Shown: positions 1 through 64,000 of the stretch, in pieces | How the letters are laid out: every line of letters starts with the position of its first letter | How positions within the stretch are numbered: position 1 is the first letter of the stretch | Source: Deltaproteobacteria bacterium | GTDB lineage: Bacteria; Desulfobacterota; Desulfobacteria; Desulfobacterales; C00003060 | Assembly: GCA_003647275.1 (NCBI GenBank) | Contig: QMMN01000006.1 | Coordinates: 1 to 64,000 of the forward strand | Length of the DNA: 64,000 nucleotides | Reading direction: 5' to 3' | The notes under the pieces: generated by a model | Told to the model about the DNA's origin: nothing | Databases searched by the model: none | The model's input: the letters and a program-made list of their open reading frames with translations, nothing else | Made by a program: the position numbers and the translations under genes

Positions 1-119
1 CCCCCGGATCCCGGTACCGCATTCCAATGTCCGTCCTTTTCTTTGTTCAGGACCACCGGGAGGCGGTTAGAGACGATGACAAGGCGAGTCTCCGATGGGC
101 TGCTTTGGCTATTCGCCAT
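1..119 (-). CDS. otsA: Trehalose-6-phosphate synthase, N-terminal fragment (cut by window edge)
   Basis: Reading the minus strand from the ATG at 119 gives a peptide starting MANSQSSPSETRLVIVSNRL and continuing PVVLNKEKDGHWNAVPGSG up to the window edge. The VSNRLP motif followed by a glycine-rich turn is the start of GT20 trehalose-6-phosphate synthases, which join UDP-glucose (or another NDP-glucose) to glucose-6-phosphate. The ATG at 119 is preferred over the in-frame ATG at 131 because GGAGGG lies a few bases before it. The gene follows otsB on the same strand after about 150 bp, and OtsB would dephosphorylate its product. Only about 39 codons are visible, so catalytic residues further in cannot be checked. 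Confidence 0.8.
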   Translation of the reverse strand, partial: MANSQSSPSETRLVIVSNRLPVVLNKEKDGHWNAVPGSG

Positions 120-268
120 GATTCCCTCCATGATTTTGGGCCTCTTTTGTGGAGGTCGGCCTTAAGTCCATTGAGTTATGACCGTCGGTCCCATGCTCAA
201 GAACCAGACTGGCACACAAAGGACCATCTCTGACCTAAGCTTTCTTGATGCCAACTCGACAAGGCCCC

Positions 269-1057
269 TTATGACGAGATGGCTGCTTGCCAGCGCCTCA
301 GGAAATCCAAAAGTTCCTTTGGCGGCTGAAGCCACAGATCGGCCCGAGTCTCCCGCAGCTCCTCTCGGACCAGAACGCCCAGGCTCCGGCCTTTCAGAGC
401 CCTGAAGGCGTCTTCATCAGTGAGATCGTCGCCCAGGTAGGCGCACACCGTGTCGCCTTGCATCTCGGCCAGGATTGTTTCCACGGCTTTGCCCTTGGTG
501 ATTCCCCGTGGCCGCAGCTCAAGACCCCCATCAAATTCATGCAGGGAAAGGCCCGTTCCCTCCACCAGGTGCGGTAGATGTTCCAGGACTCTGGCCCGCA
601 TTTCCTCCATCTTCTCGGGTCTCATGCCCCGCCAGTGCAAGGCCACACTGGACGGCTTCCTTTCCAGGCGGCCGCTCCAACCCATCTCCCCCATCCAGCC
701 CGCCGCAGCGTCCAGTCCCCGGGCGGTTTCCTTTGATAGGACAGCCCTATGATATTTCCCGTTCGTCAAGAGCTTTTCCCCGCCGTGGGAGCCCCAGATC
801 TCAGGGAGTCGCTCCAAGCCAACCAAGGGAATCAGCTCATCCAGACGCCGCCCGCTTATTAACACCAGCCGTGTGCCGCCGTTTTGGATTATGCGTTTTA
901 GGGCCTCGGCCACGCCCGGATAGGGCAGCGCTTTATCTCTCTCCACTCTGAAAGGGGCCAACGTTCCGTCGTAGTCCAATAGTAAGGCCCGGTTTTGGGA
1001 TTTTTTAAGGAAGTCAAAGAACGTGGACAAATCCTTTTCCGGGTTGAGGATTTTCAT
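269..1057 (-). CDS. otsB: Trehalose-6-phosphate phosphatase
   Basis: A 262-residue HAD-superfamily phosphatase expected to hydrolyse trehalose-6-phosphate to trehalose in the cytoplasm. HAD motif I is LLLDYDGTLAPF (about residues 26-37), with nucleophile and acid/base aspartates. Motif II is VLISGRR near residue 65, and the late acidic motif is YLGDDLTDEDAF near residue 207. The SHGGEKLL stretch and the EFDGGLELRP segment fit the OtsB cap domain. Length is normal for bacterial OtsB. It precedes otsA on the minus strand, so the pair likely forms an OtsBA operon, although the order is reversed from the commoner otsA-otsB. No clear ribosome site precedes the ATG. Confidence 0.93.
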   Translation of the reverse strand: MKILNPEKDLSTFFDFLKKSQNRALLLDYDGTLAPFRVERDKALPYPGVAEALKRIIQNGGTRLVLISGRRLDELIPLVGLERLPEIWGSHGGEKLLTNGKYHRAVLSKETARGLDAAAGWMGEMGWSGRLERKPSSVALHWRGMRPEKMEEMRARVLEHLPHLVEGTGLSLHEFDGGLELRPRGITKGKAVETILAEMQGDTVCAYLGDDLTDEDAFRALKGRSLGVLVREELRETRADLWLQPPKELLDFLRRWQAAISS

Positions 1058-1626
1058 TAAGTTTTTAGTCGTTTATAAAACCCATCGGCCAAACCGATGG
1101 TATCGTTAAGTATGATGTCTAGGTGTTATTACTCATCGTGTTTTGCAAATTCTTTTGAACGAATTGCTTGTAGAAGGGCAGATTTTATCCTGCTCCACTT
1201 TGAGTTAGGCATTCTTTGAGCATAGCGTTATAAATGTTAAAAGGGGGATGCAGAATGAAACAGAGAAAACCTCAGCTTGAATTTTCGACCCTTTCTTTTG
1301 ATATAGCCTTCTACGATATTGTTTTGCCCAGATTTGGCCTATAGCTTGACAGATCTTATGATATCAATTAAATATCCGCAATAAAATTGTTAAATTCGTG
1401 AATTATGATTCTGGCAAGAAATTGATAATTTCCAAACTGCTCCATACTGAGATTGGATACCGCCCAAGATAGGATCGCAAGCACTTTACCCTAAAACCTT
1501 GGGGCATTGGGGTGGTAGTGCAGAACTATTTTGGATAATCGTTAAAAAAGAACCACAGAAATCAAGAATAACACGACCTGTCATTGAAGCTCTTGATTCA
1601 AGAGCCCTGGGAAACCATTCATGTGA
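1058..1626. other. Divergent intergenic region, AT-rich, with a small hairpin
   Basis: About 570 bp separate otsB (minus) from the DUF5752 gene (plus). Both trehalose operons must start here, so their promoters should lie within it, but I could not pick convincing -35/-10 pairs. A perfect 7-bp hairpin (CCATCGG, 5-base loop, CCGATGG) lies at 1082-1100 and would be in the otsB leader, followed on the minus strand by GTTTTAT. The short ORF through 1499-1726 lacks coding character. Confidence 0.5.
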
Positions 1627-1635
1627 GGTAGACCT

Positions 1636-2298
1636 GTGGGAGATGTGTTTCAATTCCTGTCAAGTGCATCTTTGGAGAAACTCACTGGGCGAAAGGCCTA
1701 CGATCTTGAAGACTTGCTCGATCTAATAAAGACCTGCCCGGATTCATCTATCTTTTATCACACATTCTCTGCTTTTTTGAAGATGCGAGAGGTTCAGGTC
1801 CCCTATAATACTGACTTTGCCATTTGGGTTTCCAGGAGCCTCAATGAAAAGGCTTTGGCAGAAAAGTTGATGGCCGTTGATTTGTCTGAATATAACACGA
1901 TAAAAACCTTGAAGATGCGCTTTATTGAGATCATTGAGACTTACAGGGAGCAGAAACCGGATGCCTTTCAAAAAACAGCTAATGAACCTTTCTATCTCTA
2001 TGATATCATCAGAGTTGTATATCCAACCGATAAGTTTGCCTATGACCTAAAATCTTTTCGTGAGTTGCTTCCAACCATCAGTGTATACTCCATGTACTTT
2101 CATTTTATTGAATCCCGGCTACACACACACCTTCAGACCGATGACTTCTCTACCTGGATAGAAGAAAGTCTTAATATCCCTGATTTAGCACAAATGATCA
2201 GGAAGATCGACTTCAACGTTTACACTTTGGAAGGACTAAGGACCCGAATCATACAATTGATCGATGAACATTTAAAGGAAATAGAGCAAAAGGGCTAA
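1636..2298 (+). CDS. DUF5752 family protein beside trehalose synthase
   Basis: A 220-residue soluble protein without signal peptide or membrane segment. It starts at GTG 1636, because an in-frame stop lies at 1624 and a GAGGT-like site lies just before. The protein is an internal duplication: FYHTFSAFLKMREVQ with FAIWVSRSLNE in the first half corresponds to YSMYFHFIESRLHTH with FSTWIEESLNI in the second, each followed by a leucine-rich helix ending in LKMRFIEIIET or LRTRIIQLIDE. This matches my recollection of DUF5752, a family often found beside TreT-like trehalose synthases, as here (61 bp before the next gene). No enzymatic residues are evident. A chaperone or regulatory role for the glycosyltransferase is inference. 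Confidence 0.72.
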   Translation: MGDVFQFLSSASLEKLTGRKAYDLEDLLDLIKTCPDSSIFYHTFSAFLKMREVQVPYNTDFAIWVSRSLNEKALAEKLMAVDLSEYNTIKTLKMRFIEIIETYREQKPDAFQKTANEPFYLYDIIRVVYPTDKFAYDLKSFRELLPTISVYSMYFHFIESRLHTHLQTDDFSTWIEESLNIPDLAQMIRKIDFNVYTLEGLRTRIIQLIDEHLKEIEQKG

Positions 2299-2359
2299 GC
2301 TTCACTAATTCGCAGTCAGATACTTCAAGCTCAGTAAAGGTAAACTCAGGAGGCTAAAG

Positions 2360-3592
2360 ATGACCGCACCTACCTTGTTCGATTATAAGGAGGTGGTTGG
2401 GCCAGACATTATTGAGGAACTTACAATCCTGGCCTCTCATGTGGGCAACCGGTCCATCAAGATGGTAAACTCTACGGCAGTAGGGGGTGGGGTGGCTGAA
2501 ATGCTTCATCGCATTGTGCCCCTTCTTAATGACATGGGGATTCAAACTAAATGGGATGTGATTAAAGGAGACGACGAGTTTTTTGAAATTACCAAAACGT
2601 TTCACAATGCCTTACAGGGCAAGGAAGAGTATTTTCATGAGGATGTATTTAAGACCTATCTGGCCTACAATGAAAAGAATAACGATGAGATGGATTTTGA
2701 TGAAGACCTCATCGTCATCCACGATCCTCAGCCGGCTGCCTTAATTCACTGGCACCAAAATCGAAAGAACAGATGGGTATGGAGATGCCATATCGACATG
2801 TCTCAGCCTAACCCTCAACTTTGGAGTTTCCTCAAGCCATACGTGGAAAAATATGATGCGGCTATCTTCTCCTCGGCCCTTTTTTCCACGGAGTTGTCCA
2901 TTCCGCAATATCGATTTTATCCTGCTATTGACCCTTTGGCTGACAAGAATAGAGAATTGGATGCTTCCTATGTCGACAGTGTCTTGGCAAAATATGGGAT
3001 TCCCAGAGACAAACCTATCGTGACTCAGATTTCACGGTATGATCCGTGGAAAGATCCAGTGGGCGTCGTCCAGGCCTTTAAAATGGCGCGAAAATACGTG
3101 GATTGTCGTCTGCTTCTGGTAGGGGATAAGGCGGCAGATGATCCTGAAGCTGAAAAGATTCTGGAAAAGGTAAAAGCAGAAGCAGGGGATGATCCGGACA
3201 TTCACATTCTTTTATTTAGCCCTTCCATTGCTACCGAGATCAATGCCTTTCAGCGTGCCTCAGATATCGTTCTGCAAAAATCGCTAAGAGAAGGATTTGC
3301 TTTAACGGTTTCAGAGGCACTCTGGAAAGGCCGACCTGTAATAGGTGGGGCTGTAGGAGGTATACCTGCCCAGATCATTGATGGTTATACAGGGCTATTG
3401 GTCCATTCGGTAGAGGGAGCCAGCCTGGGGATTCGCGCACTACTGACCCAACCAGATTTTTCCAAGAAATTAGGTGAAAATGGCCATCAACGTGTTAAGG
3501 ACGAATTTCTGATCACCAAGAATTTGAAACGATATCTTCTATTACTTCTTGCCCTGGATAGGCCACAGGAACAAACAATCTTTCTAAATTAA
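2360..3592 (+). CDS. treT: TreT-like trehalose synthase, GT4 glycosyltransferase
   Basis: A 410-residue GT4/GT-B glycosyltransferase. TreT enzymes transfer glucose from an NDP-glucose to glucose, giving trehalose in one reversible step. The N-terminus has the family signature VNSTAVGGGVAEMLHRIVPL (about residues 37-56), followed by WRCHIDMSQPN near residue 146. The C-terminal nucleotide-binding half carries VTQISRYDPWKDP near residue 221 and the EX7E motif in REGFALTVSEAL near residue 312. A good ribosome site (AGGAGGCTAAAG) precedes the ATG. Next to otsBA it gives the cell a second route to trehalose, or a breakdown route. Exact donor and acceptor cannot be read from sequence. Confidence 0.85.
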   Translation: MTAPTLFDYKEVVGPDIIEELTILASHVGNRSIKMVNSTAVGGGVAEMLHRIVPLLNDMGIQTKWDVIKGDDEFFEITKTFHNALQGKEEYFHEDVFKTYLAYNEKNNDEMDFDEDLIVIHDPQPAALIHWHQNRKNRWVWRCHIDMSQPNPQLWSFLKPYVEKYDAAIFSSALFSTELSIPQYRFYPAIDPLADKNRELDASYVDSVLAKYGIPRDKPIVTQISRYDPWKDPVGVVQAFKMARKYVDCRLLLVGDKAADDPEAEKILEKVKAEAGDDPDIHILLFSPSIATEINAFQRASDIVLQKSLREGFALTVSEALWKGRPVIGGAVGGIPAQIIDGYTGLLVHSVEGASLGIRALLTQPDFSKKLGENGHQRVKDEFLITKNLKRYLLLLLALDRPQEQTIFLN

Positions 3593-3629
3593 TGAAACGT
3601 TAGTCAGACTTTTGACCGGTCTGCTCCCT

Positions 3630-3688
3630 GGACGTGAAGCGCTGCCGTAACGCAGCCCCCCCGCCGAAGGGTGGGGAGGCTCACGTCC
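3630..3688. repeat. Hairpin repeat, family A (copy 1)
   Basis: Terminal inverted arms GGACGTGA (3630-3637) and TCACGTCC (3681-3688) enclose an inner C-run/G-run stem (CCCCCCC with GGGTGGGG). The core GAAGCGCTGCCG followed by CCCCCGCC and GGGTGGGG recurs at 10627-10743, so this is a dispersed element and not simply the terminator of the treT-like gene. It lies between convergent genes and could also act as a terminator. Confidence 0.65.
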
Positions 3689-3710
3689 CATAATCTCTGC
3701 ATCAAACGCT

Positions 3711-4079
3711 TTACCATTTGTTCCAATTCCTGAAAAAAAGGTTCATCCATTCTTCAAAAGTCAGATATTTGCCTGTACTATGATCATAGCGAAGCTTAAG
3801 GGGCCTATCATTTCCTTCATTCTTCTGTTCCTCGGCAGTCTTTTCCAAAAGTTGTCTTAATTCTTGCTTGGAAAACCTATACTGCTGGGCAAGTTTCTTT
3901 GTTCCCGGGGCATTCCTGTATACGGCAGACATCTGCCATAGGGCCTTGAATCGAAAGTCCTGAATTTCTTTTGCAGGTAATCCAAGTGATGCTGCCACAA
4001 GAGCTGCTCTCGCAAAATGTCCGCGCTCGATTTCAGCCCTTAACTCATCCGTGTCCTTCTTTTCGTTCATGTCGTTCAT
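3711..4079 (-). CDS. Hypothetical protein downstream of groEL
   Basis: A 122-residue soluble, charged protein that I do not recognise. Its N-terminal half is alanine-rich and helical (HFARAALVAASLGL), the middle has a Lys/Gln-rich helix (FSKQELRQLLEKTAEEQ), and the tail is aromatic (YLTFEEWMNLFFRNWNKW). The region YRNAPGTKKLAQQYRFSKQEL has a loose helix-turn-helix look, but I would not call DNA binding from it. It follows groEL on the same strand after 85 bp with a hairpin between them, so it may be co-transcribed in part. No Shine-Dalgarno is visible before either candidate ATG (4079 or 4070). Confidence 0.6.
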   Translation of the reverse strand: MNDMNEKKDTDELRAEIERGHFARAALVAASLGLPAKEIQDFRFKALWQMSAVYRNAPGTKKLAQQYRFSKQELRQLLEKTAEEQKNEGNDRPLKLRYDHSTGKYLTFEEWMNLFFRNWNKW

Positions 4080-4116
4080 GGTTGCAGAGGGGGGATCAGA
4101 GCACTGATCTTTGGAG

Positions 4117-4143
4117 TCCGGGCAAGTGGAAGACTTGCCCGGA
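4117..4143 (-). terminator. Strong hairpin between groEL and the downstream ORF
   Basis: A perfect 11-bp stem (TCCGGGCAAGT, loop GGAAG, ACTTGCCCGGA) starts 21 bp after the groEL stop. No T-run follows on the minus strand, so it is not a classical intrinsic terminator. It could stabilise the groESL mRNA end or partly block read-through. A second small palindrome (GATCAG-AGCA-CTGATC, 4094-4109) follows. Confidence 0.45.
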
Positions 4144-4164
4144 ATAGGGGTTCATTGGAAGGGC

Positions 4165-5787
4165 TCAATACATATCTTCAGGAGGCATGGCAGGTGTCTC
4201 AGGTTTCTTTTCTTTGGGTTTTTCAGCAATCATGGCTTCAGTAGTCAGAAGGAGTCCAGCCACAGACGCCGCATTTTGCAGGGCAAATCTGGTCACTTTG
4301 GTGGGGTCGATGACCCCGGCTTTCATCAAATCCTCATACTTACCTGTTTCAGCGTTAAATCCAAAATTGTCTTTGCCTTCCATGACGCGCTGGACCACCA
4401 CGGATCCCTCAAAACCGGCATTGCTGGCAATCTGCCTGAGAGGCTCTTCAAGAGCACGTTTTACGATATCAACCCCTAACTGCTGTTCACCAGGGAACTT
4501 GGCTTTTTCAAGTGCCTTCAAAGCACGGATGTAGGCGACACCAGCTCCCGGAACGATGCCTTCCTCCACGGCTGCGCGGGTGGCATTGAGGGCATCTTCG
4601 ACCCGGTCCTTTTTCTCCTTCATTTCAGATTCGGTTGCTGCTCCCACATTAATGACAGCCACGCCACCGACCAATTTTGCCAAGCGCTCCTGGAGCTTTT
4701 CGCGATCATAATCGCTCGTCGTTTCCTCAATCTGGACCCTGATCTGTTTAACACGACCCTCTAAGGCCTGGCGGGTGCCACCACCATCGACGATGGTGGT
4801 GTTGTCCTTGTCAACAGTAACCCGTTTTGCAGTTCCCAGATCGTTCAATGTCACATTTTCCAGCTTTATACCCAGGTCTTCACTGATCACCTGACCGCCT
4901 GTCAAAATGGCGATATCTTCCAGCATGGCCTTGCGCCTGTCACCAAAGCCTGGTGCCTTTACGGCCGAACATTGCAGGGTTCCACGCAGCTTATTGACCA
5001 CCAGCGTGGCCAGGGCCTCGCCCTCCACATCTTCTGCAATGATTAAGAGAGGTTTGCCCATTTTTGCAATCTGTTCCAGGATGGGAACCAGGTCTTTCAT
5101 GCTGCTGATCTTCTTCTCATGCAAAAGAATATAAGGATCCTCCAAATGGGCCTCCATCTTTTCCGCATCCGTGACAAAGTATGGGCTCAGGTACCCCCGG
5201 TCAAACTGCATTCCTTCCACAATTTCAAGGGAAGTTTCCATGCTCTTGGCTTCCTCTACAGTAATAACGCCCTCTTTGCCCACCTTTTCCATGGCTTCGG
5301 AGATAATGCTACCGATTGTGCTGTCATTATTCGCGGAAATGGTGCCGACCTGAGCGATTTCCTTTTTGTCCTTTGTCGGCTTTGATATCTTATTCAATTC
5401 CTTGACGACGAGGTCAACGGCCTTGTCAATTCCTCGCTTAATGGCCATGGGGTTGGACCCTGCAGCTACGAGTTTGGAACCCTCACGATAAATGGCCTGT
5501 GCGAGGACGGTTGCTGTGGTAGTCCCATCCCCAGCCACGTCGGATGTCTTGGAGGCCACCTCCTTGACCATTTGAGCACCCATATTTTCAAACTTGTCTT
5601 CCAGTTCAATCTCTTTGGCGACGGTTACGCCATCCTTTGTGGATTTAGGGGAGCCCCACGATTTTTCAAGGAGTACATTCCGGCCCCTGGGCCCGAGTGT
5701 CCCTTTTACGGCATTGGCCAGGGTGTTTACACCTTTCAACATCTTTTCTCTGGCCATCATACTGTATTTAATCTCTTTAGCCGCCAT
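4165..5787 (-). CDS. groL: Chaperonin GroEL (60 kDa)
   Basis: A 540-residue group I chaperonin that forms the double-ring ATP-driven folding chamber with GroES. It has the family start [20 protein letters not shown], the nucleotide loop [15 protein letters not shown] near residue 31, the ATP-binding [12 protein letters not shown] near residue 86, and the apical and hinge segment [20 protein letters not shown] near residue 405. The C-terminal tail ends PAMPPEDMY and lacks the usual Gly-Gly-Met repeats, which is acceptable in many lineages. It starts 21 bp after groES with GGAGGTGTTGAGCC before the ATG. Confidence 0.98.
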
Positions 5788-5808
5788 GGCTCAACACCTC
5801 CTCATTCA

Positions 5809-6096
5809 TTATTCCACGATGCCTAAGATATCGTCCTCTCGCAAAATTAAGTGTTCCACGCCATTGATCTTGATATCAGTACCTCCGTACTTGCTAAAAA
5901 GCACCCGATCATTTTTTTTAACCTCCATAGGAATCCGTTTCCCCGTCTCATCCAACTTCCCAGGACCAACGGCAACCACTTTGCCCTGTTGGGGCTTTTC
6001 TTTTGCTGTGTCAGGGATAATGATTCCTCCTGAGGTTTTTTCTTCCTCATCAATCCTAAGAACCAGCACTCTGTCATTCAATGGTTTTACTTTCAT
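5809..6096 (-). CDS. groS: Co-chaperonin GroES (10 kDa)
   Basis: A 95-residue lid protein of the GroEL chamber. It begins [16 protein letters not shown] and carries the mobile-loop segment [20 protein letters not shown] (about residues 18-37) and the [20 protein letters not shown] stretch. AAGGAGGTTCAGGGAA precedes the ATG. It is the first gene of the groESL operon. I found no CIRCE operator upstream. Confidence 0.97.
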
Positions 6097-6233
6097 TTCC
6101 CTGAACCTCCTTTTAAGTTATTTTTAGAAACGAATTATAGGCCTTGCTGTTTTTGACCTTGTTAGAAATTGTGAGGGGATGTTATAATGTATAACTATGT
6201 GATATGATTAGTATAAAAGTAAATTTTTCAAGA

Positions 6234-6261
6234 AATATAAACACTTTTTATACGTTGTCAA
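6234..6261 (-). promoter_or_regulatory. Candidate sigma-70 promoter of groESL
   Basis: On the minus strand a perfect -35 TTGACA (6261-6256) is followed by a 16-bp spacer and TATATT (6239-6234), which matches 5 of 6 positions of the -10 consensus. It would give a leader of about 130 nt before groES. A TTGAAA at 6231-6226 could belong to an overlapping second promoter. I saw no clear sigma-32 -10 (CCCCAT) and no CIRCE. Confidence 0.5.
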
Positions 6262-6524
6262 GGCCGTTTTCGCCATTTTAGAATGAATCAATCCACCACG
6301 GCGAGATATTCGGCATAAAGTCAGACATGGCTTTACCTTATCACTTAAAAGATCCACATAAGGTATGGGAACCGCTTCGACCGAACATTTCATAAAAAAT
6401 GTCGATAGAATTTCATAAAGATAACAGCTTGGCATTGTTAGGATGATTTTGCTTAAACCTTCTGCAGTAACAATTTGTCACTAAGGTTTTGCTAACAAAC
6501 CATCGACATTTTTTACCTTTTGGG

Positions 6525-6622
6525 CGAGCCGATCTCACCGTATCCGCTGTGTTGTAGCCCACTCGCGGTAACAAACTACAGCTTCGCGGGCTACGCCTTG
6601 CGGATGCGGCGACCTCGGCTCG
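6525..6622. repeat. 98-bp nested imperfect palindrome
   Basis: Outer arms CGAGCCGA (6525) and TCGGCTCG (ending 6622) enclose paired segments TATCCGC/GCGGAT and GTAGCCC/GGGCTAC, so the RNA would fold into one long hairpin. The inner part (CTTCGCGGGCT) resembles part of the 55277-55356 repeat. It looks like a REP or MITE-like element and does not precede a T-run. Confidence 0.55.
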
Positions 6623-6818
6623 TGAAATATCCGGGTTAGCTCAAAGGTAGAAATGACTGGTATCAATCAAAAAGATTGAGAGGGCCAGAACCTTTTGATA
6701 TCATTTAGAGATATACAAAAGACGGTTTGGTTGATGAGTGTTGATTTTGGTAAGCTGTGTTCATTCCGAACGACATGAAATCGATGACCACCATGTAGAT
6801 CGGAATGAGGTGGATGTC

Positions 6819-6913
6819 AGATTGAACTGCAAAAGCGAGCCCTGGTGAAATATGCGCTGCATTTCACGGGGGAAGCCGCATTCCCCGCAGCTCGCTCCAG
6901 GGAGCTTCAATCT
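6819..6913. repeat. Palindromic repeat, family B (copy 1)
   Basis: Outer arms AGATTGAA and TTCAATCT, inner arms AGCGAG/CTCGCT and GTGAAAT/ATTTCAC make a roughly 95-bp hairpin-forming element. The left part ATTGAACTGCAAAAGCGAGC is repeated nearly exactly at 55277 and in shortened form at 14948, with the right end GAGCTTCAAT or GGGCTTCAAT kept at 55344-55354. It is therefore a dispersed family in this genome. Confidence 0.65.
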
Positions 6914-7034
6914 AAGCGCTAAGCGTTATCTCTCTGACTGTCAGTCCAAGTTCAGGTTGCTACAGCAAATGCAGGGGGCTGTTCAAATCAACCAGCAGCA
7001 TTAAAATCCGCAATCCAAAATCCCGGCTCATAAT

Positions 7035-7382
7035 CTATATCTTGCCTAGTTCGCGCTCTATCTCGTCAAAAATGTCTTCCATCTTGTACAGAAGCTGATC
7101 AGCCTTTGACAGGTGCCAATCAGCGATTTGTTCCTCAATCTCCCCGTAAAGCTTGTGAAGGGCTGATCTGTACCGCAGAAGGATCTCTCTGAAGGGCGGG
7201 TCTCCTTCCAGTTGATAGAGGAGTTTGTCAAGCCGGCCTACCATCTCAAACAGGGAAGGTCCCTCTTTCACCCATGCCTTATCCAGGTAAACCAGGCGAT
7301 GGGCCAGTTTGGGGTAAGCCTTTTTGAAACCCTTTTTATAATAAGGGCGGATGCGGACCGTCAATTGCATGTACTTGCTCAT
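7035..7382 (-). CDS. Small helical protein paired with the radical SAM enzyme
   Basis: A 115-residue protein of unknown function, basic in its first 30 residues (RIRPYYKKGFKKAYPKLAHR) and then strongly helical and acidic towards the end (YKMEDIFDEIERELGKI). It has no cysteine, signal peptide or membrane segment. It starts 9 bp after the radical SAM stop with GAGGATAAACC before its ATG, so the two are almost certainly translated from one mRNA. A partner or substrate-carrier role is inference from this coupling. It does not look like a known RiPP precursor (no leader/core boundary). Confidence 0.62.
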   Translation of the reverse strand: MSKYMQLTVRIRPYYKKGFKKAYPKLAHRLVYLDKAWVKEGPSLFEMVGRLDKLLYQLEGDPPFREILLRYRSALHKLYGEIEEQIADWHLSKADQLLYKMEDIFDEIERELGKI

Positions 7383-7391
7383 GGTTTATCC

Positions 7392-9269
7392 TCATGGGTT
7401 TGAGGGCCTCTCCGGCACGGCTAGGCTCAGGTATTTCCCGTTTTCTTCGAACATCAATTTCTTGTCCACCATCATCCTCAAAAAAGGGACGATCTTGTCC
7501 TCGGCTATTTGTGGGAAATGGGCCAGGATACCCTTGAGCGAACGATGCCTCTGGCAGAAAAGGTAGATCGCTCTGGACGTTCCCACAAGGCGGTGCGTCA
7601 GGGGTTCGGCATTCAACCGTCTTTGGCGGATGATCAAAAAATCCCGGCCGTCCCGAAAGCCGAGGATGGGCGCATACGAAGACGAAGGTCTCTTGTGGAG
7701 TTCGGCATATGCCTTTTTCCAGGCCCTGACTTTTTTTTTGACCGGTTGCCAGAGTTTTCTTTGATGCCCGAGGTCGCCGCGATAGGCCTGGATCATAAAA
7801 CGCATGGAACGGAACATATCCGGCGGGAATATGGCGGCATAATTCGGATGGTTGAAGACTGCCCTGAGTCCAAAGGCCCGGGGATCTTGCCACACGGGGC
7901 TTTCAAGGCCCAGCCAGAAATGGACAATCCGCAAGGGACGAAAAGGCAATGCAAATTCAAGGGCACGAAGGGTCTCATTTACATCTTCAGCATCACTGCC
8001 CGGGAAATGGAGGATGAGATTCGAAACATTTACAATGCCGAGCGCTTCGCAGTGTTTCATAATCTCCAGATTCTGGATGGCTGTGGTTCCTTTGTTCAGT
8101 TTGTTGAGCAGCCGGGTGCTAATGGCCTCGATCCCGATCTGAACCTCATGCGTGCCTGCCGCCTGCATCGCCTTCAGCACCCGTCTAGGTGTTGAGGCCC
8201 GGATCTCTGCAAAGAGACGAAAGTCCTTGCCCAGTTTGCCAAGCTGTTCAAAAATTTTGTGAGAGTGCTTCAACGGAAGCAGGTTATCCATAAAGGCCAC
8301 AGAAAGCGTTTTGTATTTTGTGGTCAGATGATCAACCTCAGAGACTACCTGGGACACATCTTTGGATCTGTACCCGTTCCACTGAAGGTTAAGATTACAA
8401 AAAGCACACCCTTTACGCCTCACAGGACCCTTTTTGGCTTCCCACCAGCATCCCCTGGACACCTCGGCACAAAGGGTTGGGAAAAAGGTCTTTTCTGGGT
8501 GGAATGTTTTAAGGAGATGAAAGTAGTCATCATAGTCCGGGGGTGGCAGGCCGCACAGGTCTTGCAGCTGATGAAAGGAAGCAGGGGTTTGGGTTTTTGC
8601 CCCTTGCCTCATGATAACCCCAGGAATGGGCGGTATATCATCCAGGCTACCTGAATCTTTTATATAACGAACCAGTTGACTGAGCGGAAGCTCCCCTTCT
8701 CCGTTTACTACAAAATCTATTTCAGGAAACGTTTCCAGTAACCCACGGGTCGCCTCACCTGAAAACGCAGAACCGCCCACCACCACAGGGAGCTTCGGAA
8801 AGCCTTGTTTGATGCGTTTGATGAAATAGAGCGAGGCGGTGAGTTGACAAAGACACATGGAAAAACCCCCAAGCGCGAAACGCTTCCAGTCTGTGCTGTT
8901 GATAAAGTCCTCGGACACGTTCCTGACCTGGGAGGTGAGCATCTTGAAATCGACTTTGCAAAGGTCGGGCTTACCCCTGGCTTCTCGGTAGAAAATTTTT
9001 TCAATCTCGTTTGTACGTTCAGGAAATAGAAGGGCTGCATAAACGGACTCTGCCAGCCAGATCCTTTCCGAGATGGCCTGATAGAGTTTGTATCCAATCG
9101 TTTCAGCGACCTTTAAATAAAAGTGATGGGCCTCCACCTTTAAGTCAGGGAATTGCGACCTTAAATATGCCTTTAGCGTGCCAAGCTGGATCGAGGGCCG
9201 ACTATAAAGGGGCCAAGGCGTGGAGACGAGAACCACACATTCCAGTGGACCGGTTTGCTGACTTTTCAT
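7392..9269 (-). CDS. B12-binding radical SAM protein, RiPP-maturation methyltransferase-like
   Basis: A 625-residue enzyme. Residues 1-200 form a cobalamin-binding-type domain (VSTPWPLYSRPSIQLGTLKA, LGGFSMCLCQLTASLYFIKR, VVVGGSAFSG, FPEIDFVVNGEGE). Next comes a radical SAM core with RGCWWEAKKG at 272-281 and GCAFCNLNLQWNGYRSK at 287-303. The CWW and FCxLN...YRSK signatures match the RiPP maturation radical SAM C-methyltransferase group. The cluster cysteines are C274, C288 and C291, a CX13CX2C spacing that I believe is wider than in relatives. The C-terminal 90 residues resemble a winged-helix fold (RSLKGILAHFPQIAEDKIV). The substrate is unknown, and no precursor peptide is evident nearby. 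Confidence 0.75.
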   Translation of the reverse strand: MKSQQTGPLECVVLVSTPWPLYSRPSIQLGTLKAYLRSQFPDLKVEAHHFYLKVAETIGYKLYQAISERIWLAESVYAALLFPERTNEIEKIFYREARGKPDLCKVDFKMLTSQVRNVSEDFINSTDWKRFALGGFSMCLCQLTASLYFIKRIKQGFPKLPVVVGGSAFSGEATRGLLETFPEIDFVVNGEGELPLSQLVRYIKDSGSLDDIPPIPGVIMRQGAKTQTPASFHQLQDLCGLPPPDYDDYFHLLKTFHPEKTFFPTLCAEVSRGCWWEAKKGPVRRKGCAFCNLNLQWNGYRSKDVSQVVSEVDHLTTKYKTLSVAFMDNLLPLKHSHKIFEQLGKLGKDFRLFAEIRASTPRRVLKAMQAAGTHEVQIGIEAISTRLLNKLNKGTTAIQNLEIMKHCEALGIVNVSNLILHFPGSDAEDVNETLRALEFALPFRPLRIVHFWLGLESPVWQDPRAFGLRAVFNHPNYAAIFPPDMFRSMRFMIQAYRGDLGHQRKLWQPVKKKVRAWKKAYAELHKRPSSSYAPILGFRDGRDFLIIRQRRLNAEPLTHRLVGTSRAIYLFCQRHRSLKGILAHFPQIAEDKIVPFLRMMVDKKLMFEENGKYLSLAVPERPSNP

Positions 9270-9662
9270 TTTTGTATTTGGTATGATTAGTGACCTCTAT
9301 GGTCCCACCAATGTCAGGCGCGCTTAGGATCAAGATGGCGAGCGCAGTATACGGGACGCGCTTTTCATGTAAAACGCATCAACACAATATCAAACCTGTC
9401 TTTTTAAGTCAAAAAGGACAGGTGCCTACGGTTTCAGTCTCATTTTTTCGCTCTCATCCCTGAAAATACCCATCCAGCCTATCGGTTGGCCAAAATTTCG
9501 CGCAAGAGTTTGACAAACGGTGTGATATCCATTACAAATCTATGACAAAATCGTCTGGTGGACGCTCACAGATTTGGCAAGCTATATGCAGTCGGGTACA
9601 AGATAATAAGGTTGGTCTTTCTTCAATGATCAATCCCGGAAATGCTGGCCTGGGAGGTGTGC
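9270..9662. other. Divergent intergenic region with a 30-bp palindrome
   Basis: About 390 bp between the radical SAM operon (minus) and the DUF4384 gene (plus), so promoters for both should lie here. A 30-bp hairpin (ACCTGTC with TTTTT paired to AAAAA with GACAGGT) occupies 9394-9423 and could be an operator or a bidirectional terminator-like stem. TTGACA at 9510 with TACAAA at 9533 (17-bp spacing) is a plausible plus-strand promoter. Confidence 0.45.
9510..9538 (+). promoter_or_regulatory. Candidate sigma-70 promoter for the DUF4384 gene
   Basis: A perfect TTGACA (9510-9515), a 17-bp spacer and TACAAA (9533-9538, 4 of 6 consensus) lie about 125 bp before the chosen start codon. The -10 is weak, so this is only a candidate. 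Confidence 0.35.
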
Positions 9663-10586
9663 ATGACTAGGAAAATATCAGCCCTTTTTGCCTGTCCATT
9701 CTTGGTTCTTTCATGGATCCTTTGCTGTCTCATTTTACCCCAAGAGATCTGCGGTCAGAATCTCAGGGCGATTAACGTAGTCCTGGACCAGGAAAAGCGT
9801 TCCTGTATTCAGGCCGTGGATGGCTATGCGTATCTTTCAGAGAATATGAGCTTAGCTCAAACCAGGGCCGCAGCCTTTGCCAACGCCAAAAGGCAGGCGC
9901 TTGAAATGGCAAAGACGTATATCAGATCCAAGACAATGGTGGAAGATTTCGAAGTGAAGTACGATCTGGTATGGGCCACTGCTGAAGGGGCTATCACGAT
10001 ACTTGAACAAAAAGATTATGGCGTGGAGGACAACTCGCGGTATCATGTGTGGATCAAGGCGGAGGTGGAATATGAACTCAGCCCCAAAGGGCAGCAGCCA
10101 AGTCAAGGCGATCAAGGCCATGATATGGACACGGGCTTACCCCTGAAGGTCAAGGTGTGGACATCTAAGAAAGCGTACGGCAGTGGCGAGAATATCGAGA
10201 TCTATATCCAAGGTAACCGCGATTTTTATGCCCGGATTGTAGACATTACCTCAAACGGTGAAATCATACAACTTTTGCCAAACGATTATCGTAGAATCAA
10301 TTTTTTTGAAGCGGGTAAGGTTTACAAGATTCCAGATGAGGGGGACCATTTCGATTTGAAAGTGACAGCCCCTTACGGTGAGGACAAAATCGTGGTCTAT
10401 GCGAGTGAGGTTCCGCTGGGTCAGGTGACCATGGAGGGTGTGGGCCAAGGCTTGAGCCGATACAGGGGAAGCCGGGAATCACTGGCTGTCATGACACGTG
10501 GAATCAAGGTCGTGCCAGGTGCCCCCGGCTCTCAGTCGGGAGCAGAATTTTATGAGGCAACGTGGACATTGACGACAAGTAAGTAG
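9663..10586 (+). CDS. Secreted DUF4384 domain protein
   Basis: About 307 residues. I chose ATG 9663 because GGGAGG lies five bases before it and because it puts a normal signal peptide (TRKISALFACPFLVLSWILC) at the N-terminus; an upstream in-frame ATG is at 9642. Residues about 40-140 resemble the LPP20/FlgO-like domain: repeated Ala-rich helix AQTRAAAFANAKRQALEMAK followed by YHVWIKAEVEYEL. The second half fits DUF4384 (KVWTSKKAYGSGENIEIYIQ, then DFYARIVDITSNGEIIQLLP), a beta-rich domain of envelope proteins. The role is unknown, and there is no operon partner. Confidence 0.72.
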   Translation: MTRKISALFACPFLVLSWILCCLILPQEICGQNLRAINVVLDQEKRSCIQAVDGYAYLSENMSLAQTRAAAFANAKRQALEMAKTYIRSKTMVEDFEVKYDLVWATAEGAITILEQKDYGVEDNSRYHVWIKAEVEYELSPKGQQPSQGDQGHDMDTGLPLKVKVWTSKKAYGSGENIEIYIQGNRDFYARIVDITSNGEIIQLLPNDYRRINFFEAGKVYKIPDEGDHFDLKVTAPYGEDKIVVYASEVPLGQVTMEGVGQGLSRYRGSRESLAVMTRGIKVVPGAPGSQSGAEFYEATWTLTTSK

Positions 10587-10626
10587 CCGTATTGTTTTAC
10601 GAACTACGTTGATTGGCTTGCTCCTC

Positions 10627-10743
10627 GGACGCGAAGCGCTGCCGCAAGGCAAAACCCCCGCCCGAGAGGGTGGGGTCGAGAGGAGCCATCATGAAATGTT
10701 TCTCTTTCTTACCGGGTGCGGAGGCACGGGGAGGCTTCACGCC
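10627..10743. repeat. Hairpin repeat, family A (copy 2)
   Basis: It shares with 3630-3688 the left arm (GGACGCGAAGCGCTGCCG), the C-run CCCCCGCC and the G-run GGGTGGGG, and ends with GGCTTCACGCC as right arm. Relative to copy 1 it carries about 55 extra bases before the right arm. It lies after the DUF4384 gene and may double as its terminator. Confidence 0.55.
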
Positions 10744-10830
10744 ACACAAGTGACGACCTGATGTTCATTTTTTCTTGACCCATTATATGCAAATTTTTAT
10801 GGTTTCAACGAATTATCCGACTCAATTTGT

Positions 10831-12108
10831 GTGTGCTTTTATCCCATTATCATGGCTTCCCAAAAATGTAAGGCCCACACCACACGCCTTTTCAAGACTT
10901 TGAAGCGAATACCAGCTTCATGGTATCCTGCCATACTGGTTTGTGCTGTGTGGCTATTGCAGCCCGCAGCCTCCCTGGCCCTGGAGGCATCTTCTCTTTT
11001 GAGCCGAATCTCTGCACAGGATGCCCTGCTGGTAGCCAGCCCTGACGGCCATATCATCTACAAGAAGAATGAAACCAGAAAATGTATTCCTGCCTCGACC
11101 CTGAAGATTTTAACGGCCCTTGCAGCGATTCATCACCTGGGAACATCCTACAGATTCCAGACCGAATTTTATCAGGACCCTGAGCAAAATCTAAAGGTAA
11201 AGGGGTATGGAGATCCCCTGCTTATCTCCGAGGTGTGGCAGAAGATCGCCCAGGCCCTGGCCGCCAGGATTCAGGGATTCAAGGACCTTATCCTTGATGA
11301 CACCTATTTTGTACATGACATCCGTATTCCAGGGGTCGGCGACTCCACCAATCCCTATGATGCCCCCAATGGGGCATTGTGTGCCAATTTCAACACGTTT
11401 TTTTTCAAACGGGATGATACAGGCAGGATGATCTCAGCAGAACCCCAGACCCCCTTGACCCCGTTTGCCCTTGAGAGGCTTCGGTTGCTGGGTTCAAATG
11501 ACGGTCGTTACACCATTTGCCACAACGGGCATGATGCTGCCCGTTATGCCGGGGAGCTCCTGGCGTACTTTTTAAAAGAAAAGGGCAAAGCGGGCCAGGG
11601 CGAAGTTCGCGTGGGCATGGTGGATCCCGGAGACAGGCTGGTTTACACTTATCATTCCATTTTTACCCTGGGACAGGCCCTAAAGAAGATGTTTGAGTTT
11701 TCGAGCAATTTCATGGCTAATCAGATCCTGATCGCCCTTGGTGCCTATGTGCATGGCCCGCCCGGCACACTAGCCAAAGGGGTGAGGGTCCTTAATGACT
11801 ATGCCAGAGAGGTGCTGCACCTAAACGATATTGAGATTGCAGACGGATCTGGGATCTCGAGAAAGAACCGGCTGTCAGCCCTTGATATGTTCGCTATTTT
11901 GAAACGCTTTGAGCCGCATCGGGCCCTGCTTGTCCGCGAGGGGCAGGTCTTTTACAAGAGTGGCACCTTAAGGGGTGTCAAGACGAGAGCCGGATACATC
12001 GAGGGCAGATCCGGGAACCCGTACTATTTTATCATCTTTCTAAACAGCTCGCATGCAGATATTGACTCCATTCTCGACTGTGTTACAAAGAGTCTCGATC
12101 ATGGATAA
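10831..12108 (+). CDS. dacB: D-alanyl-D-alanine carboxypeptidase, PBP4/DacB type (S13)
   Basis: A 425-residue penicillin-binding protein of peptidase family S13, expected to trim or cut peptidoglycan cross-links in the periplasm. The three active-site motifs are present: STLK at 89-92 (in IPASTLKILTALAA), SSN in EFSSNFMANQIL near residue 290, and KSG in FYKSGTLRGVKTRAGY near residue 375. An N-terminal hydrophobic stretch (WYPAILVCAVWLLQPAASLA) is the signal sequence. GTG 10831 and ATG 10852 are both possible starts, and neither has a clear ribosome site. It overlaps livG by 8 bp. Confidence 0.88.
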   Translation: MCFYPIIMASQKCKAHTTRLFKTLKRIPASWYPAILVCAVWLLQPAASLALEASSLLSRISAQDALLVASPDGHIIYKKNETRKCIPASTLKILTALAAIHHLGTSYRFQTEFYQDPEQNLKVKGYGDPLLISEVWQKIAQALAARIQGFKDLILDDTYFVHDIRIPGVGDSTNPYDAPNGALCANFNTFFFKRDDTGRMISAEPQTPLTPFALERLRLLGSNDGRYTICHNGHDAARYAGELLAYFLKEKGKAGQGEVRVGMVDPGDRLVYTYHSIFTLGQALKKMFEFSSNFMANQILIALGAYVHGPPGTLAKGVRVLNDYAREVLHLNDIEIADGSGISRKNRLSALDMFAILKRFEPHRALLVREGQVFYKSGTLRGVKTRAGYIEGRSGNPYYFIIFLNSSHADIDSILDCVTKSLDHG

Positions 12109-12871
12109 GATTCTTGAGATAGAGCGTGTAACCAAATTCTTTGGGGGCCTGACCGCCCTGACGGATGTCTCTTTTTCAGTGACCCAGGGTCATATCAAAT
12201 CTCTGATTGGTCCGAACGGTGCGGGCAAGACAACACTTTATAACATCGTGACGGGCGTTGATTCGCCTACAGAGGGGGCGATTCGGTTTTTGGGAGAACG
12301 GATTGACGGCTTAAAACCGCACGTTATTACCGAAAAAGGGATTGCCCGTACTTTTCAAAATGTTGAACTCTTTGAGAACATGTCCGTCATCGAGAATGTC
12401 ATGCTGGGGCGACACACCAGGACCAGGACCGGCGTGTTTGGCGGTGCCTTGAGGTTATCTGCAGCGCGGAAAGAGGAGCAGGCCGTGCTTGACCGGTCTA
12501 TGGCGCTGCTCGAATTTGTCCACCTTAAACAGCGCGCCCATGAAGATTCTGCCGGGCTTCCCTTTGGGCTTCAGCGCTATCTGGAGATTGCCAGGGCCTT
12601 GGCGACTGAGCCAAAACTTCTCCTGCTGGATGAACCCGCCTCGGGTCTTGACCCTTCTGAAAGCCAGAATTTGTGCGAGTTGATCCTCAAGATAAGAGAC
12701 AGCGGCGTAACGATCCTCCTGGTAGAGCATAATATGGAAGTCGCCATGGAGATTTCCGATGAGATTGTGGTCCTGAACTATGGCATGAAAATCGCTGAAG
12801 GGACCCCGCGCCAGATTCAGAACAACCCCGAAGTCATCTCAGCCTATTTAGGGGATGACGCCTATGCTTAG
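12101..12871 (+). CDS. livG: Branched-chain amino-acid-type ABC transporter ATPase LivG
   Basis: About 256 residues from ATG 12101 ([17 protein letters not shown]); a longer in-frame reading from 12053 only adds dacB sequence. It has Walker [10 protein letters not shown], the LivG-specific [20 protein letters not shown], an unusual signature [15 protein letters not shown] in place of LSxGQQ, Walker [14 protein letters not shown] and the switch-histidine region LLVEHNMEV. LivG and LivF are the two ATPases of HAAT-family importers. The permeases and binding protein are not next to them here, so the pair must work with proteins encoded elsewhere. The next gene suggests an aromatic or other carboxylic acid substrate. 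Confidence 0.9.
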
Positions 12872-13613
12872 GATCAAGAATGTCCACACATACTATGGAC
12901 GGATCAAGGCCCTTGATAATGTGTCGCTGCATGTCCACGAAGGGGAGATCGTTTCCTTGATCGGGGCCAACGGCGCAGGCAAGACGACCATCTTGAATAC
13001 GATTTCAGGACTCATCCGTTGTGCGCAGGGTGAAGTGAATTTTGAAGACCAGAAGATTAACGGGCTTGCGCCCGAGAAAGTGGTAGGGATCGGAATCAGC
13101 CAGGTGCCTGAAGGGAGACAGATCTTTGGGCCCTTGACAGTTCTTGAAAACTTGCAGTTAGGGGCGTATCTGCGTTTCAAGAAAAAGGAAAAGAAAAGGA
13201 TTGAAAGAGATCTTGAATGGATTTTTCAACTTTTCCCACGTCTAAAGGAGCGTATCACACAGATCGCGGGGACCCTTTCCGGTGGTGAGCAGCAGATGCT
13301 CGCCATTGGTCGCGCGCTCATGGCACGGCCAAGGCTGCTCCTTTTGGATGAACCGTCCATGGGTCTTGCCCCTCTAATCGTGAAAGATATCATGAACACC
13401 ATCTCTGCACTTCGTGATAGCGGCGTCACCATTCTCATGGTTGAACAAAATGCTCGAGCTTCTCTCAGGATATCGGATCGGGGATATGTTCTGGAAACCG
13501 GCCGGGTTGTCGTGCAGGGGAGCTCAGATGAGCTTTTGAATGATGCCGATGTCAAGCGGGCTTATCTTGGAAAGGATTATAAGACGTTCTGGGAAGGGAG
13601 GGAGCGGGTTTGA
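12855..13613 (+). CDS. livF: Branched-chain amino-acid-type ABC transporter ATPase LivF
   Basis: A 252-residue ATPase with Walker [17 protein letters not shown], the LivF hallmark [20 protein letters not shown], signature [19 protein letters not shown] and Walker [14 protein letters not shown]. It overlaps the end of livG by 17 bp, which implies translational coupling. An internal ATG nine bases on (12864) is an alternative start. It partners LivG in the same importer. Confidence 0.92.
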
Positions 13614-14908
13614 AGTTCTGGAATGGCGAAAACGAACAGATGAAGAGGCAAGATCTGGAACAGGTGCAACTGGAACGGCTCCAGAGTACGTTGAACCGGG
13701 CCTATAAGAATGTCCCATTTTACAAAAAACAGTTTGATTTATTGGAAATCCATCCGGGCGCCTTGGGGTCTGTGCAAGAGATTACGCAACTCCCTTTTAC
13801 CACACGGGAAGATTTGGGGAACAATTACCCATACGGTCTGTTTGCCGTACCCCTTCGGGACATTGTGCGTATTGGCTCTTCAGCAGGAACCACGACCAAG
13901 CCGGTCGTGGTCGGTTACACCAAGAGTGACCTGAAGGTAAGAGATACAATCACAGCCCGTTTCCTTGCAGCAGGTGGGGTGGTTTACATGGATGTGGTTC
14001 AGATCTGCTTGAACCCTGGGCTATCCAACTGGGGCCGAGCCTTGAAGGGGGGGGCTGAAAATATCGGGGCATCTGTGATGCCCATGTCTCATATGAGCAC
14101 CTCCAAACAACTGATGGCCATGCAGGATTATAAGACCTCAGTACTGCTGACCACGCCTTCCTATGCGATGCACATGCTCGAGGTCATGGGCGCTATCGGC
14201 ATAGACGCTGACAGCCTTTCCCTAAAGGCGATCCTGGTCGTGGGAGAACCCTTAACCCAGGATACACGTGATCGGTTAGAATCGGCTTTGAATGTGGACG
14301 TGACCACTGGTTATGGACCGAGTGATGTGATGGGGCCGGGGATCGCCTTTGAATGTCACGAAAAGAACGGCCTTCACATTAGCGAGGACCATTTTTTGCT
14401 GGAAATTGTTGATCCCGACAGCGGGGTTCCCCGCCCCCCCGGTGAGACAGGCGAAGTGGTGTTGACCACCCTGACGGCCAAGGCCTTCCCGCTTATTCGA
14501 TTCCGTACCGGAGACCTTGCCGCTATCGTCGAAGGATCGTGCCCTTGTGGCCGAACCCTCACACGTATGTCCGGGATCACGGGCTACACGGGAGAAGTTC
14601 TCACCATCCGGGGCGTCAAGGTGCATCCTGCGCAGATCGATCGAATACTCAAAGGGATTTCTGAAAACTTTTCTCCCCGTTTTTTGCTCCACCTGTACAA
14701 AGAGAATCACCAGGATATGGTCGAGGTATGGCTTGCAATCCATGAAGCCATCTTTTGGGATGAGGTCAAGGTTCTGGAAAACACAATGAAACAATTGCGG
14801 AAACAGATCTTTCAGACCCTTGGACTTCAAGTAACCATCAAACTGGTAGAGGCCTCAACCTTAGAGCAGTATGCCAAACCGTCCGGGGGGGTCATTGACG
14901 ACAGGTAA
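13610..14908 (+). CDS. Phenylacetate-CoA ligase family enzyme (PaaK-like)
   Basis: A 432-residue adenylate-forming enzyme of the PaaK type, which makes acyl-CoA thioesters from aryl acids with ATP. Features are [14 protein letters not shown]-like N-terminus ([19 protein letters not shown]), the P-loop-like [18 protein letters not shown] near residue 85, [13 protein letters not shown] near residue 228, and the hinge/tail [20 protein letters not shown] near residue 298 with CxCGR. It starts at TTG 13610, overlapping the livF stop by 4 bp, after GGGAGGGAGCGGG. The livG-livF-paaK order suggests uptake and activation of one organic acid. The exact acid is unknown. Confidence 0.87.
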
Positions 14909-14947
14909 GGGCCAGAAGTAACTGTTCAGGCGGTAAAGAAAACCGCG

Positions 14948-14987
14948 CTGAACCGCAAAAGCGAGCGCATTCCTCGCAGAATGAAGC
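14948..14987. repeat. Palindromic repeat, family B (short copy)
   Basis: The stretch from 14948 (CTGAACCGCAAAAGCGAGCG, then CATTCCTCGCAGAATGAAGC) matches the left half of the elements at 6819 and 55277. It ends about 15 bp before the TlpA-like gene, so it lies in that gene's leader. Here it is reduced to the first 40 bp. Confidence 0.5.
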
Positions 14988-15002
14988 CATGTAGTAGCAA
15001 TC

Positions 15003-15518
15003 ATGAAATATTCTACCAGAACTTTTGTTGGAAGCATTCTTGTGATCCTTTTGATTTGTGGGTGTGGCGGCCAAGGAGACCAAAATGCGCTTACCTCTCA
15101 TCCTGCTCCGGACTTCACACTCAAGGATCTAAACGGCGATACGTGGCGTCTGGCAGACCTCAGAGGCAAGACTGTACTTTTGAACTTCTTTGCCACTTGG
15201 TGCAGCCCGTGCCGCCAGGAGATTCCCGATTTTGTCCGGCTTTATGAAGGATTTAGAGATAAAGGGCTTGAAATCATAGGGGTCTCGCTCGATCAGGATG
15301 GTGCAGCTGTTCTGAAGCCGTTTATTGAGCACTACGGAATCACTTACCCAATTTTGCTGGGAACCAGGGAGGTGGTCCACGATTACGGTGAGATCAGGAG
15401 CATTCCGACCACCTTTCTCATAGACCACAATGGCAGAATTAGCAGATATTTCGTTGGGTTGCAGCCAGGCTATGTGATAGAGGAATCTGTAAGAAAGCTT
15501 CTGAAACAAAGAAGTTAA
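15003..15518 (+). CDS. TlpA-like thioredoxin-fold lipoprotein
   Basis: A 171-residue thiol-disulfide protein. The N-terminus (FVGSILVILLICGCGG) has a lipobox ending at a cysteine, so it should be anchored to a membrane and face the periplasm. The thioredoxin-like domain has VLLNFFATWCSPCRQEIPDF with active site WCSPC near residue 67, and the cis-Pro segment IRSIPTTFLID near residue 138. Such proteins reduce apocytochrome c or other exported thiols, or act as peroxiredoxin-like AhpC/TSA relatives. The flanking genes do not point to one target. Confidence 0.85.
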   Translation: MKYSTRTFVGSILVILLICGCGGQGDQNALTSHPAPDFTLKDLNGDTWRLADLRGKTVLLNFFATWCSPCRQEIPDFVRLYEGFRDKGLEIIGVSLDQDGAAVLKPFIEHYGITYPILLGTREVVHDYGEIRSIPTTFLIDHNGRISRYFVGLQPGYVIEESVRKLLKQRS

Positions 15519-15566
15519 TCGGAAAGCAAGAGAACAACGAGCCGCAGCATTTTCTGCGTCTGGTGA

Positions 15567-17414
15567 ATGGTTATGAAAAGGGGAGAGATGCAGTCTGACG
15601 GTCAAGGTAACGGAGAGCCAATCCTTTTTAATTCGGAGCATCCTTACAAGCCGGGTCAAGACCCAGCCACTGATGCCTGGTACACGACGTTTTTTATAGA
15701 AAATCACCTCGATTATTATGCCTATCCTGAGCGCGTGGCCTCTCCAGAGCAGATCCGTTTTATGGTTTATACAGAGAAAGACGAACGGTACTATCCGTGC
15801 TCCGATCGAATGTTCAACACCATTATGAGACGGGAGAATGCCTCGTTTTTACAGGAAAAATATAAAGAAGTCCTCCACAGGATACTCGGCCTGATTGATC
15901 GGCAGATCGAGGATGAATGGGACAAGACCTTCTTGAAGTCTCTTATCAAAACCAAGTACCAACACGAGACCCGGGATGGGTTGATGATTCCCTCCCGGCT
16001 GGAAAAGCGTCTTTTGAAAATTTACATTGATCGTACCCAGATAGAGGACCCCTATTTATGTGAAAAAACTGAGCGAAATGCACGGGCTTTTCAGGTGCTT
16101 AATTCCGAGGCGTTTCAGAAGGCATTGAACCATGTTGACGATGCCGTTCTCCTTTCCTCGCCGGTTAGCCTTGATGAGATCAAAGGGCGCGTGGACTACC
16201 TGAAGCTACGGCGCCTTTTTGCTCTATCGGTTGAAAGTACGCTCTGGGAATCTGATGAGATCTTGCGATACACGATGGAGGATTACCTGAGGCTCCTCAG
16301 CCAGCCTATAACGGGGAAGGGTATCGATCGGCTCTGGGATTTCCTGGAAGTTCGCAAGGGTGACGATGCCTCAAGTGAAACGCAGTCCAAGAAGATCCTG
16401 TGGCTGGCCGATGAAGCAGGCCAGGTGATTGTGGACTTAGCCATCATACGATATCTGGCGCAACTGGGGCACAAGATCATCATTGCGTTCAAAGACGGCC
16501 CTTTGTTTACGAAGGTGGACTTTTATGATGCGCAGGAAGACGACAGGCTTTGCAGGGAACTGGAAGGTGCCCTCTTGATCAAGGAAAAGGCCTTGGGCAA
16601 GAACGAGCTGGTCAATGTTTTCAAAAGCGATCAGGATATCATGGCCATCTCGGATGGTACCCGTGAGAACCTCAACCTTTTGCTGGCCTCGACAACCTTT
16701 GCGCGGGTCTTTAAGGAGGTCGACGGCGTTATCTCCAAGGGGCCTGATCAAAGACGGCGCTTTTTTGATGCCCACTTTGGGTTTACCCAAGACATCTACA
16801 GCATTGCAAAAGATGAAGACGGCTCAGCTTCAGTTTGGTACAAGGCCAGGCACCCTGCTGTCATCAAGTTTTCCCATAAGGACCTCGAAAAGAAGGCAAA
16901 AGCGATCATCTCGCAGATGGAAGCAGCCAAACGCAAGGCCATGACAGTCATATTCTACAGTGGTATTATCGGTTCTATCCCCGGCAAGGAGGCCATGGCA
17001 AAAAAAATCATGTCGACCTACACCCAGTACCTCAAAGACCAGTCTGCCAGCACCTTTATTATCAACCCATCAGAGCATTATGAGCCAGGGATGGATGCGG
17101 ATGACTTGATGTACATGTGGGAAATTGTTCAACGAAGTGGGTTGATCGACATATGGCGATTCCAAATGTACGATGATATTGTGAAGGCCTTCCAGATTAT
17201 GAAAACCAGAATTCCCCCCGAGTGGGTGGGCAAAGATGCCACGTTTAGTACGGGTTGTACAAAGGAGATGAAGATTGCCCTTGAAGTTCAAAAGGAACAC
17301 CCTGAGATGCAGATCATAGGCCCATCAAAAGAGAAGTTCTTAAGGCGCCAGGAGTATGGGATTGGAAAAATGTATGACCGCCGGTTGGATGAGATCTGCA
17401 CGGCGTCACCCTAA
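15567..17414 (+). CDS. DUF89/ARMT1-like metal-dependent phosphatase domain protein
   Basis: A 615-residue soluble protein. The region KKILWLADEAGQVIVDLAII (about residues 273-292), then RYLAQLGHKIIIAFKDGPLF, matches the DUF89 (ARMT1-like) core, in which an Asp-x-x-Gly-Glu-like motif and later Asp/Asn residues bind metal. Here the usual DNAGE appears as DEAGQ. Later segments VISKGPDQRRRFFD and IIGSIPGKEAMAKKI fit the same fold. The first 270 residues are a less familiar N-terminal region with conserved-looking FNTIMRRENASFLQEKYKEV. Known relatives dephosphorylate damaged sugar phosphates, but the substrate here is open. The start could also be ATG 15588, just after a GGGGAGAG run. Confidence 0.65.
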   Translation: MVMKRGEMQSDGQGNGEPILFNSEHPYKPGQDPATDAWYTTFFIENHLDYYAYPERVASPEQIRFMVYTEKDERYYPCSDRMFNTIMRRENASFLQEKYKEVLHRILGLIDRQIEDEWDKTFLKSLIKTKYQHETRDGLMIPSRLEKRLLKIYIDRTQIEDPYLCEKTERNARAFQVLNSEAFQKALNHVDDAVLLSSPVSLDEIKGRVDYLKLRRLFALSVESTLWESDEILRYTMEDYLRLLSQPITGKGIDRLWDFLEVRKGDDASSETQSKKILWLADEAGQVIVDLAIIRYLAQLGHKIIIAFKDGPLFTKVDFYDAQEDDRLCRELEGALLIKEKALGKNELVNVFKSDQDIMAISDGTRENLNLLLASTTFARVFKEVDGVISKGPDQRRRFFDAHFGFTQDIYSIAKDEDGSASVWYKARHPAVIKFSHKDLEKKAKAIISQMEAAKRKAMTVIFYSGIIGSIPGKEAMAKKIMSTYTQYLKDQSASTFIINPSEHYEPGMDADDLMYMWEIVQRSGLIDIWRFQMYDDIVKAFQIMKTRIPPEWVGKDATFSTGCTKEMKIALEVQKEHPEMQIIGPSKEKFLRRQEYGIGKMYDRRLDEICTASP

Positions 17415-17455
17415 TGCATTAAAAAAATCTCCCTTGAAGGTTCATGGCCTTGTGA

Positions 17456-17500
17456 AATGCGGACTCACCCCAAGTGGCCGCATTATGGGCTCTTTTTTAT
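17456..17500 (+). terminator. Terminator-like hairpin after the DUF89 gene
   Basis: AATGCGG (17456-17462) pairs with CCGCATT (17478-17484) with an inner CAC/GTG, followed by a TCTTTTTT run within about 12 bases. It lies between convergent genes. The short gap before the T-run makes it a good but not perfect intrinsic terminator. Confidence 0.5.
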
Positions 17501-17587
17501 GCCTTTTTGCCTCATCCCTAGCCCGCTTTAGAATGTGGGAAATAGAACCTCCTCACCTATGAATGGCTTTTTGGCCTACCACATGCG

Positions 17588-18025
17588 TTAGTGACCCCAT
17601 ACTAGGCTTGCGTGAATCCATCCCATGTCTCCATCTGCATGCTGGACCTTAAGCCAGCCCTTTTTTCTTCCCAGAAGTTTGAAACTGACCCCTTTTTCGG
17701 CTTGAAATAAAACCCTGAAGTTTGTTCCCGGACCCTCCCGAACATTCACAATGGTACCGGTGACAATAACCGCAGGGATCTTTTTGAGTAGCGGCCGGTA
17801 AATCCAGCCTATGTCATTTTCAAAGTCACGAATCTGGCACCAGCTTTTATCTTTCTTAATGATGTCAACAGGATAATATTTTCCGGCAGACCACAGAATT
17901 GCATGGTTTGTCCCGGGACCGGACCGCACATTGGCCTTATTCACGGCCACACTGAGTCGTTCGGCACTGGCCGTGCCAACCCACAGCACAAGTAGCAATA
18001 AGCTGAAGATGAGAACCCTTTTCAT
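17588..18025 (-). CDS. Secreted protein with two SH3b domains
   Basis: A 145-residue protein with a cleavable signal peptide (RVLIFSLLLLVLWVGTASA) and two bacterial SH3 repeats: VNKANVRSGPGTNHAILWSA then GWIYRPLL, and GTIVNVREGPGTNFRVLFQA then MGWIHASLV. SH3b domains bind peptidoglycan or other envelope polymers. No catalytic domain is attached, so it is likely a binding or adaptor protein. It overlaps the upstream MBL gene by 4 bp (ATGA), so the pair is one operon. Confidence 0.88.
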   Translation of the reverse strand: MKRVLIFSLLLLVLWVGTASAERLSVAVNKANVRSGPGTNHAILWSAGKYYPVDIIKKDKSWCQIRDFENDIGWIYRPLLKKIPAVIVTGTIVNVREGPGTNFRVLFQAEKGVSFKLLGRKKGWLKVQHADGDMGWIHASLVWGH

Positions 18026-18651
18026 GAGTTTAACACCATCCCTTCACAGATTCCAGCCAGGGCATCGGAGAACCGCCGGGCATCGTCTGGAGAACCTACG
18101 ATGGCACCGTAATGCATGGGAATGACGAGCTTAGGCTTGATTATCTTAGCGGCTTCTACGGCCTCATCAGCGGTCATGACATACGTCCCGGATACCGGAA
18201 GGAGTGCAATATCTACCTTGAAGGAACCCATTTCGGGTATCAGATCGGTATCACCTGCATGATAAATCCTCACGCCGTCTACTGTGACGATAAATCCCAG
18301 CCAGCCATTTTGTTTCGGATGAAAACTCTTGTTTGTGTTGTAAGCCGGCACCGCTTCAACCGGGATTCCCGAAACCGTCAGGTGGTCTCCTGGTCGCACC
18401 ACCCGAACATCTCCAGAGAGTTTGCTGGCCGAATTGGCCTCAGTTACGATCACAGTGGAAGGCTTCTGAATCATCTTAATATCCTCTGGCGAGCAGTGAT
18501 CATAGTGCTCGTGCGTAATCAAGATAATATCTGCGGGCTCGCATTGCTTGATCTGAAAAGGGTCGATGACGATGGTCTTACCGCCTCCCTTAATGAGAAA
18601 CCCATCGTGTCCCAACCAAGTGATGTTTTTAGCGACATCGTGCACTTCCAT
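18022..18651 (-). CDS. UPF0173-type metal-dependent hydrolase (MBL fold)
   Basis: A 209-residue metallo-beta-lactamase-fold protein of the UlaG-like group. It starts with ITWLGHDGFLIKGGGKTIVI, has the metal motif LITHEHYDHCSPEDI (about residues 44-58), then YHAGDTDLIPEM near residue 128 and a final VIPMHYGAIVG near residue 176. Substrates of this group are mostly unknown. It is the first gene of a two-gene unit with the SH3b protein. Confidence 0.85.
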   Translation of the reverse strand: MEVHDVAKNITWLGHDGFLIKGGGKTIVIDPFQIKQCEPADIILITHEHYDHCSPEDIKMIQKPSTVIVTEANSASKLSGDVRVVRPGDHLTVSGIPVEAVPAYNTNKSFHPKQNGWLGFIVTVDGVRIYHAGDTDLIPEMGSFKVDIALLPVSGTYVMTADEAVEAAKIIKPKLVIPMHYGAIVGSPDDARRFSDALAGICEGMVLNS

Positions 18652-18748
18652 AACCGGTCCCTCCCTTGTTACTCAAGTTTATCATGAATCGCGAATCGAT
18701 TTAGCGTAAACTTTACTTCGTGTCTGGATAACGAATGTAGGCGTTCAA

Positions 18749-18779
18749 GGGGGTAAGAAAAGCGGTTTTCCTGCCCCCC
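18749..18779 (-). terminator. Hairpin after the phosphatase gene
   Basis: GGGGG (18749-18753) pairs with CCCCC (18774-18778), with inner GAAAA/TTTTC. It lies downstream of the minus-strand PPP phosphatase and before the MBL gene. There is no T-run, so its role as a terminator is uncertain. Confidence 0.35.
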
Positions 18780-18822
18780 AATGGTGAACGATGACCAGCG
18801 GACACCGATTTTCACTCCGGGG

Positions 18823-19467
18823 CTATACGCTGAAAAACTTTACGGCCGGCAGCTCAACACAGGTCAGCTTGTTGCCGTATACGGCACCAGTATCGATGCC
18901 GATCTTGTTATCAAGAACGTGTGGTTCATGGAAAGGTGTGTGGCCAAAGATGACACACTTTCCAAAATCAAAATCAGAATAAATAAATTCATCTCGTATC
19001 CAGAGCATATCCCATTCATCCTGTTCTTCAAGGGGTATGTTCGCCTTTAGGCCCGCGTGGACAAAGATATATTGATCCGTTTCATAATAAAGACGGAGAC
19101 TGTCAAAAAAGTCAAGATGCGTCGTCGGTATAAGGCTGGCTCCGGCAGGCCCACTGTCCTTCAAATAGCTATCCAAGGTCGCCTGCCCGCCGTTGGCCAG
19201 GAATCTGAACCTGTTAATTCCACTCAGATAGTGCTGGAGCATGAGTTCGTGATTTCCTTTCAAAAAAATTACACGACTTTGTCTCCGGGATAGATCAATG
19301 AGATATTCGACCACCTCCTTTGAATGAGGGCCGCGGTCGATATAATCTCCTATAAAGACAAGGACATCTTTGTCCCAGTCTATCTCTAACATTTGCATCA
19401 AAGAGACTAATTTATCAAAGCAGCCGTGTATGTCCCCAACAGCAAATATTTTTTTCGTTACATCCAT
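18823..19467 (-). CDS. PPP-family serine/threonine protein phosphatase
   Basis: A 214-residue calcineurin-like phosphoesterase with the PPP signatures FAVGDIHGCFDKL (about residues 9-21), VFIGDYIDRGPHS (37-49) and VIFLKGNHELMLQHY (67-81), which supply the two-metal site, plus FVHAGLKANIPL near residue 134 and VIFGHTPFHEP near residue 177. Such small bacterial enzymes remove phosphate from proteins or act on dinucleoside polyphosphates. Its start overlaps the end of the upstream PflX-like gene by 10 bp. Confidence 0.88.
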   Translation of the reverse strand: MDVTKKIFAVGDIHGCFDKLVSLMQMLEIDWDKDVLVFIGDYIDRGPHSKEVVEYLIDLSRRQSRVIFLKGNHELMLQHYLSGINRFRFLANGGQATLDSYLKDSGPAGASLIPTTHLDFFDSLRLYYETDQYIFVHAGLKANIPLEEQDEWDMLWIRDEFIYSDFDFGKCVIFGHTPFHEPHVLDNKIGIDTGAVYGNKLTCVELPAVKFFSV

Positions 19468-20399
19468 TGAAACATAAAGACCCGCTTCCGCTCGTCCAGC
19501 CGGGTGATCCCCTCTTTATGGGCCATGTGAATCGCCTCCTGGTATTCTTCCTCAGTTATGGGGCGCTTCAGGGCCGCTATTTCAGAGGCCCGACCGCACG
19601 GCCGATACTGTGCCATAATATTTACATAGCTGTTGGGCGAGATTTCTCTGGCCAAGAAACGCATGACCTGTCGGGTCCCTGCCAGCTCCTCAGGAAGCAC
19701 CAAGTGACGGATCAGGAGGCCTTTCTGGGCAATCCCATGCTCATCCATTACAAGGTCTCCCACCTGACGGTGCATCTCTTTCAGGGCCTCCCGGGCTACT
19801 TCAGGGTAATCTGTTGCATCGCAGAGTTCCTCAGCCACCTTGGGATTCCAGAACTTGAAGTCAGGCATGTAGATATCAAATACCCCGTCTAAAATAGCCA
19901 GGGTCTCGGATTTGTCGTAGCCGCTGGTATTGTAAACCAGAGGGATCCTGAGCCCTTCTTCAATGGCATAGTCAAGCGCAGCCAAAATCTGAGGCACAAC
20001 GTGGCTGGGCGTGACAAAGTTTATGTTAGGGCAGCCCCTGTCCTGGAGAGACAGCATCGCTTTTGCGAGCTCTTCCGAAGAGAAGGGAACGCCTTCGCCT
20101 TCGTGGCTGATATCGTAGTTCTGGCAGAAAATACACAGGAGGTTACAGCGGGAAAAGAATATAGTCCCCGAGCCATTATTTCCGACCAGGGGGCTCTCTT
20201 CTCCAAAGTGTGGGCTGTAACTAGAGACAATGGCATGTTCGCCTGTCTGGCAGATTCCCTTTTCATCCGAGAGCCGGTCCACGCCACATGCCCTGGGACA
20301 CAGGGTACAGGCCTTCAGGATTTCATAAGCCCTGGTGATTTTTTCCTTCAGGCGCCCTCGGTTGTATGTTTCTATATATGCCGGTTTGAAGGAAGCCAT
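19458..20399 (-). CDS. PflX/PflA-like radical SAM protein
   Basis: A 313-residue radical SAM protein of the COG1313 (PflX-like) type. The N-terminal CTLCPRACGVDRLSDEKGIC (about residues 31-50) is a cysteine-rich motif typical of the group, and the SAM cluster motif is RCNLLCIFCQN near residue 84 (CX3CX2C). DIYMPDFKFW and VNIMAQYRPCGRA follow. Relatives resemble pyruvate-formate-lyase activases, but no glycyl-radical enzyme is nearby, so the target is unknown. It is the first gene of a two-gene unit with the phosphatase. Confidence 0.85.
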   Translation of the reverse strand: MASFKPAYIETYNRGRLKEKITRAYEILKACTLCPRACGVDRLSDEKGICQTGEHAIVSSYSPHFGEESPLVGNNGSGTIFFSRCNLLCIFCQNYDISHEGEGVPFSSEELAKAMLSLQDRGCPNINFVTPSHVVPQILAALDYAIEEGLRIPLVYNTSGYDKSETLAILDGVFDIYMPDFKFWNPKVAEELCDATDYPEVAREALKEMHRQVGDLVMDEHGIAQKGLLIRHLVLPEELAGTRQVMRFLAREISPNSYVNIMAQYRPCGRASEIAALKRPITEEEYQEAIHMAHKEGITRLDERKRVFMFQWM

Positions 20400-20831
20400 A
20401 GCTTCCAGACTGTTTCCTGGTTTTCGGTTTGAGAACAGGGTGTGATGAAACCCTTATTAAACATTGGTGGCCATGTCAATCCATTATATTATGGCTGGAG
20501 ATATGCCCACTTTTCAATGACCTCACATTTTTGGGAAGGTCCAATCGGATGTTGATAGAGATCGAGAAGTCTGATAAAAGTTAAATTTTAGGATTTTTCC
20601 CCAATTAAAAAAAACTGCACAAGCCGAATCATTGAGTCATGGAAAGCACGGACATTCGATACGTGACCATTGTGATGCCCCAGAAAAGGCTCTTTTGTAA
20701 AAGATATTCAACAAAGCTCGACTGTTCCATTACTTATAGAGTTTGTGAGATATGATACAGATACATTCTATTTGATGGTTTGGTCTTAAGAAGGCCGTGC
20801 GGAGACGAGTGGATAGAAAAAGGGAGGGGAT
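20400..20831. other. Divergent intergenic region without recognised gene
   Basis: About 430 bp between the PflX-like gene (minus) and the second MBL gene (plus). I see no convincing gene, repeat or hairpin. A TTGATA at 20550 with TAAAAG 17 bp on is a weak promoter candidate only. Confidence 0.4.
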
Positions 20832-21782
20832 ATGATTGTCAGGTTCTGGGGGGTACGTGGTTCTGTCCCAACGCCCTTGAGCCCTCAGCAGGTCAAAGAA
20901 AAGATCCTGTGGGCCCTTAAAAGCGCGTCTGATCGTGACATTGGGGACGAGCGTGCAGCAGAACATTATGTAGAAAAACTGCCCTTGCACATAAAGGGAA
21001 CATATGGCGGTAACACCTCATGCATTGATCTGCACGCCGAGGATACCACGATCATCTTTGATGCGGGCTCGGGTATAAGGTCGCTCGGCCTACACCTTAT
21101 GGATGGCAAATTCGGCCAGGGGGCCGGAACAGTCCATTTATTTTTGAGTCACACCCATTGGGATCATATACAGGGGTTCCCCTTTTTCCTTCCAGCATAC
21201 GTGCCGGGAAACCGAATCGTTATCTACAGCCCTCATCCCAACATAGAGGCACGTTTTTCTATGCAGCAGGAGGCTCCGTATTTCCCGGTTCCACTCAAGG
21301 GTATGCACGCAGATATTGAGTTTATTACACTTTCAGAAGGGGAAAACGTGGCTATCGGTCATGTGGACGTTACAAACATCAAGTTGAACCACCCTGGTGG
21401 GTCTTTCGGCTACCGGGCTAAACAACAAGACAGCGCATTTGTGTATGCCACGGATACAACGTTCACCAATCTTTCGGGATCGAACATGGAAAAGTACATA
21501 AGCTTCTTTTCTCAAGCAAAGGCTCTGGTATTTGATGCACAATATACCCTCAAGGAGGCTATGGAAAAAGAAGACTGGGGGCACAGTTCCTCCCTGACAG
21601 GTGTGGATATAGCCCTGGAGGCCGGAGTTGAGACCTTGGTCCTGTTTCATCATGAGCCCACACATGATGATCATACCTTATGGGATATCCTTCAAAGGAC
21701 TCGCAAGTATGTAGAACTACAGAAGTCAGACAAGATCTGCAAAGTGATCATGGCTTACGAGGGCCTGGAATTGGCCCTGTGA
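20832..21782 (+). CDS. MBL-fold phosphodiesterase-like protein
   Basis: A 316-residue metallo-beta-lactamase-fold protein of the PhnP/cyclic-phosphodiesterase-like group. It has the start IVRFWGVRGSVPTP, GTYGGNTSCIDL near residue 57, the metal motif LFLSHTHWDHIQGFPFF near residue 102, YATDTTF near residue 204, and late LFHHEPTHDD near residue 275. A roughly 35-residue insertion (SASDRDIGDERAAEHYVEKL) precedes the GGNTS motif. The gene ends 15 bp before meaB, so they probably share a transcript. The substrate cannot be told. Confidence 0.82.
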   Translation: MIVRFWGVRGSVPTPLSPQQVKEKILWALKSASDRDIGDERAAEHYVEKLPLHIKGTYGGNTSCIDLHAEDTTIIFDAGSGIRSLGLHLMDGKFGQGAGTVHLFLSHTHWDHIQGFPFFLPAYVPGNRIVIYSPHPNIEARFSMQQEAPYFPVPLKGMHADIEFITLSEGENVAIGHVDVTNIKLNHPGGSFGYRAKQQDSAFVYATDTTFTNLSGSNMEKYISFFSQAKALVFDAQYTLKEAMEKEDWGHSSSLTGVDIALEAGVETLVLFHHEPTHDDHTLWDILQRTRKYVELQKSDKICKVIMAYEGLELAL

Positions 21783-21797
21783 GGACAGGTTCAGTTC

Positions 21798-22766
21798 ATG
21801 GAACGTGTAGAGAAGATTCTTGCTGGAGACATCCGGACAGCCGCTAAGCTGATCCGGGATATTGATGACGGCATTCCTTCCTCCAGAGAGGTTTTAAAGG
21901 CCCTTTATCCTCATACTGGCAGGGCATATGTGGTTGGGATCAGTGGATTCCCCGGCGTTGGAAAAAGCACCTTGGTGGATCAGATGATCCAAGCTTATCG
22001 GGAGGCCGGCAAAAGCCTTGGCGTCCTTGCCGTGGACCCGACCAGCCCCTTCTCTGGTGGGGCTATACTTGGAGATCGAATTCGGATGCAGCGCCATGGC
22101 ACCGATCCGGATGTATTTATCAGGAGTCTGGCCACTCGCGGCCATTTTGGAGGGTTGACCCGTTCCACTCGTAGCGTCATCGACGTCCTGGATGCTATGG
22201 GTAAAGACATCATCCTTGTGGAGACTGTGGGTGTGGGCCAGGATGAAGTGGATATTGTGACCACGGCACACACAACGATTATTGTGCTGATCCCTGGTAT
22301 GGGAGACGACATCCAGGCCATTAAGGCGGGAATTCTCGAAGTGGCTGACATCTTTGTCGTCAACAAGGCAGACCGGGAGGGGCTTGAAAAGACAATGAAT
22401 GATCTGCGGGTTATGCTTGATATGAATAATGCCCAGGGTAATGCTGAGGAGGTGTGGCGACCGCCTATCGTGGCCACTGAGGCGATTTCCAACAAGGGTG
22501 TGGCAGAACTGTTGTCTGAGATTGAGGCGCACAAGGTGTTCTTGTTTGGGCATGGCGGGGCTCGCCTGAGGGAACACTTGAGGCAGAAGGCCTTTCGCGA
22601 ATTGATAGATACCATTCGGGAGAAGTTTGTGGCTGAGGTTGTCTACCGGCTTAAAAATTCTGAGGCGTTTGAATCCATGATCGATGATCTTGTTGACAAA
22701 AGGATTGATCCCTTTACCCTGGGTGATCAGATCATGGCAGAAAGAATTAACAAGTGCCTAAAGTGA
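21798..22766 (+). CDS. meaB: Methylmalonyl-CoA mutase-associated GTPase MeaB
   Basis: A 322-residue G3E GTPase that loads and protects the B12 cofactor of methylmalonyl-CoA mutase or a related acyl-CoA mutase. Key motifs are the P-loop GISGFPGVGKSTLVD near residue 47, AVDPTSPFSGGAILGDRIRM near residue 76, ETVGVGQDEVDI near residue 141 and the base-specificity NKAD near residue 193. No mutase gene is in this window. The stop codon lies inside a 12-bp hairpin stem. Confidence 0.95.
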   Translation: MERVEKILAGDIRTAAKLIRDIDDGIPSSREVLKALYPHTGRAYVVGISGFPGVGKSTLVDQMIQAYREAGKSLGVLAVDPTSPFSGGAILGDRIRMQRHGTDPDVFIRSLATRGHFGGLTRSTRSVIDVLDAMGKDIILVETVGVGQDEVDIVTTAHTTIIVLIPGMGDDIQAIKAGILEVADIFVVNKADREGLEKTMNDLRVMLDMNNAQGNAEEVWRPPIVATEAISNKGVAELLSEIEAHKVFLFGHGGARLREHLRQKAFRELIDTIREKFVAEVVYRLKNSEAFESMIDDLVDKRIDPFTLGDQIMAERINKCLK

Positions 22767-22784
22767 GCGATAGCGCACTTTAGG
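22757..22784 (+). terminator. Hairpin overlapping the meaB stop codon
   Basis: CCTAAAGTG-AGC pairs with GC-GCACTTTAGG around a GATA loop, a 12-bp stem with one mismatch. The stop TGA (22764-22766) is in the left arm. No T-run follows. The unit CTAAAGTGAGC is the same motif that forms the arrays at 61467-61585, so it may be a repeat unit and not a dedicated terminator. Confidence 0.45.
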
Positions 22785-22795
22785 TGCCTAGAAGC

Positions 22796-22970
22796 GGTTT
22801 CAAAACCTTCCTCTCGCTTGTTTGACCATTTTGAGAAGTTCTAAGCTCGTTTCGCTAAAATTGTAAAACTCGGGCTAACGCCCTCAAACAGTTACAATTT
22901 TTTACGCTTCATTTCGCTAAGGACTTCTTACAAAATGGTCAAAATTGGCTCGAAAAAAGGTTTTGAAACC
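22796..22970. repeat. 175-bp long palindromic (MITE-like) element
   Basis: A 14-bp perfect terminal inverted repeat (GGTTTCAAAACCTT at 22796; AAGGTTTTGAAACC ending 22970) encloses further paired segments: GACCATTTTG/CAAAATGGTC, GAAGT/ACTTC and ATTGTAA/TTACAAT. The whole region would fold into a single long hairpin. It codes for nothing. A shorter relative (GGTTTTGAAATAGGTT with GGCCAAAATGAG) lies at 46321-46357. Confidence 0.7.
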
Positions 22971-23094
22971 AGTTGTAAGGTTAAAGGAACAACTGGAGAC
23001 AGTTTTACAAAAGTTCATTTGAACCATCAACTTTAGCTCATTTAGGCATTTTAGTTACTTTGGGCACTTCTTAGCGTTTTTCAAGGAGGTTCCT

Positions 23095-23646
23095 ATGCCG
23101 AGAAAAAAGGTTTCCGACTCGGTCCCCGTAGGGGAAAAGATCAAGAAAGTCAGGCAGAAAAAAAAGTTTACCCTGAACCAGGTGGCTAACGAGACCGGCT
23201 GTCGTATCGATTATTTAAAAAAGATCGAATCTGGCGAGGTCATACCCCCTGTCGGAACCCTACTGCAAATATCTCGGGCCCTGGAGATCGATTCAGGGCT
23301 GTTGCTCAGGGAACAAGCGTCTACGGTTGAAAGACGGGCCAAGGCTTACACGAAGCGCACGGAGAATTATGCTTATACGACCCTGACACCGGGTGCGGAA
23401 AACAAACATCTGAAAGCATTTCGCGTGGTGATTGATGCCATGAAGGATCATAAGGGTGTCGGGTACCAACATGAAGGGGAGGAGTTTGTATATGTGTTGA
23501 CCGGACAAATAGAGGTGACCGTCGGAGAGCACGTGAACCGCTTGAAGGCGAGCGAATCCTTGCACTTTAACTCTGGGATTAAGCACAAGCTTAGAAATAT
23601 AGGGAAGAAGAAGGCAGAGCTTTTGGTGGTCATTTATACACCGTAA
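23095..23646 (+). CDS. XRE-family regulator with C-terminal cupin domain
   Basis: A 183-residue regulator. The N-terminal HTH_3 domain spans about residues 12-68 (KIKKVRQKKKFTLNQVANET, then DYLKKIESGEVIPPVGTLLQ). The C-terminal cupin spans about residues 105-180 (KDHKGVGYQHEGEEFVYVLT, then SLHFNSGIKHKLRNIG), with the histidine and glutamate of a metal-type cupin partly kept. Proteins of this build sense a small ligand and control nearby catabolic or polyamine genes. It stands just before the acyl-CoA dehydrogenase gene, a plausible target. A good ribosome site (CAAGGAGGTTCCT) precedes the ATG. Confidence 0.87.
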   Translation: MPRKKVSDSVPVGEKIKKVRQKKKFTLNQVANETGCRIDYLKKIESGEVIPPVGTLLQISRALEIDSGLLLREQASTVERRAKAYTKRTENYAYTTLTPGAENKHLKAFRVVIDAMKDHKGVGYQHEGEEFVYVLTGQIEVTVGEHVNRLKASESLHFNSGIKHKLRNIGKKKAELLVVIYTP

Positions 23647-23713
23647 GTGAGGAAAGTGAGCTAAAATGCTTAAAGTGACCTAAATTGAACCAATAAATGA
23701 ACCGGAGAAACCT

Positions 23714-24877
23714 ATGTCTTTTCAGCTGACTGATGAACAACTCATGATTCAGACAATGGTCCGTGACTTTGCCCGAGAGGTTCTTCTCCCTACGGCCATG
23801 GAGCGCGACCGAACCAAGGAATTTCCAAGGGGAAACCTCAAAAAGATGGGCGAGCTAGGCCTCATGGGGATGATGATTCCCCCCGAATACAATGGGGCGG
23901 GCGCAGACACGGTGAGTTATGCCTTGGCACTTCAGGAGGTCGCATATGCTTGCGCATCAACGGCTGTTGTGATGTCCGTGCACAACTCGATCGTTTGTGA
24001 GACCATTAATCGTTTTGGCACTGAAGAGCAGAAACAAACATACCTGAAACCGCTGGCCCGAGGCGAGGTCATAGGGGCCTTTGCCATGACCGAACCAAAT
24101 GCAGGATCGGATCCTGTAAACCAGTCCACCTCGGCCGTCCGTGACCAAGATCACTATATCATCAATGGCACCAAGCGTTTTATAACATCGGGCAAGAATG
24201 CCGGTGTTACCATCATTACGGCCAAGACAGACCCGGCAAAACGACATAAAGGGATCAGTGCCTTTATCATTGAGAAGGGAACACCGGGGTTTTTGGTAGG
24301 AAAGACCGAGGAAAAGATGGGGCTCTGCGCCTCTGATACGACCGATCTTATTTTCGATAATTGCCGTATCCCGGCCAGGAATCTCTTGGGGCAAGAGGGG
24401 GATGGTTTTAAGATTGCCATGACTTCCCTGGATAGTGGCCGTATCGGCATAGCCGCACAGTCGGTAGGCGTGGCCAAGGCTGCCCTGGATGCGGCTGTTT
24501 CCTATGCCAGGGAGCGGGAACAGTTTGGCCAACCGATTTCAAAATTTCAGGGCCTGCGTTGGATGCTGGCCGATATGGCTACCGAAATAGAGGCAGCCTG
24601 GCAGTTGACCTTATCTGCTGCAGCTAAGAAGGACAGGGACGAAAGATACACCATGGAAGCTTCTATGGCCAAACTGTTTGCCTCGGAGATGGTAAACCGC
24701 GTTACGGCCAAGGCTTTGCAAATCCATGGGGGGTATGGTTACACGAAGGAATATCCTGTGGAGCGCTTTTACAGGGATGCGCGCGTTTTTACTATCTACG
24801 AAGGGACTTCAGAGATCCAGCGAGTGGTCATTGCCAACCATCTTTTGGGGGACCGATATGTGGGGTCGCTGCGATAG
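23714..24877 (+). CDS. Acyl-CoA dehydrogenase
   Basis: A 387-residue flavoprotein that oxidises an acyl-CoA to the enoyl-CoA and passes electrons to ETF. Signatures are FAMTEPNAGSDPVNQSTSA near residue 121, ITSGKNAGVTII near residue 156, the FAD-binding AREREQFGQPISKFQG near residue 260, LQIHGGYGYTKEYPVERFYR near residue 337 and the catalytic-Glu region YEGTSEIQRVVIA near residue 364. Length is typical for short-chain enzymes. Exact chain-length specificity is not readable. A short spacer separates it from the XRE-cupin gene on the same strand. Confidence 0.93.
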   Translation: MSFQLTDEQLMIQTMVRDFAREVLLPTAMERDRTKEFPRGNLKKMGELGLMGMMIPPEYNGAGADTVSYALALQEVAYACASTAVVMSVHNSIVCETINRFGTEEQKQTYLKPLARGEVIGAFAMTEPNAGSDPVNQSTSAVRDQDHYIINGTKRFITSGKNAGVTIITAKTDPAKRHKGISAFIIEKGTPGFLVGKTEEKMGLCASDTTDLIFDNCRIPARNLLGQEGDGFKIAMTSLDSGRIGIAAQSVGVAKAALDAAVSYAREREQFGQPISKFQGLRWMLADMATEIEAAWQLTLSAAAKKDRDERYTMEASMAKLFASEMVNRVTAKALQIHGGYGYTKEYPVERFYRDARVFTIYEGTSEIQRVVIANHLLGDRYVGSLR

Positions 24878-24918
24878 GGATTTTGGATGGCGGATTAGAG
24901 GATTGGAATAGGTGAGTC

Positions 24919-26025
24919 ATGTGGCACGTACGTTGTAGAAATGGTGGAAAGGGGTACAATATTTGGGCAGCCGTATTTATCGTTTTGCTCGTGAGTTCAG
25001 TTGCCCACGCTCAGTCCGATGGCAAAAAAGGCCATGGGCCGCCTCCAGTTCCGGTTCGGGTTGCACCGGTTATTCAGGATACGGTTTCAAACCAGATAAT
25101 CTTGGTTGGCACCACCGAGGCGATCGCCCGCAGCACGATTGCCGCTGAGGTCTCTGGATTGGTGGAGGCGTTTCCGGTCTGCGAGGGTGACTTTGTTGAA
25201 AAAGGGGATGTCCTGGCGAGACTCAGGGCAACAGACCTTACACTTCGCTTAAAGGCGGCGGTCGCTGCCAGAGAAAAGGTCCGGGCGAATTTGCACTTTG
25301 CTGAAAAAGAACTGGCACGATACACCAAACTCAAAGATACTGACAGCATTGCGGCGAGGAAATATGATGAGGCCTTGTATCAATATCAATCCCTTGAGCA
25401 GGAATTCCTGCGAACTGAGGCAGAAATCATGCTCCTTCAGGATGGCATCCAGAAAAAGACAGTCGTTGCCCCTTTTGCGGGTTTTGTTGCCAAAGAGCAC
25501 ACCCAGGTGGGGGAGTGGATGTCAGTGGGCGGGCCGGTTGTAACCCTTGTTGATCTAGGGCACATACGGATCACCGTGGATGTGCCCGAACAGTATGCTG
25601 TACAGCTTCTTCCGAAAGACCCAGTCCAGGTCCTGGTGACAAGCATATCATCCAATGAACCGTTTTTGGGTAAGATTTCCGCGATCCTTCCCGAAGGAGA
25701 CCCTGATACCCGCACTTTCCCGGTACGAGTCAAACTGGCCAACCCCGGCTTGAAGATCAGAAGCGGGATGGAAGCGAGGGCAAGTTTCAACCTCCACACC
25801 AAAAAGAATGCTCTTCTGGTGCCAAAGGATGCCATTGTAACGGCCGGGACGAATCGGTTGGTGTTCGTTGTAGCCAGCGGTGTGGCGCAACCCGTGCATG
25901 TTCAGGTCATTGGCTATTACGACGGCAACGTGGCAGTTGAGGGCGCCCTTAAGCCGGGAGACCATGTGGTCATTCGGGGCAACGAGCGCCTGCAGCCAGG
26001 ACAGCCCGTGCAGATTCTGGAATGA
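24919..26025 (+). CDS. RND efflux periplasmic adaptor (MexA/HlyD type)
   Basis: A 368-residue membrane fusion protein with an N-terminal signal segment (IWAAVFIVLLVSSVAHA). The biotinyl-lipoyl half-motifs are GTTEAIARSTIAAEVSGLVE (about residues 59-78) and KTVVAPFAGFVAKEHTQVGE (about 179-198), with a helical hairpin rich in Leu/Glu/Arg between them (AREKVRANLHFAEKELARYT). The C-terminus has LLVPKDAIVTAG and ALKPGDHVVIRGNERLQPGQ. It bridges the RND pump encoded 21 bp downstream to an outer-membrane channel not found here. Confidence 0.93.
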   Translation: MWHVRCRNGGKGYNIWAAVFIVLLVSSVAHAQSDGKKGHGPPPVPVRVAPVIQDTVSNQIILVGTTEAIARSTIAAEVSGLVEAFPVCEGDFVEKGDVLARLRATDLTLRLKAAVAAREKVRANLHFAEKELARYTKLKDTDSIAARKYDEALYQYQSLEQEFLRTEAEIMLLQDGIQKKTVVAPFAGFVAKEHTQVGEWMSVGGPVVTLVDLGHIRITVDVPEQYAVQLLPKDPVQVLVTSISSNEPFLGKISAILPEGDPDTRTFPVRVKLANPGLKIRSGMEARASFNLHTKKNALLVPKDAIVTAGTNRLVFVVASGVAQPVHVQVIGYYDGNVAVEGALKPGDHVVIRGNERLQPGQPVQILE

Positions 26026-26046
26026 GCTAAGAAGTATATCCTGCCC

Positions 26047-29000
26047 ATGAAACTTGTTGATATTGCCATAAAGAAGCCTGTTACCGTGACTGTGGGAGTT
26101 ATCCTGCTGGTCCTCTTTGGCCTCATCTCGCTTTTCAGGATTCCCATTCAACTGACCCCCAACGTGGATATCCCAGAGATCTCGGTGGAAACCGTCTGGC
26201 AGGGTGCAAGCCCCTTGGAAGTGGAACGAGAGATCATCGATGTACAGGAGGACGAGCTCAAAAACTTGGAAGGGCTCGATAAGATGAAGAGTGAAAGCAG
26301 TGATGGTTCGGCTTATATCAACCTGATGTTTGAAATCGGCACAGACCCGGATGTAGCCCTGCTCAAGGTTTCCAATAAGCTCGACCAGGTGAAAAAATAC
26401 CCAGACAACGTGGACAAGCCGATCATCAAGTCAGGGGGTCGGCATGAAAAGGCGATCGCCTGGTTGATTCTCCGCGCCCTCGACGGATACAAGGGCGTTC
26501 TGAGCCATGAATACGATTTTTGTGACGAGTACGTAAAACCTCGCTTGGAGCGGATTCCCGGTGTGGCTTCAGCCAATATCTACGGAGGACAAGAGCGGGA
26601 ACTTCAAGTGATCATTGATTCAGAAGCCTTAGCTGCCAGAAACATTACCATCCCGGAGCTTATGCGGGCCCTGGATGTAGAAAACAGAAACATCAGTGCT
26701 GGAGACTTTGATGAGGGGAAACGGCGGTATATTGCCCGAACAGTGGGGGAATATAAAACCCCGGAAGATGTGGCCAGGGTCATCATCAAGCGGGTCAATG
26801 GGGTTCCCATTACCGTCGGGGACGTTGCTCGCGTTTCCCTGGGCTATGAAGATATCCACGTGGTTGTTCGGCATGAGGGTATTCCGACCATTGTGATGAG
26901 TGTGGTTCGGGAAACCGGCTCGAACGTCTTGGTCGTTATGAAGAGGATAAAGGAGACCCTCGCTGAACTCAACAACGGGATTCTGAAGGATCGCAGACTG
27001 TACATCGACCAGGCCTATGACGAGACTAACTATATTTATGACGCGATTCGCCTGGTGAAGCAAAACATCTTGATAGGCGGCACTCTGGCGATTATTGTGC
27101 TTTTGGTCTTTTTACGAAACTTTACCAGCACCTTGATTGTCTCGCTTTCCATCCCAATAAGTGTGGTCGGGACTTTCCTTTTAATGACCCTGTTTGGCCG
27201 CAATATCAATGTGGTCAGTCTGGCCGGGATGAGTTTTGCCATCGGGATGGTGGTGGACAACTCCATTGTCGTCTTTGAAAATATCTTTCGTCACCGTGAG
27301 ATGGGGAAATCGCGTTTGCAGGCTGCCTATGACGGCACCGTTGAAGTTTGGGGCGCGGTGCTGGCCAGTACCCTGACCACGGTTGCCGTGTTTCTCCCCG
27401 TCATCTTTGTTGAGGAAGAGGCGGGCCAGCTCTTTCGGGACATTGCTATTGCCATCAGTAGCGCTGTGGCATTGAGTTTGTTGATATCTATTACGGTGAT
27501 CCCGGCCCTTTCTTCCAAGATACTTGGAAAGGTCCAGCGCTCTGGGGTCTCACACAAACGGTCGTGGTTCGTCTATCGCCTGGCATCGGGGTTTACCAAT
27601 GGTGTGACGCGACTCGTTTACTGGATGTGCGGTCGGGTTGCAGCACGCCTCGGATTGGCTGTTTTGATGACAGGGCTGGCCATCGGCATGGCCTGGTTCC
27701 TGATGCCGAAAACAGAGTACCTGCCAGAAGGAAATCGGGAACTTCTATTCGGAATTCTTTTGCCTCCGTCCGGATATAATCTCGAAGAGCTAAATAAAAT
27801 TGCCAGGACCGTGGAGCAGAATGTCCTTCCACTGATAGCGCATGAGGGCGAGAGTGAGGTTGCCAAGGAATTAAACCTCCCCTCGGTAAAGAATTTCTTC
27901 TATGTCGCCTGGGGGCAACAGGCTTTTTTTGGTATTATCTCAAAGGTTCAGGAAAGAACGCGTGAACTGCTTCCTTATGTGTACGGCGCGTTGAGAAAAA
28001 TCCCTGGCATGATTGCCATTGTCCAGCAGCCAAGCCTGTTTTCTCGCGGCATTGGCGCAGGGAGATCCATCGGGATAGAAATCAAGGGTCCGGATTTGGA
28101 GCGACTGATTATGTTCGGGCGTCGGATATACGGACAGGTCGCCCAACTCATTCCCAATGCCCAGATACGCCCCATCCCAAGCCTGGATCTGGGGAACCCT
28201 GAAATGCGGGTCATCCCGAACCGGGATCGACTGAGCCGTCTGGGGATGACGACTGCTGACCTTGGCAGAACTGTGGATGCCCTTGTGGACGGTGTCAAGG
28301 CGAGCAATTATCGGCTCCATGGCAATGAAATTGACCTGGTCGTGAAGGCAGATGAGGCCGAGCTCAAGCGGACACAAGAGCTGGCCAACTTCCAGATTCA
28401 AACTCCCAGAGGGGAAAGGGTCACCCTCGGGTCTATTGCCGCGATTCACCTAGAAGAGGGACCTACACAGATCAACCACATCGATTCAGAACGGGCCATT
28501 ACGATCCAGGTCATCCCCCCAAGGAAGGTCCCCTTAGAAACCGCCATGGCAACAATAAGGGACGAGGTCGTTGGACCGATTAAAGCCAGCGGGGAGCTTG
28601 GAAGCCTCTACCGGATTGAGTTGAGCGGGACGGCAGACGACTTGACACGCACAAGGCGCGCCCTTCAGTGGAACTTCATCCTGGCCATTGTGATAAGCTA
28701 CCTTTTGATGTCCGCCCTCTTTGAGAACTTCCTATATCCCTTCATTATTATGTTCAGTGTACCGCTGGCTGCAGCCGGCGGGTTTATTGGACTCCTCCTG
28801 GTAAACGTCTTTATTGCCTATCAGACCCTGGATATCATCACCATGCTAGGCTTTGTGATCTTGGTTGGAATCGTTGTCAACAACGCGATCCTTATTGTAC
28901 ATCAGACCCTTAACAATATCCGTGACAGGAACATGGGGCCACGGGAGGCCATTCGGGAATCGGTCCGCACGCGTATCAGACCCATATATATGAGTGCCGT

Positions 29001-29199
29001 GACCAGCGTTTTCGGCATGCTCCCCTTGGTACTTACCCCGGGGGCGGGATCCGAGTTCTACCGGGGCCTTGGAGGCGTGGTGGTGGGCGGTCTCTTGGTA
29101 TCCACGGTCTTTACCATCTTCCTGGTCCCCGCGCTCTTGAGCCTGGTACTTGATGCCGCTGCGGTCGTCAAGAAGACTTTGAGGGAGACAAAGGCATAA
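26047..29199 (+). CDS. RND-family efflux transporter permease (AcrB/HAE type)
   Basis: A 1050-residue inner-membrane proton-driven exporter. It has the start MKLVDIAIKKPVTVTVGVIL, the porter-domain motif DVQEDELKNLEGLDKMKSES, TM bundle LIGGTLAIIVLLVFLRNFTS near residue 341, the charged TM4 motif LAGMSFAIGMVVDNSIVVFE near residue 390, and the matching second-half TM10 region MLGFVILVGIVVNNAILIVH near residue 933. Expected 12 TM helices and two large loops fit the length. It may export hydrophobic compounds, and the substrate is unknown. It ends one base before the glgX start. Confidence 0.95.
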   Translation: MKLVDIAIKKPVTVTVGVILLVLFGLISLFRIPIQLTPNVDIPEISVETVWQGASPLEVEREIIDVQEDELKNLEGLDKMKSESSDGSAYINLMFEIGTDPDVALLKVSNKLDQVKKYPDNVDKPIIKSGGRHEKAIAWLILRALDGYKGVLSHEYDFCDEYVKPRLERIPGVASANIYGGQERELQVIIDSEALAARNITIPELMRALDVENRNISAGDFDEGKRRYIARTVGEYKTPEDVARVIIKRVNGVPITVGDVARVSLGYEDIHVVVRHEGIPTIVMSVVRETGSNVLVVMKRIKETLAELNNGILKDRRLYIDQAYDETNYIYDAIRLVKQNILIGGTLAIIVLLVFLRNFTSTLIVSLSIPISVVGTFLLMTLFGRNINVVSLAGMSFAIGMVVDNSIVVFENIFRHREMGKSRLQAAYDGTVEVWGAVLASTLTTVAVFLPVIFVEEEAGQLFRDIAIAISSAVALSLLISITVIPALSSKILGKVQRSGVSHKRSWFVYRLASGFTNGVTRLVYWMCGRVAARLGLAVLMTGLAIGMAWFLMPKTEYLPEGNRELLFGILLPPSGYNLEELNKIARTVEQNVLPLIAHEGESEVAKELNLPSVKNFFYVAWGQQAFFGIISKVQERTRELLPYVYGALRKIPGMIAIVQQPSLFSRGIGAGRSIGIEIKGPDLERLIMFGRRIYGQVAQLIPNAQIRPIPSLDLGNPEMRVIPNRDRLSRLGMTTADLGRTVDALVDGVKASNYRLHGNEIDLVVKADEAELKRTQELANFQIQTPRGERVTLGSIAAIHLEEGPTQINHIDSERAITIQVIPPRKVPLETAMATIRDEVVGPIKASGELGSLYRIELSGTADDLTRTRRALQWNFILAIVISYLLMSALFENFLYPFIIMFSVPLAAAGGFIGLLLVNVFIAYQTLDIITMLGFVILVGIVVNNAILIVHQTLNNIRDRNMGPREAIRESVRTRIRPIYMSAVTSVFGMLPLVLTPGAGSEFYRGLGGVVVGGLLVSTVFTIFLVPALLSLVLDAAAVVKKTLRETKA

Positions 29200-29200
29200 G

Positions 29201-31327
29201 GTGAGTGTCGAAAGTTGGAGAAACTCGAAAACGTGGAGCTGTAAACCTGGTCAGCCTCTGCCCCTTGGTGCCACCATCACGCCAGAGGGCGTGAATTTCG
29301 CGGTTGTTTCTCGAGATGCCACATCCCTTAGCCTGGTTCTATTTAAGAAGGGGCAGGGCCAGCCCATAGCCGAAATGACCCTGGACCCTAAAATCAACAG
29401 GACCGGTGATATATGGCATATCCTTGTCGTCGGTATGGACACCTCCCTGCGCTACGGGTACCGAGTTGATGGCCCCTTTGACCCCAAGGGGAAAGGACAT
29501 TGGTTTAACCGAGAGAATATCCTCCTCGACCCCTATGCCCGGGCCTTAGAGGGTGGGGAGACCTGGGGAGGCGACTCAAGTGATGGGTTTCAGGCAGATC
29601 AGGAAGCCCCCTTTCATCGACGCTGTTGTATTGTTACGGATGATTTTGACTGGGAAGGCGATCGTCCGCTGAATTTGCCCCTGAAAGACAGCGTTATCTA
29701 TGAACTCCATGTGCGGGGATATACGATTGATAAGTCTTCAGGTGTGGTAAACCGCGGCACGTATAGAGGCTTGATTGAAAAGATTCCCTACATAAAGTCT
29801 CTGGGCGTTACAGCCGTGGAACTGATGCCTGTCTTTGAATTCAATGAACTGGAAAACAAGCGGGTCAACCCCAAGACCGGAGAACAGTTGAAAAATTTTT
29901 GGGGCTATAGCACCATGGCGTTCTTCGTTCCAAAGGCTTCTTATGGCTCAAATGGTTGGGATGGAAACCAGGTCAAAGAATTCAAGGAGATGGTCAAGGC
30001 CTTTCACCGTGCCGGTCTGGAAGTAATCATTGATGTCGTATTCAATCATACAGCAGAGGGTGACTCAGAGGGGCCGGTCATAAGCTTCCGCGGACTGGAT
30101 AATACGATTTATTATGCATTGGCGCCGGAATCAAAGGATTATCTGAATCTTTCGGGCTGTGGCAACACGGTCAACTGCAATCATCCTGTGGTTCAGGCCT
30201 TTATTCTGGACTGCCTCCGGTACTGGGTCGTCGAGATGCATGTGGATGGGTTTCGTTTTGATCTGGCCACGATTCTGCGCAGGGATCACAAGGGCGAACT
30301 GCTCCCGGGCCCTTCAATCGTTGATGCTATAGAACAAGACCCGGTTCTTGCCCATACCAAGATCATCGCCGAGGCATGGGACACACAGGTCAATCAAGTT
30401 GGGGGGTTCCCCGGGCGTTGGGCAGAATGGAACTCACACTATAGGGACGATGTCAGGCGTTTTGTCCGGGGGGACAAAGGGATGGTGCCTGTGCTGGCTA
30501 CCCGCATTGGAGGCAGCTCTGATCTCTATCAGGCAAGCGGCCGTCATCCTTATAATAGCATTAATTACATAACCTGTCATGATGGGTTTACCCTTTATGA
30601 CCTGGTATCGTATGAGCACAAGCATAATGATGAGAATGGTGAAGATAACCAGGACGGGAATGACCAAAACTTTAGCTCCAATAGCGGTGTTGAGGGGCCT
30701 ACGGATAACAATTTAGTCAATGAACTCAGGTTGCGCCGCATCAAGACATTTGTAACCATCCTTATGGTTTCTCACGGTGTTCCTATGATCCTGGCCGGAG
30801 ACGAGTTTGGTCGAACCCAGCAGGGGAACAACAATCCGTACTGCCAGGACAATCCAATAAGCTGGATCGACTGGCACCTTACAGAAGAGAATGCCGGTTT
30901 GCTGAGGTTTTTCCGTAAAATGATCGCCCTGAGAAATCAGCACCCTGTATTTCGCAGATCCCGTTTTTTGACCGGAGAGGACAGAAACGGAGACAACTAT
31001 CCTGATGTTAGCTGGCATGGGCTTGAGGTGGGCAAGCCGGACTGGTCTGAAGATTCCAGGGTGCTTGCGTTCATGCTGGATGGATCAGAACTTGCCCAGG
31101 ACGAAGAGGATGACGATTTTTTAGTGATCCTCAATGGGGACCAGGTGAAACACAGCTTTGAGATACCGCGGCCCCAAGAAGGCAGGGCGTGGTTTCGTGT
31201 CGTAGATACGGGTAAGCCTTCCCCCGAAGATATCTTAGATGAAGATAAAGGGAAACCGATCCTTCTCCAAAGGAAGTATCCTGTGCTTCCCATGGCTGCG
31301 CTAGTATTCATCACAAGAAGGTGTTAA
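29201..31327 (+). CDS. glgX: Glycogen debranching enzyme GlgX
   Basis: A 708-residue GH13 isoamylase-type enzyme that removes alpha-1,6 branches from glycogen. It has an N-terminal CBM48-like region (GQPLPLGATITPEGVNFAVV), then the catalytic barrel: VIDVVFNHTAEG near residue 270, DGFRFDLATILRRD (nucleophile Asp) near residue 348, IIAEAWDTQVNQVGG (acid/base Glu) near residue 388 and ITCHDGFTLYDLVSYEHKHN near residue 458, which is specific for GlgX. The start is GTG 29201 right after the RND gene. Its last residues VLPMAALVFITRRC are echoed by a fragment 165 bp further on. Confidence 0.93.
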   Translation: MSVESWRNSKTWSCKPGQPLPLGATITPEGVNFAVVSRDATSLSLVLFKKGQGQPIAEMTLDPKINRTGDIWHILVVGMDTSLRYGYRVDGPFDPKGKGHWFNRENILLDPYARALEGGETWGGDSSDGFQADQEAPFHRRCCIVTDDFDWEGDRPLNLPLKDSVIYELHVRGYTIDKSSGVVNRGTYRGLIEKIPYIKSLGVTAVELMPVFEFNELENKRVNPKTGEQLKNFWGYSTMAFFVPKASYGSNGWDGNQVKEFKEMVKAFHRAGLEVIIDVVFNHTAEGDSEGPVISFRGLDNTIYYALAPESKDYLNLSGCGNTVNCNHPVVQAFILDCLRYWVVEMHVDGFRFDLATILRRDHKGELLPGPSIVDAIEQDPVLAHTKIIAEAWDTQVNQVGGFPGRWAEWNSHYRDDVRRFVRGDKGMVPVLATRIGGSSDLYQASGRHPYNSINYITCHDGFTLYDLVSYEHKHNDENGEDNQDGNDQNFSSNSGVEGPTDNNLVNELRLRRIKTFVTILMVSHGVPMILAGDEFGRTQQGNNNPYCQDNPISWIDWHLTEENAGLLRFFRKMIALRNQHPVFRRSRFLTGEDRNGDNYPDVSWHGLEVGKPDWSEDSRVLAFMLDGSELAQDEEDDDFLVILNGDQVKHSFEIPRPQEGRAWFRVVDTGKPSPEDILDEDKGKPILLQRKYPVLPMAALVFITRRC

Positions 31328-31359
31328 CCCAAATTATGTTGTAAGACCTTTATGGGTAA

Positions 31360-31454
31360 GGAGGGAGTTTTTCTCAAAAGCCGTGATATTCATCGAGCAT
31401 GATCGAAGCATCTTGCCAGGTCCACGGTATCACAGCTTTTTCGAAAAACCCCTC
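31360..31454. mobile_element. MITE-like element, family C (short copy)
   Basis: Terminal inverted repeats of about 30 bp: the left starts GGAGGGAGTTTTTC, followed by CAAAAGCCGTGATA; the right ends GAAAAACCCCTCC, preceded by TATCACAGCTTTTT. The same ends and the core CTTGATTGAAGCATTCTGCC-like sequence recur at 41973-42182. No transposase is encoded. The element lies between the end of glgX and a fragment homologous to that end. Confidence 0.7.
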
Positions 31455-31490
31455 CCCCCCATGGCCGCCTTGGTATTCATCTCAAGAAGG
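31449..31490 (+). pseudogene. Orphan fragment of a glgX-like 3' end
   Basis: The stretch reads PPMAALVFISRR in frame and matches the last residues of the preceding glgX (LPMAALVFITRR); at the DNA level about 28 of 33 bases agree, with changes mostly in third codon positions. It has no start and no upstream coding sequence, so it is either a remnant of a second debranching-enzyme gene or an old duplication left when the MITE arrived. Confidence 0.5.
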
Positions 31491-31582
31491 CATTCATCTC
31501 CATCCATAAATCGCTTTTTCCCTGATGAGCGGTGTTCTGCTCACAGGTTATTTATGAATGGGCAATAAATAGGGAGGAAAAC

Positions 31583-32359
31583 ATGAACGATGAGTTTTTG
31601 AAATTTGATGTGGCGGGTGCCATCGGGACTATTACACTGAACCGACCGGAAAAAAGAAATGCCCTGTCTCTCGAATTACTAGAGGCGTTGAGGGACTTGC
31701 TCACAAGCATAGGTCAGAAGGATGATGTAAGGGTTGTCATCATAAAAGGTGAGGGGAAAGTCTTTTCTGCGGGTCATGACATATCGCAACTGGTGAATCG
31801 CGAAATGACCGATTACAAGACGATTTTTGACACGTGCATCGAGGTCATGGAGAAGATCCAACGCTTACCGCAGCCGGTCATTGCGCAGGTTCATGGTGTG
31901 GCCACAGCAGCCGGTTGTCAGCTGGTGGCCGCCTGTGATTTGGCTGTGGCTGAGGAGGGCACGCTTTTTGGAACGCCCGGTGTAAAAATCGGTCTCTTTT
32001 GTACCACGCCTGGCGTTCCCCTTGTGAGGGCTATAGGTAGAAAACGAGCCCTCGAGATGCTCCTCACCGGCCGTATGATTTCAGCACGGGAGGCAGAACA
32101 ATATGGCTTAATCAATAAAGTCGTACCTGCCGATCAACTGGCCGCAGAGACCCGAGCCCTGGCCGAAAGGATCGCCGAGGCCAGTCCCCTTACCGTGAGC
32201 ATAGGCAAGGAGGCCTTTTACACCCAGGTCAACCTGGCTGACTTCCAGGCCTACGATTATGCCAAGCAGGTCATTGTCACCAATCTTTTTGCTGAGGATG
32301 CCAAGGAGGGGCTTTCTGCCTTTTTGGAGAAGCGGAGACCGACCTGGAAAGGGAGATAA
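31583..32359 (+). CDS. Enoyl-CoA hydratase/isomerase family protein
   Basis: About 258 residues from ATG 31583, chosen because AGGGAGGAAAAC precedes it; an upstream in-frame ATG at 31532 would add only repeat-derived sequence. Crotonase fold: ITLNRPEKRNALSLELLEAL near residue 16, the oxyanion-hole segment KGEGKVFSAGHDISQL near residue 56, VHGVATAAGCQLVAACDLAV near residue 102 (second oxyanion glycine). The usual glutamate pair is not obvious: GTPGVKIGLFCTTPGVPL replaces the E-containing loop, so the reaction may not be a simple hydration. It may be like ECHDC3-type or other non-canonical members. Confidence 0.86.
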   Translation: MNDEFLKFDVAGAIGTITLNRPEKRNALSLELLEALRDLLTSIGQKDDVRVVIIKGEGKVFSAGHDISQLVNREMTDYKTIFDTCIEVMEKIQRLPQPVIAQVHGVATAAGCQLVAACDLAVAEEGTLFGTPGVKIGLFCTTPGVPLVRAIGRKRALEMLLTGRMISAREAEQYGLINKVVPADQLAAETRALAERIAEASPLTVSIGKEAFYTQVNLADFQAYDYAKQVIVTNLFAEDAKEGLSAFLEKRRPTWKGR

Positions 32360-32406
32360 TCGCCAAGCTGTGGCCGAATGTGGCGTGCTTCTGCTCAGGA
32401 TTTATA

Positions 32407-33261
32407 TCAGTCGACGATGAGGTCCCTGAGCCGTTCTAAATTTAGGCGGTCGTAGTCCACTGGCCCTTTTTCCTTTGGGGTCTCCAGGATCATGGGAAGG
32501 CCATTGAATCGCGGATCGTTCATGATGAACCGGAACGCATCAATGCCGATCGCTCCCTCACCAATGTGTTCGTGTCGATCGACTCGGCTCCCAAGCCCTT
32601 TCTTCGCATCATTGAGGTGAATTACACAGAGGCGTTCAAGACCTACGACTCTGTCAAAGGCCGCCATGGTTTCCTGGTAAGCCGTTTTCGTACGCAGATC
32701 ATAGCCTGCTGCAAATACGTGACAGGTGTCCAAACAAAACCCGATCCTTTCTCTGGCCTCAACCATGTCTGAGATAGCAGCCAGGTGTTCGAAGGTATAG
32801 CCCAAATTCGATCCCTGGCCAGCTGTCGTCTCGAGCAAAAGCCGAGAGGTTATGTGGGGTGTGCGGTCAAATATCTGGTTGATTCCCTGGGCAATCTGGC
32901 GCAAGCCCTTTTCCTCACCCATTCCCATGTGGGAGCCCGGGTGCATGATTACATAGGGAATACGCAACAAAGATGAGCGTATAAGTTCATCTTTTAGGGC
33001 TTTCATAGATCTCTGATATTTGCGGGACTCAGGTGAGGCCAGGTTGATCAGGTAGGCGGTGTGGGAGCAGATTGACCTGATGCCGGTTTGCTCTCTTGCT
33101 GCATTAAACTGCTCAATATTCTGGTCAGTCAGCGTCCTTTCCTTCCAGGTACTGGCGTTTTTCGTGAAGATCTGCAGGGCGGTACACCCGTAATCATGGG
33201 CGGTAAATAGGGCTTTGTGGAGGCCGCCTGCTATGGAAAAATGGGCGCCGAGCAGGATCAT
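32407..33261 (-). CDS. nfo: Endonuclease IV (AP endonuclease)
   Basis: About 284 residues from ATG 33261 (MILLGAHFSIAGGLHKALFT), which aligns with the usual Nfo start; upstream in-frame ATG codons at 33288 and beyond would overlap the divergent gene. It cuts DNA at abasic sites during base-excision repair using three zinc ions. Metal-ligand segments are AHFSIAGG, VIMHPGSHMG, LLLETTAGQG, FCLDTCHVFAAGYD, VIHLNDAKKGLGSRVDRHEH and MILETPKEKG. All are in normal order. Confidence 0.93.
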   Translation of the reverse strand: MILLGAHFSIAGGLHKALFTAHDYGCTALQIFTKNASTWKERTLTDQNIEQFNAAREQTGIRSICSHTAYLINLASPESRKYQRSMKALKDELIRSSLLRIPYVIMHPGSHMGMGEEKGLRQIAQGINQIFDRTPHITSRLLLETTAGQGSNLGYTFEHLAAISDMVEARERIGFCLDTCHVFAAGYDLRTKTAYQETMAAFDRVVGLERLCVIHLNDAKKGLGSRVDRHEHIGEGAIGIDAFRFIMNDPRFNGLPMILETPKEKGPVDYDRLNLERLRDLIVD

Positions 33262-33343
33262 CTGGCGCTCTTGATTTTGCCTTTTCATCTGTGAAGGGGA
33301 GATACTTGCATTTTTGGCCAAAAAAAGCGTATCCTCAGAATCC

Positions 33344-34330
33344 ATGCAGAAAAGCCCGGACAACGCGAACGATAGAGAACCTGTAAAGATCCCGATCGAA
33401 GATGTTCTGGATCTTCATACATTTGCTCCCAGGGACATACCCGGCCTGCTAAAAGAGTATCTGAATGCCTGCCGCAAGGCTGGCATTTGTTCTGTAAGGA
33501 TTATCCACGGTAAAGGCAAGGGATTTCTGAAAGATCGGGTTCGCGGTTTGCTCAAGGATCTCCCTGTGGTGGCCTCCTTTTCAGATGCCCCGTACGATGC
33601 AGGGGGTTGGGGTGCCACCATTGTTGAACTTGCAAGAGACATCGATTTTGAGTCAGCCCAATGGGCTGACATCCTTGATAAGGGGGCAAGGGCCATGGGC
33701 ATGTGCCTGGAGCAAGCGCAAATCGCCCGGTTTGCCATCCATGCCAGAGAGCTTATGATATGGAATCGAACCACCAACCTGACTGCCATCACAGACCCCG
33801 TGGAAATGGCCGTAAAACAGTTTCTGGATACCCTGCCACTCTCCCCTTTACTTCCGCCAGGATTGCGGGTCCTAGACATCGGTTCTGGAGGCGGGTTTCC
33901 GGGCATTCCCCTAAAAATTATACGGCCAGACCTTGACCTCACGCTGATCGATGCCTCAAGGAAGAAGGTCAACTTCCTGAAGCATGTCATAAGAACGCTT
34001 CATCTCAAAGATATCGAGGCCCGACATATCCGTGCTGAAGGACTCATAGGAGAGCCTCAGCCCGAAGTAAGGTCGTATGATATCATTGTATCCAAGGCTG
34101 TTTCAAAGCTGGACACATTTCTGGACCAGGCAATTCCCCTACTCCGTCGGCCAGGTATCATGATTGCCATGAAGGGAAGGGCCGTAGAGAGCGAGCTTGA
34201 AGCCGCACGTTCGAGGATCAAGGCTGAGAGCCTTATTGTTACCGTAAAAAAATACCGACTCCCTGACTTTGATATCGAAAGATTCCTGATTGTTCTGAGC
34301 AATGCCCAAGAAGCCGCAGACCTATCGTAA
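33344..34330 (+). CDS. rsmG: Smr-RsmG fusion: Smr domain plus 16S rRNA m7G527 methyltransferase
   Basis: About 328 residues from ATG 33344 (MQKSPDNANDREPVKIP); a TTG 30 bp upstream is also in frame. Residues about 15-90 are an Smr domain: VLDLHTFAPRDIPGLLKEYL, VRIIHGKGKGFLKDRVRGLL (HGKGKG motif) and GGWGATIVEL. The remainder is a complete RsmG/GidB: WNRTTNLTAITDPVEMAVKQ, the SAM-binding LRVLDIGSGGGFPGIPLKII, DASRKKVNFLKHVI and YDIIVSKAVSKLDTFLDQAI. No stop or frameshift separates the parts. RsmG methylates G527 in 16S rRNA; Smr domains bind or cut nucleic acid, so the fusion may act on rRNA. Confidence 0.9.
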   Translation: MQKSPDNANDREPVKIPIEDVLDLHTFAPRDIPGLLKEYLNACRKAGICSVRIIHGKGKGFLKDRVRGLLKDLPVVASFSDAPYDAGGWGATIVELARDIDFESAQWADILDKGARAMGMCLEQAQIARFAIHARELMIWNRTTNLTAITDPVEMAVKQFLDTLPLSPLLPPGLRVLDIGSGGGFPGIPLKIIRPDLDLTLIDASRKKVNFLKHVIRTLHLKDIEARHIRAEGLIGEPQPEVRSYDIIVSKAVSKLDTFLDQAIPLLRRPGIMIAMKGRAVESELEAARSRIKAESLIVTVKKYRLPDFDIERFLIVLSNAQEAADLS

Positions 34331-34352
34331 GCGTTTAGCAGTCAGCAGATAC

Positions 34353-34460
34353 GAAGGAAAGCATAATATTATTTGCAACAAATCATGCAGCAATGTTTGC
34401 TGGCAGATATATGGCTGTTTGGACAACAGCCTGTTTAGATGTAAACGATTAGATGCTTCC
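34353..34460 (+). repeat. Dispersed repeat, family D (copy 1, direct)
   Basis: About 108 bp, beginning GAAGGAAAGCATAATATT and ending CGATTAGATGCTTCC, with the well-conserved core TTTGCAACAAATCATGCAGC. It contains a small hairpin (GGCTGTT, loop, AACAGCC) absent from copy 2. Copy 2 lies inverted at 35471-35550, so the pair brackets the histidine kinase gene. Parts recur at 36990-37064 and 38866-39178. Confidence 0.75.
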
Positions 34461-34632
34461 TTTTGTAAGTGGGAGTCTATATGCTATAAGTGCGGTTCCA
34501 GTATCTGGTTTGGGCTCCGAGAAAGCCGGTTATAGACGAAAAATTCCTTTACTAATGAACATCGATGTAATATCTGTCTAACGTCTTTATTTATCATCAT
34601 ATAAAGGGCGACAATAGATTCTGAGCAGGATA

Positions 34633-35370
34633 ATGGGATCTTCCAAACGTCAACAGGAACTCCTTTCTGTCGAGCGGCTGAAGGCCGCCGGCAGGCTGGC
34701 CAGCGAGATTGCCCATGAATTAAATACCCCGCTTGGTGGCATCTTGATGTACAGCCACCTTCTTTTAGACGATATACCAGAAGGAGATCCATGTTGGGAA
34801 AATGTGGTCAAGATCAACAAGCTAGCGCATCGATGTAAAATGATTGTGCGGGGCCTTCTCAATTTTTCAAAGCAGGAAAAACTTGAGATGAGGCCGGTTG
34901 ATGTCAACGAGATTCTTCATAGTGTTATAGGATTCATGGAGGACCATATCCTGTTTAAAAGGGTTTCGATTCAGACCCATTTTGATCCAGCCCTTCCCAG
35001 GGTTCCAGGGGACGAGAACAAGCTGGAACAACTCTTCGTGAACCTGATCGTCAACGCAGGAGAATCCATAGAAGGCATAGGTACGCTTACCTTGCGCACC
35101 GCATTTTCCCTCGATACGAACCGGGTTCGGATTGACTGTTCAGACACAGGCAGTGGGATTACCGAAGAGAACGTAGGAAGGATCTTTGAACCCTTCTTTA
35201 CGACCAAGAAGCGAGGCAAGGGGACCGGTCTGGGGTTGTCAATCAGTCATGGTATTGTGGAACAGCACGGCGGGACCATCACCGTTGAGAGTCGTAGAGG
35301 GCACGGTTCTACGTTTACTATCTTTTTACCGGTAGCCAAGGAAGATTCAACCCTAATGCCTGACAAGTAA
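34633..35370 (+). CDS. Soluble two-component histidine kinase
   Basis: A 245-residue kinase made of HisKA and HATPase_c only. The phospho-acceptor His is in LASEIAHELNTPLGGILMYS near residue 28. Then come the N box LFVNLIVNAGESIEG, the G1 box CSDTGSGITEENV and G2 GKGTGLGLSISHGIVEQHGG. There is no sensor domain or membrane segment, so the signal must come through another protein or a truncated N-terminus. Upstream in-frame sequence is repeat DNA, so an ancestral sensor part may have been lost. It precedes an NtrC-type regulator, its likely partner. Confidence 0.88.
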   Translation: MGSSKRQQELLSVERLKAAGRLASEIAHELNTPLGGILMYSHLLLDDIPEGDPCWENVVKINKLAHRCKMIVRGLLNFSKQEKLEMRPVDVNEILHSVIGFMEDHILFKRVSIQTHFDPALPRVPGDENKLEQLFVNLIVNAGESIEGIGTLTLRTAFSLDTNRVRIDCSDTGSGITEENVGRIFEPFFTTKKRGKGTGLGLSISHGIVEQHGGTITVESRRGHGSTFTIFLPVAKEDSTLMPDK

Positions 35371-35470
35371 CCCCGTGACATTTCCAATTATCTATCACAA
35401 GTAGACTTTCCAAAGCGGCAAGAATTCCTCATGAGGAGAAGAGACATTCTAAGGCTCGAAGTCGCTAATG

Positions 35471-35550
35471 GGAGCATCTAATCGTTGACATCTAAGCATC
35501 TGCCAGCAAACATCGCTGCATGATTTGTTGCAAACAATACTATGTCCTTC
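35471..35550 (-). repeat. Dispersed repeat, family D (copy 2, inverted)
   Basis: The reverse complement begins GAAGGACATAGTATTG and ends CGATTAGATGCTCC. It matches copy 1 over its length except for a 25-base deletion that removes the internal hairpin. It lies in the 230-bp spacer between the kinase and regulator genes. Confidence 0.75.
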
Positions 35551-35597
35551 TTGGTAAAATGAACACGAAACCCCATCCTTAGCCGGATCCAGAATCG

Positions 35598-36953
35598 ATG
35601 GAAACCAGTTGTAACATTTTAGTGGTGGACGATGATGCATTCATGCGGGATGCCTGCGAGCAGACCCTTAGCCGGCATGGTCACAGCGTAACCCTGGCGA
35701 AAAGTGGCCATGAGGCGCTGGGATTGCTTGAAAGGTGGTCATTTGATCTTATCCTGCTCGATCTGAAGATGCCTGACGAAGACGGCCTGGCCATCTTAGC
35801 CAAGATCAAAGCGCAGGACCCTGAAGCCATTGTCATCATCATTACAGGATACGGTACCGTTAAAACGGCTGTTCGGGCCATCAAGCTCGGTGCCTTTGAC
35901 TTTATTGCAAAGCCATTTACGCCAGATGAGCTCCTTAACTTGGTGAAGCGTGTACTAAAAAACCGCCAGCTCACCATCGAAAATCTTTATCTCAAACAGA
36001 GCCTCAAACAGGAGAGGCACAGTACTGACATAATCAGTAGCAGCGCTTCCATGGCAAAGGTCAAGGAGATGATCGCCATGGTGGCGCCCACAGACAGCAC
36101 GGTTTTGATTCAAGGTGAAAGCGGCACAGGCAAAGGCCTTGTGGCTCGCAAAATCCACGAGATGAGTCACCGGCGCAGGCACCCTTTTATATCGGTGGAT
36201 TGCGGCTCTTTAGTCAAGAGCTTATTTGAAAGCGAACTCTTTGGTTATGTGAAGGGCGCATTTACCGGCGCAGAGACTACGCAGCGCGGCAAGTTTGAAA
36301 TGGCACATGGTGGGTCCCTGTTCTTTGATGAGATATCTAACATTAATCTGGAGATTCAGGCCAAACTCCTCAAGGCCGTGGAAGAAAAGTGCATATCCAA
36401 AGTTGGGGATCACAAGGTTGTAAAGGTGGATGTCCGTATCATATCGGCTACGAACCGGAATCTTCAACGGGCTGTAACCGAGGGACTATTTCGTGAAGAC
36501 CTGTTCTTTCGGCTTAACGTGGTTTCCATACACCTGCCGCCTCTGCGGGAGCGTAAAGAGGATATCCCCCTGTTGGTCAATCATTTTTTGAAGGCGTTCA
36601 GCCAAACTCAGGGAAAAACGGTTGAGGCTCTTTCTGCAAACGCCATGAAGGCATTCACGGAATATAGCTGGCCCGGCAACGTCCGGGAACTGGAAAATAC
36701 CGTGGAACGGCTGGTGGTCTTTGCGCGAGACAAGACCATTTCTACACAGGACCTTGTCTTTTCCAATACCGTGCTTTCGAGTGTACTCACAAGAGAACCA
36801 CTTCGCTTGGAGGATATGGAGCGCCTGCACATTATAAAAGTCCTTCAACGCACGGGGGGAAATAAGAGTCAGGCTGCCCGATTGCTCGGTATTGATCGCA
36901 AGACACTCAGACTCAAGGTAAAAAAGTATCAAATCCCGGGAGTCACTGCATAG
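35598..36953 (+). CDS. Sigma-54-dependent response regulator (NtrC family)
   Basis: A 451-residue activator in three parts. The receiver is residues about 5-120 with DDDAFMRD acid pocket, LILLDLKMPDEDG phospho-Asp and IAKPF lysine. The AAA+ domain is about 145-375 with Walker A GESGTGKGLVARKIHE, the sigma-54 loop ELFGYVKGAFTGAETTQRGK, Walker B GGSLFFDEI and WPGNVRELENTVERL. The C-terminal Fis-type HTH is NKSQAARLLGIDRKTLRLKV. It should switch on sigma-54 promoters when phosphorylated by the kinase upstream. Targets are unknown. Confidence 0.93.
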   Translation: METSCNILVVDDDAFMRDACEQTLSRHGHSVTLAKSGHEALGLLERWSFDLILLDLKMPDEDGLAILAKIKAQDPEAIVIIITGYGTVKTAVRAIKLGAFDFIAKPFTPDELLNLVKRVLKNRQLTIENLYLKQSLKQERHSTDIISSSASMAKVKEMIAMVAPTDSTVLIQGESGTGKGLVARKIHEMSHRRRHPFISVDCGSLVKSLFESELFGYVKGAFTGAETTQRGKFEMAHGGSLFFDEISNINLEIQAKLLKAVEEKCISKVGDHKVVKVDVRIISATNRNLQRAVTEGLFREDLFFRLNVVSIHLPPLRERKEDIPLLVNHFLKAFSQTQGKTVEALSANAMKAFTEYSWPGNVRELENTVERLVVFARDKTISTQDLVFSNTVLSSVLTREPLRLEDMERLHIIKVLQRTGGNKSQAARLLGIDRKTLRLKVKKYQIPGVTA

Positions 36954-36999
36954 GGAGTACCAAGGCACCTCATTACACTTTCAGTTGGTCATGTCTCCG

Positions 37000-37064
37000 C
37001 AGGCTGTTGCCCAAATCACCACAATGCACTTGTCACTGGTCATTGGTAGCCAGCAAATATGCAA
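37000..37064 (-). repeat. Dispersed repeat, family D (remnant) with heptad insertion
   Basis: CAGGCTGTTGCCCAAAT (37000-37016) and GCCAGCAAATATGCAA (37049-37064) match two separated parts of the reverse complement of copy 1. Between them lie heptads GTCACTG GTCATTG of the kind seen at 52043 and 59651. The piece lies between the convergent regulator and phosphoesterase genes. Confidence 0.5.
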
Positions 37065-37075
37065 TCTCTTAAACC

Positions 37076-38260
37076 TCAGGCTCTTGCCAGGGTAACCTCA
37101 ACGATTTCGGGTTTGCAACAGAGCCTGACAGGGGCGATAATTGTGCCTATGCCCCTGTTTACATACATGCGCGTCTCGGGATTTTTGTCCGATTCATAAA
37201 GGCCATGGGTATAAGTGAAAAAAAGGCCTGCAAGGGAAAGTCCCCGGTCCCCTACCCCCGGGACAATAACCTGCCCGCCGTGAGTATGACCTGCCAGGAT
37301 TAGTTGAATATTCCAATCCTTGGATGCCCTGAATATCCCCGGTCTGTGAGAAAGGAGGAGATTGAATTGATTTGGGTCACCAAGCCTGAAAATGGTGCCC
37401 AAGTCTTTAAAATGTGCATCTGTTGCCCAGTTTGAAACCGGGTCCTCAATACCTATGATATTCAAAATGCCTTCCAGTCCCCTTGGGGCACTCCGGCTGT
37501 CACTCAGCATGGATATCCGGGTTTTTAAAAAACCATCTCTCATAGCATCTATACCTGTGTAGTAATCGTGGTTTCCGTATACACCAAAGACCCCAGCGGG
37601 CGCTTTGAGGTCGTCAAGGAGTCCAAGGCAACCATGAATATAGGCAGGGTTGTGGTTTACGTAGTCGCCCGTGAGGACAACGAGATCCGGTTTGAGGGCG
37701 TTGGCCCTGGATATGACCGTGGCTATGGTTTCAAATGATATCAACGGCCCTGCGTGAATATCTGTGATGTGGACAAGCCTGAACCCGCAAAGGTCGGGGT
37801 GAAGCCCGCTATAGGATAGGGTCATCCTGGATATTTCAGGGGCCTTATTCTCATAATAAGCACCATAGGCCAACACACCTACAGAAATGCCTGTCAGTGT
37901 TCTCGCAGCATTTCCGACAAAAGTTCGCTTAGACGCGTCAAACCGGAGTCGCGGTTTAGGCAATGTTGATCTTGCAAGTAACACGATTAAAAGGAGCAAA
38001 CCCGAAAAAGCCGATGCAACCATAAGGATGGCATAGGGAAAGACGATAAGCTCCCGATGCCATGCGGGAAGTTGATCCAAAATGGGGTCTGTTCTCATAT
38101 ACAAGAGGGGGACGGTGTTCATGCTGAGCGCGAAAAAAACTGAGATGACGATTTTTGCCGTGCTGGAAAGCCCCGGGGGAAGTATGACACGGATGAGCAC
38201 ATACTGAAGGGCTACGACAACGAGAAATACAGATACAACAAGGGCAAAAAAAAGGGTCAT
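37076..38260 (-). CDS. Membrane-anchored metallophosphoesterase
   Basis: A 394-residue protein. Residues 1-145 carry about four hydrophobic helices (LFFALVVSVFLVVVALQYVL, IVISVFFALSMNTVPLLYM, AILMVASAFSGLLLLIVLLA, LTGISVGVLAYGAYY). The rest is a calcineurin-like phosphoesterase with FRLVHITDIHAGPLI, VVLTGDYVNHNPAY, VFGVYGNHDYYTG, LLLSHRPGIF and LILAGHTHGGQVIVP, the five two-metal motifs in order. This build matches the YaeI/YkuE-like family, some of which act on lipids. The C-terminal VNRGIGTIIAPVRLCCKPEI is also typical. Confidence 0.9.
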   Translation of the reverse strand: MTLFFALVVSVFLVVVALQYVLIRVILPPGLSSTAKIVISVFFALSMNTVPLLYMRTDPILDQLPAWHRELIVFPYAILMVASAFSGLLLLIVLLARSTLPKPRLRFDASKRTFVGNAARTLTGISVGVLAYGAYYENKAPEISRMTLSYSGLHPDLCGFRLVHITDIHAGPLISFETIATVISRANALKPDLVVLTGDYVNHNPAYIHGCLGLLDDLKAPAGVFGVYGNHDYYTGIDAMRDGFLKTRISMLSDSRSAPRGLEGILNIIGIEDPVSNWATDAHFKDLGTIFRLGDPNQFNLLLSHRPGIFRASKDWNIQLILAGHTHGGQVIVPGVGDRGLSLAGLFFTYTHGLYESDKNPETRMYVNRGIGTIIAPVRLCCKPEIVEVTLARA

Positions 38261-38415
38261 GAAGGACTCATTGAAAGTGCCTAACGTGAGCTAAATTTGG
38301 ATAAACGTGATGTGCGATGGGCGAGGGGGTGGTGCTATATCGCAAATCGCATATCCCACATCTCTAATTTCACGATCTGAAATCCGAAATGGAAAGGCTC
38401 CCTAGGTGACAATAA

Positions 38416-38682
38416 CTATTTCCTGAACTTTATACTCAAATGGCTGACTGCTTTTCCCAATGCTCTCCTCAGTTCCTTTCCCTTCCCTTCTCCGGCAAGG
38501 TAATCTCTAATGAGATCTTTATTGATCGCGGCACTTCCGGTTTTTCCATCTTTGAGGAGAGTCACACGGTATGCATCCTTTTTCTTGGTTTGGTTGACAG
38601 CGATGAGCTGGACCCGCTTGTCTAATTTGTGTACCGCTTTCCGCAGGGTTTCTTCCGCCACCTTAATCGTCAGTCTCGGCAT
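38416..38682 (-). CDS. Small basic hypothetical protein
   Basis: An 88-residue protein rich in Lys and Arg (LRKAVHKLDKRVQLIAVNQT, then KELRRALGKAVSHLSIKFRK). I do not recognise the family. The layout (beta-rich middle YRVTLLKDGKTGSAAINKDL between helices) is compatible with a small nucleic-acid-binding protein, but nothing specific supports this. No signal peptide or cysteine. It stands alone, 155 bp upstream of the phosphoesterase gene on the same strand. Confidence 0.6.
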   Translation of the reverse strand: MPRLTIKVAEETLRKAVHKLDKRVQLIAVNQTKKKDAYRVTLLKDGKTGSAAINKDLIRDYLAGEGKGKELRRALGKAVSHLSIKFRK

Positions 38683-38865
38683 CTTTTTAAGCCCTTCTTC
38701 TTGCTTCTATGTAAAAAATATCGTACTCGACAAACAAAAGACCTGTCAAGGGACAGAAGAAAGTTGGTCGAGACTTTGTCAGCTTCAAAGTTTCATTGGA
38801 AATTTCTACAATTGTCTGGTATAAGGCCCCTAATGTAACAATTATACTTATAATCCTTATACTAA

Positions 38866-39178
38866 GGAGCGCATCTAATCGTTTACATCTAGACAAGGCT
38901 GTTGCCCAAATAGCTGAAGAGGCTATTTTTTGAGAGCCGTGAGGGGAGATCTTTTTTTGAGTCAGGTCAATCTCATCCTGCTTGTTAATGGCAAATGGCA
39001 TCAATCGTATTCAACCAGGCACACGTCCATGTGGCATACAAGCTGCCAAGCCGGTTTGTAAGTGGGTCAGGACGGCATGCCGAATTTTGTGCCGTTGTTG
39101 TGCCTGTCAGGTCATATCAGTGACCTGACCTCAAAAAAAGATCTCCCCTCACGGCTTTTTTGCAAACAATATTATGTT
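38866..39178 (-). repeat. Dispersed repeat, family D (copy 3, split by a MITE)
   Basis: The left part 38866-38934 (GGAGCGCATCTAATCGTTTA, then CATCTAGACAAGGCTGTTG) and the right part from 39157 (TTTTTGCAAACAATATTATG) match the two ends of the inverted copy of family D. The middle is replaced by the 222-bp element at 38935-39156. A small stem (AAATAGC/GCTATTT at 38908-38928) followed by T residues lies just before the insertion. Confidence 0.65.
38935..39156. mobile_element. 222-bp MITE with about 35-bp terminal inverted repeats
   Basis: Left end 38935-38969 and right end 39121-39156 are reverse complements except for one extra base. Both read AGCCGTGAGGGGAGATCT from the outside, continue through a T7 run and end with TCAGGTCA. 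The 150-bp interior codes for nothing. A clear target-site duplication is not visible; T-runs flank both sides. It lies inside a family D repeat, so it arrived later. Confidence 0.8.
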
Positions 39179-39559
39179 CTCATGAGTAAGTTAAGTTGTG
39201 AAAGCAAAGTCGTTTCCATCCATACATAGTTCTTTTTCCGAATGGACAGCATTTTCCGCAAATTTTCGTCTGCCGCCCCTGTGGAATTCAACGCTATTCC
39301 ACCAGGGAAGTGTACTCTGTTGAGGCGAGGGGCCAGAGGCAAGGGGCAAGTTTCTGTTTCCCATGGCCTATTGTCCATAGCCTGTTTTCGGCCTCGCTTA
39401 TCGAAAAAAACCTCACTGATGAATTGGGAACTTATTTCGTACCCATTCTTTTACAGGTTGTTTATGGATGAATACAAATCAATATTTTGAGGCTTTCGCT
39501 TAGCATTTAGCATTTTAGATTTTCAATTGAGGACTTCACCGGAAAAGCCTTGTGGCCAT

Positions 39560-39602
39560 GGCGGGGCATTTTGAACCGCTGCTGGGGTAAAATTCCCCGC
39601 CC
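39560..39602. repeat. Hairpin of 43 bp
   Basis: GGCGGGG-CATTTTGAACC pairs with GGGTAAAAT-CCCCGCC (outer 7 bp perfect, inner ATTTT/AAAAT). No T-run follows. It is about 115 bp before the promoter of the response-regulator gene. It may be a solo palindromic repeat. Confidence 0.5.
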
Positions 39603-39717
39603 ATTGCTTCTCGTATACAAAACGCGCGAGGTTTAGGATTGCAATATTAGTCGTAATATTTTGATATTATAACGTTCTTTGACAGAAAGAATCTTCCGGT
39701 CATGGTTGGCACGAAAT

Positions 39718-39726
39718 TGGTATAAT
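39718..39726 (+). promoter_or_regulatory. Extended -10 promoter of the Wood-Ljungdahl cluster
   Basis: TGGTATAAT is a perfect extended -10 (TGnTATAAT). The -35 17 bp upstream (GGTCAT) is poor, which is allowed for extended -10 promoters. Transcription would begin near 39733, about 47 bases before the response-regulator ATG. The overlapping TTGGCACG resembles half of a sigma-54 site, but its second half is off by one base and lacks GC. Confidence 0.55.
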
Positions 39727-39779
39727 CTTATTTGGTTATACTAAAGGATTGAAGCTTTTGCGCCATCCGAGAGTCAACC

Positions 39780-40199
39780 ATGTCCTTTCCAGGCAAAGGC
39801 AAGCGCATATTGATTATTGACGACGAAGAATGCATGAGAGATTCCTGTTGTCAGGTTTTGACCAAGGCGGGATATTGGGTAGAAACGGCCATGAACGGAG
39901 AAGTCGGCCTAGCCAAGGCCTCAGAAATAGGGCCCGACATCGTCTTGGTGGATCTCGATATGCCGGGGGCCTCTGGTTTAGAGGTCATGGATCGATTGAA
40001 TGAGATCGATCCAGAAATTGTCAAGATCGTGGTCACAGGCAACACCTCTATCGATTTGGAGAAAGAGATCATTCTAAAACACCGAGCCTTGAGCTACCTG
40101 ACCAAGCCTTTTTCCCCGGAGCAGTTGAACATGGTTGTTCGAAAGGCCTTGGACAGGAGAGACCAAATAAAACAAGAGGAGGATTTCCATGGCTCTTGA
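39780..40199 (+). CDS. Single-domain response regulator, first gene of the Wood-Ljungdahl cluster
   Basis: A 139-residue CheY-like protein. The receiver has acidic pocket [13 protein letters not shown] near residue 12, phospho-Asp in [13 protein letters not shown] near residue 58, VTGNTS near residue 86 and the lysine in [11 protein letters not shown] near residue 107. There is no output domain, so it must act through protein contact or a phosphorelay. Its end overlaps the fhs start by 11 bp, so it is translated with formate-THF ligase. Link to C1 metabolism is inferred from this overlap. Confidence 0.92.
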
Positions 40200-41952
40200 T
40201 CCAACCAAGTACCAGGACTGGCAGATTTCCGAAGAAGCGGAAAAAAATATGCCTACACCAGAGGAGTGGAGAGAGAAACTGGGTCTTGAAAAAGATGAAG
40301 TCATTCCCATGGGCAGGCTGGCCAAGCTTGATTTTCTGAAAATCATAAACCGCCTGAAAGACAGACCCGATGGAAAGTACATTGAGGTTACCGCCATCAC
40401 GCCGACTCCGCTGGGGGAAGGGAAAAGCACCACCTCATGTGGTTTGATGGAGGGTCTTGGTAAGCGTGGTGTAAGCGTGGGCGGGGCTCTTAGGCAGCCC
40501 TCAGGCGGCCCCACCATGAACGTTAAGGGAACCGCGGCCGGAGGCGGCAGGGCGCTCCTTATTCCTATGACTGAGTTTTCCCTGGGCCTCACCGGTGATA
40601 TCAATGACATCATGAATGCACACAACTTGGCTATGGTGGCTCTTACCGCACGTATGCAACACGAGCGCAACTACGATGACGAGAAACTGCAAAGACTGAC
40701 CGGCATGCGTCGTCTCAATATCGATCCCACTCGCGTGGAAATGGGCTGGGTCATGGACTATTGTGCCCAGGCTTTGAGAAATATTATCATAGGCATTGGT
40801 GGCCGCATGGACGGATTCATGATGCAGTCCAAGTTCGGCATTGCTGTGAGTTCCGAATGTATGGCCATCCTCTCCATTGTCAGGGATCTGGCCGATCTGC
40901 GGGAAAAGCTCAACCACATCACAGTGGCCTTTGACAAGAGCGGTAATCCTGTAACCACCGGTGACTTGGAAGTGGGTGGTGCGATGACCGCCTGGATGCG
41001 CAATACCATCAACCCCACGCTCATGTGTACCGCGGAATACCAACCTTGCATGGTCCATGCCGGACCGTTTGCCAACATCGCCGTGGGCCAGTCTTCCATT
41101 ATTGCAGACCGCATAGGGCTCAAGATGTTTGACTACCATGTCACCGAGAGCGGTTTTGCAGCTGACATCGGCTTTGAGAAGTTCTGGAACGTAAAATGCC
41201 GATACAGCGGTTTGAAACCCCATGTGTCTGTTTTGACAACCACCATCCGCGCACTCAAGATGCACGGCGGGGGACCCAAAGTGGTGCCGGGCATTGCGCT
41301 GCCTGAAGAATATACCAAGGAGAATCTGGAGTTGGTGGAAAAGGGCCTGGAGAATATGGTCCATCATATCAACACCATCCGTAAGGCAGGCATCAACCCA
41401 GTGGTCTGCATCAACTGCTTCCATACGGATACGGATGCTGAGATTGAACTGGTCAGAAAGGCGGCCGAAGCAGCCGGAGCGCGCTGCGCCAAATCGACCC
41501 ACTGGGCTGACGGTGGGGACGGCGCTTTGGAATTGGCCGACGCAGTCATTGATGCCTGTAACGATAAGAATGATTTCAAATTCCTCTATCCTGTTGAAAT
41601 GAAACTACGTGATCGCGTGGAGAAGATTGCCAAGGAAGTGTATGGTGCAGACGGTGTTGCCTGGACCCCTGAAGCTGAGGCCAAGGCCAAGATGCTTGAA
41701 GCCGACTCTAAGTACGACGACTACACCACCATGATGGTGAAAACGCACCTGAGCCTGAGTCACGACCCGACCCTAAAGGGGGTGCCTAAAGGCTGGATTC
41801 TGCCCATTCGCGATGTACTGATTTACTCTGGAGCCAAGTTTCTGTGCCCCTGCGCAGGCACGATCAGCCTGATGCCGGGAACCAGCTCAAACCCGGCCTT
41901 TCGCCGCGTTGATGTAGATGTTGAGACCGGAAAAGTGAAGGGGCTATTTTAA
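40189..41952 (+). CDS. fhs: Formate-tetrahydrofolate ligase
   Basis: A 587-residue enzyme that makes 10-formyl-THF from formate, THF and ATP, the first folate step of the methyl branch. P-loop [20 protein letters not shown] near residue 69, [15 protein letters not shown] near residue 106, [14 protein letters not shown] near residue 131, and AVTVVATIRALK-like [16 protein letters not shown] near residue 349 are family landmarks. It is slightly longer than most (about 555-560). The ribosome site AAGAGGAGGATTTCC lies inside the preceding gene. Confidence 0.97.
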
Positions 41953-41972
41953 GGTTGGACACTTCCATAAGT

Positions 41973-42182
41973 GAGGAGGGAGTTTTCTTCAAAAGCCGTG
42001 ATAATATTTATCCAGCTTGATTGAAGCATTCTGCCAAGTCCTCGGTATCACGGCTTTTTGAACCCCAGTCCACAGGCCAGGGGTTCCCGGTAAGGAAAAA
42101 CATCTGTTGTGTATAGCTTCCCTTGGTTCCGTCTTAAAGGCGGGACCAAGAGAAGCAGGCCGGTCAGAAAACCCCCTCCTCC
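41973..42182. mobile_element. MITE-like element, family C (long copy)
   Basis: Ends GAGGAGGGAGTTTTC (41973) and GAAAACCCCCTCCTC (42167-42181) are inverted repeats. The inner pair AAAAGCCGTGATA (41991-42003) and TATCACGGCTTTTT (42046-42059) forms a second hairpin. Compared with 31360-31454 it carries about 100 extra bases, including a further hairpin (CTTGGT...ACCAAG, 42122-42150). It sits between fhs and the HdrA gene. Confidence 0.72.
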
Positions 42183-42237
42183 CTCAAAAGGAAGATCCCT
42201 CGTATGTTTGCTGTTAACCCACTATTTGGCTTAAATC

Positions 42238-45200
42238 ATGGAAGACAATAAGAACAAAATCGGAACAAGCGTGTCGTCCCCAGATCGAATCGGCGCGGTT
42301 ATGGTCGTGGGGGGTGGGATCGCTGGTGTGCAGGCAGCATTGGACCTGGCGGATCTGGGATTTAGGGTATACCTAATAGAACAGGGACCAGCCATTGGGG
42401 GAAAGATGGCCCAGCTTGACAAGACCTTCCCTACCAATGATTGTTCCATGTGCATCCTTTCGCCTAAACTGATCGAGTGTCAACGAAACTCGAACATTGA
42501 AATCGTCACCTTTGCAGAGGTCAAGGAGATCAAAGGCGAGGCCGGCCAGTTCAAGGTCAGTGTGCTCAAGAAACCACGCTACATTCACGAAGACCTTTGC
42601 ACCAACTGCGGACAGTGTAGCCTTTACTGCCCGTTGCTGGTTCCGGACCCATATAATGAATGCATGTCAGGGGTGAGAAATCTCCACATCCATTTCCCTC
42701 AGGCAATTCCTGCCGTGCCATATATTGATCCGACCAAATGTCTCTTCCTCACCGAAGGGGTCTGCCATATCTGCACCTCGGCCTGTCAGAGAAAGGCAAT
42801 CGATTTTGGCCAGCAAGAGGTATTGCTGGAACTGGACGTGGGAGCGGTGGTCCTGGCGTTGGGATTTGAGCCCTTTGATCCGCAGGTGAAGGCCACCTAT
42901 GGCTACGGGCGATTTCCCAATGTGTTGAGCAGCATGGAGTTTGAGCGCATCCTTTCTGCCACCGGTCCGTTCCAGGGCCATGTTCGCAGGCCTTCGGACG
43001 GCAAAGAGCCCGAAAAGATTGCCTGGATCCAGTGTGTGGGATCAAGGGATCCTTCTGTGGGTCGGGGATACTGTTCCTCAGTGTGCTGTATGTATGCTAT
43101 TAAGGAGGCCATGTTGGCCAAGGAACATGCCACGCATGAACTCGACACGACCCTCTTTTATATTGATATCAGGAGTCATGGTAAGGATTTTGAGAAATTC
43201 TACAATCGTGCAAAAGAAGAGACAGGGATACGCTTTGTAAAGTCCAGAATTGATACGATTTCTCAGGATGACAAGACCGGAGGACTCTTTATCTATTACA
43301 CGGATGAGAATTCCAGGAAGGTACAAGAGGCCTTTGACATGGTGGTTTTGTCGGTTGGTCTTGGGGCACCTCAACAGGCCGAAGAGCTATCAAGGAGGTT
43401 AGGCATTTCCTTAGACCATTACGGCTTTGCAGCGACCACCAGCTTTGAGCCGGTCAACACGTCCAGGTCAGGCATTTATGTTTGCGGGGCCTTTCAGGGG
43501 CCCAAGGATATTCCTCAATCGGTTATGGAGGCCAGTGCTTCAGCTGGTGCTGCATCTGCCACCCTGGCACTTGCACGAAACACCCTGACGGAAGAGCACA
43601 CCTATCCGGAAGAAAAGAATGTTGACGAGGAAGAACCCCGCATTGGCGTGTTTATCTGTCATTGCGGTATCAACATCGGTGGCGTCGTCAATGTCCCGGA
43701 GGTCAAGGAGTATGCCAGGAATCTTCCCCATGTGGCATATGTGGACGAGAACCTTTTCTCCTGTTCTCAGGATACCCAGAGCGAAATCAAACAAGTCATT
43801 AAAGAACACAACCTAAATCGCTTTGTGGTCGCCTCCTGTTCACCCCGGACTCATGAACCGCTTTTTAGAGAAACCCTTCGCGAGGCCGGTCTGAACCAAT
43901 ACCTTTTCGAGATGGCCAATATCAGGGACCAATGCTCATGGGTGCATATGCATGAACCGGAGAAGGCCACGGAAAAGGCCAAGGATTTGGTGCGGATGGC
44001 CGTGGCCAAAGCGGGTTTGATTCAACCGCTTTCTGAACCAACGGTGCCGGTGACTAAAGCGGGTCTCGTGATCGGTGGCGGTGTGACCGGGATGACCTGC
44101 GCGTTGAATCTTGCCGAGCAGGGCTATGAGGTCCACCTCGTGGAACGCGAAAAGATTTTGGGAGGACAGGCCCGAAAGCTTTATGAAACCTGGAAAGGGG
44201 AACAGATCCGGTCATATCTTGAAGACTTGGTCAAGAAGGCTTACGACCACCCGCGCATTCATGTGTACACCCAGAGCGAGATCAAGGATGTGGAGGGGTT
44301 TGTCGGCAACTTTGAGTCTACCGTTTCTGGTGCCGATGGGAACGAGGTTGTCGTAAAACACGGTATTACCATTGTAGCAACGGGTGCGGAGGCTTACAGG
44401 CCCTCCGAATATCTTTATGGACACGATCCCGGTGTGTTTTTGTCATTAGAGCTAGACGAGGCGATGGCAGAAAACAGGGAAAGGTTCGATAAGGTAGAAA
44501 CGGCTGTCTTTATCCAGTGCGTAGGTTCGCGGGAGCCTGAAAGGCCATACTGCAGCCGGGTCTGCTGCACCCATTCGATCCACAGTGCGCTGAAGCTCAA
44601 GGAGCTCAATCCTGACGTGGACGTGTATGTTCTCTATCGTGACATTCGCACCTATGGAGAGCGGGAAGATATTTACAGAGAGGCGCGCTCAAAAGGGATC
44701 GCCTTCATCAGATACAGCCTGGCGGACAAGCCTCGGGTTGAAAAGCAAAACGGCAAACTGAAAGTGACGGTGACGGACCAGGTATTGCAATGTCCGGTGG
44801 AGATCGAGGCAGACATCTTGACCCTCGCATCCGCTATCGTGCCGAGTGCTGGTAATGAGGTATTGTCTAAGCTTTACAAGATTTCCATGAATCAGGAAGG
44901 TTTTTTCCTGGAGGCCCATGTCAAGCTGAGGCCAGTAGATTTTGCCACCGACGGCATTTATTTGGCCGGGCTTGCCCACTATCCCAAGCCGATTGAGGAG
45001 AGCATTGCTCAGGCCCAGGCAGCATCGGCTAAGGCAGCAGCACTCCTTTCTCAAGATTCCATTGTTACTCAGGGCGTGATTGCGCGGGTAAACGAAGTGC
45101 TCTGCCGGGGATGCAGTCTGTGCGCTGAACTCTGTCCCTTTGAAGCCATCAAGGTCGTGGAAACAGAAAACGGTCGCAAGGCGCAGGTGATCGATGTGGC

Positions 45201-45312
45201 TTGCAAGGGATGCGGGGTTTGTGCAGCAACCTGCTATCGGCATGCCATTGGCATCAACGCCTTTACCGATGAGCAGATAGGCTCACAGGTGAGGGCCTTT
45301 CTCGGGCAGTAG
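42238..45312 (+). CDS. hdrA: Duplicated HdrA-type flavoprotein with ferredoxin domains
   Basis: A 1024-residue protein holding two HdrA-like units. Unit 1 (about 1-465) has the FAD motif GGGIAG at 25-30, DKTFPTNDCSMCILSPKLIE, two Fe-S motifs (CTNCGQCSLYCP and CHICTSACQRKAIDF) and the HdrA signature YCSSVCCMYAIKEA. Unit 2 (about 467-1024) starts with GVFICHCGINIGGVV, has FAD motif GGGVTG at 613-618, signature YCSRVCCTHSIHSA and C-terminal clusters CRGCSLCAELCPF and CKGCGVCAATCYRHA. HdrA centres flavin-based electron bifurcation with HdrB/C or other partners. No hdrBC is next to it. In this cluster it may serve methylene-THF reduction. Confidence 0.9.
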   Translation: MEDNKNKIGTSVSSPDRIGAVMVVGGGIAGVQAALDLADLGFRVYLIEQGPAIGGKMAQLDKTFPTNDCSMCILSPKLIECQRNSNIEIVTFAEVKEIKGEAGQFKVSVLKKPRYIHEDLCTNCGQCSLYCPLLVPDPYNECMSGVRNLHIHFPQAIPAVPYIDPTKCLFLTEGVCHICTSACQRKAIDFGQQEVLLELDVGAVVLALGFEPFDPQVKATYGYGRFPNVLSSMEFERILSATGPFQGHVRRPSDGKEPEKIAWIQCVGSRDPSVGRGYCSSVCCMYAIKEAMLAKEHATHELDTTLFYIDIRSHGKDFEKFYNRAKEETGIRFVKSRIDTISQDDKTGGLFIYYTDENSRKVQEAFDMVVLSVGLGAPQQAEELSRRLGISLDHYGFAATTSFEPVNTSRSGIYVCGAFQGPKDIPQSVMEASASAGAASATLALARNTLTEEHTYPEEKNVDEEEPRIGVFICHCGINIGGVVNVPEVKEYARNLPHVAYVDENLFSCSQDTQSEIKQVIKEHNLNRFVVASCSPRTHEPLFRETLREAGLNQYLFEMANIRDQCSWVHMHEPEKATEKAKDLVRMAVAKAGLIQPLSEPTVPVTKAGLVIGGGVTGMTCALNLAEQGYEVHLVEREKILGGQARKLYETWKGEQIRSYLEDLVKKAYDHPRIHVYTQSEIKDVEGFVGNFESTVSGADGNEVVVKHGITIVATGAEAYRPSEYLYGHDPGVFLSLELDEAMAENRERFDKVETAVFIQCVGSREPERPYCSRVCCTHSIHSALKLKELNPDVDVYVLYRDIRTYGEREDIYREARSKGIAFIRYSLADKPRVEKQNGKLKVTVTDQVLQCPVEIEADILTLASAIVPSAGNEVLSKLYKISMNQEGFFLEAHVKLRPVDFATDGIYLAGLAHYPKPIEESIAQAQAASAKAAALLSQDSIVTQGVIARVNEVLCRGCSLCAELCPFEAIKVVETENGRKAQVIDVACKGCGVCAATCYRHAIGINAFTDEQIGSQVRAFLGQ

Positions 45313-45397
45313 TCATTGGCCTGCCCTGTTGGGCCCAAGGCCTTTTACGAGGTCATTGGTCAATATTCAATCGTTCATTAAAAAGGGGGAGTCTATC

Positions 45398-46276
45398 ATG
45401 CCAGCAAAACTGATTAAGGGAACAGAGATTTCCAAGCAAATCCGTGAAGAAATTACCAGGGAAATCGAAGAGCTCAAAAGCAAGCACGGTGTAACACCCG
45501 GATTGGCTACTATCCTGGTGGGTGACGATCCGGGCTCAAAGGTCTATGTGGGGCAAAAGGAAAAGGCCTGTAACAACCTCGGCATCTATTCAGAGAGGAC
45601 CGATGTCCCTGCTGATACCTCAGAAGCTGATTTGCTGGACCTTGTGAAAAAGTTCAACGATGATCCGAAGATCCATGGTATTCTCGTGCAGTTACCCCTG
45701 CCTAAGCATATTGATGCTTCACGGGTCATCTATGCAATCGAGCCTGACAAGGATGTGGACTGCTTCCATCCCGTCAATGTGGGGAAACTGATGATCGGCA
45801 CTGGCCGCTTTCTCCCCTGTACGCCCCACGGAATCCTGGAACTGCTGAAGCGTTCAGACATTACCACTGAGGGCAAACATGTGGTGGTGGTAGGAAGAAG
45901 TAATATTGTGGGTAAACCCATAGCGAATCTGATGTTGCAGCCATCCCCTGGGGGAAATGCTACCGTGACCCTTTGTCACACAGGGACAAAAGATCTGGCA
46001 ACCTACACCAGAATGGCAGATATCCTGATCGTGGCAGTTGGACATCCAAAGACAATCACGGCTGAGATGGTCAAAGAAGGCGTCGTGGTGATTGACGTGG
46101 GTGTCAATCGTACAGGGAAGACCCCTGAAGGGAAGGCGATTCTATCAGGCGACGTTGACTTTGATGCGGTCCAGGAAAAGGCAGCAGCGATTACGCCCGT
46201 ACCTGGCGGTGTTGGCCCCATGACCATCACCATGCTGATGAAAAACACGGTAGAGGCGGCAAAGGCATCGATTTAG
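45398..46276 (+). CDS. folD: Methylene-THF dehydrogenase/methenyl-THF cyclohydrolase
   Basis: About 292 residues from ATG 45398 (MPAKLIKGTEISKQIREEIT), chosen because AAAAAGGGGGAG lies before it; the longer reading from 45329 is spacer. It interconverts 10-formyl-THF, methenyl-THF and methylene-THF with NAD(P)H. Family motifs: PGLATILVGDDPGSKVYVGQ then KEKAC (catalytic Lys), HGILVQLPLPKHID near residue 84, GRSNIVGKPIANLMLQ near residue 165 and the final ITPVPGGVGPMTITMLM. It is the only cyclohydrolase seen in the cluster. Confidence 0.96.
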   Translation: MPAKLIKGTEISKQIREEITREIEELKSKHGVTPGLATILVGDDPGSKVYVGQKEKACNNLGIYSERTDVPADTSEADLLDLVKKFNDDPKIHGILVQLPLPKHIDASRVIYAIEPDKDVDCFHPVNVGKLMIGTGRFLPCTPHGILELLKRSDITTEGKHVVVVGRSNIVGKPIANLMLQPSPGGNATVTLCHTGTKDLATYTRMADILIVAVGHPKTITAEMVKEGVVVIDVGVNRTGKTPEGKAILSGDVDFDAVQEKAAAITPVPGGVGPMTITMLMKNTVEAAKASI

Positions 46277-46409
46277 GATTGAGGAGTTAATGAATTGAGG
46301 AATTGGGAATTGGCAAAAATGGCCAAAATGAGTCGCTAAAGGGTTTTGAAATAGGTTCTAATCACAAGTAACGAATAACCAATAACAGCTCCTTGAAGGA
46401 GGAAAAAGA
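46277..46409. repeat. folD-cooS spacer with two short heptad arrays
   Basis: Left array: ATTGAGG AATTGGG AATTGGC (46294-46314). Right array: AAGTAAC GAATAAC CAATAAC (46366-46386). The middle (46321-46357) is a shortened relative of the palindrome at 22796-22970, ending GGTTTTGAAATAGGTT. A ribosome site (AAGGAGGAAAAAGA) for the next gene follows. Confidence 0.5.
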
Positions 46410-48362
46410 ATGGCAAGGAAGATAATCCCATTCACACACACCCAGTGCCATGGCATCTTTTGTGAGGCCAGTACCTGTGTTCTAGAAGAGGCGGCCCGGG
46501 ATGGCGTAAAGACTTATGTGCAGCGCATGGAAGGCCGTGCCATTCAACCTTGCCTGTTTGGTCAGGGTGGCACCTGCTGCCGGAACTGTTCTTTCGGCCC
46601 GTGCATGATGATTGAGGATGTCCCTGAGTCGATTGGGATTTGCGGGGCAACGGCGTCCACAGTTGCAGCACGCAATTTTGCCCGGATGGTTGCCGCAGGG
46701 GCGTCGGCCCACATGGATCATGGGCGTGAGACGGCCTTAACCTTTTTGTCTGCTGCCAAGGGAGAATGCCCCTTTGAGATCAAGGACGAGAAAAAGCTTC
46801 ATTCCATGGCCGAGCTTTACAAGGTCAAGACCGAAGGTCGCAGCAAAGAGGACATTGCCATCGAGCTGGGGGAAAAGATCCTTGCTGAATTTGGCCAGCA
46901 GGAAGGGACCCTTGTGATGCCCAGCCGAGCGCCTGCAAAGCGACAGGCGTTATGGAAAAAGCTAGGGGCCCTTCCACGAGGGGTTGACCGCGAGGTCGTA
47001 GAGATCATGCACCGCACCCATATGGGGACGGATCAGGATTACAGGAATCTCGTCTTCCAGGCGACGCGCTGTGCCTTGGCCGACGGCTGGGGGGCTTCGA
47101 TGATAGCGACCGAACTGCAGGACATCATGTTCACCACCCCTGTCCCTATTCGAGCTGTTGTTAATCTTGGCGTCCTTTCCGAGGATCATGTGAATATTGT
47201 GATCCATGGCCATGAGCCCCAAGTCCCGGAGGCCATGGCCATTGTTGCCCAGGAGCCGGAAATTGTGGCAGCAGCCCAAGAAGTGGGGGCAAAAGGGATC
47301 AACTTGGCCGGCGTGTGCTGTTCGGGAAACGAGGTTTTGATGCGCCACGGCGTTCCTATTGCAGGCAGCTTTGTTCAGCAAGAGGTGGTTCTTGCCACCG
47401 GTGCTGTAGAAGCGATGGTGGTCGATGTGCAATGTATCATGCAAGGCCTGGCAGAGGTCGCCAAATGTTTCCACACCGAGCTGATTACCACCTCGCCTCG
47501 GGCCAAAATCCCGGGTGCCACCCACATTGAATTTGAACACGAACATGCACTTGAAACTGCACGGGAGCTTACCCTTCGAGCCATTGGCAGGTTTAAGCAA
47601 AGGCAAAAGGTACGTATCCCCGACCGTAAGATGGATGTCGTGGTGGGCTTTAGCCATGAGACGATCAATCATATGTTAGGTGGGACATTCAGGGCCTCCT
47701 ACCGGCCCCTGAATGACAACATCATCAATGGCCGGATCCGCGGCGTGGGCGCGGTTGTAGGGTGTGATAGCTGCCGGGTAGAGTCGGGGAAGGTGCACAC
47801 CACCGTAGTCAAGGAATTGATTGCCAACAACGTACTTGTGCTGGTCACCGGATGTTCTGCCACGGCCTGCGGCCGGGAGGGGTTGTTGAGACCCGAAGCT
47901 GCAGAACTGGCCGGGCCGGGCCTGAGAGAGGTGTGCGAGACCGTGGGAATGCCCCCTGTTTTGCACATGGGCTCCTGCGTGGACAACAGCCGCATCCTGA
48001 TTGCAGCCACAGAGATTGTCAGGGAAGGGGGCCTGGGTGATGATATCAGCCAGGTGCCTGCGGCCGGTTGTGCCCCAGAATGGATGAGTGAAAAGGCCAT
48101 ATCGATTGGCCAGTACTGTGTCGCCAGTGGCTTCTTTGTTGTATTCGGGAGAACCTTTCCAACCACAGGGAGCAAGGTTTTGACCGATTATCTGTTCAAA
48201 GAGTTGGAAGAGATTTGCGGTGGCATGTGGGCTGTTGAATCTGATCCCACAGAGATGGCACAGATGATGATTCGGCATATTGACAAAAAGCGAGAGGCCT
48301 TGGGCATTCAGGAAAAGAAAGAAAGAGTCCTCTTTGACATGGCTATGAGGCGTGAATTGTAG
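46410..48362 (+). CDS. cooS: Anaerobic CO dehydrogenase catalytic subunit
   Basis: A 650-residue Ni-Fe-S enzyme (AcsA/CooS) that interconverts CO2 and CO, supplying CO to acetyl-CoA synthase in the CODH/ACS complex. Cysteines of the B and D clusters are in CHGIFCEASTC and CCRNCSFGPCMM near the N-terminus, with GICGATASTVAARNF next. Later segments carrying C-cluster and proton-channel residues are VNIVIHGHEPQVPEA, GVCCSGNEVLMRHG, VDVQCIMQGL, GVVGC-like GAVVGCDSCRVESG, TGCSATACGREGLL and HMGSCVDNSRILIA. It lies just upstream of an NfnB-like gene, the stop 9 bp before its GTG. Confidence 0.96.
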   Translation: MARKIIPFTHTQCHGIFCEASTCVLEEAARDGVKTYVQRMEGRAIQPCLFGQGGTCCRNCSFGPCMMIEDVPESIGICGATASTVAARNFARMVAAGASAHMDHGRETALTFLSAAKGECPFEIKDEKKLHSMAELYKVKTEGRSKEDIAIELGEKILAEFGQQEGTLVMPSRAPAKRQALWKKLGALPRGVDREVVEIMHRTHMGTDQDYRNLVFQATRCALADGWGASMIATELQDIMFTTPVPIRAVVNLGVLSEDHVNIVIHGHEPQVPEAMAIVAQEPEIVAAAQEVGAKGINLAGVCCSGNEVLMRHGVPIAGSFVQQEVVLATGAVEAMVVDVQCIMQGLAEVAKCFHTELITTSPRAKIPGATHIEFEHEHALETARELTLRAIGRFKQRQKVRIPDRKMDVVVGFSHETINHMLGGTFRASYRPLNDNIINGRIRGVGAVVGCDSCRVESGKVHTTVVKELIANNVLVLVTGCSATACGREGLLRPEAAELAGPGLREVCETVGMPPVLHMGSCVDNSRILIAATEIVREGGLGDDISQVPAAGCAPEWMSEKAISIGQYCVASGFFVVFGRTFPTTGSKVLTDYLFKELEEICGGMWAVESDPTEMAQMMIRHIDKKREALGIQEKKERVLFDMAMRREL

Positions 48363-48371
48363 GAGTGATCA

Positions 48372-50447
48372 GTGAGTGACACAAGTCCCATAAATCCGAT
48401 GGCGCACCCGCCCTGCAAGTTGGCCTGTCCTATTTTGACCGATGTGCGGGAATATGTCCAGCTCATCGCTGAAAGAAGGTTTGACGAGGCATTCGCCACC
48501 ATAAGAAGACAAAATCCTTTGCCTCGCGTATGCGGCCGTATTTGCACCCATCCGTGCGAGACAGCCTGCAAGCGAGGACAGATAGAAGAGCCCATTGCAA
48601 TAGCCGCGCTAAAACGCTTTGCCTCTGATGGCCCCTGGAAGAACCAGTATAAACCGGTTTTACCCGACAAACCAAGCGGGCATAAGGTTGCGGTGATTGG
48701 TTCTGGACCCGCAGGGCTTGCGGCTGCTCATGACTTGGCCCTGCTTGGCCATCATGTGACTATCTTTGAAGCCTTGCCGGTTTTGGGAGGTATGTTGAGA
48801 GTCGGCGTGCCCGAATATCGCCTCCCAAAAAATGTGCTGGATGAGGAAATTCAGGCCATTGTTGATCTGGGCATTGAGATCAAAACGGGGGTCCGAATCG
48901 GTGCACAGATCAAACTCTCCGATCTGTTTGAGCAGGGATACAAGGCCGTGTTTGTGGCTATTGGGGCCCATAAAGACCGCAAGCTTGGCATTGCCGGTGA
49001 GGATCAGTTTGAAGGGGTGATTTCAGCGGTTTCCTTCTTGCGGGCGGTCAACCAAGGGCAAAACCCCAAGGAGACAAAGAAGGCGGCTGTAATCGGTGGG
49101 GGAAATACGGCTATTGATTCAGCCCGTTGCCTGCTCCGCATGGGTGCTGAGAGCGTTCACATTGTATATCGGAGATCCCGAGACGAGATGCCAGCGGCCC
49201 AAGAGGAAATTGAAGAGGCCATTCATGAAGGTGTTCAGATCGCCTATTTGACTTCACCGCTTAAAATCCTTGGAGAGGACGGGAAGGTTTCGGCCTTGAA
49301 ATGCATCAAGAATGAGTTGGGCGAGCCCGATGCCAGTGGTCGAAGAAGCCCGAAGCCTGTCCCGGGAACTGAATTTACCCTTGATGTGGATATGGTGATT
49401 GCTGCCATCGGGCAGGCGCCTGACTCTTCTCTGGTAGCCGATGAATTAGGGCTTACTGAAAGAAGAGAGCGAATTATTGTGGAGGGGCCTTATACCCTGG
49501 TGACCACCCGTCCAGGTGTGTTTGCCGGGGGCGATGCGGTCACCGGGCCGGCCACCGTTGTTGAGGCGATTTCTGCGGGCAAACGCGCTGCTCTTTCGAT
49601 CGATCACTATCTAAAGGGAGAATCCATCCCTGCTATTGAGCCCGCTAAAGATGTTGAGAAAGTGAGCCTTGCCCGGTCTGTTGTCGAAAAGACCAGAAAA
49701 TTTCCAAGATGCAAAAAAATCAGTCTTCCAGCAGACCAGCGGCTCAGAGGTTTTAAGGAAGTAGAATCCGTCTTTTCCGAGGACCTTGCAACCAAGGAGG
49801 CCCTCAGATGCCTGCATTGTTATCTTGGGGCAAGAATCGACGCAGAGAAATGTGTCTCCTGTCTCACCTGCGTGAGGGTCTGCCCGCTTGGTATACCGAC
49901 CACCAGCAAGATGGGAGAGATTACCATTGATCCGTTCGCCTGTCAGGCTTGCGGGGTGTGCGCCCTTGAGTGCCCGGTCCGGGCTATTGACATCAGTCTC
50001 GATCCCCGAACGGAGATCGCCCAAGACATAAAAAAGGCGATGAGCACATCACAGCACTCAGGGCCTGTGATCGTGGGTTTTTTCGACCTGCATGGAAACT
50101 TCGATTCCAGCGATGTGGAAAACCTGAGACAAGACTACCCCCATGTTTTGCCTGTCATGGTCTTTGGGTTAAGAAGGATTGATACATCTGATATCTTAAA
50201 GGCTTTTGAGTGTGGGGCTGATGGCGTGTTGCTTGCAAGGTGCCCACCTGAAAGTGACCCCTTTCCAGAGGCAACAGACAGGGTCAAGCGCCGCATGGCC
50301 CATGCCAGGGCCCTGGTGGAGGCCCTGGGCCTGGACGGAGGGCGTCTTGAGATTTGCGATATGCCCGAGCAAGGGCTTGTTCAAAAGGAATTGATTGACG
50401 GGCTGATCCAGAGAATCAAGGAGCCTGGGCAAGTCCGCTCAGAGTGA
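48372..50447 (+). CDS. NfnB/GltD-like FAD-NAD(P) Fe-S oxidoreductase with ferredoxin and MvhD-like tail
   Basis: A 691-residue fusion. Residues 15-70 carry the GltD-type cysteine motif (CKLACP, then CGRICTHPCETACKRG). The FAD site is GSGPAG at 110-115, and the NAD(P) site GGGNTAIDSARCLL lies near 240 with YRRSRDEMPA, which favours NADP(H). Two 4Fe-4S motifs follow: CVSCLTCVRVCP and CQACGVCALECPVRA (about 494-533). The last 130 residues have MvhD shape (AFECGADGVLLARCP) but lack the cluster cysteines. It starts at GTG 48372 after AGGAG. It could pass electrons between NADPH, HdrA and MetVF; this is inferred from neighbours. Confidence 0.88.
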   Translation: MSDTSPINPMAHPPCKLACPILTDVREYVQLIAERRFDEAFATIRRQNPLPRVCGRICTHPCETACKRGQIEEPIAIAALKRFASDGPWKNQYKPVLPDKPSGHKVAVIGSGPAGLAAAHDLALLGHHVTIFEALPVLGGMLRVGVPEYRLPKNVLDEEIQAIVDLGIEIKTGVRIGAQIKLSDLFEQGYKAVFVAIGAHKDRKLGIAGEDQFEGVISAVSFLRAVNQGQNPKETKKAAVIGGGNTAIDSARCLLRMGAESVHIVYRRSRDEMPAAQEEIEEAIHEGVQIAYLTSPLKILGEDGKVSALKCIKNELGEPDASGRRSPKPVPGTEFTLDVDMVIAAIGQAPDSSLVADELGLTERRERIIVEGPYTLVTTRPGVFAGGDAVTGPATVVEAISAGKRAALSIDHYLKGESIPAIEPAKDVEKVSLARSVVEKTRKFPRCKKISLPADQRLRGFKEVESVFSEDLATKEALRCLHCYLGARIDAEKCVSCLTCVRVCPLGIPTTSKMGEITIDPFACQACGVCALECPVRAIDISLDPRTEIAQDIKKAMSTSQHSGPVIVGFFDLHGNFDSSDVENLRQDYPHVLPVMVFGLRRIDTSDILKAFECGADGVLLARCPPESDPFPEATDRVKRRMAHARALVEALGLDGGRLEICDMPEQGLVQKELIDGLIQRIKEPGQVRSE

Positions 50448-50460
50448 AGGAAGAAACTGT

Positions 50461-51129
50461 ATGATCACGTTAGAGCAGAAAAAGTTTGAAGAGATTGAGA
50501 AGATGACCAAAGGCTATAGCCGCCTTTTGGTGTTGGGATGTGAAACCTGTTCTGCCATGTCTTTTGCTGGTGGACAGCGGCAGGTCGAAGAGCTCGCTTC
50601 CGCCATTCGCATGGCGCAAAAAACATCAGGCCAGGAAGGTGAGGTTTTGGAAGATGCCATCGCCAGGCAGTGTGAGCCTGAATTTGTTGACCTGATCCGA
50701 GACAAGCTCGCTGGCTGCGATGCTGTACTTTCCTTGGCGTGTGGGGCTGGGGTGCAGTTGCTCTCCGAGCGATTCCCCGATAAGGTGATCTTACCGGGTT
50801 GTAATACCACCTTTTTAGGCGTGACCGAGGAATTGGGGGTATGGTCAGAACGTTGTGCCGGTTGCGGGAACTGTATCTTAGACAAAACGGCTGGCTTGTG
50901 CCCTATTGCCAGGTGCTCCAAGCAGCTTCTCAATGGCCCATGCGGGGGTTCTATGAATGGGAAATGCGAAATCAGCAAGGACGTAGATTGTGTGTGGCAA
51001 TTGATTATTGATCGCCTCGCTAGGCTTAATCGGCTGGAGATGCTAGAAGAAATCTTTCCCGTAAAAGACTGGTCACCGGCCGGACACGGCGGCCCCAGGA
51101 AGATGGTCAGAGAGGATCTTAAGTCATGA
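50461..51129 (+). CDS. metV: MetV-type zinc/Fe-S partner of methylene-THF reductase (copy 1)
   Basis: A 222-residue protein of the MetV (MTHFR C-terminal-like) family, which in acetogens forms a complex with MetF and links it to electron donors. Cysteine motifs are LGCETCSAMSFAGG near residue 25 and, near residue 138, CAGCGNCILDKTAGLCPIAR, then CSKQLLNGPCGG and GKCEI. It overlaps metF by 4 bp (ATGA). It differs clearly from the second MetV at 54596 (for example an extra inserted segment RMAQKTSGQEGE), so the two are not recent copies. Confidence 0.9.
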   Translation: MITLEQKKFEEIEKMTKGYSRLLVLGCETCSAMSFAGGQRQVEELASAIRMAQKTSGQEGEVLEDAIARQCEPEFVDLIRDKLAGCDAVLSLACGAGVQLLSERFPDKVILPGCNTTFLGVTEELGVWSERCAGCGNCILDKTAGLCPIARCSKQLLNGPCGGSMNGKCEISKDVDCVWQLIIDRLARLNRLEMLEEIFPVKDWSPAGHGGPRKMVREDLKS

Positions 51130-52043
51130 AGTCAGGGAGTAATTTGGAAAGAATATTGGAAGGCGGCCAGTTTGCTGTAACTGCAGAGGCTGGGCCTCCA
51201 AAAGGGAGTTCACCTAAGGTCATTCAGAGAAAAGGGGAACTCCTCAAGCTTTGCTGTGACGCCTTAAATGTGACAGACAACCAGACCGCTATTGTGCGTA
51301 TGTCAAGCCTCAGCGGCTGTGTTCTATTAAAAGAACTGGGCGTAGAGCCGGTCTTGCAGATGGTTGTCAGGGACCGGAATCGTCTCGCCCTCCAGGGTGA
51401 CATCCTGGGAGCAGCTGCGCTGGGGATTCGTAATGTGCTCTGCCTTTCTGGCGATCATCAGAGGTTTGGCAATCACCCTGCGGCCAAAGGGGTCTATGAC
51501 ATCGACTCGATCCAGTTTATTCAGATGGTCAAAACCATGCGGGATGAGCACAGGTTTCTTAATGGTGAAGAGATCTCAGGAGATGTCCCATTTTTCATCG
51601 GAGCTGCAGCCAATCCCTTTGCCGACCCCTTTGAGTTCCGGGTCACCCGTTTGGCCAAGAAGGTAAACGCGGGTGCGGATTTTATTCAGACCCAGGGCAT
51701 CTTTGACGTGCCTAAGTTTGTTGAATGGATGAAGATGGTCAGGGACAGGGGCTTGCACGAAAAAACACATATCCTTGCCGGGCTGATACCCATTAAGTCT
51801 GTTGGTATGGCTCGCTACATGCGGAACAATGTGTCGGGCTTGAGTGTGCCACAGGAGATCGTTGACCGGATGGCTGATGCCAAGGATGCCAAGGAAGAGG
51901 GTGTGAAGATCTGTTTGGAAACCATCGAGCAACTCAAAGAGGTTGAAGGGATTCATGGCATTCATATCATGGCCGTGGCCTGGGAGGATATCGTCCCTCG
52001 CATCGTGGAAGAGGCTGGTTTGATGCCCAGACCGGTGGTGTAG
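51126..52043 (+). CDS. metF: Methylenetetrahydrofolate reductase (copy 1)
   Basis: A 305-residue TIM-barrel flavoprotein that reduces methylene-THF to methyl-THF. It starts LEGGQFAVTAEAGPPKGSSP, has DALNVTDNQTAIVRMSSLSG near residue 40, MVVRDRNRLALQGDILGAAA near residue 79, VLCLSGDHQRFGNHP near residue 104, FIQTQGIFDVPKFVEWMKMV near residue 180 and LIPIKSVGMARYMRNNVSGL near residue 220. Its stop codon TAG overlaps the first GTCATTA heptad of the next spacer. Confidence 0.93.
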   Translation: MKSGSNLERILEGGQFAVTAEAGPPKGSSPKVIQRKGELLKLCCDALNVTDNQTAIVRMSSLSGCVLLKELGVEPVLQMVVRDRNRLALQGDILGAAALGIRNVLCLSGDHQRFGNHPAAKGVYDIDSIQFIQMVKTMRDEHRFLNGEEISGDVPFFIGAAANPFADPFEFRVTRLAKKVNAGADFIQTQGIFDVPKFVEWMKMVRDRGLHEKTHILAGLIPIKSVGMARYMRNNVSGLSVPQEIVDRMADAKDAKEEGVKICLETIEQLKEVEGIHGIHIMAVAWEDIVPRIVEEAGLMPRPVV

Positions 52044-52258
52044 TCATTAGTCATTAGTCATTCGTGGGGTTCTCAAGAAATGTGTTTTAGGCGAAGGCGG
52101 AGTTTTGACATCCAGCAGCTTCCGATTTGTCGCAAGGTTGCGCCTGACGGCTTGAAAAGATGCACTTCGTGTCGGATTGCAGAATGAAAAAGAAGATGAA
52201 ACGAATATCGAGTATCCAGCAACCAATGACCAGTGACAAATGACAAATGACCAAACAA
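52043..52258. repeat. Inverted heptad arrays enclosing about 160 bp
   Basis: Left array GTCATTA GTCATTA GTCATTC (52043-52063) starts inside the metF stop codon. Right array CAATGAC CAGTGAC AAATGAC AAATGAC (52224-52251) is in the opposite sense. The enclosed 52064-52223 codes for nothing convincing. The same layout encloses the four-helix-bundle gene at 59651-60103. The minus-strand ORF through it reads repeat-derived CHWSLVAGY-type peptide and is an artefact. Confidence 0.7.
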
Positions 52259-52272
52259 AGGGGGGATGCGTC

Positions 52273-52680
52273 ATGGGAACAAGTGCCAAGATTTTGGTCG
52301 TGGATGATGATCCGGACATGCGGGATGCCTTGCAGATGATATTGGAATCCGGCGGTTACACCGTGGTCATGGCCGAGGATGGCGAGAAGTGTTTGGCCAA
52401 GCTGAAAGAAGAGCAGCCCGATTTACTCATTCTTGATCTCCTCATGCCCAGGATGGACGGTTTTGAAGTATGCAAAGCCCTCAAAGATCCGCGGCACGCC
52501 AAATATGGCCGTGTGCCGATCATTATCCTTAGCTCTGTACAGGAGGGGGTCAGCCAGCGCCGCTACGAACTGGAAACCGGGGTGCAACTCGATGTAGATG
52601 ATTACGTGGAGAAGCCCGTCGAAAGTAGTGTGTTGCTGGAAAGGGTTGGAAAGATTATCAAAAGAATTGGTAAGGAATAA
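52273..52680 (+). CDS. Single-domain response regulator (RR-a)
   Basis: About 135 residues from ATG 52273 (MGTSAKILVVDDDPDMRDAL), which has an AAAGGGGGG site before it; the earlier ATG at 52240 is inside the heptads. Receiver features: acid pocket VVDDDPDM, phospho-Asp LLILDLLMPRMDG, LSSVQEG, and lysine in DDYVEKPVESSVL. It carries an extra loop (YELETGVQLDVDDY) typical of this receiver subgroup. It has no output domain. It stands between two metVF pairs, so a role in C1 or redox sensing is likely but inferred. Confidence 0.92.
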   Translation: MGTSAKILVVDDDPDMRDALQMILESGGYTVVMAEDGEKCLAKLKEEQPDLLILDLLMPRMDGFEVCKALKDPRHAKYGRVPIIILSSVQEGVSQRRYELETGVQLDVDDYVEKPVESSVLLERVGKIIKRIGKE

Positions 52681-52700
52681 CACAAGTTGCAGGTGCGGCC

Positions 52701-53087
52701 ATGAAAAAGGTACTATTAGTAGACGATGATGTCGACTTTTGTGAGGCATCAAAGATCCTTTTGGAAAGTAAGGCCTACGAGGTTGTTTTGGCCCATGATG
52801 GAAAGGAAGGGCTGGAAAAGGTGCGGGCCGAGAAACCTGATCTGGTGATCCTGGATGTGATGATGCCTGAAATGAACGGGTACGATGTCTGTGTCATCCT
52901 TAAGGCTGACCCAGAGTTGAACAAGATTCCGGTCATTCTTCTCACAGCCGTGGACCAGATGATCTTCAAGACGACCTATACCAAGCATATGGGTCTCATG
53001 ACCGAGGCCGACGATTATATCGCCAAGCCAGTCGAATCAACAGAACTCGTTAAACGGGTGGAGGAGTTTTTGGGTAAGAATTCCTGA
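52701..53087 (+). CDS. Single-domain response regulator (RR-b)
   Basis: A 128-residue CheY-like receiver: LLVDDDVDFCEASKI acid pocket, LVILDVMMPEMNGYD phospho-Asp, LLTAVDQM, and DDYIAKPVESTEL lysine. It has the same extended loop (YTKHMGLMTEADDY) as its neighbour RR-a, and the two probably arose by duplication. It ends 4 bp before the kinase gene, so RR-a, RR-b and the kinase form a unit. Confidence 0.93.
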   Translation: MKKVLLVDDDVDFCEASKILLESKAYEVVLAHDGKEGLEKVRAEKPDLVILDVMMPEMNGYDVCVILKADPELNKIPVILLTAVDQMIFKTTYTKHMGLMTEADDYIAKPVESTELVKRVEEFLGKNS

Positions 53088-53091
53088 GCTG

Positions 53092-54579
53092 ATGTTGATC
53101 AAGCCGAGCATAAATATATTGGTGGTAGAAAATGATATCACCATTTTACAAAGATGCCGGGAACTCCTTGTAAACGAGGGCCATCGGGTTCGTACCGCTG
53201 AGTCTGTTGAAGAAGCGCTGGACATCATCCAGAAACATTCCGGTAATGTGGACATCATACTCCTTTCCCTGGAGCTTCCGGGGTGGGGTGGCTTGACGCT
53301 CATCAACATCTTGCAAAAGGCCAAGCGTGAAATCCTGATCATGGCCATGTCGGCTGACTGCGGCGAGGAAGCCATAGAGGCAATGCACGCTGGAGCCTAT
53401 GACTGCATCCGCAAGAGCTTTACCACTGATCGCTTCTGGACGAAGATGAATCGGGCCATAGAGGCCTTCAGGCTCTGGCGTCAACTGGACATACTGACCC
53501 GACAAAGGCAGGCCGCTTTAACCAGGATCCCCCATGAAGAGAATCTCATGGCCATCTTCAACAGCATTACCGATGGTATTGTCGTTACGGATTGGCAGAC
53601 AAACATTGTCCTGTTTAATGCAAAAGCTGCAACCCTGTTTGGCTTGACAGAAGAAAAGACCCTAGGACATCCCATTTCGGTCAGTATAAAATCCGACGAA
53701 TTATTGTCATTCGTTATGCGGGCAGTTAAATCCGATAGTTCTTTAGCTCCGTTAATGGCTGGAGAAGAACCTGTCGTGAAGGTAGAAGAAAAAGCGTTTC
53801 GTGTACATGTCGACGCAGTGAAGAATGATACGGGAACTGTTATTGGTGCAGTGGGCCTGTTTCATGATGTCAGTAGCATCAGTGCTATGGATAAGCTAAG
53901 ATCCGATTTTCTTTCCATGGTCTCCCACGAACTCAAGGCCCCGCTGAGCTCCCTGCTGATGCAGGTGTCGGTTCTGCATGACGGCTTGGCCGGAGAGCTG
54001 AATCCCAAACAGAAGGAACTGCTCGGCAAGGCCAAGGAAAAGACCAAGGGGATGATTACCTTGGTCAACGACATCCTGGATTATCGGCGGATTCAGGACG
54101 GTAAGTCGGTCCAGAAAATCGAAAGCCTGAATCTGGCGGAAATCCTCCAACGGACTGTTGAGCTCATGCGCCTGTCAGCCGAAGAAAAAGAGATTAGTAT
54201 GAAATGTGAAATTGAGGAGGATCTGCCATCGTTTAGTGGCGACAGGGGCGGCATGGAGGCAATCTTTGTTAATCTCATCAGCAATGCCATTAAATATACC
54301 CCCAAAGGGGGCAGTGTGAATGTGATCCTGTACAAAGCGGGCAAAGATATACGGTTCAAAGTGGTGGATAGCGGTATAGGGATTCCACCAGAGGATATTG
54401 ACCGGATTTTTGAGAAGTTCTACCGCATCAAGACCGAACAGACCCAGAGCATAGCAGGCTCAGGCCTTGGTTTATCGATTGTTAAGGGAATTGTGGACGC
54501 TCACAGGGGTTCGATCCACGTGGAAAGCGAGGCAGGCAAGGGGACGACCTTCATCGTGTCGCTACCTGTGGAAGAATAG
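53092..54579 (+). CDS. Pseudo-receiver/PAS histidine kinase
   Basis: A 495-residue cytosolic kinase. The N-terminal receiver fold (about 5-125) has ENDI in place of the acid pair and IILLSLELPGWGG, with Ser59 where the phospho-Asp should be, so it cannot be phosphorylated normally; the lysine (IRKSF) is kept. A PAS domain follows (about 150-260; FNSITDGIVVTDWQTNIVLF). Next is HisKA with FLSMVSHELKAPLSSLLMQV, the N box NLISNAIKYTPKGGS, G1 DSGIGIPPEDI and G2 GSGLGLSIVKGIVDAHRG. The pseudo-receiver probably senses a partner or ligand. It is likely to act on RR-a or RR-b. Confidence 0.9.
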   Translation: MLIKPSINILVVENDITILQRCRELLVNEGHRVRTAESVEEALDIIQKHSGNVDIILLSLELPGWGGLTLINILQKAKREILIMAMSADCGEEAIEAMHAGAYDCIRKSFTTDRFWTKMNRAIEAFRLWRQLDILTRQRQAALTRIPHEENLMAIFNSITDGIVVTDWQTNIVLFNAKAATLFGLTEEKTLGHPISVSIKSDELLSFVMRAVKSDSSLAPLMAGEEPVVKVEEKAFRVHVDAVKNDTGTVIGAVGLFHDVSSISAMDKLRSDFLSMVSHELKAPLSSLLMQVSVLHDGLAGELNPKQKELLGKAKEKTKGMITLVNDILDYRRIQDGKSVQKIESLNLAEILQRTVELMRLSAEEKEISMKCEIEEDLPSFSGDRGGMEAIFVNLISNAIKYTPKGGSVNVILYKAGKDIRFKVVDSGIGIPPEDIDRIFEKFYRIKTEQTQSIAGSGLGLSIVKGIVDAHRGSIHVESEAGKGTTFIVSLPVEE

Positions 54580-54595
54580 ATTTTGGAGGTACAAC

Positions 54596-55252
54596 ATGAT
54601 CATTGCTGAACAGAAAGCATTAACCGAAATAGAGGATATGGTTGGTCCGTATCGCAAGATCCTGGTGGTTGGATGCGGCACCTGCATGACATTCTGCTCA
54701 GCTGGTGGACCTGATGAGGTCGGTCAACTTGCCGAAGCACTTGCTTCTGGAAACAAGGATATAGTCGTAGAAAAGAGCACGATTCCTCGACAGTGCGCTG
54801 TGAAGTTTATCGACCGGCTGGAGAGTAAGGTTGGTGATTACGAAGCTATTCTGTCCATGGCTTGCGGCAATGGCGTTCAGGCCGTTGCCAGTCGGTTTCC
54901 AAATAAGCCTGTTTTGCCAGCCTTAAACACCCAATTCATAGGGGTTGAGGCAGAGTCGGGCATCTGGACTGAAACATGTATGGCCTGTGGGGATTGTATC
55001 TTATGGAGGACCGGTGGGATTTGCCCTGTGACCCGGTGTGCCAAGGGCCTTTTGAATGGGGCCTGTGGCGGTGCGTCAGAGGGAAAATGTGAAGTTTCCA
55101 AAGATCGTCCCTGTGCCTGGCAGGAGATATACCATGCCCTGAAGCGTTTGAACATGTTGCACTATCTAAAGGAAAAGCCGCAGGTAAAAGACTGGCCCAT
55201 TCACCCAGGCAGGGTGGTCAGACAAGATTTGCGGGAAGTCGAAGCCTCATGA
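54596..55252 (+). CDS. metV: MetV-type partner of methylene-THF reductase (copy 2)
   Basis: About 218 residues from ATG 54596, preceded by TTTTGGAGGTACAAC; the longer reading from 54467 lies in the kinase gene. It has VVGCGTCMTFCSAGGPDEVG near residue 23, FPNKPVLPALNTQFIGVEAE near residue 100, and the cysteine region CMACGDCILWRTGGICPVTR followed by CAKGLLNGACGG and GKCEVS. It ends RPCAWQEIYHALKRLNMLHY. It should form a complex with one of the MetF proteins, most simply the one just downstream. Confidence 0.9.
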   Translation: MIIAEQKALTEIEDMVGPYRKILVVGCGTCMTFCSAGGPDEVGQLAEALASGNKDIVVEKSTIPRQCAVKFIDRLESKVGDYEAILSMACGNGVQAVASRFPNKPVLPALNTQFIGVEAESGIWTETCMACGDCILWRTGGICPVTRCAKGLLNGACGGASEGKCEVSKDRPCAWQEIYHALKRLNMLHYLKEKPQVKDWPIHPGRVVRQDLREVEAS

Positions 55253-55276
55253 AAGGAGTGAACATTGACGATTGGT

Positions 55277-55356
55277 GATTGAACTGCAAAAGCGAGCGCA
55301 TTCCCTGCAGGTTCTGCCTGACGGCAGTGCTTCGCGGGCTGTAGGGGGCTTCAATA
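55277..55356. repeat. Palindromic repeat, family B (copy 2)
   Basis: GATTGAACTGCAAAAGCGAG starts the element and GGGGGCTTCAATATT ends it; the arms ATTGAA and TTCAAT pair. The inner part GCATTCCCTGCAG and CTTCGCGGGCTGT matches pieces of 6819-6913 and 6525-6622. It fills most of the spacer between metV copy 2 and metF copy 2, so it breaks an otherwise tight operon. Confidence 0.65.
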
Positions 55357-55437
55357 TTTACTGGAAGGCTTTTCACTCTACGGTTTTAAAATAGTCAATC
55401 TTCAATCGAAAGGTCGTCAATATGGAGAGGTGCCGCC

Positions 55438-56313
55438 ATGAGTTTTAGAGAAGCCTTAGAATCAGGGAAATTTTTGGTGACCGCCGAGGTCGGCCCTGGC
55501 AAGGGAACCGACGTAGAGCACTTATTAAAGGATGCTGATATTATCAAAGATCGGGTCCATGCGATTAATGTCACTGATTTGCAGAGCTCAGTCATGCGCC
55601 TAGGCTCCATGGCCGTCTGTCATCTGTTAACGGATAGGGGGATCGATCCGATCTTTCAAGTCACTTGCAGGGATCGGAACCGCCTTGCCCTGCAATCGGA
55701 TCTCCTGAGCGCCTGGGTTCTGGGGATCAGAAATGTGCTTGCCCTCACTGGCGACCATCCCACCCTGGGGGATCATCCTCAGGCCAAACCGGTTTTTGAA
55801 TTGGACTCTGTCACGCTTTTGGAGGTCATAGGGAAACTGAATTCTGGATTTGATATGGCGGGCCATGAACTTAAGGGGGCGCCTGATATTCTTCCAGGGG
55901 CGGTTGTGAATCCCGGGGCTGACAATGAGGCTGCGCTGGACCTCCAGATCATGAAGATGGAGAAAAAGATTGAGGCAGGCGCCAAGTTCTTTCAGACACA
56001 AGGGGTTTATGACCTAGACGCCTTTGAAAAGTTCATGAAGCGCATCGAGGGGTTTCATACTAAAGTTTTCGGGGGTATTATCCTGCTCAAATCAGTGGGT
56101 ATGGCGCGTTACATGAACAAGAATGTAGCAGGTGTCTTCGTTCCGGAACCTCTGATTCAAGAGCTAAAGGAGGCTGAGGACAAGGCCCAGGCTAGCATGA
56201 ATATAGCCGTTCGCTTAATTAAAGGAATGAAGGATCTTTGCCAGGGCGTCCACATCATGGCTCTTGGCTGGGAAAGCAAAATACCACCGATTTTGGATGA
56301 AGTAGGACTATAG
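55438..56313 (+). CDS. metF: Methylenetetrahydrofolate reductase (copy 2)
   Basis: A 291-residue TIM-barrel reductase like the copy at 51126. It starts LESGKFLVTAEVGPGKGTDV, then HAINVTDLQSSVMRLGSMAV, VTCRDRNRLALQSDLLSAWV near residue 79, VLALTGDHPTLGDHPQAKPV near residue 102, FFQTQGVYDLDAFEKFMKRI near residue 185 and IILLKSVGMARYMNKNVAGV near residue 216. Sequence divergence from copy 1 is large. It lies 185 bp after metV copy 2. Confidence 0.93.
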   Translation: MSFREALESGKFLVTAEVGPGKGTDVEHLLKDADIIKDRVHAINVTDLQSSVMRLGSMAVCHLLTDRGIDPIFQVTCRDRNRLALQSDLLSAWVLGIRNVLALTGDHPTLGDHPQAKPVFELDSVTLLEVIGKLNSGFDMAGHELKGAPDILPGAVVNPGADNEAALDLQIMKMEKKIEAGAKFFQTQGVYDLDAFEKFMKRIEGFHTKVFGGIILLKSVGMARYMNKNVAGVFVPEPLIQELKEAEDKAQASMNIAVRLIKGMKDLCQGVHIMALGWESKIPPILDEVGL

Positions 56314-56325
56314 GGAGGAATAGAC

Positions 56326-57273
56326 ATGGCATTTGAAACACCAAAGATATCATACAACGGTGCAATTAAGGAGATCCCTCTGGGGAAAGAGGCAAACCGT
56401 ATCATTGTGGGTGGAGAAAACAGCTACCCCTTTTATCTTTTTGAAGGAGAGATGCCTCACCCACCGAAGATAGCCATGGAGATCCATGATGCTCCCCCTG
56501 AGGACTGGCCACAAGCTGCATTGGACCCCTTTGCCGATGTGGTACAGGACCCGGTCGCGTGGGCCCAAAAATGCGTAGATTCATACGGCGCAGAAATGGT
56601 TGCATTGCAGTTGGTCAGCACGGACCCTAATGCCCAGGACACGCCCCCCGAACAGGCCTTGGAGGTAACCAAGAAGGTGGCTGCTGCCATCGAGGTTCCC
56701 CTTATTGTGTGGGGCAGTAGCAATCTGGAAAAGGATACACAAGTCCTAAAAGTGATTGCAGAGGAGTGCGCCGGCGAAAATCTAATCCTTGGGCCTGTGG
56801 AAGAAGGTAGTTATAAGGTCCTCGGAGCGGCCTCCCTTGCCTTTCAACACACCATAGCGGCCTCGACGCCCATCGATATCAACTTGGCCAAACAGCTTAA
56901 TATCCTGCTCGGGAACCTTGGCGTGCCTGACGAGCGTATCCTTGTGGATCCCACTGTGGCGTCTTTGGGTTACGGGTTGGAATATTGTTACTCTGTGATG
57001 GAGAGAGATCGGATGGCCGCCCTCACCCAGGAAGACGAAAGGCTCCAGTTCCCTATTGTGTGTAACCTGGCCAAGGAGGTCTGGAAGGTTAAGGAGGCCA
57101 AGATCGGCGAGGAGGAGGCCCCTTTGCTGGGCGATCCTTTGAAGAGGGGCGTCCTCCTTGAGGCCATGACAGCGCTATTGCTCCTTTTGGCCGGAGGTGA
57201 CATTCTGATTATGCGGCATCCGGACGCCATTCAATTGGTCAGGGGTTTTATTAAGGAATTGACGGCAAACTGA
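56326..57273 (+). CDS. acsD: CODH/ACS corrinoid protein small subunit (delta)
   Basis: A 315-residue TIM-barrel subunit of the corrinoid/iron-sulfur protein, which with AcsC carries the methyl-cobamide to acetyl-CoA synthase. It starts FETPKISYNGAIKEIPLGKE, has FEGEMPHPPKIAMEIHDAPP near residue 40, EMVALQLVSTDPNAQD near residue 90, ILVDPTVASLGYGLEYCYSV near residue 205 and a tail with LLAGGDILIMRHPDAI near residue 287, all characteristic. It starts 12 bp after metF copy 2, and AGGGAGGAATAGAC precedes the ATG. Confidence 0.95.
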   Translation: MAFETPKISYNGAIKEIPLGKEANRIIVGGENSYPFYLFEGEMPHPPKIAMEIHDAPPEDWPQAALDPFADVVQDPVAWAQKCVDSYGAEMVALQLVSTDPNAQDTPPEQALEVTKKVAAAIEVPLIVWGSSNLEKDTQVLKVIAEECAGENLILGPVEEGSYKVLGAASLAFQHTIAASTPIDINLAKQLNILLGNLGVPDERILVDPTVASLGYGLEYCYSVMERDRMAALTQEDERLQFPIVCNLAKEVWKVKEAKIGEEEAPLLGDPLKRGVLLEAMTALLLLLAGGDILIMRHPDAIQLVRGFIKELTAN

Positions 57274-57317
57274 TTTCCATATTGATTGCTCGTTTTTGAA
57301 TGAGACAAATTTGGAAT

Positions 57318-57430
57318 GCAGGATGCAAGATGCAGGATACAAATTGAGTTTATTGGGTTCATTGGGTTGATTGAGTTTATCGGGTTAAAACCCGACAAAC
57401 ACAACAAGCACAACAAACACAACAGACGAG
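57318..57430. repeat. Tandem 7-mer and 9-mer arrays in the acsD-acsB spacer
   Basis: Three heptads GCAGGAT GCAAGAT GCAGGAT (57318-57338) are followed by five 9-mers TTGAGTTTA, TTGGGTTCA, TTGGGTTGA, TTGAGTTTA, TCGGGTTAA (57344-57388). A perfect hairpin TCGGGTT-AA-AACCCGA (57380-57395) ends the array. Then four 9-mers ACAAACACA, ACAAGCACA, ACAAACACA, ACAGACGAG (57395-57430) run up to the acsB ribosome site. The units are exact in length with no interruptions. Confidence 0.75.
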
Positions 57431-57441
57431 GGGTTTAGAAA

Positions 57442-59649
57442 GTGTCAAAAATCATTTGTTCGGCAGCTATTCGCGGTGCCCACAAGATTGTGGAAAGAGC
57501 AGAAACCAAGTATCAAGAGGCCTTAGATAAATGGGGGCCTGATCAAGAGATCGGCTTTCCAAACACGGCCTATTATCTGCCGATTATCTATGGCATCCTG
57601 GGTATCCCGGTGAAAAAACTTGGTGACGCAAAAGAGGTCCTGGATCGGTGCAGATCATTACTCCCTGCCATGGTGGATGAGCATGTATGGCTTCCCTACC
57701 TGGCACCGGCCCTGGAAGCGGGGATGGCCACACTCTTTGTAGAAGAGATCATTGAGGCCATCCGTTATCTGGAGTCTCCGGATTTCTATACCAAGACAGA
57801 AGACCCTGCTGATGGAAACATCTGGCTGGGCGCAGCAGATGACATTATATTGCGCAAGCGAGGCGTGGAATTCGTGGACGGCACTGCCCCGGGTTTTGCG
57901 GCTATTCTGGGAGCGCCGCCAAACAAAGATATCGCTGTCCAGCTTGCCCAGGAGCTTCAGGAAAAGAACCTGTACGTGTTCATGTGTGCGGACCATGAGG
58001 GTCGTACCATGTCCGAGCAGTTAGTAGAGGCAGGGATACAGATTGGGTGGCCGACACGTCTTGTCTCCTTTGGGCCGGAGTATACGGCGACTGTATTTGC
58101 CATGGGGTTTGCCACCCGGGCGGCCATGTCCTTTGGCGGCGTGAAGCCTGGGGATTTCAAGAACAATCTCCTTTACAATAAGGATCGTATCTTTGCCTTT
58201 GCCATGCCTCTGGGCACAGTGACCGATGAATGGTACGCCAATGCCGCTGGTGCCATAAACTGGGGCTTCCCAACGATTGCTGACACGCCCATTCCAGAAA
58301 TCCTCCCAACCGGAATCTGTACTTATGAGCATGTGGTTTCCAATGTCCCCCACGACCAATTGGTGGCCAGGGCCGTTGAGGTCAGGGGGCTGAAGGTGAC
58401 CGTATCAAAAGTCCCCATACCGGTGTCCTATGGACCAGCCTTTGAAGGGGAGCGCGTCCGGAAGGATGACCTGTTCTTAGAATGCGGTGGCGGCAAGACC
58501 CAGGCTGTGGAATGGGCCACGACCAGGGATATGGACGAGGTGGAGGATGGCAAGATCGAGCTATTCGGTCCAGATGTGGACGATGTGGAACCAGGGGCGA
58601 GGATTCCACTTGCCATCACGGTTGAGTTTGCAGGCAGGAAGATGCAGGAAGACTTTGAGCCCATTCTGGAAAGGCAGATTCACCACTTTGTCAACTATGC
58701 CCAGGGTTTTATGCACATTGGCCAAAGAGACATCGCCTGGATCAGGATGTCTAAATCGGCCGCCGGAAAAGGACTCAAGCTCAAACATATCGGGGATATC
58801 CTGCACGCCAAGTTTCATCAGGACTTTGGCGCTATTTTTGATAAAGTCCAGGTCAAACTTTACACCGAGGAAGACAAGGTAAAAGAAATTCTGGAAAAGG
58901 CAAGGCAGGTGTACCAACACAGAGACGCCCGGATCGAAGGGATGATTGATGAAACCACAGACGTCTTTTATTCCTGTACATTGTGCCAGTCCTTTGCACC
59001 GAATCATGTGTGCATCATCAGCCCGGAGAGGACCGGACTGTGTGGTGCCTATAACTGGATGGACTGCAAGGCCTCCTATGAGATCAATCCCACAGGGCCT
59101 AATCAGCCCGTGGAGAAGGGGGAGGTCATCGACCCAAAACTGGGACAGTGGAAAGGGTGTAACGAATTCCTTTACAAGGCCTCGCGCCAGGCCTTGGATC
59201 ATTACAATTTTTACAGCATTGTTCATGACCCCATGACCACCTGCGGGTGTTGTGAATGCATCGCCGCAATACTTCCTCTGTGCAACGGGGTCATGACCGT
59301 GGATCGGGATTACATGGGGATGACCCCGTGCGGCATGAAATTCACCACACTTGCCGGAACCATTGGAGGGGGGATGAGTGTACCTGGCTTTTTGGGGCAC
59401 AGCAAGTACAACATCGCTCAGAGAAAATGGATCATTGGGGATGGCGGGATCAAGCGCTTGGTTTGGATGCCCAAGCGTCTGAAAGAGGAGCTTGCAGACC
59501 GTCTGAAAGCACGGGCGGAAGAAATCGGTATCCCGGATCTGCCGGACATGATTGCTGACGAAACCATTGGGACTTCTGAAGAAGAAATCCTCCCCTTTCT
59601 GGAAGAGAAGGGGCATCCTGCACTCACCATGGATCCACTTTTGGAGTAG
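57442..59649 (+). CDS. acsB: Acetyl-CoA synthase (ACS) catalytic subunit
   Basis: A 735-residue Ni-Fe-S enzyme that condenses CO, the methyl group and CoA into acetyl-CoA (or runs in reverse). The A-cluster ligands keep the family spacing: C512, C515, C524 and C534 (SCTLC, HVC and TGLC) and C601-G-C603 (TTCGCCEC). The N-terminal domain shows GFPNTAYYLPIIYGILGIPV and VFMCADHEGRTMSEQ. It starts at GTG 57442 after AGGGG. Length is that of bacterial AcsB and includes the N-terminal CODH-binding domain, which archaeal CdhC lacks. Confidence 0.97.
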   Translation: MSKIICSAAIRGAHKIVERAETKYQEALDKWGPDQEIGFPNTAYYLPIIYGILGIPVKKLGDAKEVLDRCRSLLPAMVDEHVWLPYLAPALEAGMATLFVEEIIEAIRYLESPDFYTKTEDPADGNIWLGAADDIILRKRGVEFVDGTAPGFAAILGAPPNKDIAVQLAQELQEKNLYVFMCADHEGRTMSEQLVEAGIQIGWPTRLVSFGPEYTATVFAMGFATRAAMSFGGVKPGDFKNNLLYNKDRIFAFAMPLGTVTDEWYANAAGAINWGFPTIADTPIPEILPTGICTYEHVVSNVPHDQLVARAVEVRGLKVTVSKVPIPVSYGPAFEGERVRKDDLFLECGGGKTQAVEWATTRDMDEVEDGKIELFGPDVDDVEPGARIPLAITVEFAGRKMQEDFEPILERQIHHFVNYAQGFMHIGQRDIAWIRMSKSAAGKGLKLKHIGDILHAKFHQDFGAIFDKVQVKLYTEEDKVKEILEKARQVYQHRDARIEGMIDETTDVFYSCTLCQSFAPNHVCIISPERTGLCGAYNWMDCKASYEINPTGPNQPVEKGEVIDPKLGQWKGCNEFLYKASRQALDHYNFYSIVHDPMTTCGCCECIAAILPLCNGVMTVDRDYMGMTPCGMKFTTLAGTIGGGMSVPGFLGHSKYNIAQRKWIIGDGGIKRLVWMPKRLKEELADRLKARAEEIGIPDLPDMIADETIGTSEEEILPFLEEKGHPALTMDPLLE

Positions 59650-59650
59650 G

Positions 59651-59685
59651 GTCATTTGTCACTTGTCATTAGTCATTGGTCGTTA
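59651..59685 (+). repeat. Heptad array, left of the IVP-type gene
   Basis: Five contiguous heptads: GTCATTT, GTCACTT, GTCATTA, GTCATTG, GTCGTTA. They start two bases after the acsB stop and end 13 bases before the next ATG. They are inverted relative to the array at 60069-60103. Confidence 0.8.
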
Positions 59686-59698
59686 ATAGGATGTATTT

Positions 59699-60088
59699 AT
59701 GAAGAAGAAGGTTGAATCATTTGAAGATCTTGATGTGTATCGATTACCAGAAAATCTTGGAGATCGGATTTGGGATATTGTTTCCACATGGCAAGATTTT
59801 CCCAAGAATTCTTTGGGATATCAATTGGTAAAATCGGCTGATAGCATCGGTGCCAACATTGCGGAAGGCTTCGGGAGGTTTCATTTTGCCGAGAACAAAC
59901 AGTTTGCCAGAATTTCAAGGGGATCATTATATGAGACGCGTCATTGGCTTCGTAGAGCTTATAAGAGAAAACTATTGAATGAAGGGGAAACCAAAGAATT
60001 GCAAGAGTTGCTTGAAGAATTGTCCCCGCGCTTGAACGCATATATAGGTTCCATAGGCAAGAACAAACTAATGACAAATGACAAATGA
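59699..60088 (+). CDS. Four-helix-bundle protein, 23S rRNA intervening-sequence (IVP) family
   Basis: A 129-residue helical protein. The family signature is present: FEDLDVYRLPENLGDRIWDI near the N-terminus, then LGYQLVKSADSIGANIAEGF (about 39-58), the basic AENKQFARISRGSLYETRHW and LNEGETKELQELLEELSPRL. Such proteins were first found in intervening sequences of 23S rRNA and now appear in many bacterial genomes, often near reverse transcriptases or as lone genes; function is unclear. Here it sits between acsB and acsC in the same orientation, enclosed by inverted heptad arrays. The last residues KLMTNDK are encoded by the right array. Confidence 0.9.
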   Translation: MKKKVESFEDLDVYRLPENLGDRIWDIVSTWQDFPKNSLGYQLVKSADSIGANIAEGFGRFHFAENKQFARISRGSLYETRHWLRRAYKRKLLNEGETKELQELLEELSPRLNAYIGSIGKNKLMTNDK

Positions 60089-60103
60089 CTAATGACTAAC
60101 AAC
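60069..60103 (+). repeat. Heptad array, right of the IVP-type gene
   Basis: Five heptads TAATGAC, AAATGAC, AAATGAC, TAATGAC, TAACAAC. The first two or three overlap the 3' end and stop codon of the IVP-type gene, and the ribosome site of acsC (AACGGAGGAATAAA) follows directly. Reverse complement reads GTCATTA GTCATTT GTCATTT, matching the left array. Confidence 0.8.
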
Positions 60104-60114
60104 GGAGGAATAAA

Positions 60115-61461
60115 ATGGCTTTAACAGGAATTCAGATTTACAAACTTTTGCCCAAGACCAATTGCGGCGAGTGCGGGGTACCCACTTGCCTGGCATTTGC
60201 CATGAACTTGGCTGCAGGAAAGGCAGAGCTGGCTGGCTGCCCCTATGTTTCAGAGGAGGCCAAGGCAGAGTTGGCTGATGCCTCGGCCCCCCCCATTGCG
60301 GTGGTGGAGATCGGTACAGGGGAGAGGAAATTAAAAATTGGTGGCGAAACCGTGCTCTTTCGCCATGAAAAGACCTTTGTGAATCCGCCTGGCATCGCGG
60401 TTCTTGTCACAGATGAGATGAGTGATGAGGAGGTCGCCGGTCGCCTTGAGCGATTAAAGACATTGGAATATGAACGAGTCGGCCTGATCTTGAGGGCAGA
60501 TCTTGTCGCCGTGAAATCGCTTTCTGGCGATGCTGGTAAGTTTGAGGCCCTGGTCACAAGGGTAAAAAATCAAACAGATGCTGGCATCATCTTGATGGCC
60601 GAGGACACCAGCGTGATGGAGTCTGGCCTCAAAATATGCTCAGATCGCAAGCCACTTATGTATGCAGCGACCAAGGAAAACGCGGACGGCATGGCCAGCC
60701 TGGCCAAGGAGCATGGGTGCTCCCTCGCTGTTAAAGGGGATGGTCTGGATGAGGTCTCGGATCTGACGACAAAGCTAACAGAAGGTGGTTTGAAAAATCT
60801 GGTTATTGACTCGGGGGCCCGGGCTATAAAGAAGGCCTTTGAAGACCAGATCATCATCCGTCGGGCGGCTCTTCTCAAGAAATACCGACCTCTGGGCTTT
60901 CCGACCATTACCTTGCCGTTTGAGATGACCAATGATTCCATGCAAGAGGCATTGATTGCTTCCATGTTTGTGGCAAAGTATGGGGGCATTATCGTTCTTT
61001 CAGATTTGCAAGGACATAGTCTTTTTCCACTCTTGCTGGCCCGTATGAACATCTACACGGATCCACAGCGACCCATGGCCACCTCTCCGGGCATCTATGA
61101 AATTGGAGGACCCAATGAGAACTCGCCCGTGTTGGTGACTTGCAACTTTTCGCTTACCTATTTTATCGTGTCGGGCGAGATTGAAACGAGTCGTGTCCCC
61201 GCCTGGCTAGTCGTCGTGGATACTGAAGGTCTATCTGTATTGACGGCTTGGGCCGCTGGAAAATTTGTGGGGGATGCAGTAGGTATGAGTTTTAAAAAAT
61301 GCGGCATCATGGACAAGGTCAGTCATAAGAAGGTCATTATACCAGGGTATGCCGCAGCCATCTCCGGAGACCTTGAAGAGGAACTCGGGGACTGGGAGGT
61401 TCTGGTAGGGCCAAGAGAGTCGGCCCACATACCGGCTTATCTCAAGGAGTGGAAAGCGTAA
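60115..61461 (+). CDS. acsC: CODH/ACS corrinoid protein large subunit (gamma)
   Basis: A 448-residue subunit that holds a [4Fe-4S] cluster and the cobamide of the corrinoid/iron-sulfur protein. The cluster cysteines are C17, C20, C25 and C42 (NCGECGVPTC...GCPY). The middle is a TIM barrel, and the C-terminal part has AVGMSFKKCGIMDKVSHKKV then IIPGYAAAISGDLEEEL, the cobamide-binding domain. It is at the end of the acsD-acsB-IVP-acsC stretch, separated from acsE by a 140-bp inverted repeat. Confidence 0.95.
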   Translation: MALTGIQIYKLLPKTNCGECGVPTCLAFAMNLAAGKAELAGCPYVSEEAKAELADASAPPIAVVEIGTGERKLKIGGETVLFRHEKTFVNPPGIAVLVTDEMSDEEVAGRLERLKTLEYERVGLILRADLVAVKSLSGDAGKFEALVTRVKNQTDAGIILMAEDTSVMESGLKICSDRKPLMYAATKENADGMASLAKEHGCSLAVKGDGLDEVSDLTTKLTEGGLKNLVIDSGARAIKKAFEDQIIIRRAALLKKYRPLGFPTITLPFEMTNDSMQEALIASMFVAKYGGIIVLSDLQGHSLFPLLLARMNIYTDPQRPMATSPGIYEIGGPNENSPVLVTCNFSLTYFIVSGEIETSRVPAWLVVVDTEGLSVLTAWAAGKFVGDAVGMSFKKCGIMDKVSHKKVIIPGYAAAISGDLEEELGDWEVLVGPRESAHIPAYLKEWKA

Positions 61462-61466
61462 GACGC

Positions 61467-61585
61467 AAGTGAGCTAAAGTGTCTAAAGTGAGCTAAAGTT
61501 AAGGACTGAAAAAACTTTTTAGAAGATGCATTTTGTTCTTTTAACTTTAGGCACTTTAGCTCACTTTAGCTCACTTTAGGCACTT
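61467..61585. repeat. Long inverted repeat of 9/10-mer units between acsC and acsE
   Basis: Left arm 61467-61502 is built of units AAGTGAGCTA, AAGTGTCTA, AAGTGAGCTA, AAGTTAA. Right arm 61541-61585 is the reverse complement with one extra unit (TTAACTTTAG, GCACTTTAG, CTCACTTTAG and so on). The 38-base loop is AT-rich. The RNA would form a very long hairpin just upstream of the acsE ribosome site. Related single units occur at 22757, 23640, 38275 and 62505. Confidence 0.8.
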
Positions 61586-61602
61586 TGTTTTAAGGAGGTT
61601 GC

Positions 61603-62502
61603 ATGATTCTGATTGGTGAAAACCTGAATATCATGGTTAAGTCAATCGGCCAAGCCATAAAGGAGAGAAACCCGAAGCCGATACAAGAGCTTGCTGTGGC
61701 AGAGGCAGAGGCAGGGGTGGATTATATCGACATCAATCTGGGCCCGGCCAGAAAGGGCGGGGAGGAGTTGATGGCGTGGATGGTAAAAGTCGTCCAGGAA
61801 GTTGTGGATCTGCCTCTCTATCTCGATACCACCAATGTGAACGCGGTCGAGGCTGGCCTGAAGGTGTACAAGAACAAGCAGGGCAAGGCGGTTATCAATT
61901 CTATCATGTGCCGTCCAGAGAGGATGGAAGCCCAGATCCCCCTTGTCACCAAATACGATGCAGGCATGGTCGCACTCCTGTGGGGGCCGGAGGGGATGCC
62001 CAGGGATGCGGCTGAGCGGGGAGCTTTGGCTGCCGATATACTCCAGAGGGCTGCAGAGGCGGGTGTGGCAGGCGAAGATATCTGGGTTGACCCGATCGTA
62101 ACACCTGTGAATGTCCAGCAGAATCAGCTGCTGGAATGTAACCAGTTCATGTCGGAACTCGATATGATCGCGGAAGTGCTGGTCCCCGGCTGCAAGTCAA
62201 CGTGTGGGCTTTCCAACGTCTCCAACGGAGCCCCGCACCATCTTCGGCCCATCCTGAATCAGACCTACATGATTATACTCGAAAAGTTTGGGATGAAATC
62301 TTGTATCGTAGACGCCTTTGACAAGGATCAGCACGACATCGCACGGGGAAAAAAGCCGGAGATCACGTCTTTGGTTCGTAGCGTAGTGGACGGGGATGAA
62401 CCCGACATGGGAAGTCTCAGCAAGGAAGCTCAAGACTATGTGAAAACGGCAAAAGTGCTCCTGGGTCATTCCCTCTATTCGGATTCATGGCTGGAGTTAT
62501 AA
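61603..62502 (+). CDS. acsE: Methyl-THF:corrinoid protein methyltransferase
   Basis: A 299-residue pterin-binding TIM-barrel enzyme (MeTr) that moves the methyl group from methyl-THF to the corrinoid/iron-sulfur protein. It starts ILIGENLNIMVKSIGQAIKE, with GVDYIDINLGPARKGGEELM near residue 38, DLPLYLDTTNVNAVEAGLKV, INSIMCRPERMEAQIPLV, WVDPIVTPVNVQQNQLLECN near residue 162, TCGLSNVSNGAPHHLRPILN near residue 206. All are hallmarks of AcsE and not of MetH. TTAAGGAGGTTGC precedes the ATG. Confidence 0.95.
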   Translation: MILIGENLNIMVKSIGQAIKERNPKPIQELAVAEAEAGVDYIDINLGPARKGGEELMAWMVKVVQEVVDLPLYLDTTNVNAVEAGLKVYKNKQGKAVINSIMCRPERMEAQIPLVTKYDAGMVALLWGPEGMPRDAAERGALAADILQRAAEAGVAGEDIWVDPIVTPVNVQQNQLLECNQFMSELDMIAEVLVPGCKSTCGLSNVSNGAPHHLRPILNQTYMIILEKFGMKSCIVDAFDKDQHDIARGKKPEITSLVRSVVDGDEPDMGSLSKEAQDYVKTAKVLLGHSLYSDSWLEL

Positions 62503-62585
62503 GCGAACTAAAGCGTTTAAAATGTCTAAAATAGGCTAAAGTCTGATGTGTAAAGAATGTACTCGTAATTAAGGGAAATAAGCGG
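62503..62585. repeat. Spacer with degenerate 9/10-mer units
   Basis: From 62505 the DNA reads GAACTAAAGCGTTTAAAATG then TCTAAAATAGGCTAAAGTC, degenerate copies of the AAGTGAGCTA unit. An AAGGGA stretch lies 14 bases before the next ATG. No gene is present. Confidence 0.45.
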
Positions 62586-64000
62586 ATGTTTTACACGATT
62601 ACCTTATACGTTTCTCTTGCCATTTTTGTACTTGGTTTAATCTACAGAATATCAAATTGGTTCCGTTGGAAAATTGGCCCAGATGATACTGTGATCGCTA
62701 CCTCAACAAGGATTTCTGTTGCTGCGAAGGCCATTTTATCAACGGTATTCAGCGCCAAGATCCGTATATTGCTAAGGGTTTTTGTGCTGGATGTGCTTTT
62801 GCAAGGATGGTTGTTGAAGAAGGACTTCCTCCGGTGGTTGGCCCACATGTGTATATATGGAGGCTTCATGCTCCTCCTCCTAATGCATGGACTCGACAAA
62901 CTCATTACTTCAGTGCTGTTTGATGATTACTATTCGACACTCAATCCTTTTATGTTCTTAAGAGACTTCTTTGGTCTCATCGTGATCGTTGGATTAGGCA
63001 TTGCCCTTTACCGAAGACTCATCTCAAAGGCGCCCCGCCCGAAAACGACTTCTGTGGATTACTATGCCATCATCATCTTAGCGGTCATCATGATCTCTGG
63101 TGTGCTTTTGGAGGGGACCAAAATCGTATCCCATTCGAAATATCAGGAGATGGTGGAAGAATATGCGGGTCTAGGTGAAGAAGAGACAGAAGAGCTTAGA
63201 GCTCTTGAGGCTTACTGGGTCCAGAAATTTGGCGTGGTTTCTTCAGAGGTCAAAGGGCCTTTTGATAAGGATACGCTGGAGCAGGGTGGGCAACTGCATG
63301 AGATGAGTTGTGCAGAATGCCACTCCCGTCCCCAATGGGCATTTATAGGCTACGGTGTGGCTAAGATCGTCCGGCCGATCGCAACGCCCTTAGACCGGGG
63401 AAATGTCCATACCCTGTTGTGGTATCTGCATTTCTTGGCTTGCTTCTTAGGCTTGGCCTATCTTCCGTTTAGTAAGTTCTTTCATATCTTTTCCACCCCA
63501 GTATACCTTTTGGTCAATGCTGTCATGGAAGAAGGGAAATCAGATCCGGCCAATATCGCCACCAGGAAGGCCATTCAACTCGACGCCTGCACCCACTGTG
63601 GAGACTGCACCACACGGTGCTCTGTGGCTGTGGCTTTTAACGAAATTCCGAACCCCAATATCCTTCCGTCTGAAAAGCTGGCAGCATTCAGGGCCCTTCT
63701 TTCTCGCAGGGGGCTGAGTGAACAAAGGCTTAAGACCATTCAAGAAGGAAGCTATATCTGTACTGATTGCCGTCGTTGTACAGAAGTGTGCCCGATTGGT
63801 ATCAACCTTGAGGATTTGTGGTTAAACCTGGAGAGGCATTTGACCGGACTTGGCTACCCCAAACCCGAGGCCTGGGCCCGAAAGGCCATTGGTGCTGATT
63901 TCGTTTCAGCAAGACTCAAAGATAAGACCTTAGCATTGACACCTGTTGACAAAGGATTTCTAGGTGAACTGACTGGCTCGGCTCAGGCCAATACCTTCTC
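62586..64000 (+). CDS. Membrane heme/Fe-S oxidoreductase, HdrD/NarI-like (cut by window edge)
   Basis: An open reading frame of at least 471 codons runs off the window. About six hydrophobic helices (FYTITLYVSLAIFVLGLIYR, MCIYGGFMLLLLMHG, FFGLIVIVGLGIALYRR, YYAIIILAVIMISGVLL, LLWYLHFLACFLGLAYLPFS) form a NarI/HdrE-like membrane part. Between helices lies CAECH at 242-246, a c-type heme motif. Two 4Fe-4S motifs follow, CTHCGDCTTRC (335-345) and CTDCRRCTEVCP (392-403), after which HdrD-type CCG domains are expected. It probably exchanges electrons between the membrane quinone or heme pool and the cytosolic CODH/ACS and Hdr modules. Confidence 0.87.
   Translation, partial: MFYTITLYVSLAIFVLGLIYRISNWFRWKIGPDDTVIATSTRISVAAKAILSTVFSAKIRILLRVFVLDVLLQGWLLKKDFLRWLAHMCIYGGFMLLLLMHGLDKLITSVLFDDYYSTLNPFMFLRDFFGLIVIVGLGIALYRRLISKAPRPKTTSVDYYAIIILAVIMISGVLLEGTKIVSHSKYQEMVEEYAGLGEEETEELRALEAYWVQKFGVVSSEVKGPFDKDTLEQGGQLHEMSCAECHSRPQWAFIGYGVAKIVRPIATPLDRGNVHTLLWYLHFLACFLGLAYLPFSKFFHIFSTPVYLLVNAVMEEGKSDPANIATRKAIQLDACTHCGDCTTRCSVAVAFNEIPNPNILPSEKLAAFRALLSRRGLSEQRLKTIQEGSYICTDCRRCTEVCPIGINLEDLWLNLERHLTGLGYPKPEAWARKAIGADFVSARLKDKTLALTPVDKGFLGELTGSAQANTF

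Follow-up and report, generated by a model that had tools for sequence, protein, structure and literature searches.

Between acsB and acsC, the 64,000-nucleotide stretch analysed (the window) carries a small open reading frame (ORF) of the 23S rRNA intervening-sequence protein family (IVP), enclosed by two inverted heptad arrays. The draft assembly of the genome comprises 3.0 Mb in 172 contigs, and the whole-genome counts given below come from searches of it. The features at the locus are:

57442..59649, + strand: upstream host gene acsB, with its stop codon immediately 5' of the left array
59651..60096, + strand: whole putative cassette (left heptad array, IVP gene and right heptad array), delimited by array-to-array alignment with locus L083
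59651..59684, + strand: left array of five GTCATTn units, of which three are exact and two deviate at a single position
59699..60088, + strand: IVP gene, 129 aa, assigned by profile matches (PF05635, TIGR02436) and an AlphaFold2 model
60070..60096, + strand: right array of four exact nAATGAC units, overlapping the 3' end of the ORF
60115..61461, + strand: downstream host gene acsC, with its ribosome-binding site 3' of the right array

The ORF matches PF05635 (23S_rRNA_IVP; E 2.8e-26, 92.2 bits against a curated cut-off of 33.8) and TIGR02436 ('four helix bundle protein'; E 4e-24, 84.9 bits against 24), both scores exceeding the cut-off. Profiles and coordinates thus bear out an earlier note on this DNA, which had placed an IVP-family gene between acsB and acsC in the same direction as both. 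That note had also counted five heptads on each side, which is right for the left array; the right array comprises only four exact units. Its proposal that the right array supplies the last codons of the gene holds, these codons (MTNDK-stop) being array sequence. The window contains 14 two-unit heptad matches, compared with 0.42 expected, and none of 100 shuffled sequences contained as many. Genome-wide, 97 two-unit and 43 three-unit GTCATTn matches were counted, against 4 two-unit matches for the reversed pattern. A chance origin of the GTCATTn arrays is excluded.

Besides the gene at acsB–acsC, this genome has four complete IVP genes, all of which lack a GTCATTn unit. One of them, L005, is however bordered by inverted 9-bp arrays of a different unit, and the search was therefore extended to any tandem unit. 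It recovered arrays that the search restricted to GTCATTn had missed, the latter being a misleading negative; three of the five IVP genes of the genome have no clear array. The earlier note had held that IVP genes lacking heptads, together with heptad arrays at most gene-free sites, would reduce the association to chance. This applies to the GTCATTn unit taken alone and not to the association itself, since the unit is specific to each cassette lineage.

The any-unit search covered 222 IVP loci, of which 142 come from the genus and phylum and the other 80 from named genomes spread over many phyla. An array was scored when, within the 160 bp adjoining the gene, a tandem window reached 18 or more matches out of 21; units are 6–9 bp long, mostly 7 bp. 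In the genus, arrays are present upstream of 26/72 and downstream of 27/71 IVP loci, compared with 5/270 control windows, and in the phylum at 25/68 and 31/68 loci, compared with 5/269 controls. Named genomes from other phyla give 21/79 and 20/79 for the two sides, against 6/311 controls, and six of the eight IVP genes examined on named cyanobacterial plasmids are flanked by arrays left and right. The corresponding values for PIN-domain genes from the genus are 0/28 and 1/28. Arrays also cluster, since in the genus 7 of 18 spacers in the vicinity of IVP loci carry them. Ordinary spacers at PIN loci (3/57, none inverted) and spacers of the window (3/29) set the baseline there at ~5–10%, which is above zero. 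Across genomes of the genus, the number of GTCATTn arrays rises with that of IVP genes (Spearman 0.57, p 0.006; per Mb, 0.44, p 0.04; both phylogenetically uncorrected), which we regard as a weak hint.

The two arrays of a locus usually resemble each other as inverted copies. The array period is equal on both sides in 71 of the 72 two-sided loci (43 expected). When the left unit is compared with the reverse complement of the right, the score averages 0.83, whereas 2000 permutations gave 0.55 on average and never more than 0.595. The arms are nearer to inverted than to direct repeats at 60 loci and nearer to direct at 9, while the units themselves are diverse, 66 distinct left units occurring among the 71 loci with equal period. 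The median duplex energy between the two flanks of one locus is −56.5 kcal/mol, against −36.8 kcal/mol for mismatched flanks, and passes the 1% threshold at 70/214 loci. As judged by these comparisons of sequence, the left and right arrays of a cassette are complementary to each other. Unit similarity tracks protein identity above ~65% and is near background below ~55%, and the unit is thus passed on within the lineage and subsequently changes. The predicted RNA fold of the window cassette, only moderately better than that of shuffled sequences (z −2.1), places the arms in an outer stem and the IVP ORF, in sense orientation, in the loop. A strand asymmetry beyond simple complementarity was also observed in a set of 60 well-formed cassettes: G-rich 5' arms occur at 50 of 57 informative loci, and C-rich 3' arms at 51 of 56.

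Both neighbours are co-directional with the IVP gene in 167/203 loci and both opposite in 6; for genes of this genome generally, the corresponding values are 89/139 and 11/139. Part of this sense orientation may be a survival bias, as only intact ORFs were sampled. In 45/63 loci, the left array begins at most 20 bp from the stop codon of the gene before it, and in 29/50, the end of the right array lies within ~20 bp of the next ATG. From these distances, the cassettes can be placed at the stop/start junctions of operons.

We compared cassettes occupying different sites. The window cassette (L002) is 82% identical over 447 bp to the cassette of L083, which lies at an unrelated site in another genome; the similarity starts inside the first left unit, reaches into the right array, and there is none outside. 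Further pairs align in the same way from array to array (L141/L142, L070/L120, L135/L145, L062/L064, L086/L121 and L078/L177, the last being a pair between families). The median length of the 60 well-formed cassettes is 479 bp. At sites orthologous to those of other members, bare stop/start junctions without array were found (L352 for L126, L357 for L154), and the site orthologous to the cassette of L141 is a 31-bp spacer (L348). Given that the ends of the element coincide with the arrays, that related copies occur at unrelated sites and that orthologous empty sites exist for other members, the reading of the gene and its two arrays as a single mobile cassette of ~450 bp is strongly supported. 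The earlier note had suggested such a cassette from this one locus, and the suggestion is substantiated by the recurrence of the gene with both arrays at unrelated sites, by these empty sites and by the association across phyla.

Other arrangements were noted in the course of these comparisons. The IVP cassettes of L143 and L146 are flanked by tRNA-Ser-like sequences, into which their similarity extends. Three IVP genes lie within 4.4 kb of a single contig (G016:C200:45701-50069). At G016:C71:20564-20860 and G017:C218:9348-9644, the IVP domain is found within open frames of 414–415 codons, possibly fused to a larger protein.

Inverted arrays that enclose no gene occur in the same window. The first of the following three had been pointed out in the earlier note; the two arrays of 9-bp units within the acs operon had not:

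52043..52251, no strand assigned: gene-free element after metF with GTCATTn arms at 52043-52062 (three left units) and 52225-52251 (four right units)
57346..57425, no strand assigned: gene-free inverted array between acsD and acsB, with 9-bp units of the GTTTATTGG type, which also ends the IVP cassettes L126/L127
61467..61586, no strand assigned: gene-free inverted array after acsC, with 9-bp units AAAGTGAGCT/AAAGTGCCT, a type that also ends the IVP cassette L005

In the stretches that were read, 17 left–right pairs of GTCATTn arrays were found, always in the order GTCATTn then nAATGAC. Sixteen of them are gene-free, with cores of 17–215 bp, and only the acsB–acsC pair carries an IVP gene; arrays without the gene are therefore more frequent than arrays with it, a comparison that the earlier note had proposed. 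A search of 18 gene-free cores gave no convincing IVP remnant, and the cores are mostly unrelated to each other. These cores give no support to the view of gene-free elements as simple deletion derivatives of the cassette, but the acs site of relatives does hold a cassette that has lost its 5' part (L201) and one that has decayed (L202). This qualifies what had been said of the element after metF, namely that it is a non-autonomous or emptied relative with the same enclosing arrays: the arrays are real, and its core contains no IVP remnant and is unrelated to the other cores, so that the arms alone are common to it and the cassette.

The acsB–acsC spacer holds inverted arrays in nearly all genus relatives in which both genes are resolved, mostly without a gene, and the units are GTCATTn, 9-bp AAAGTGCCT-type or GTCAGTG. 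The comparison of this junction with and without the cassette, as the earlier note had proposed, thus yielded mostly gene-free inverted arrays, and none in the divergent genome of L212; among close relatives, no empty acsB–acsC site was found for the window cassette. Two relatives point to cassettes that have decayed at this site. L201 still has the 3' portion of the window cassette (94% over 138 bp), the 5' portion having been lost between a heptad and an internal GTCATTGG; in L202, the C-terminal half of an IVP gene of a different clade is nested inside GTCATTn arms. The metF spacer of relatives likewise carries inverted arrays that are mostly gene-free and differ in their units. Nested arrays are common, and in one spacer, with flanks 87–98% identical, the two IVP cassettes found in sister genomes are unrelated. 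At another site (L094/L099), related genomes carry the cassette in opposite orientations between flanks that are ~93% identical. The varying contents of the acsB–acsC, metF and other spacers, along with these orientations, indicate that spacers have been refilled repeatedly. Overall, these sequence comparisons indicate that gene-free inverted arrays are widespread and that a given spacer can receive different elements in turn; the process that moves the cassettes may also move or shape the gene-free arrays.

Such spacers could also be read the other way round, the inverted arrays being intercistronic RNA or DNA hairpins that turn over locally by slippage and inter-arm correction, and the IVP gene entering them as its target. 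The presence of mostly gene-free inverted arrays with differing units at acsB–acsC and metF in nearly all relatives, the largely unrelated cores and the frequent nesting would all follow from it. However, cassette copies at unrelated sites have both arrays along with the gene, and the array-free junctions L352 and L357 are two sites that fit an insertion of the gene together with both arrays. We consider this reading unlikely, while leaving it a real share of the probability.

What the mobile cassette encodes was approached through its only gene. In 12 pairs of cassette copies, dN/dS is 0.07–0.19, and the IVP protein is therefore kept by purifying selection. Its AlphaFold2 model (pLDDT 92.9) consists of four helices, and the nearest solved folds in Foldseek are 2gsc and 2rld, followed by Avd (4dwl, 8ub7); with TM-scores of 0.84/0.92 against 2gsc_B, the predicted structure is a four-helix bundle. 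A nuclease, a transposase and a reverse transcriptase (RT) were sought in the cassette and none was found, nor was an enzyme signature in the IVP protein. It has no family in PHROGs or PADLOC, and a search of viral contigs gave no relative of the window protein. Rfam gave no match at the five IVP loci of this genome; an rRNA location of the cassette is rejected on this ground and on its position between acsB and acsC.

A partner enzyme could act from elsewhere in the genome. If the cassette were a DNA element of the REP or MITE type, moved in trans by a Y1 transposase (TnpA_REP/RAYT-like) or another host transposase, the IVP gene would be a passenger. In favour of this, the elements are palindromic and intergenic, and many copies lack the gene. 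RAYT-sized Y1 proteins are also common in several relatives; G005, G014, G017 and G020 have many Y1-domain proteins of ~330–360 aa. Yet this draft genome has no Y1 match (PF01797, E ≤ 1e-5) despite its 43 three-unit matches, G016 has the most arrays and only two Y1 genes, and G001 has two Y1 genes with neither arrays nor IVP. Moreover, the units vary by locus, unlike those of a REP family, and the IVP gene is under selection. We regard this explanation as improbable. Slightly more improbable still is a retroelement-like process, in which an Avd-like IVP would deliver the cassette RNA to an RT acting in trans. The model does match Avd structures, although after IVP structures, and the sense orientation in operons also speaks for it; RVT_1, however, has no match in this genome or in G016, both being drafts that are 96–98% complete and the latter having 18 IVP matches. 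A resident RT or Y1 enzyme as an obligatory partner is disfavoured, as neither is matched in this genome. Finally, an ordinary host gene beside chance repeats, a description for which the three IVP genes of this genome with no clear array would speak, is refuted by the statistics over 222 loci and the exact cassette boundaries, and we give it hardly any credence.

We therefore return to the mobile cassette, and think it probable, with a fair margin of doubt, that this element of ~450 bp works like the ORF-bearing intervening sequence (IVS) of 23S rRNA, with IVP aiding its copying. Since no mobility enzyme was found, the steps are ones we infer. The cassette would be transcribed within its host operon, and its arms would pair in the RNA so as to enclose the ORF in a loop. 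RNase III could cut the arm stem; a cut between two cistrons would do little harm, so that the cassette could persist in operons. IVP, as a ring-forming four-helix bundle with the Avd fold, would bind its own paired arms and help to copy the element into new stop/start junctions, cutting and joining being left to host enzymes. More tentatively, and with the balance somewhat against it, one may envisage a class of its own among bacterial mobile elements, with a single gene for a non-enzymatic four-helix-bundle protein and with ends that are complementary short tandem arrays of a lineage-specific unit, which spreads via operon stop/start junctions in many phyla; the IVS of 23S rRNA and many of the orphan heptad repeats between genes would then be special cases.

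The data suggest a little-recognised kind of mobile element, present in many bacterial phyla. The IVP/S23 family has been without an assigned function since its discovery in rRNA inserts, and the definable ends of the cassette open the old idea of a mobility role for the IVS ORF to testing at a great many loci. The cassette is also a possible origin of abundant intergenic heptad repeats, and IVP as cargo of a mobile cassette calls for caution in guilt-by-association annotation. The earlier note had presumed that IVP gene families with terminal heptads were undescribed; in agreement with this, the open-access literature searched gave no account of IVP cassettes bounded by heptads.

Several known systems share features with the cassette. 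The Avd protein of diversity-generating retroelements appears, from the model, to have the same fold, but this genome gives no match to an RT, and nothing in the cassette looks like a template or variable repeat. REP/REPIN elements with their RAYT, and MITEs, are likewise short palindromic intergenic elements of which many are gene-free; they differ in that the cassette has no transposase, the genome no Y1 match and the lineages no common unit. Heptameric repeats have been reported in Xanthomonas (GGGAATC) and Nostoc (GGGGA(C/T)T) (PMC4692102) and in Beggiatoaceae (TAACTGA; PMC4679880), with 70–75 cases of the Xanthomonas repeat arranged as close inverted pairs (PMC4692102). These are also intergenic 7-bp tandem arrays, described without a link to IVP, whereas the arrays studied here are the ends of a gene cassette. 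IVP genes have been reported in cas loci and termed 'CRISPR-linked' (PMC3936711, PMC10910872). Between cas6 and cas4 on the plasmids pPg_01 of Pseudanabaena galeata (L376) and pANA02 of Anabaena sp. 90 (L379), we observed IVP genes that are each flanked by two heptad arrays. Insertion of cassettes into cas operons is the likely reason for the label, and both the published Xanthomonas heptads and the IVP genes in cas loci agree with the cassette reading.

The closest likeness is to the 23S rRNA IVS, with a PF05635/S23p ORF in an element of ~450 bases, complementary ends, a scattered distribution and a proposed mobile or selfish nature. That of Coxiella burnetii is 444 nt long, carries the S23p ORF in its loop, is closed by a 28-bp terminal stem and is excised by RNase III (PMC4990558). 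By its sequence, the cassette is built like an IVS; strictly, it is no member of that group, as it lies outside rRNA genes, in protein operons. It further differs in its arms, which are arrays of 7–9-bp tandem units differing per lineage, and in that its movement between sites is documented here by comparison.
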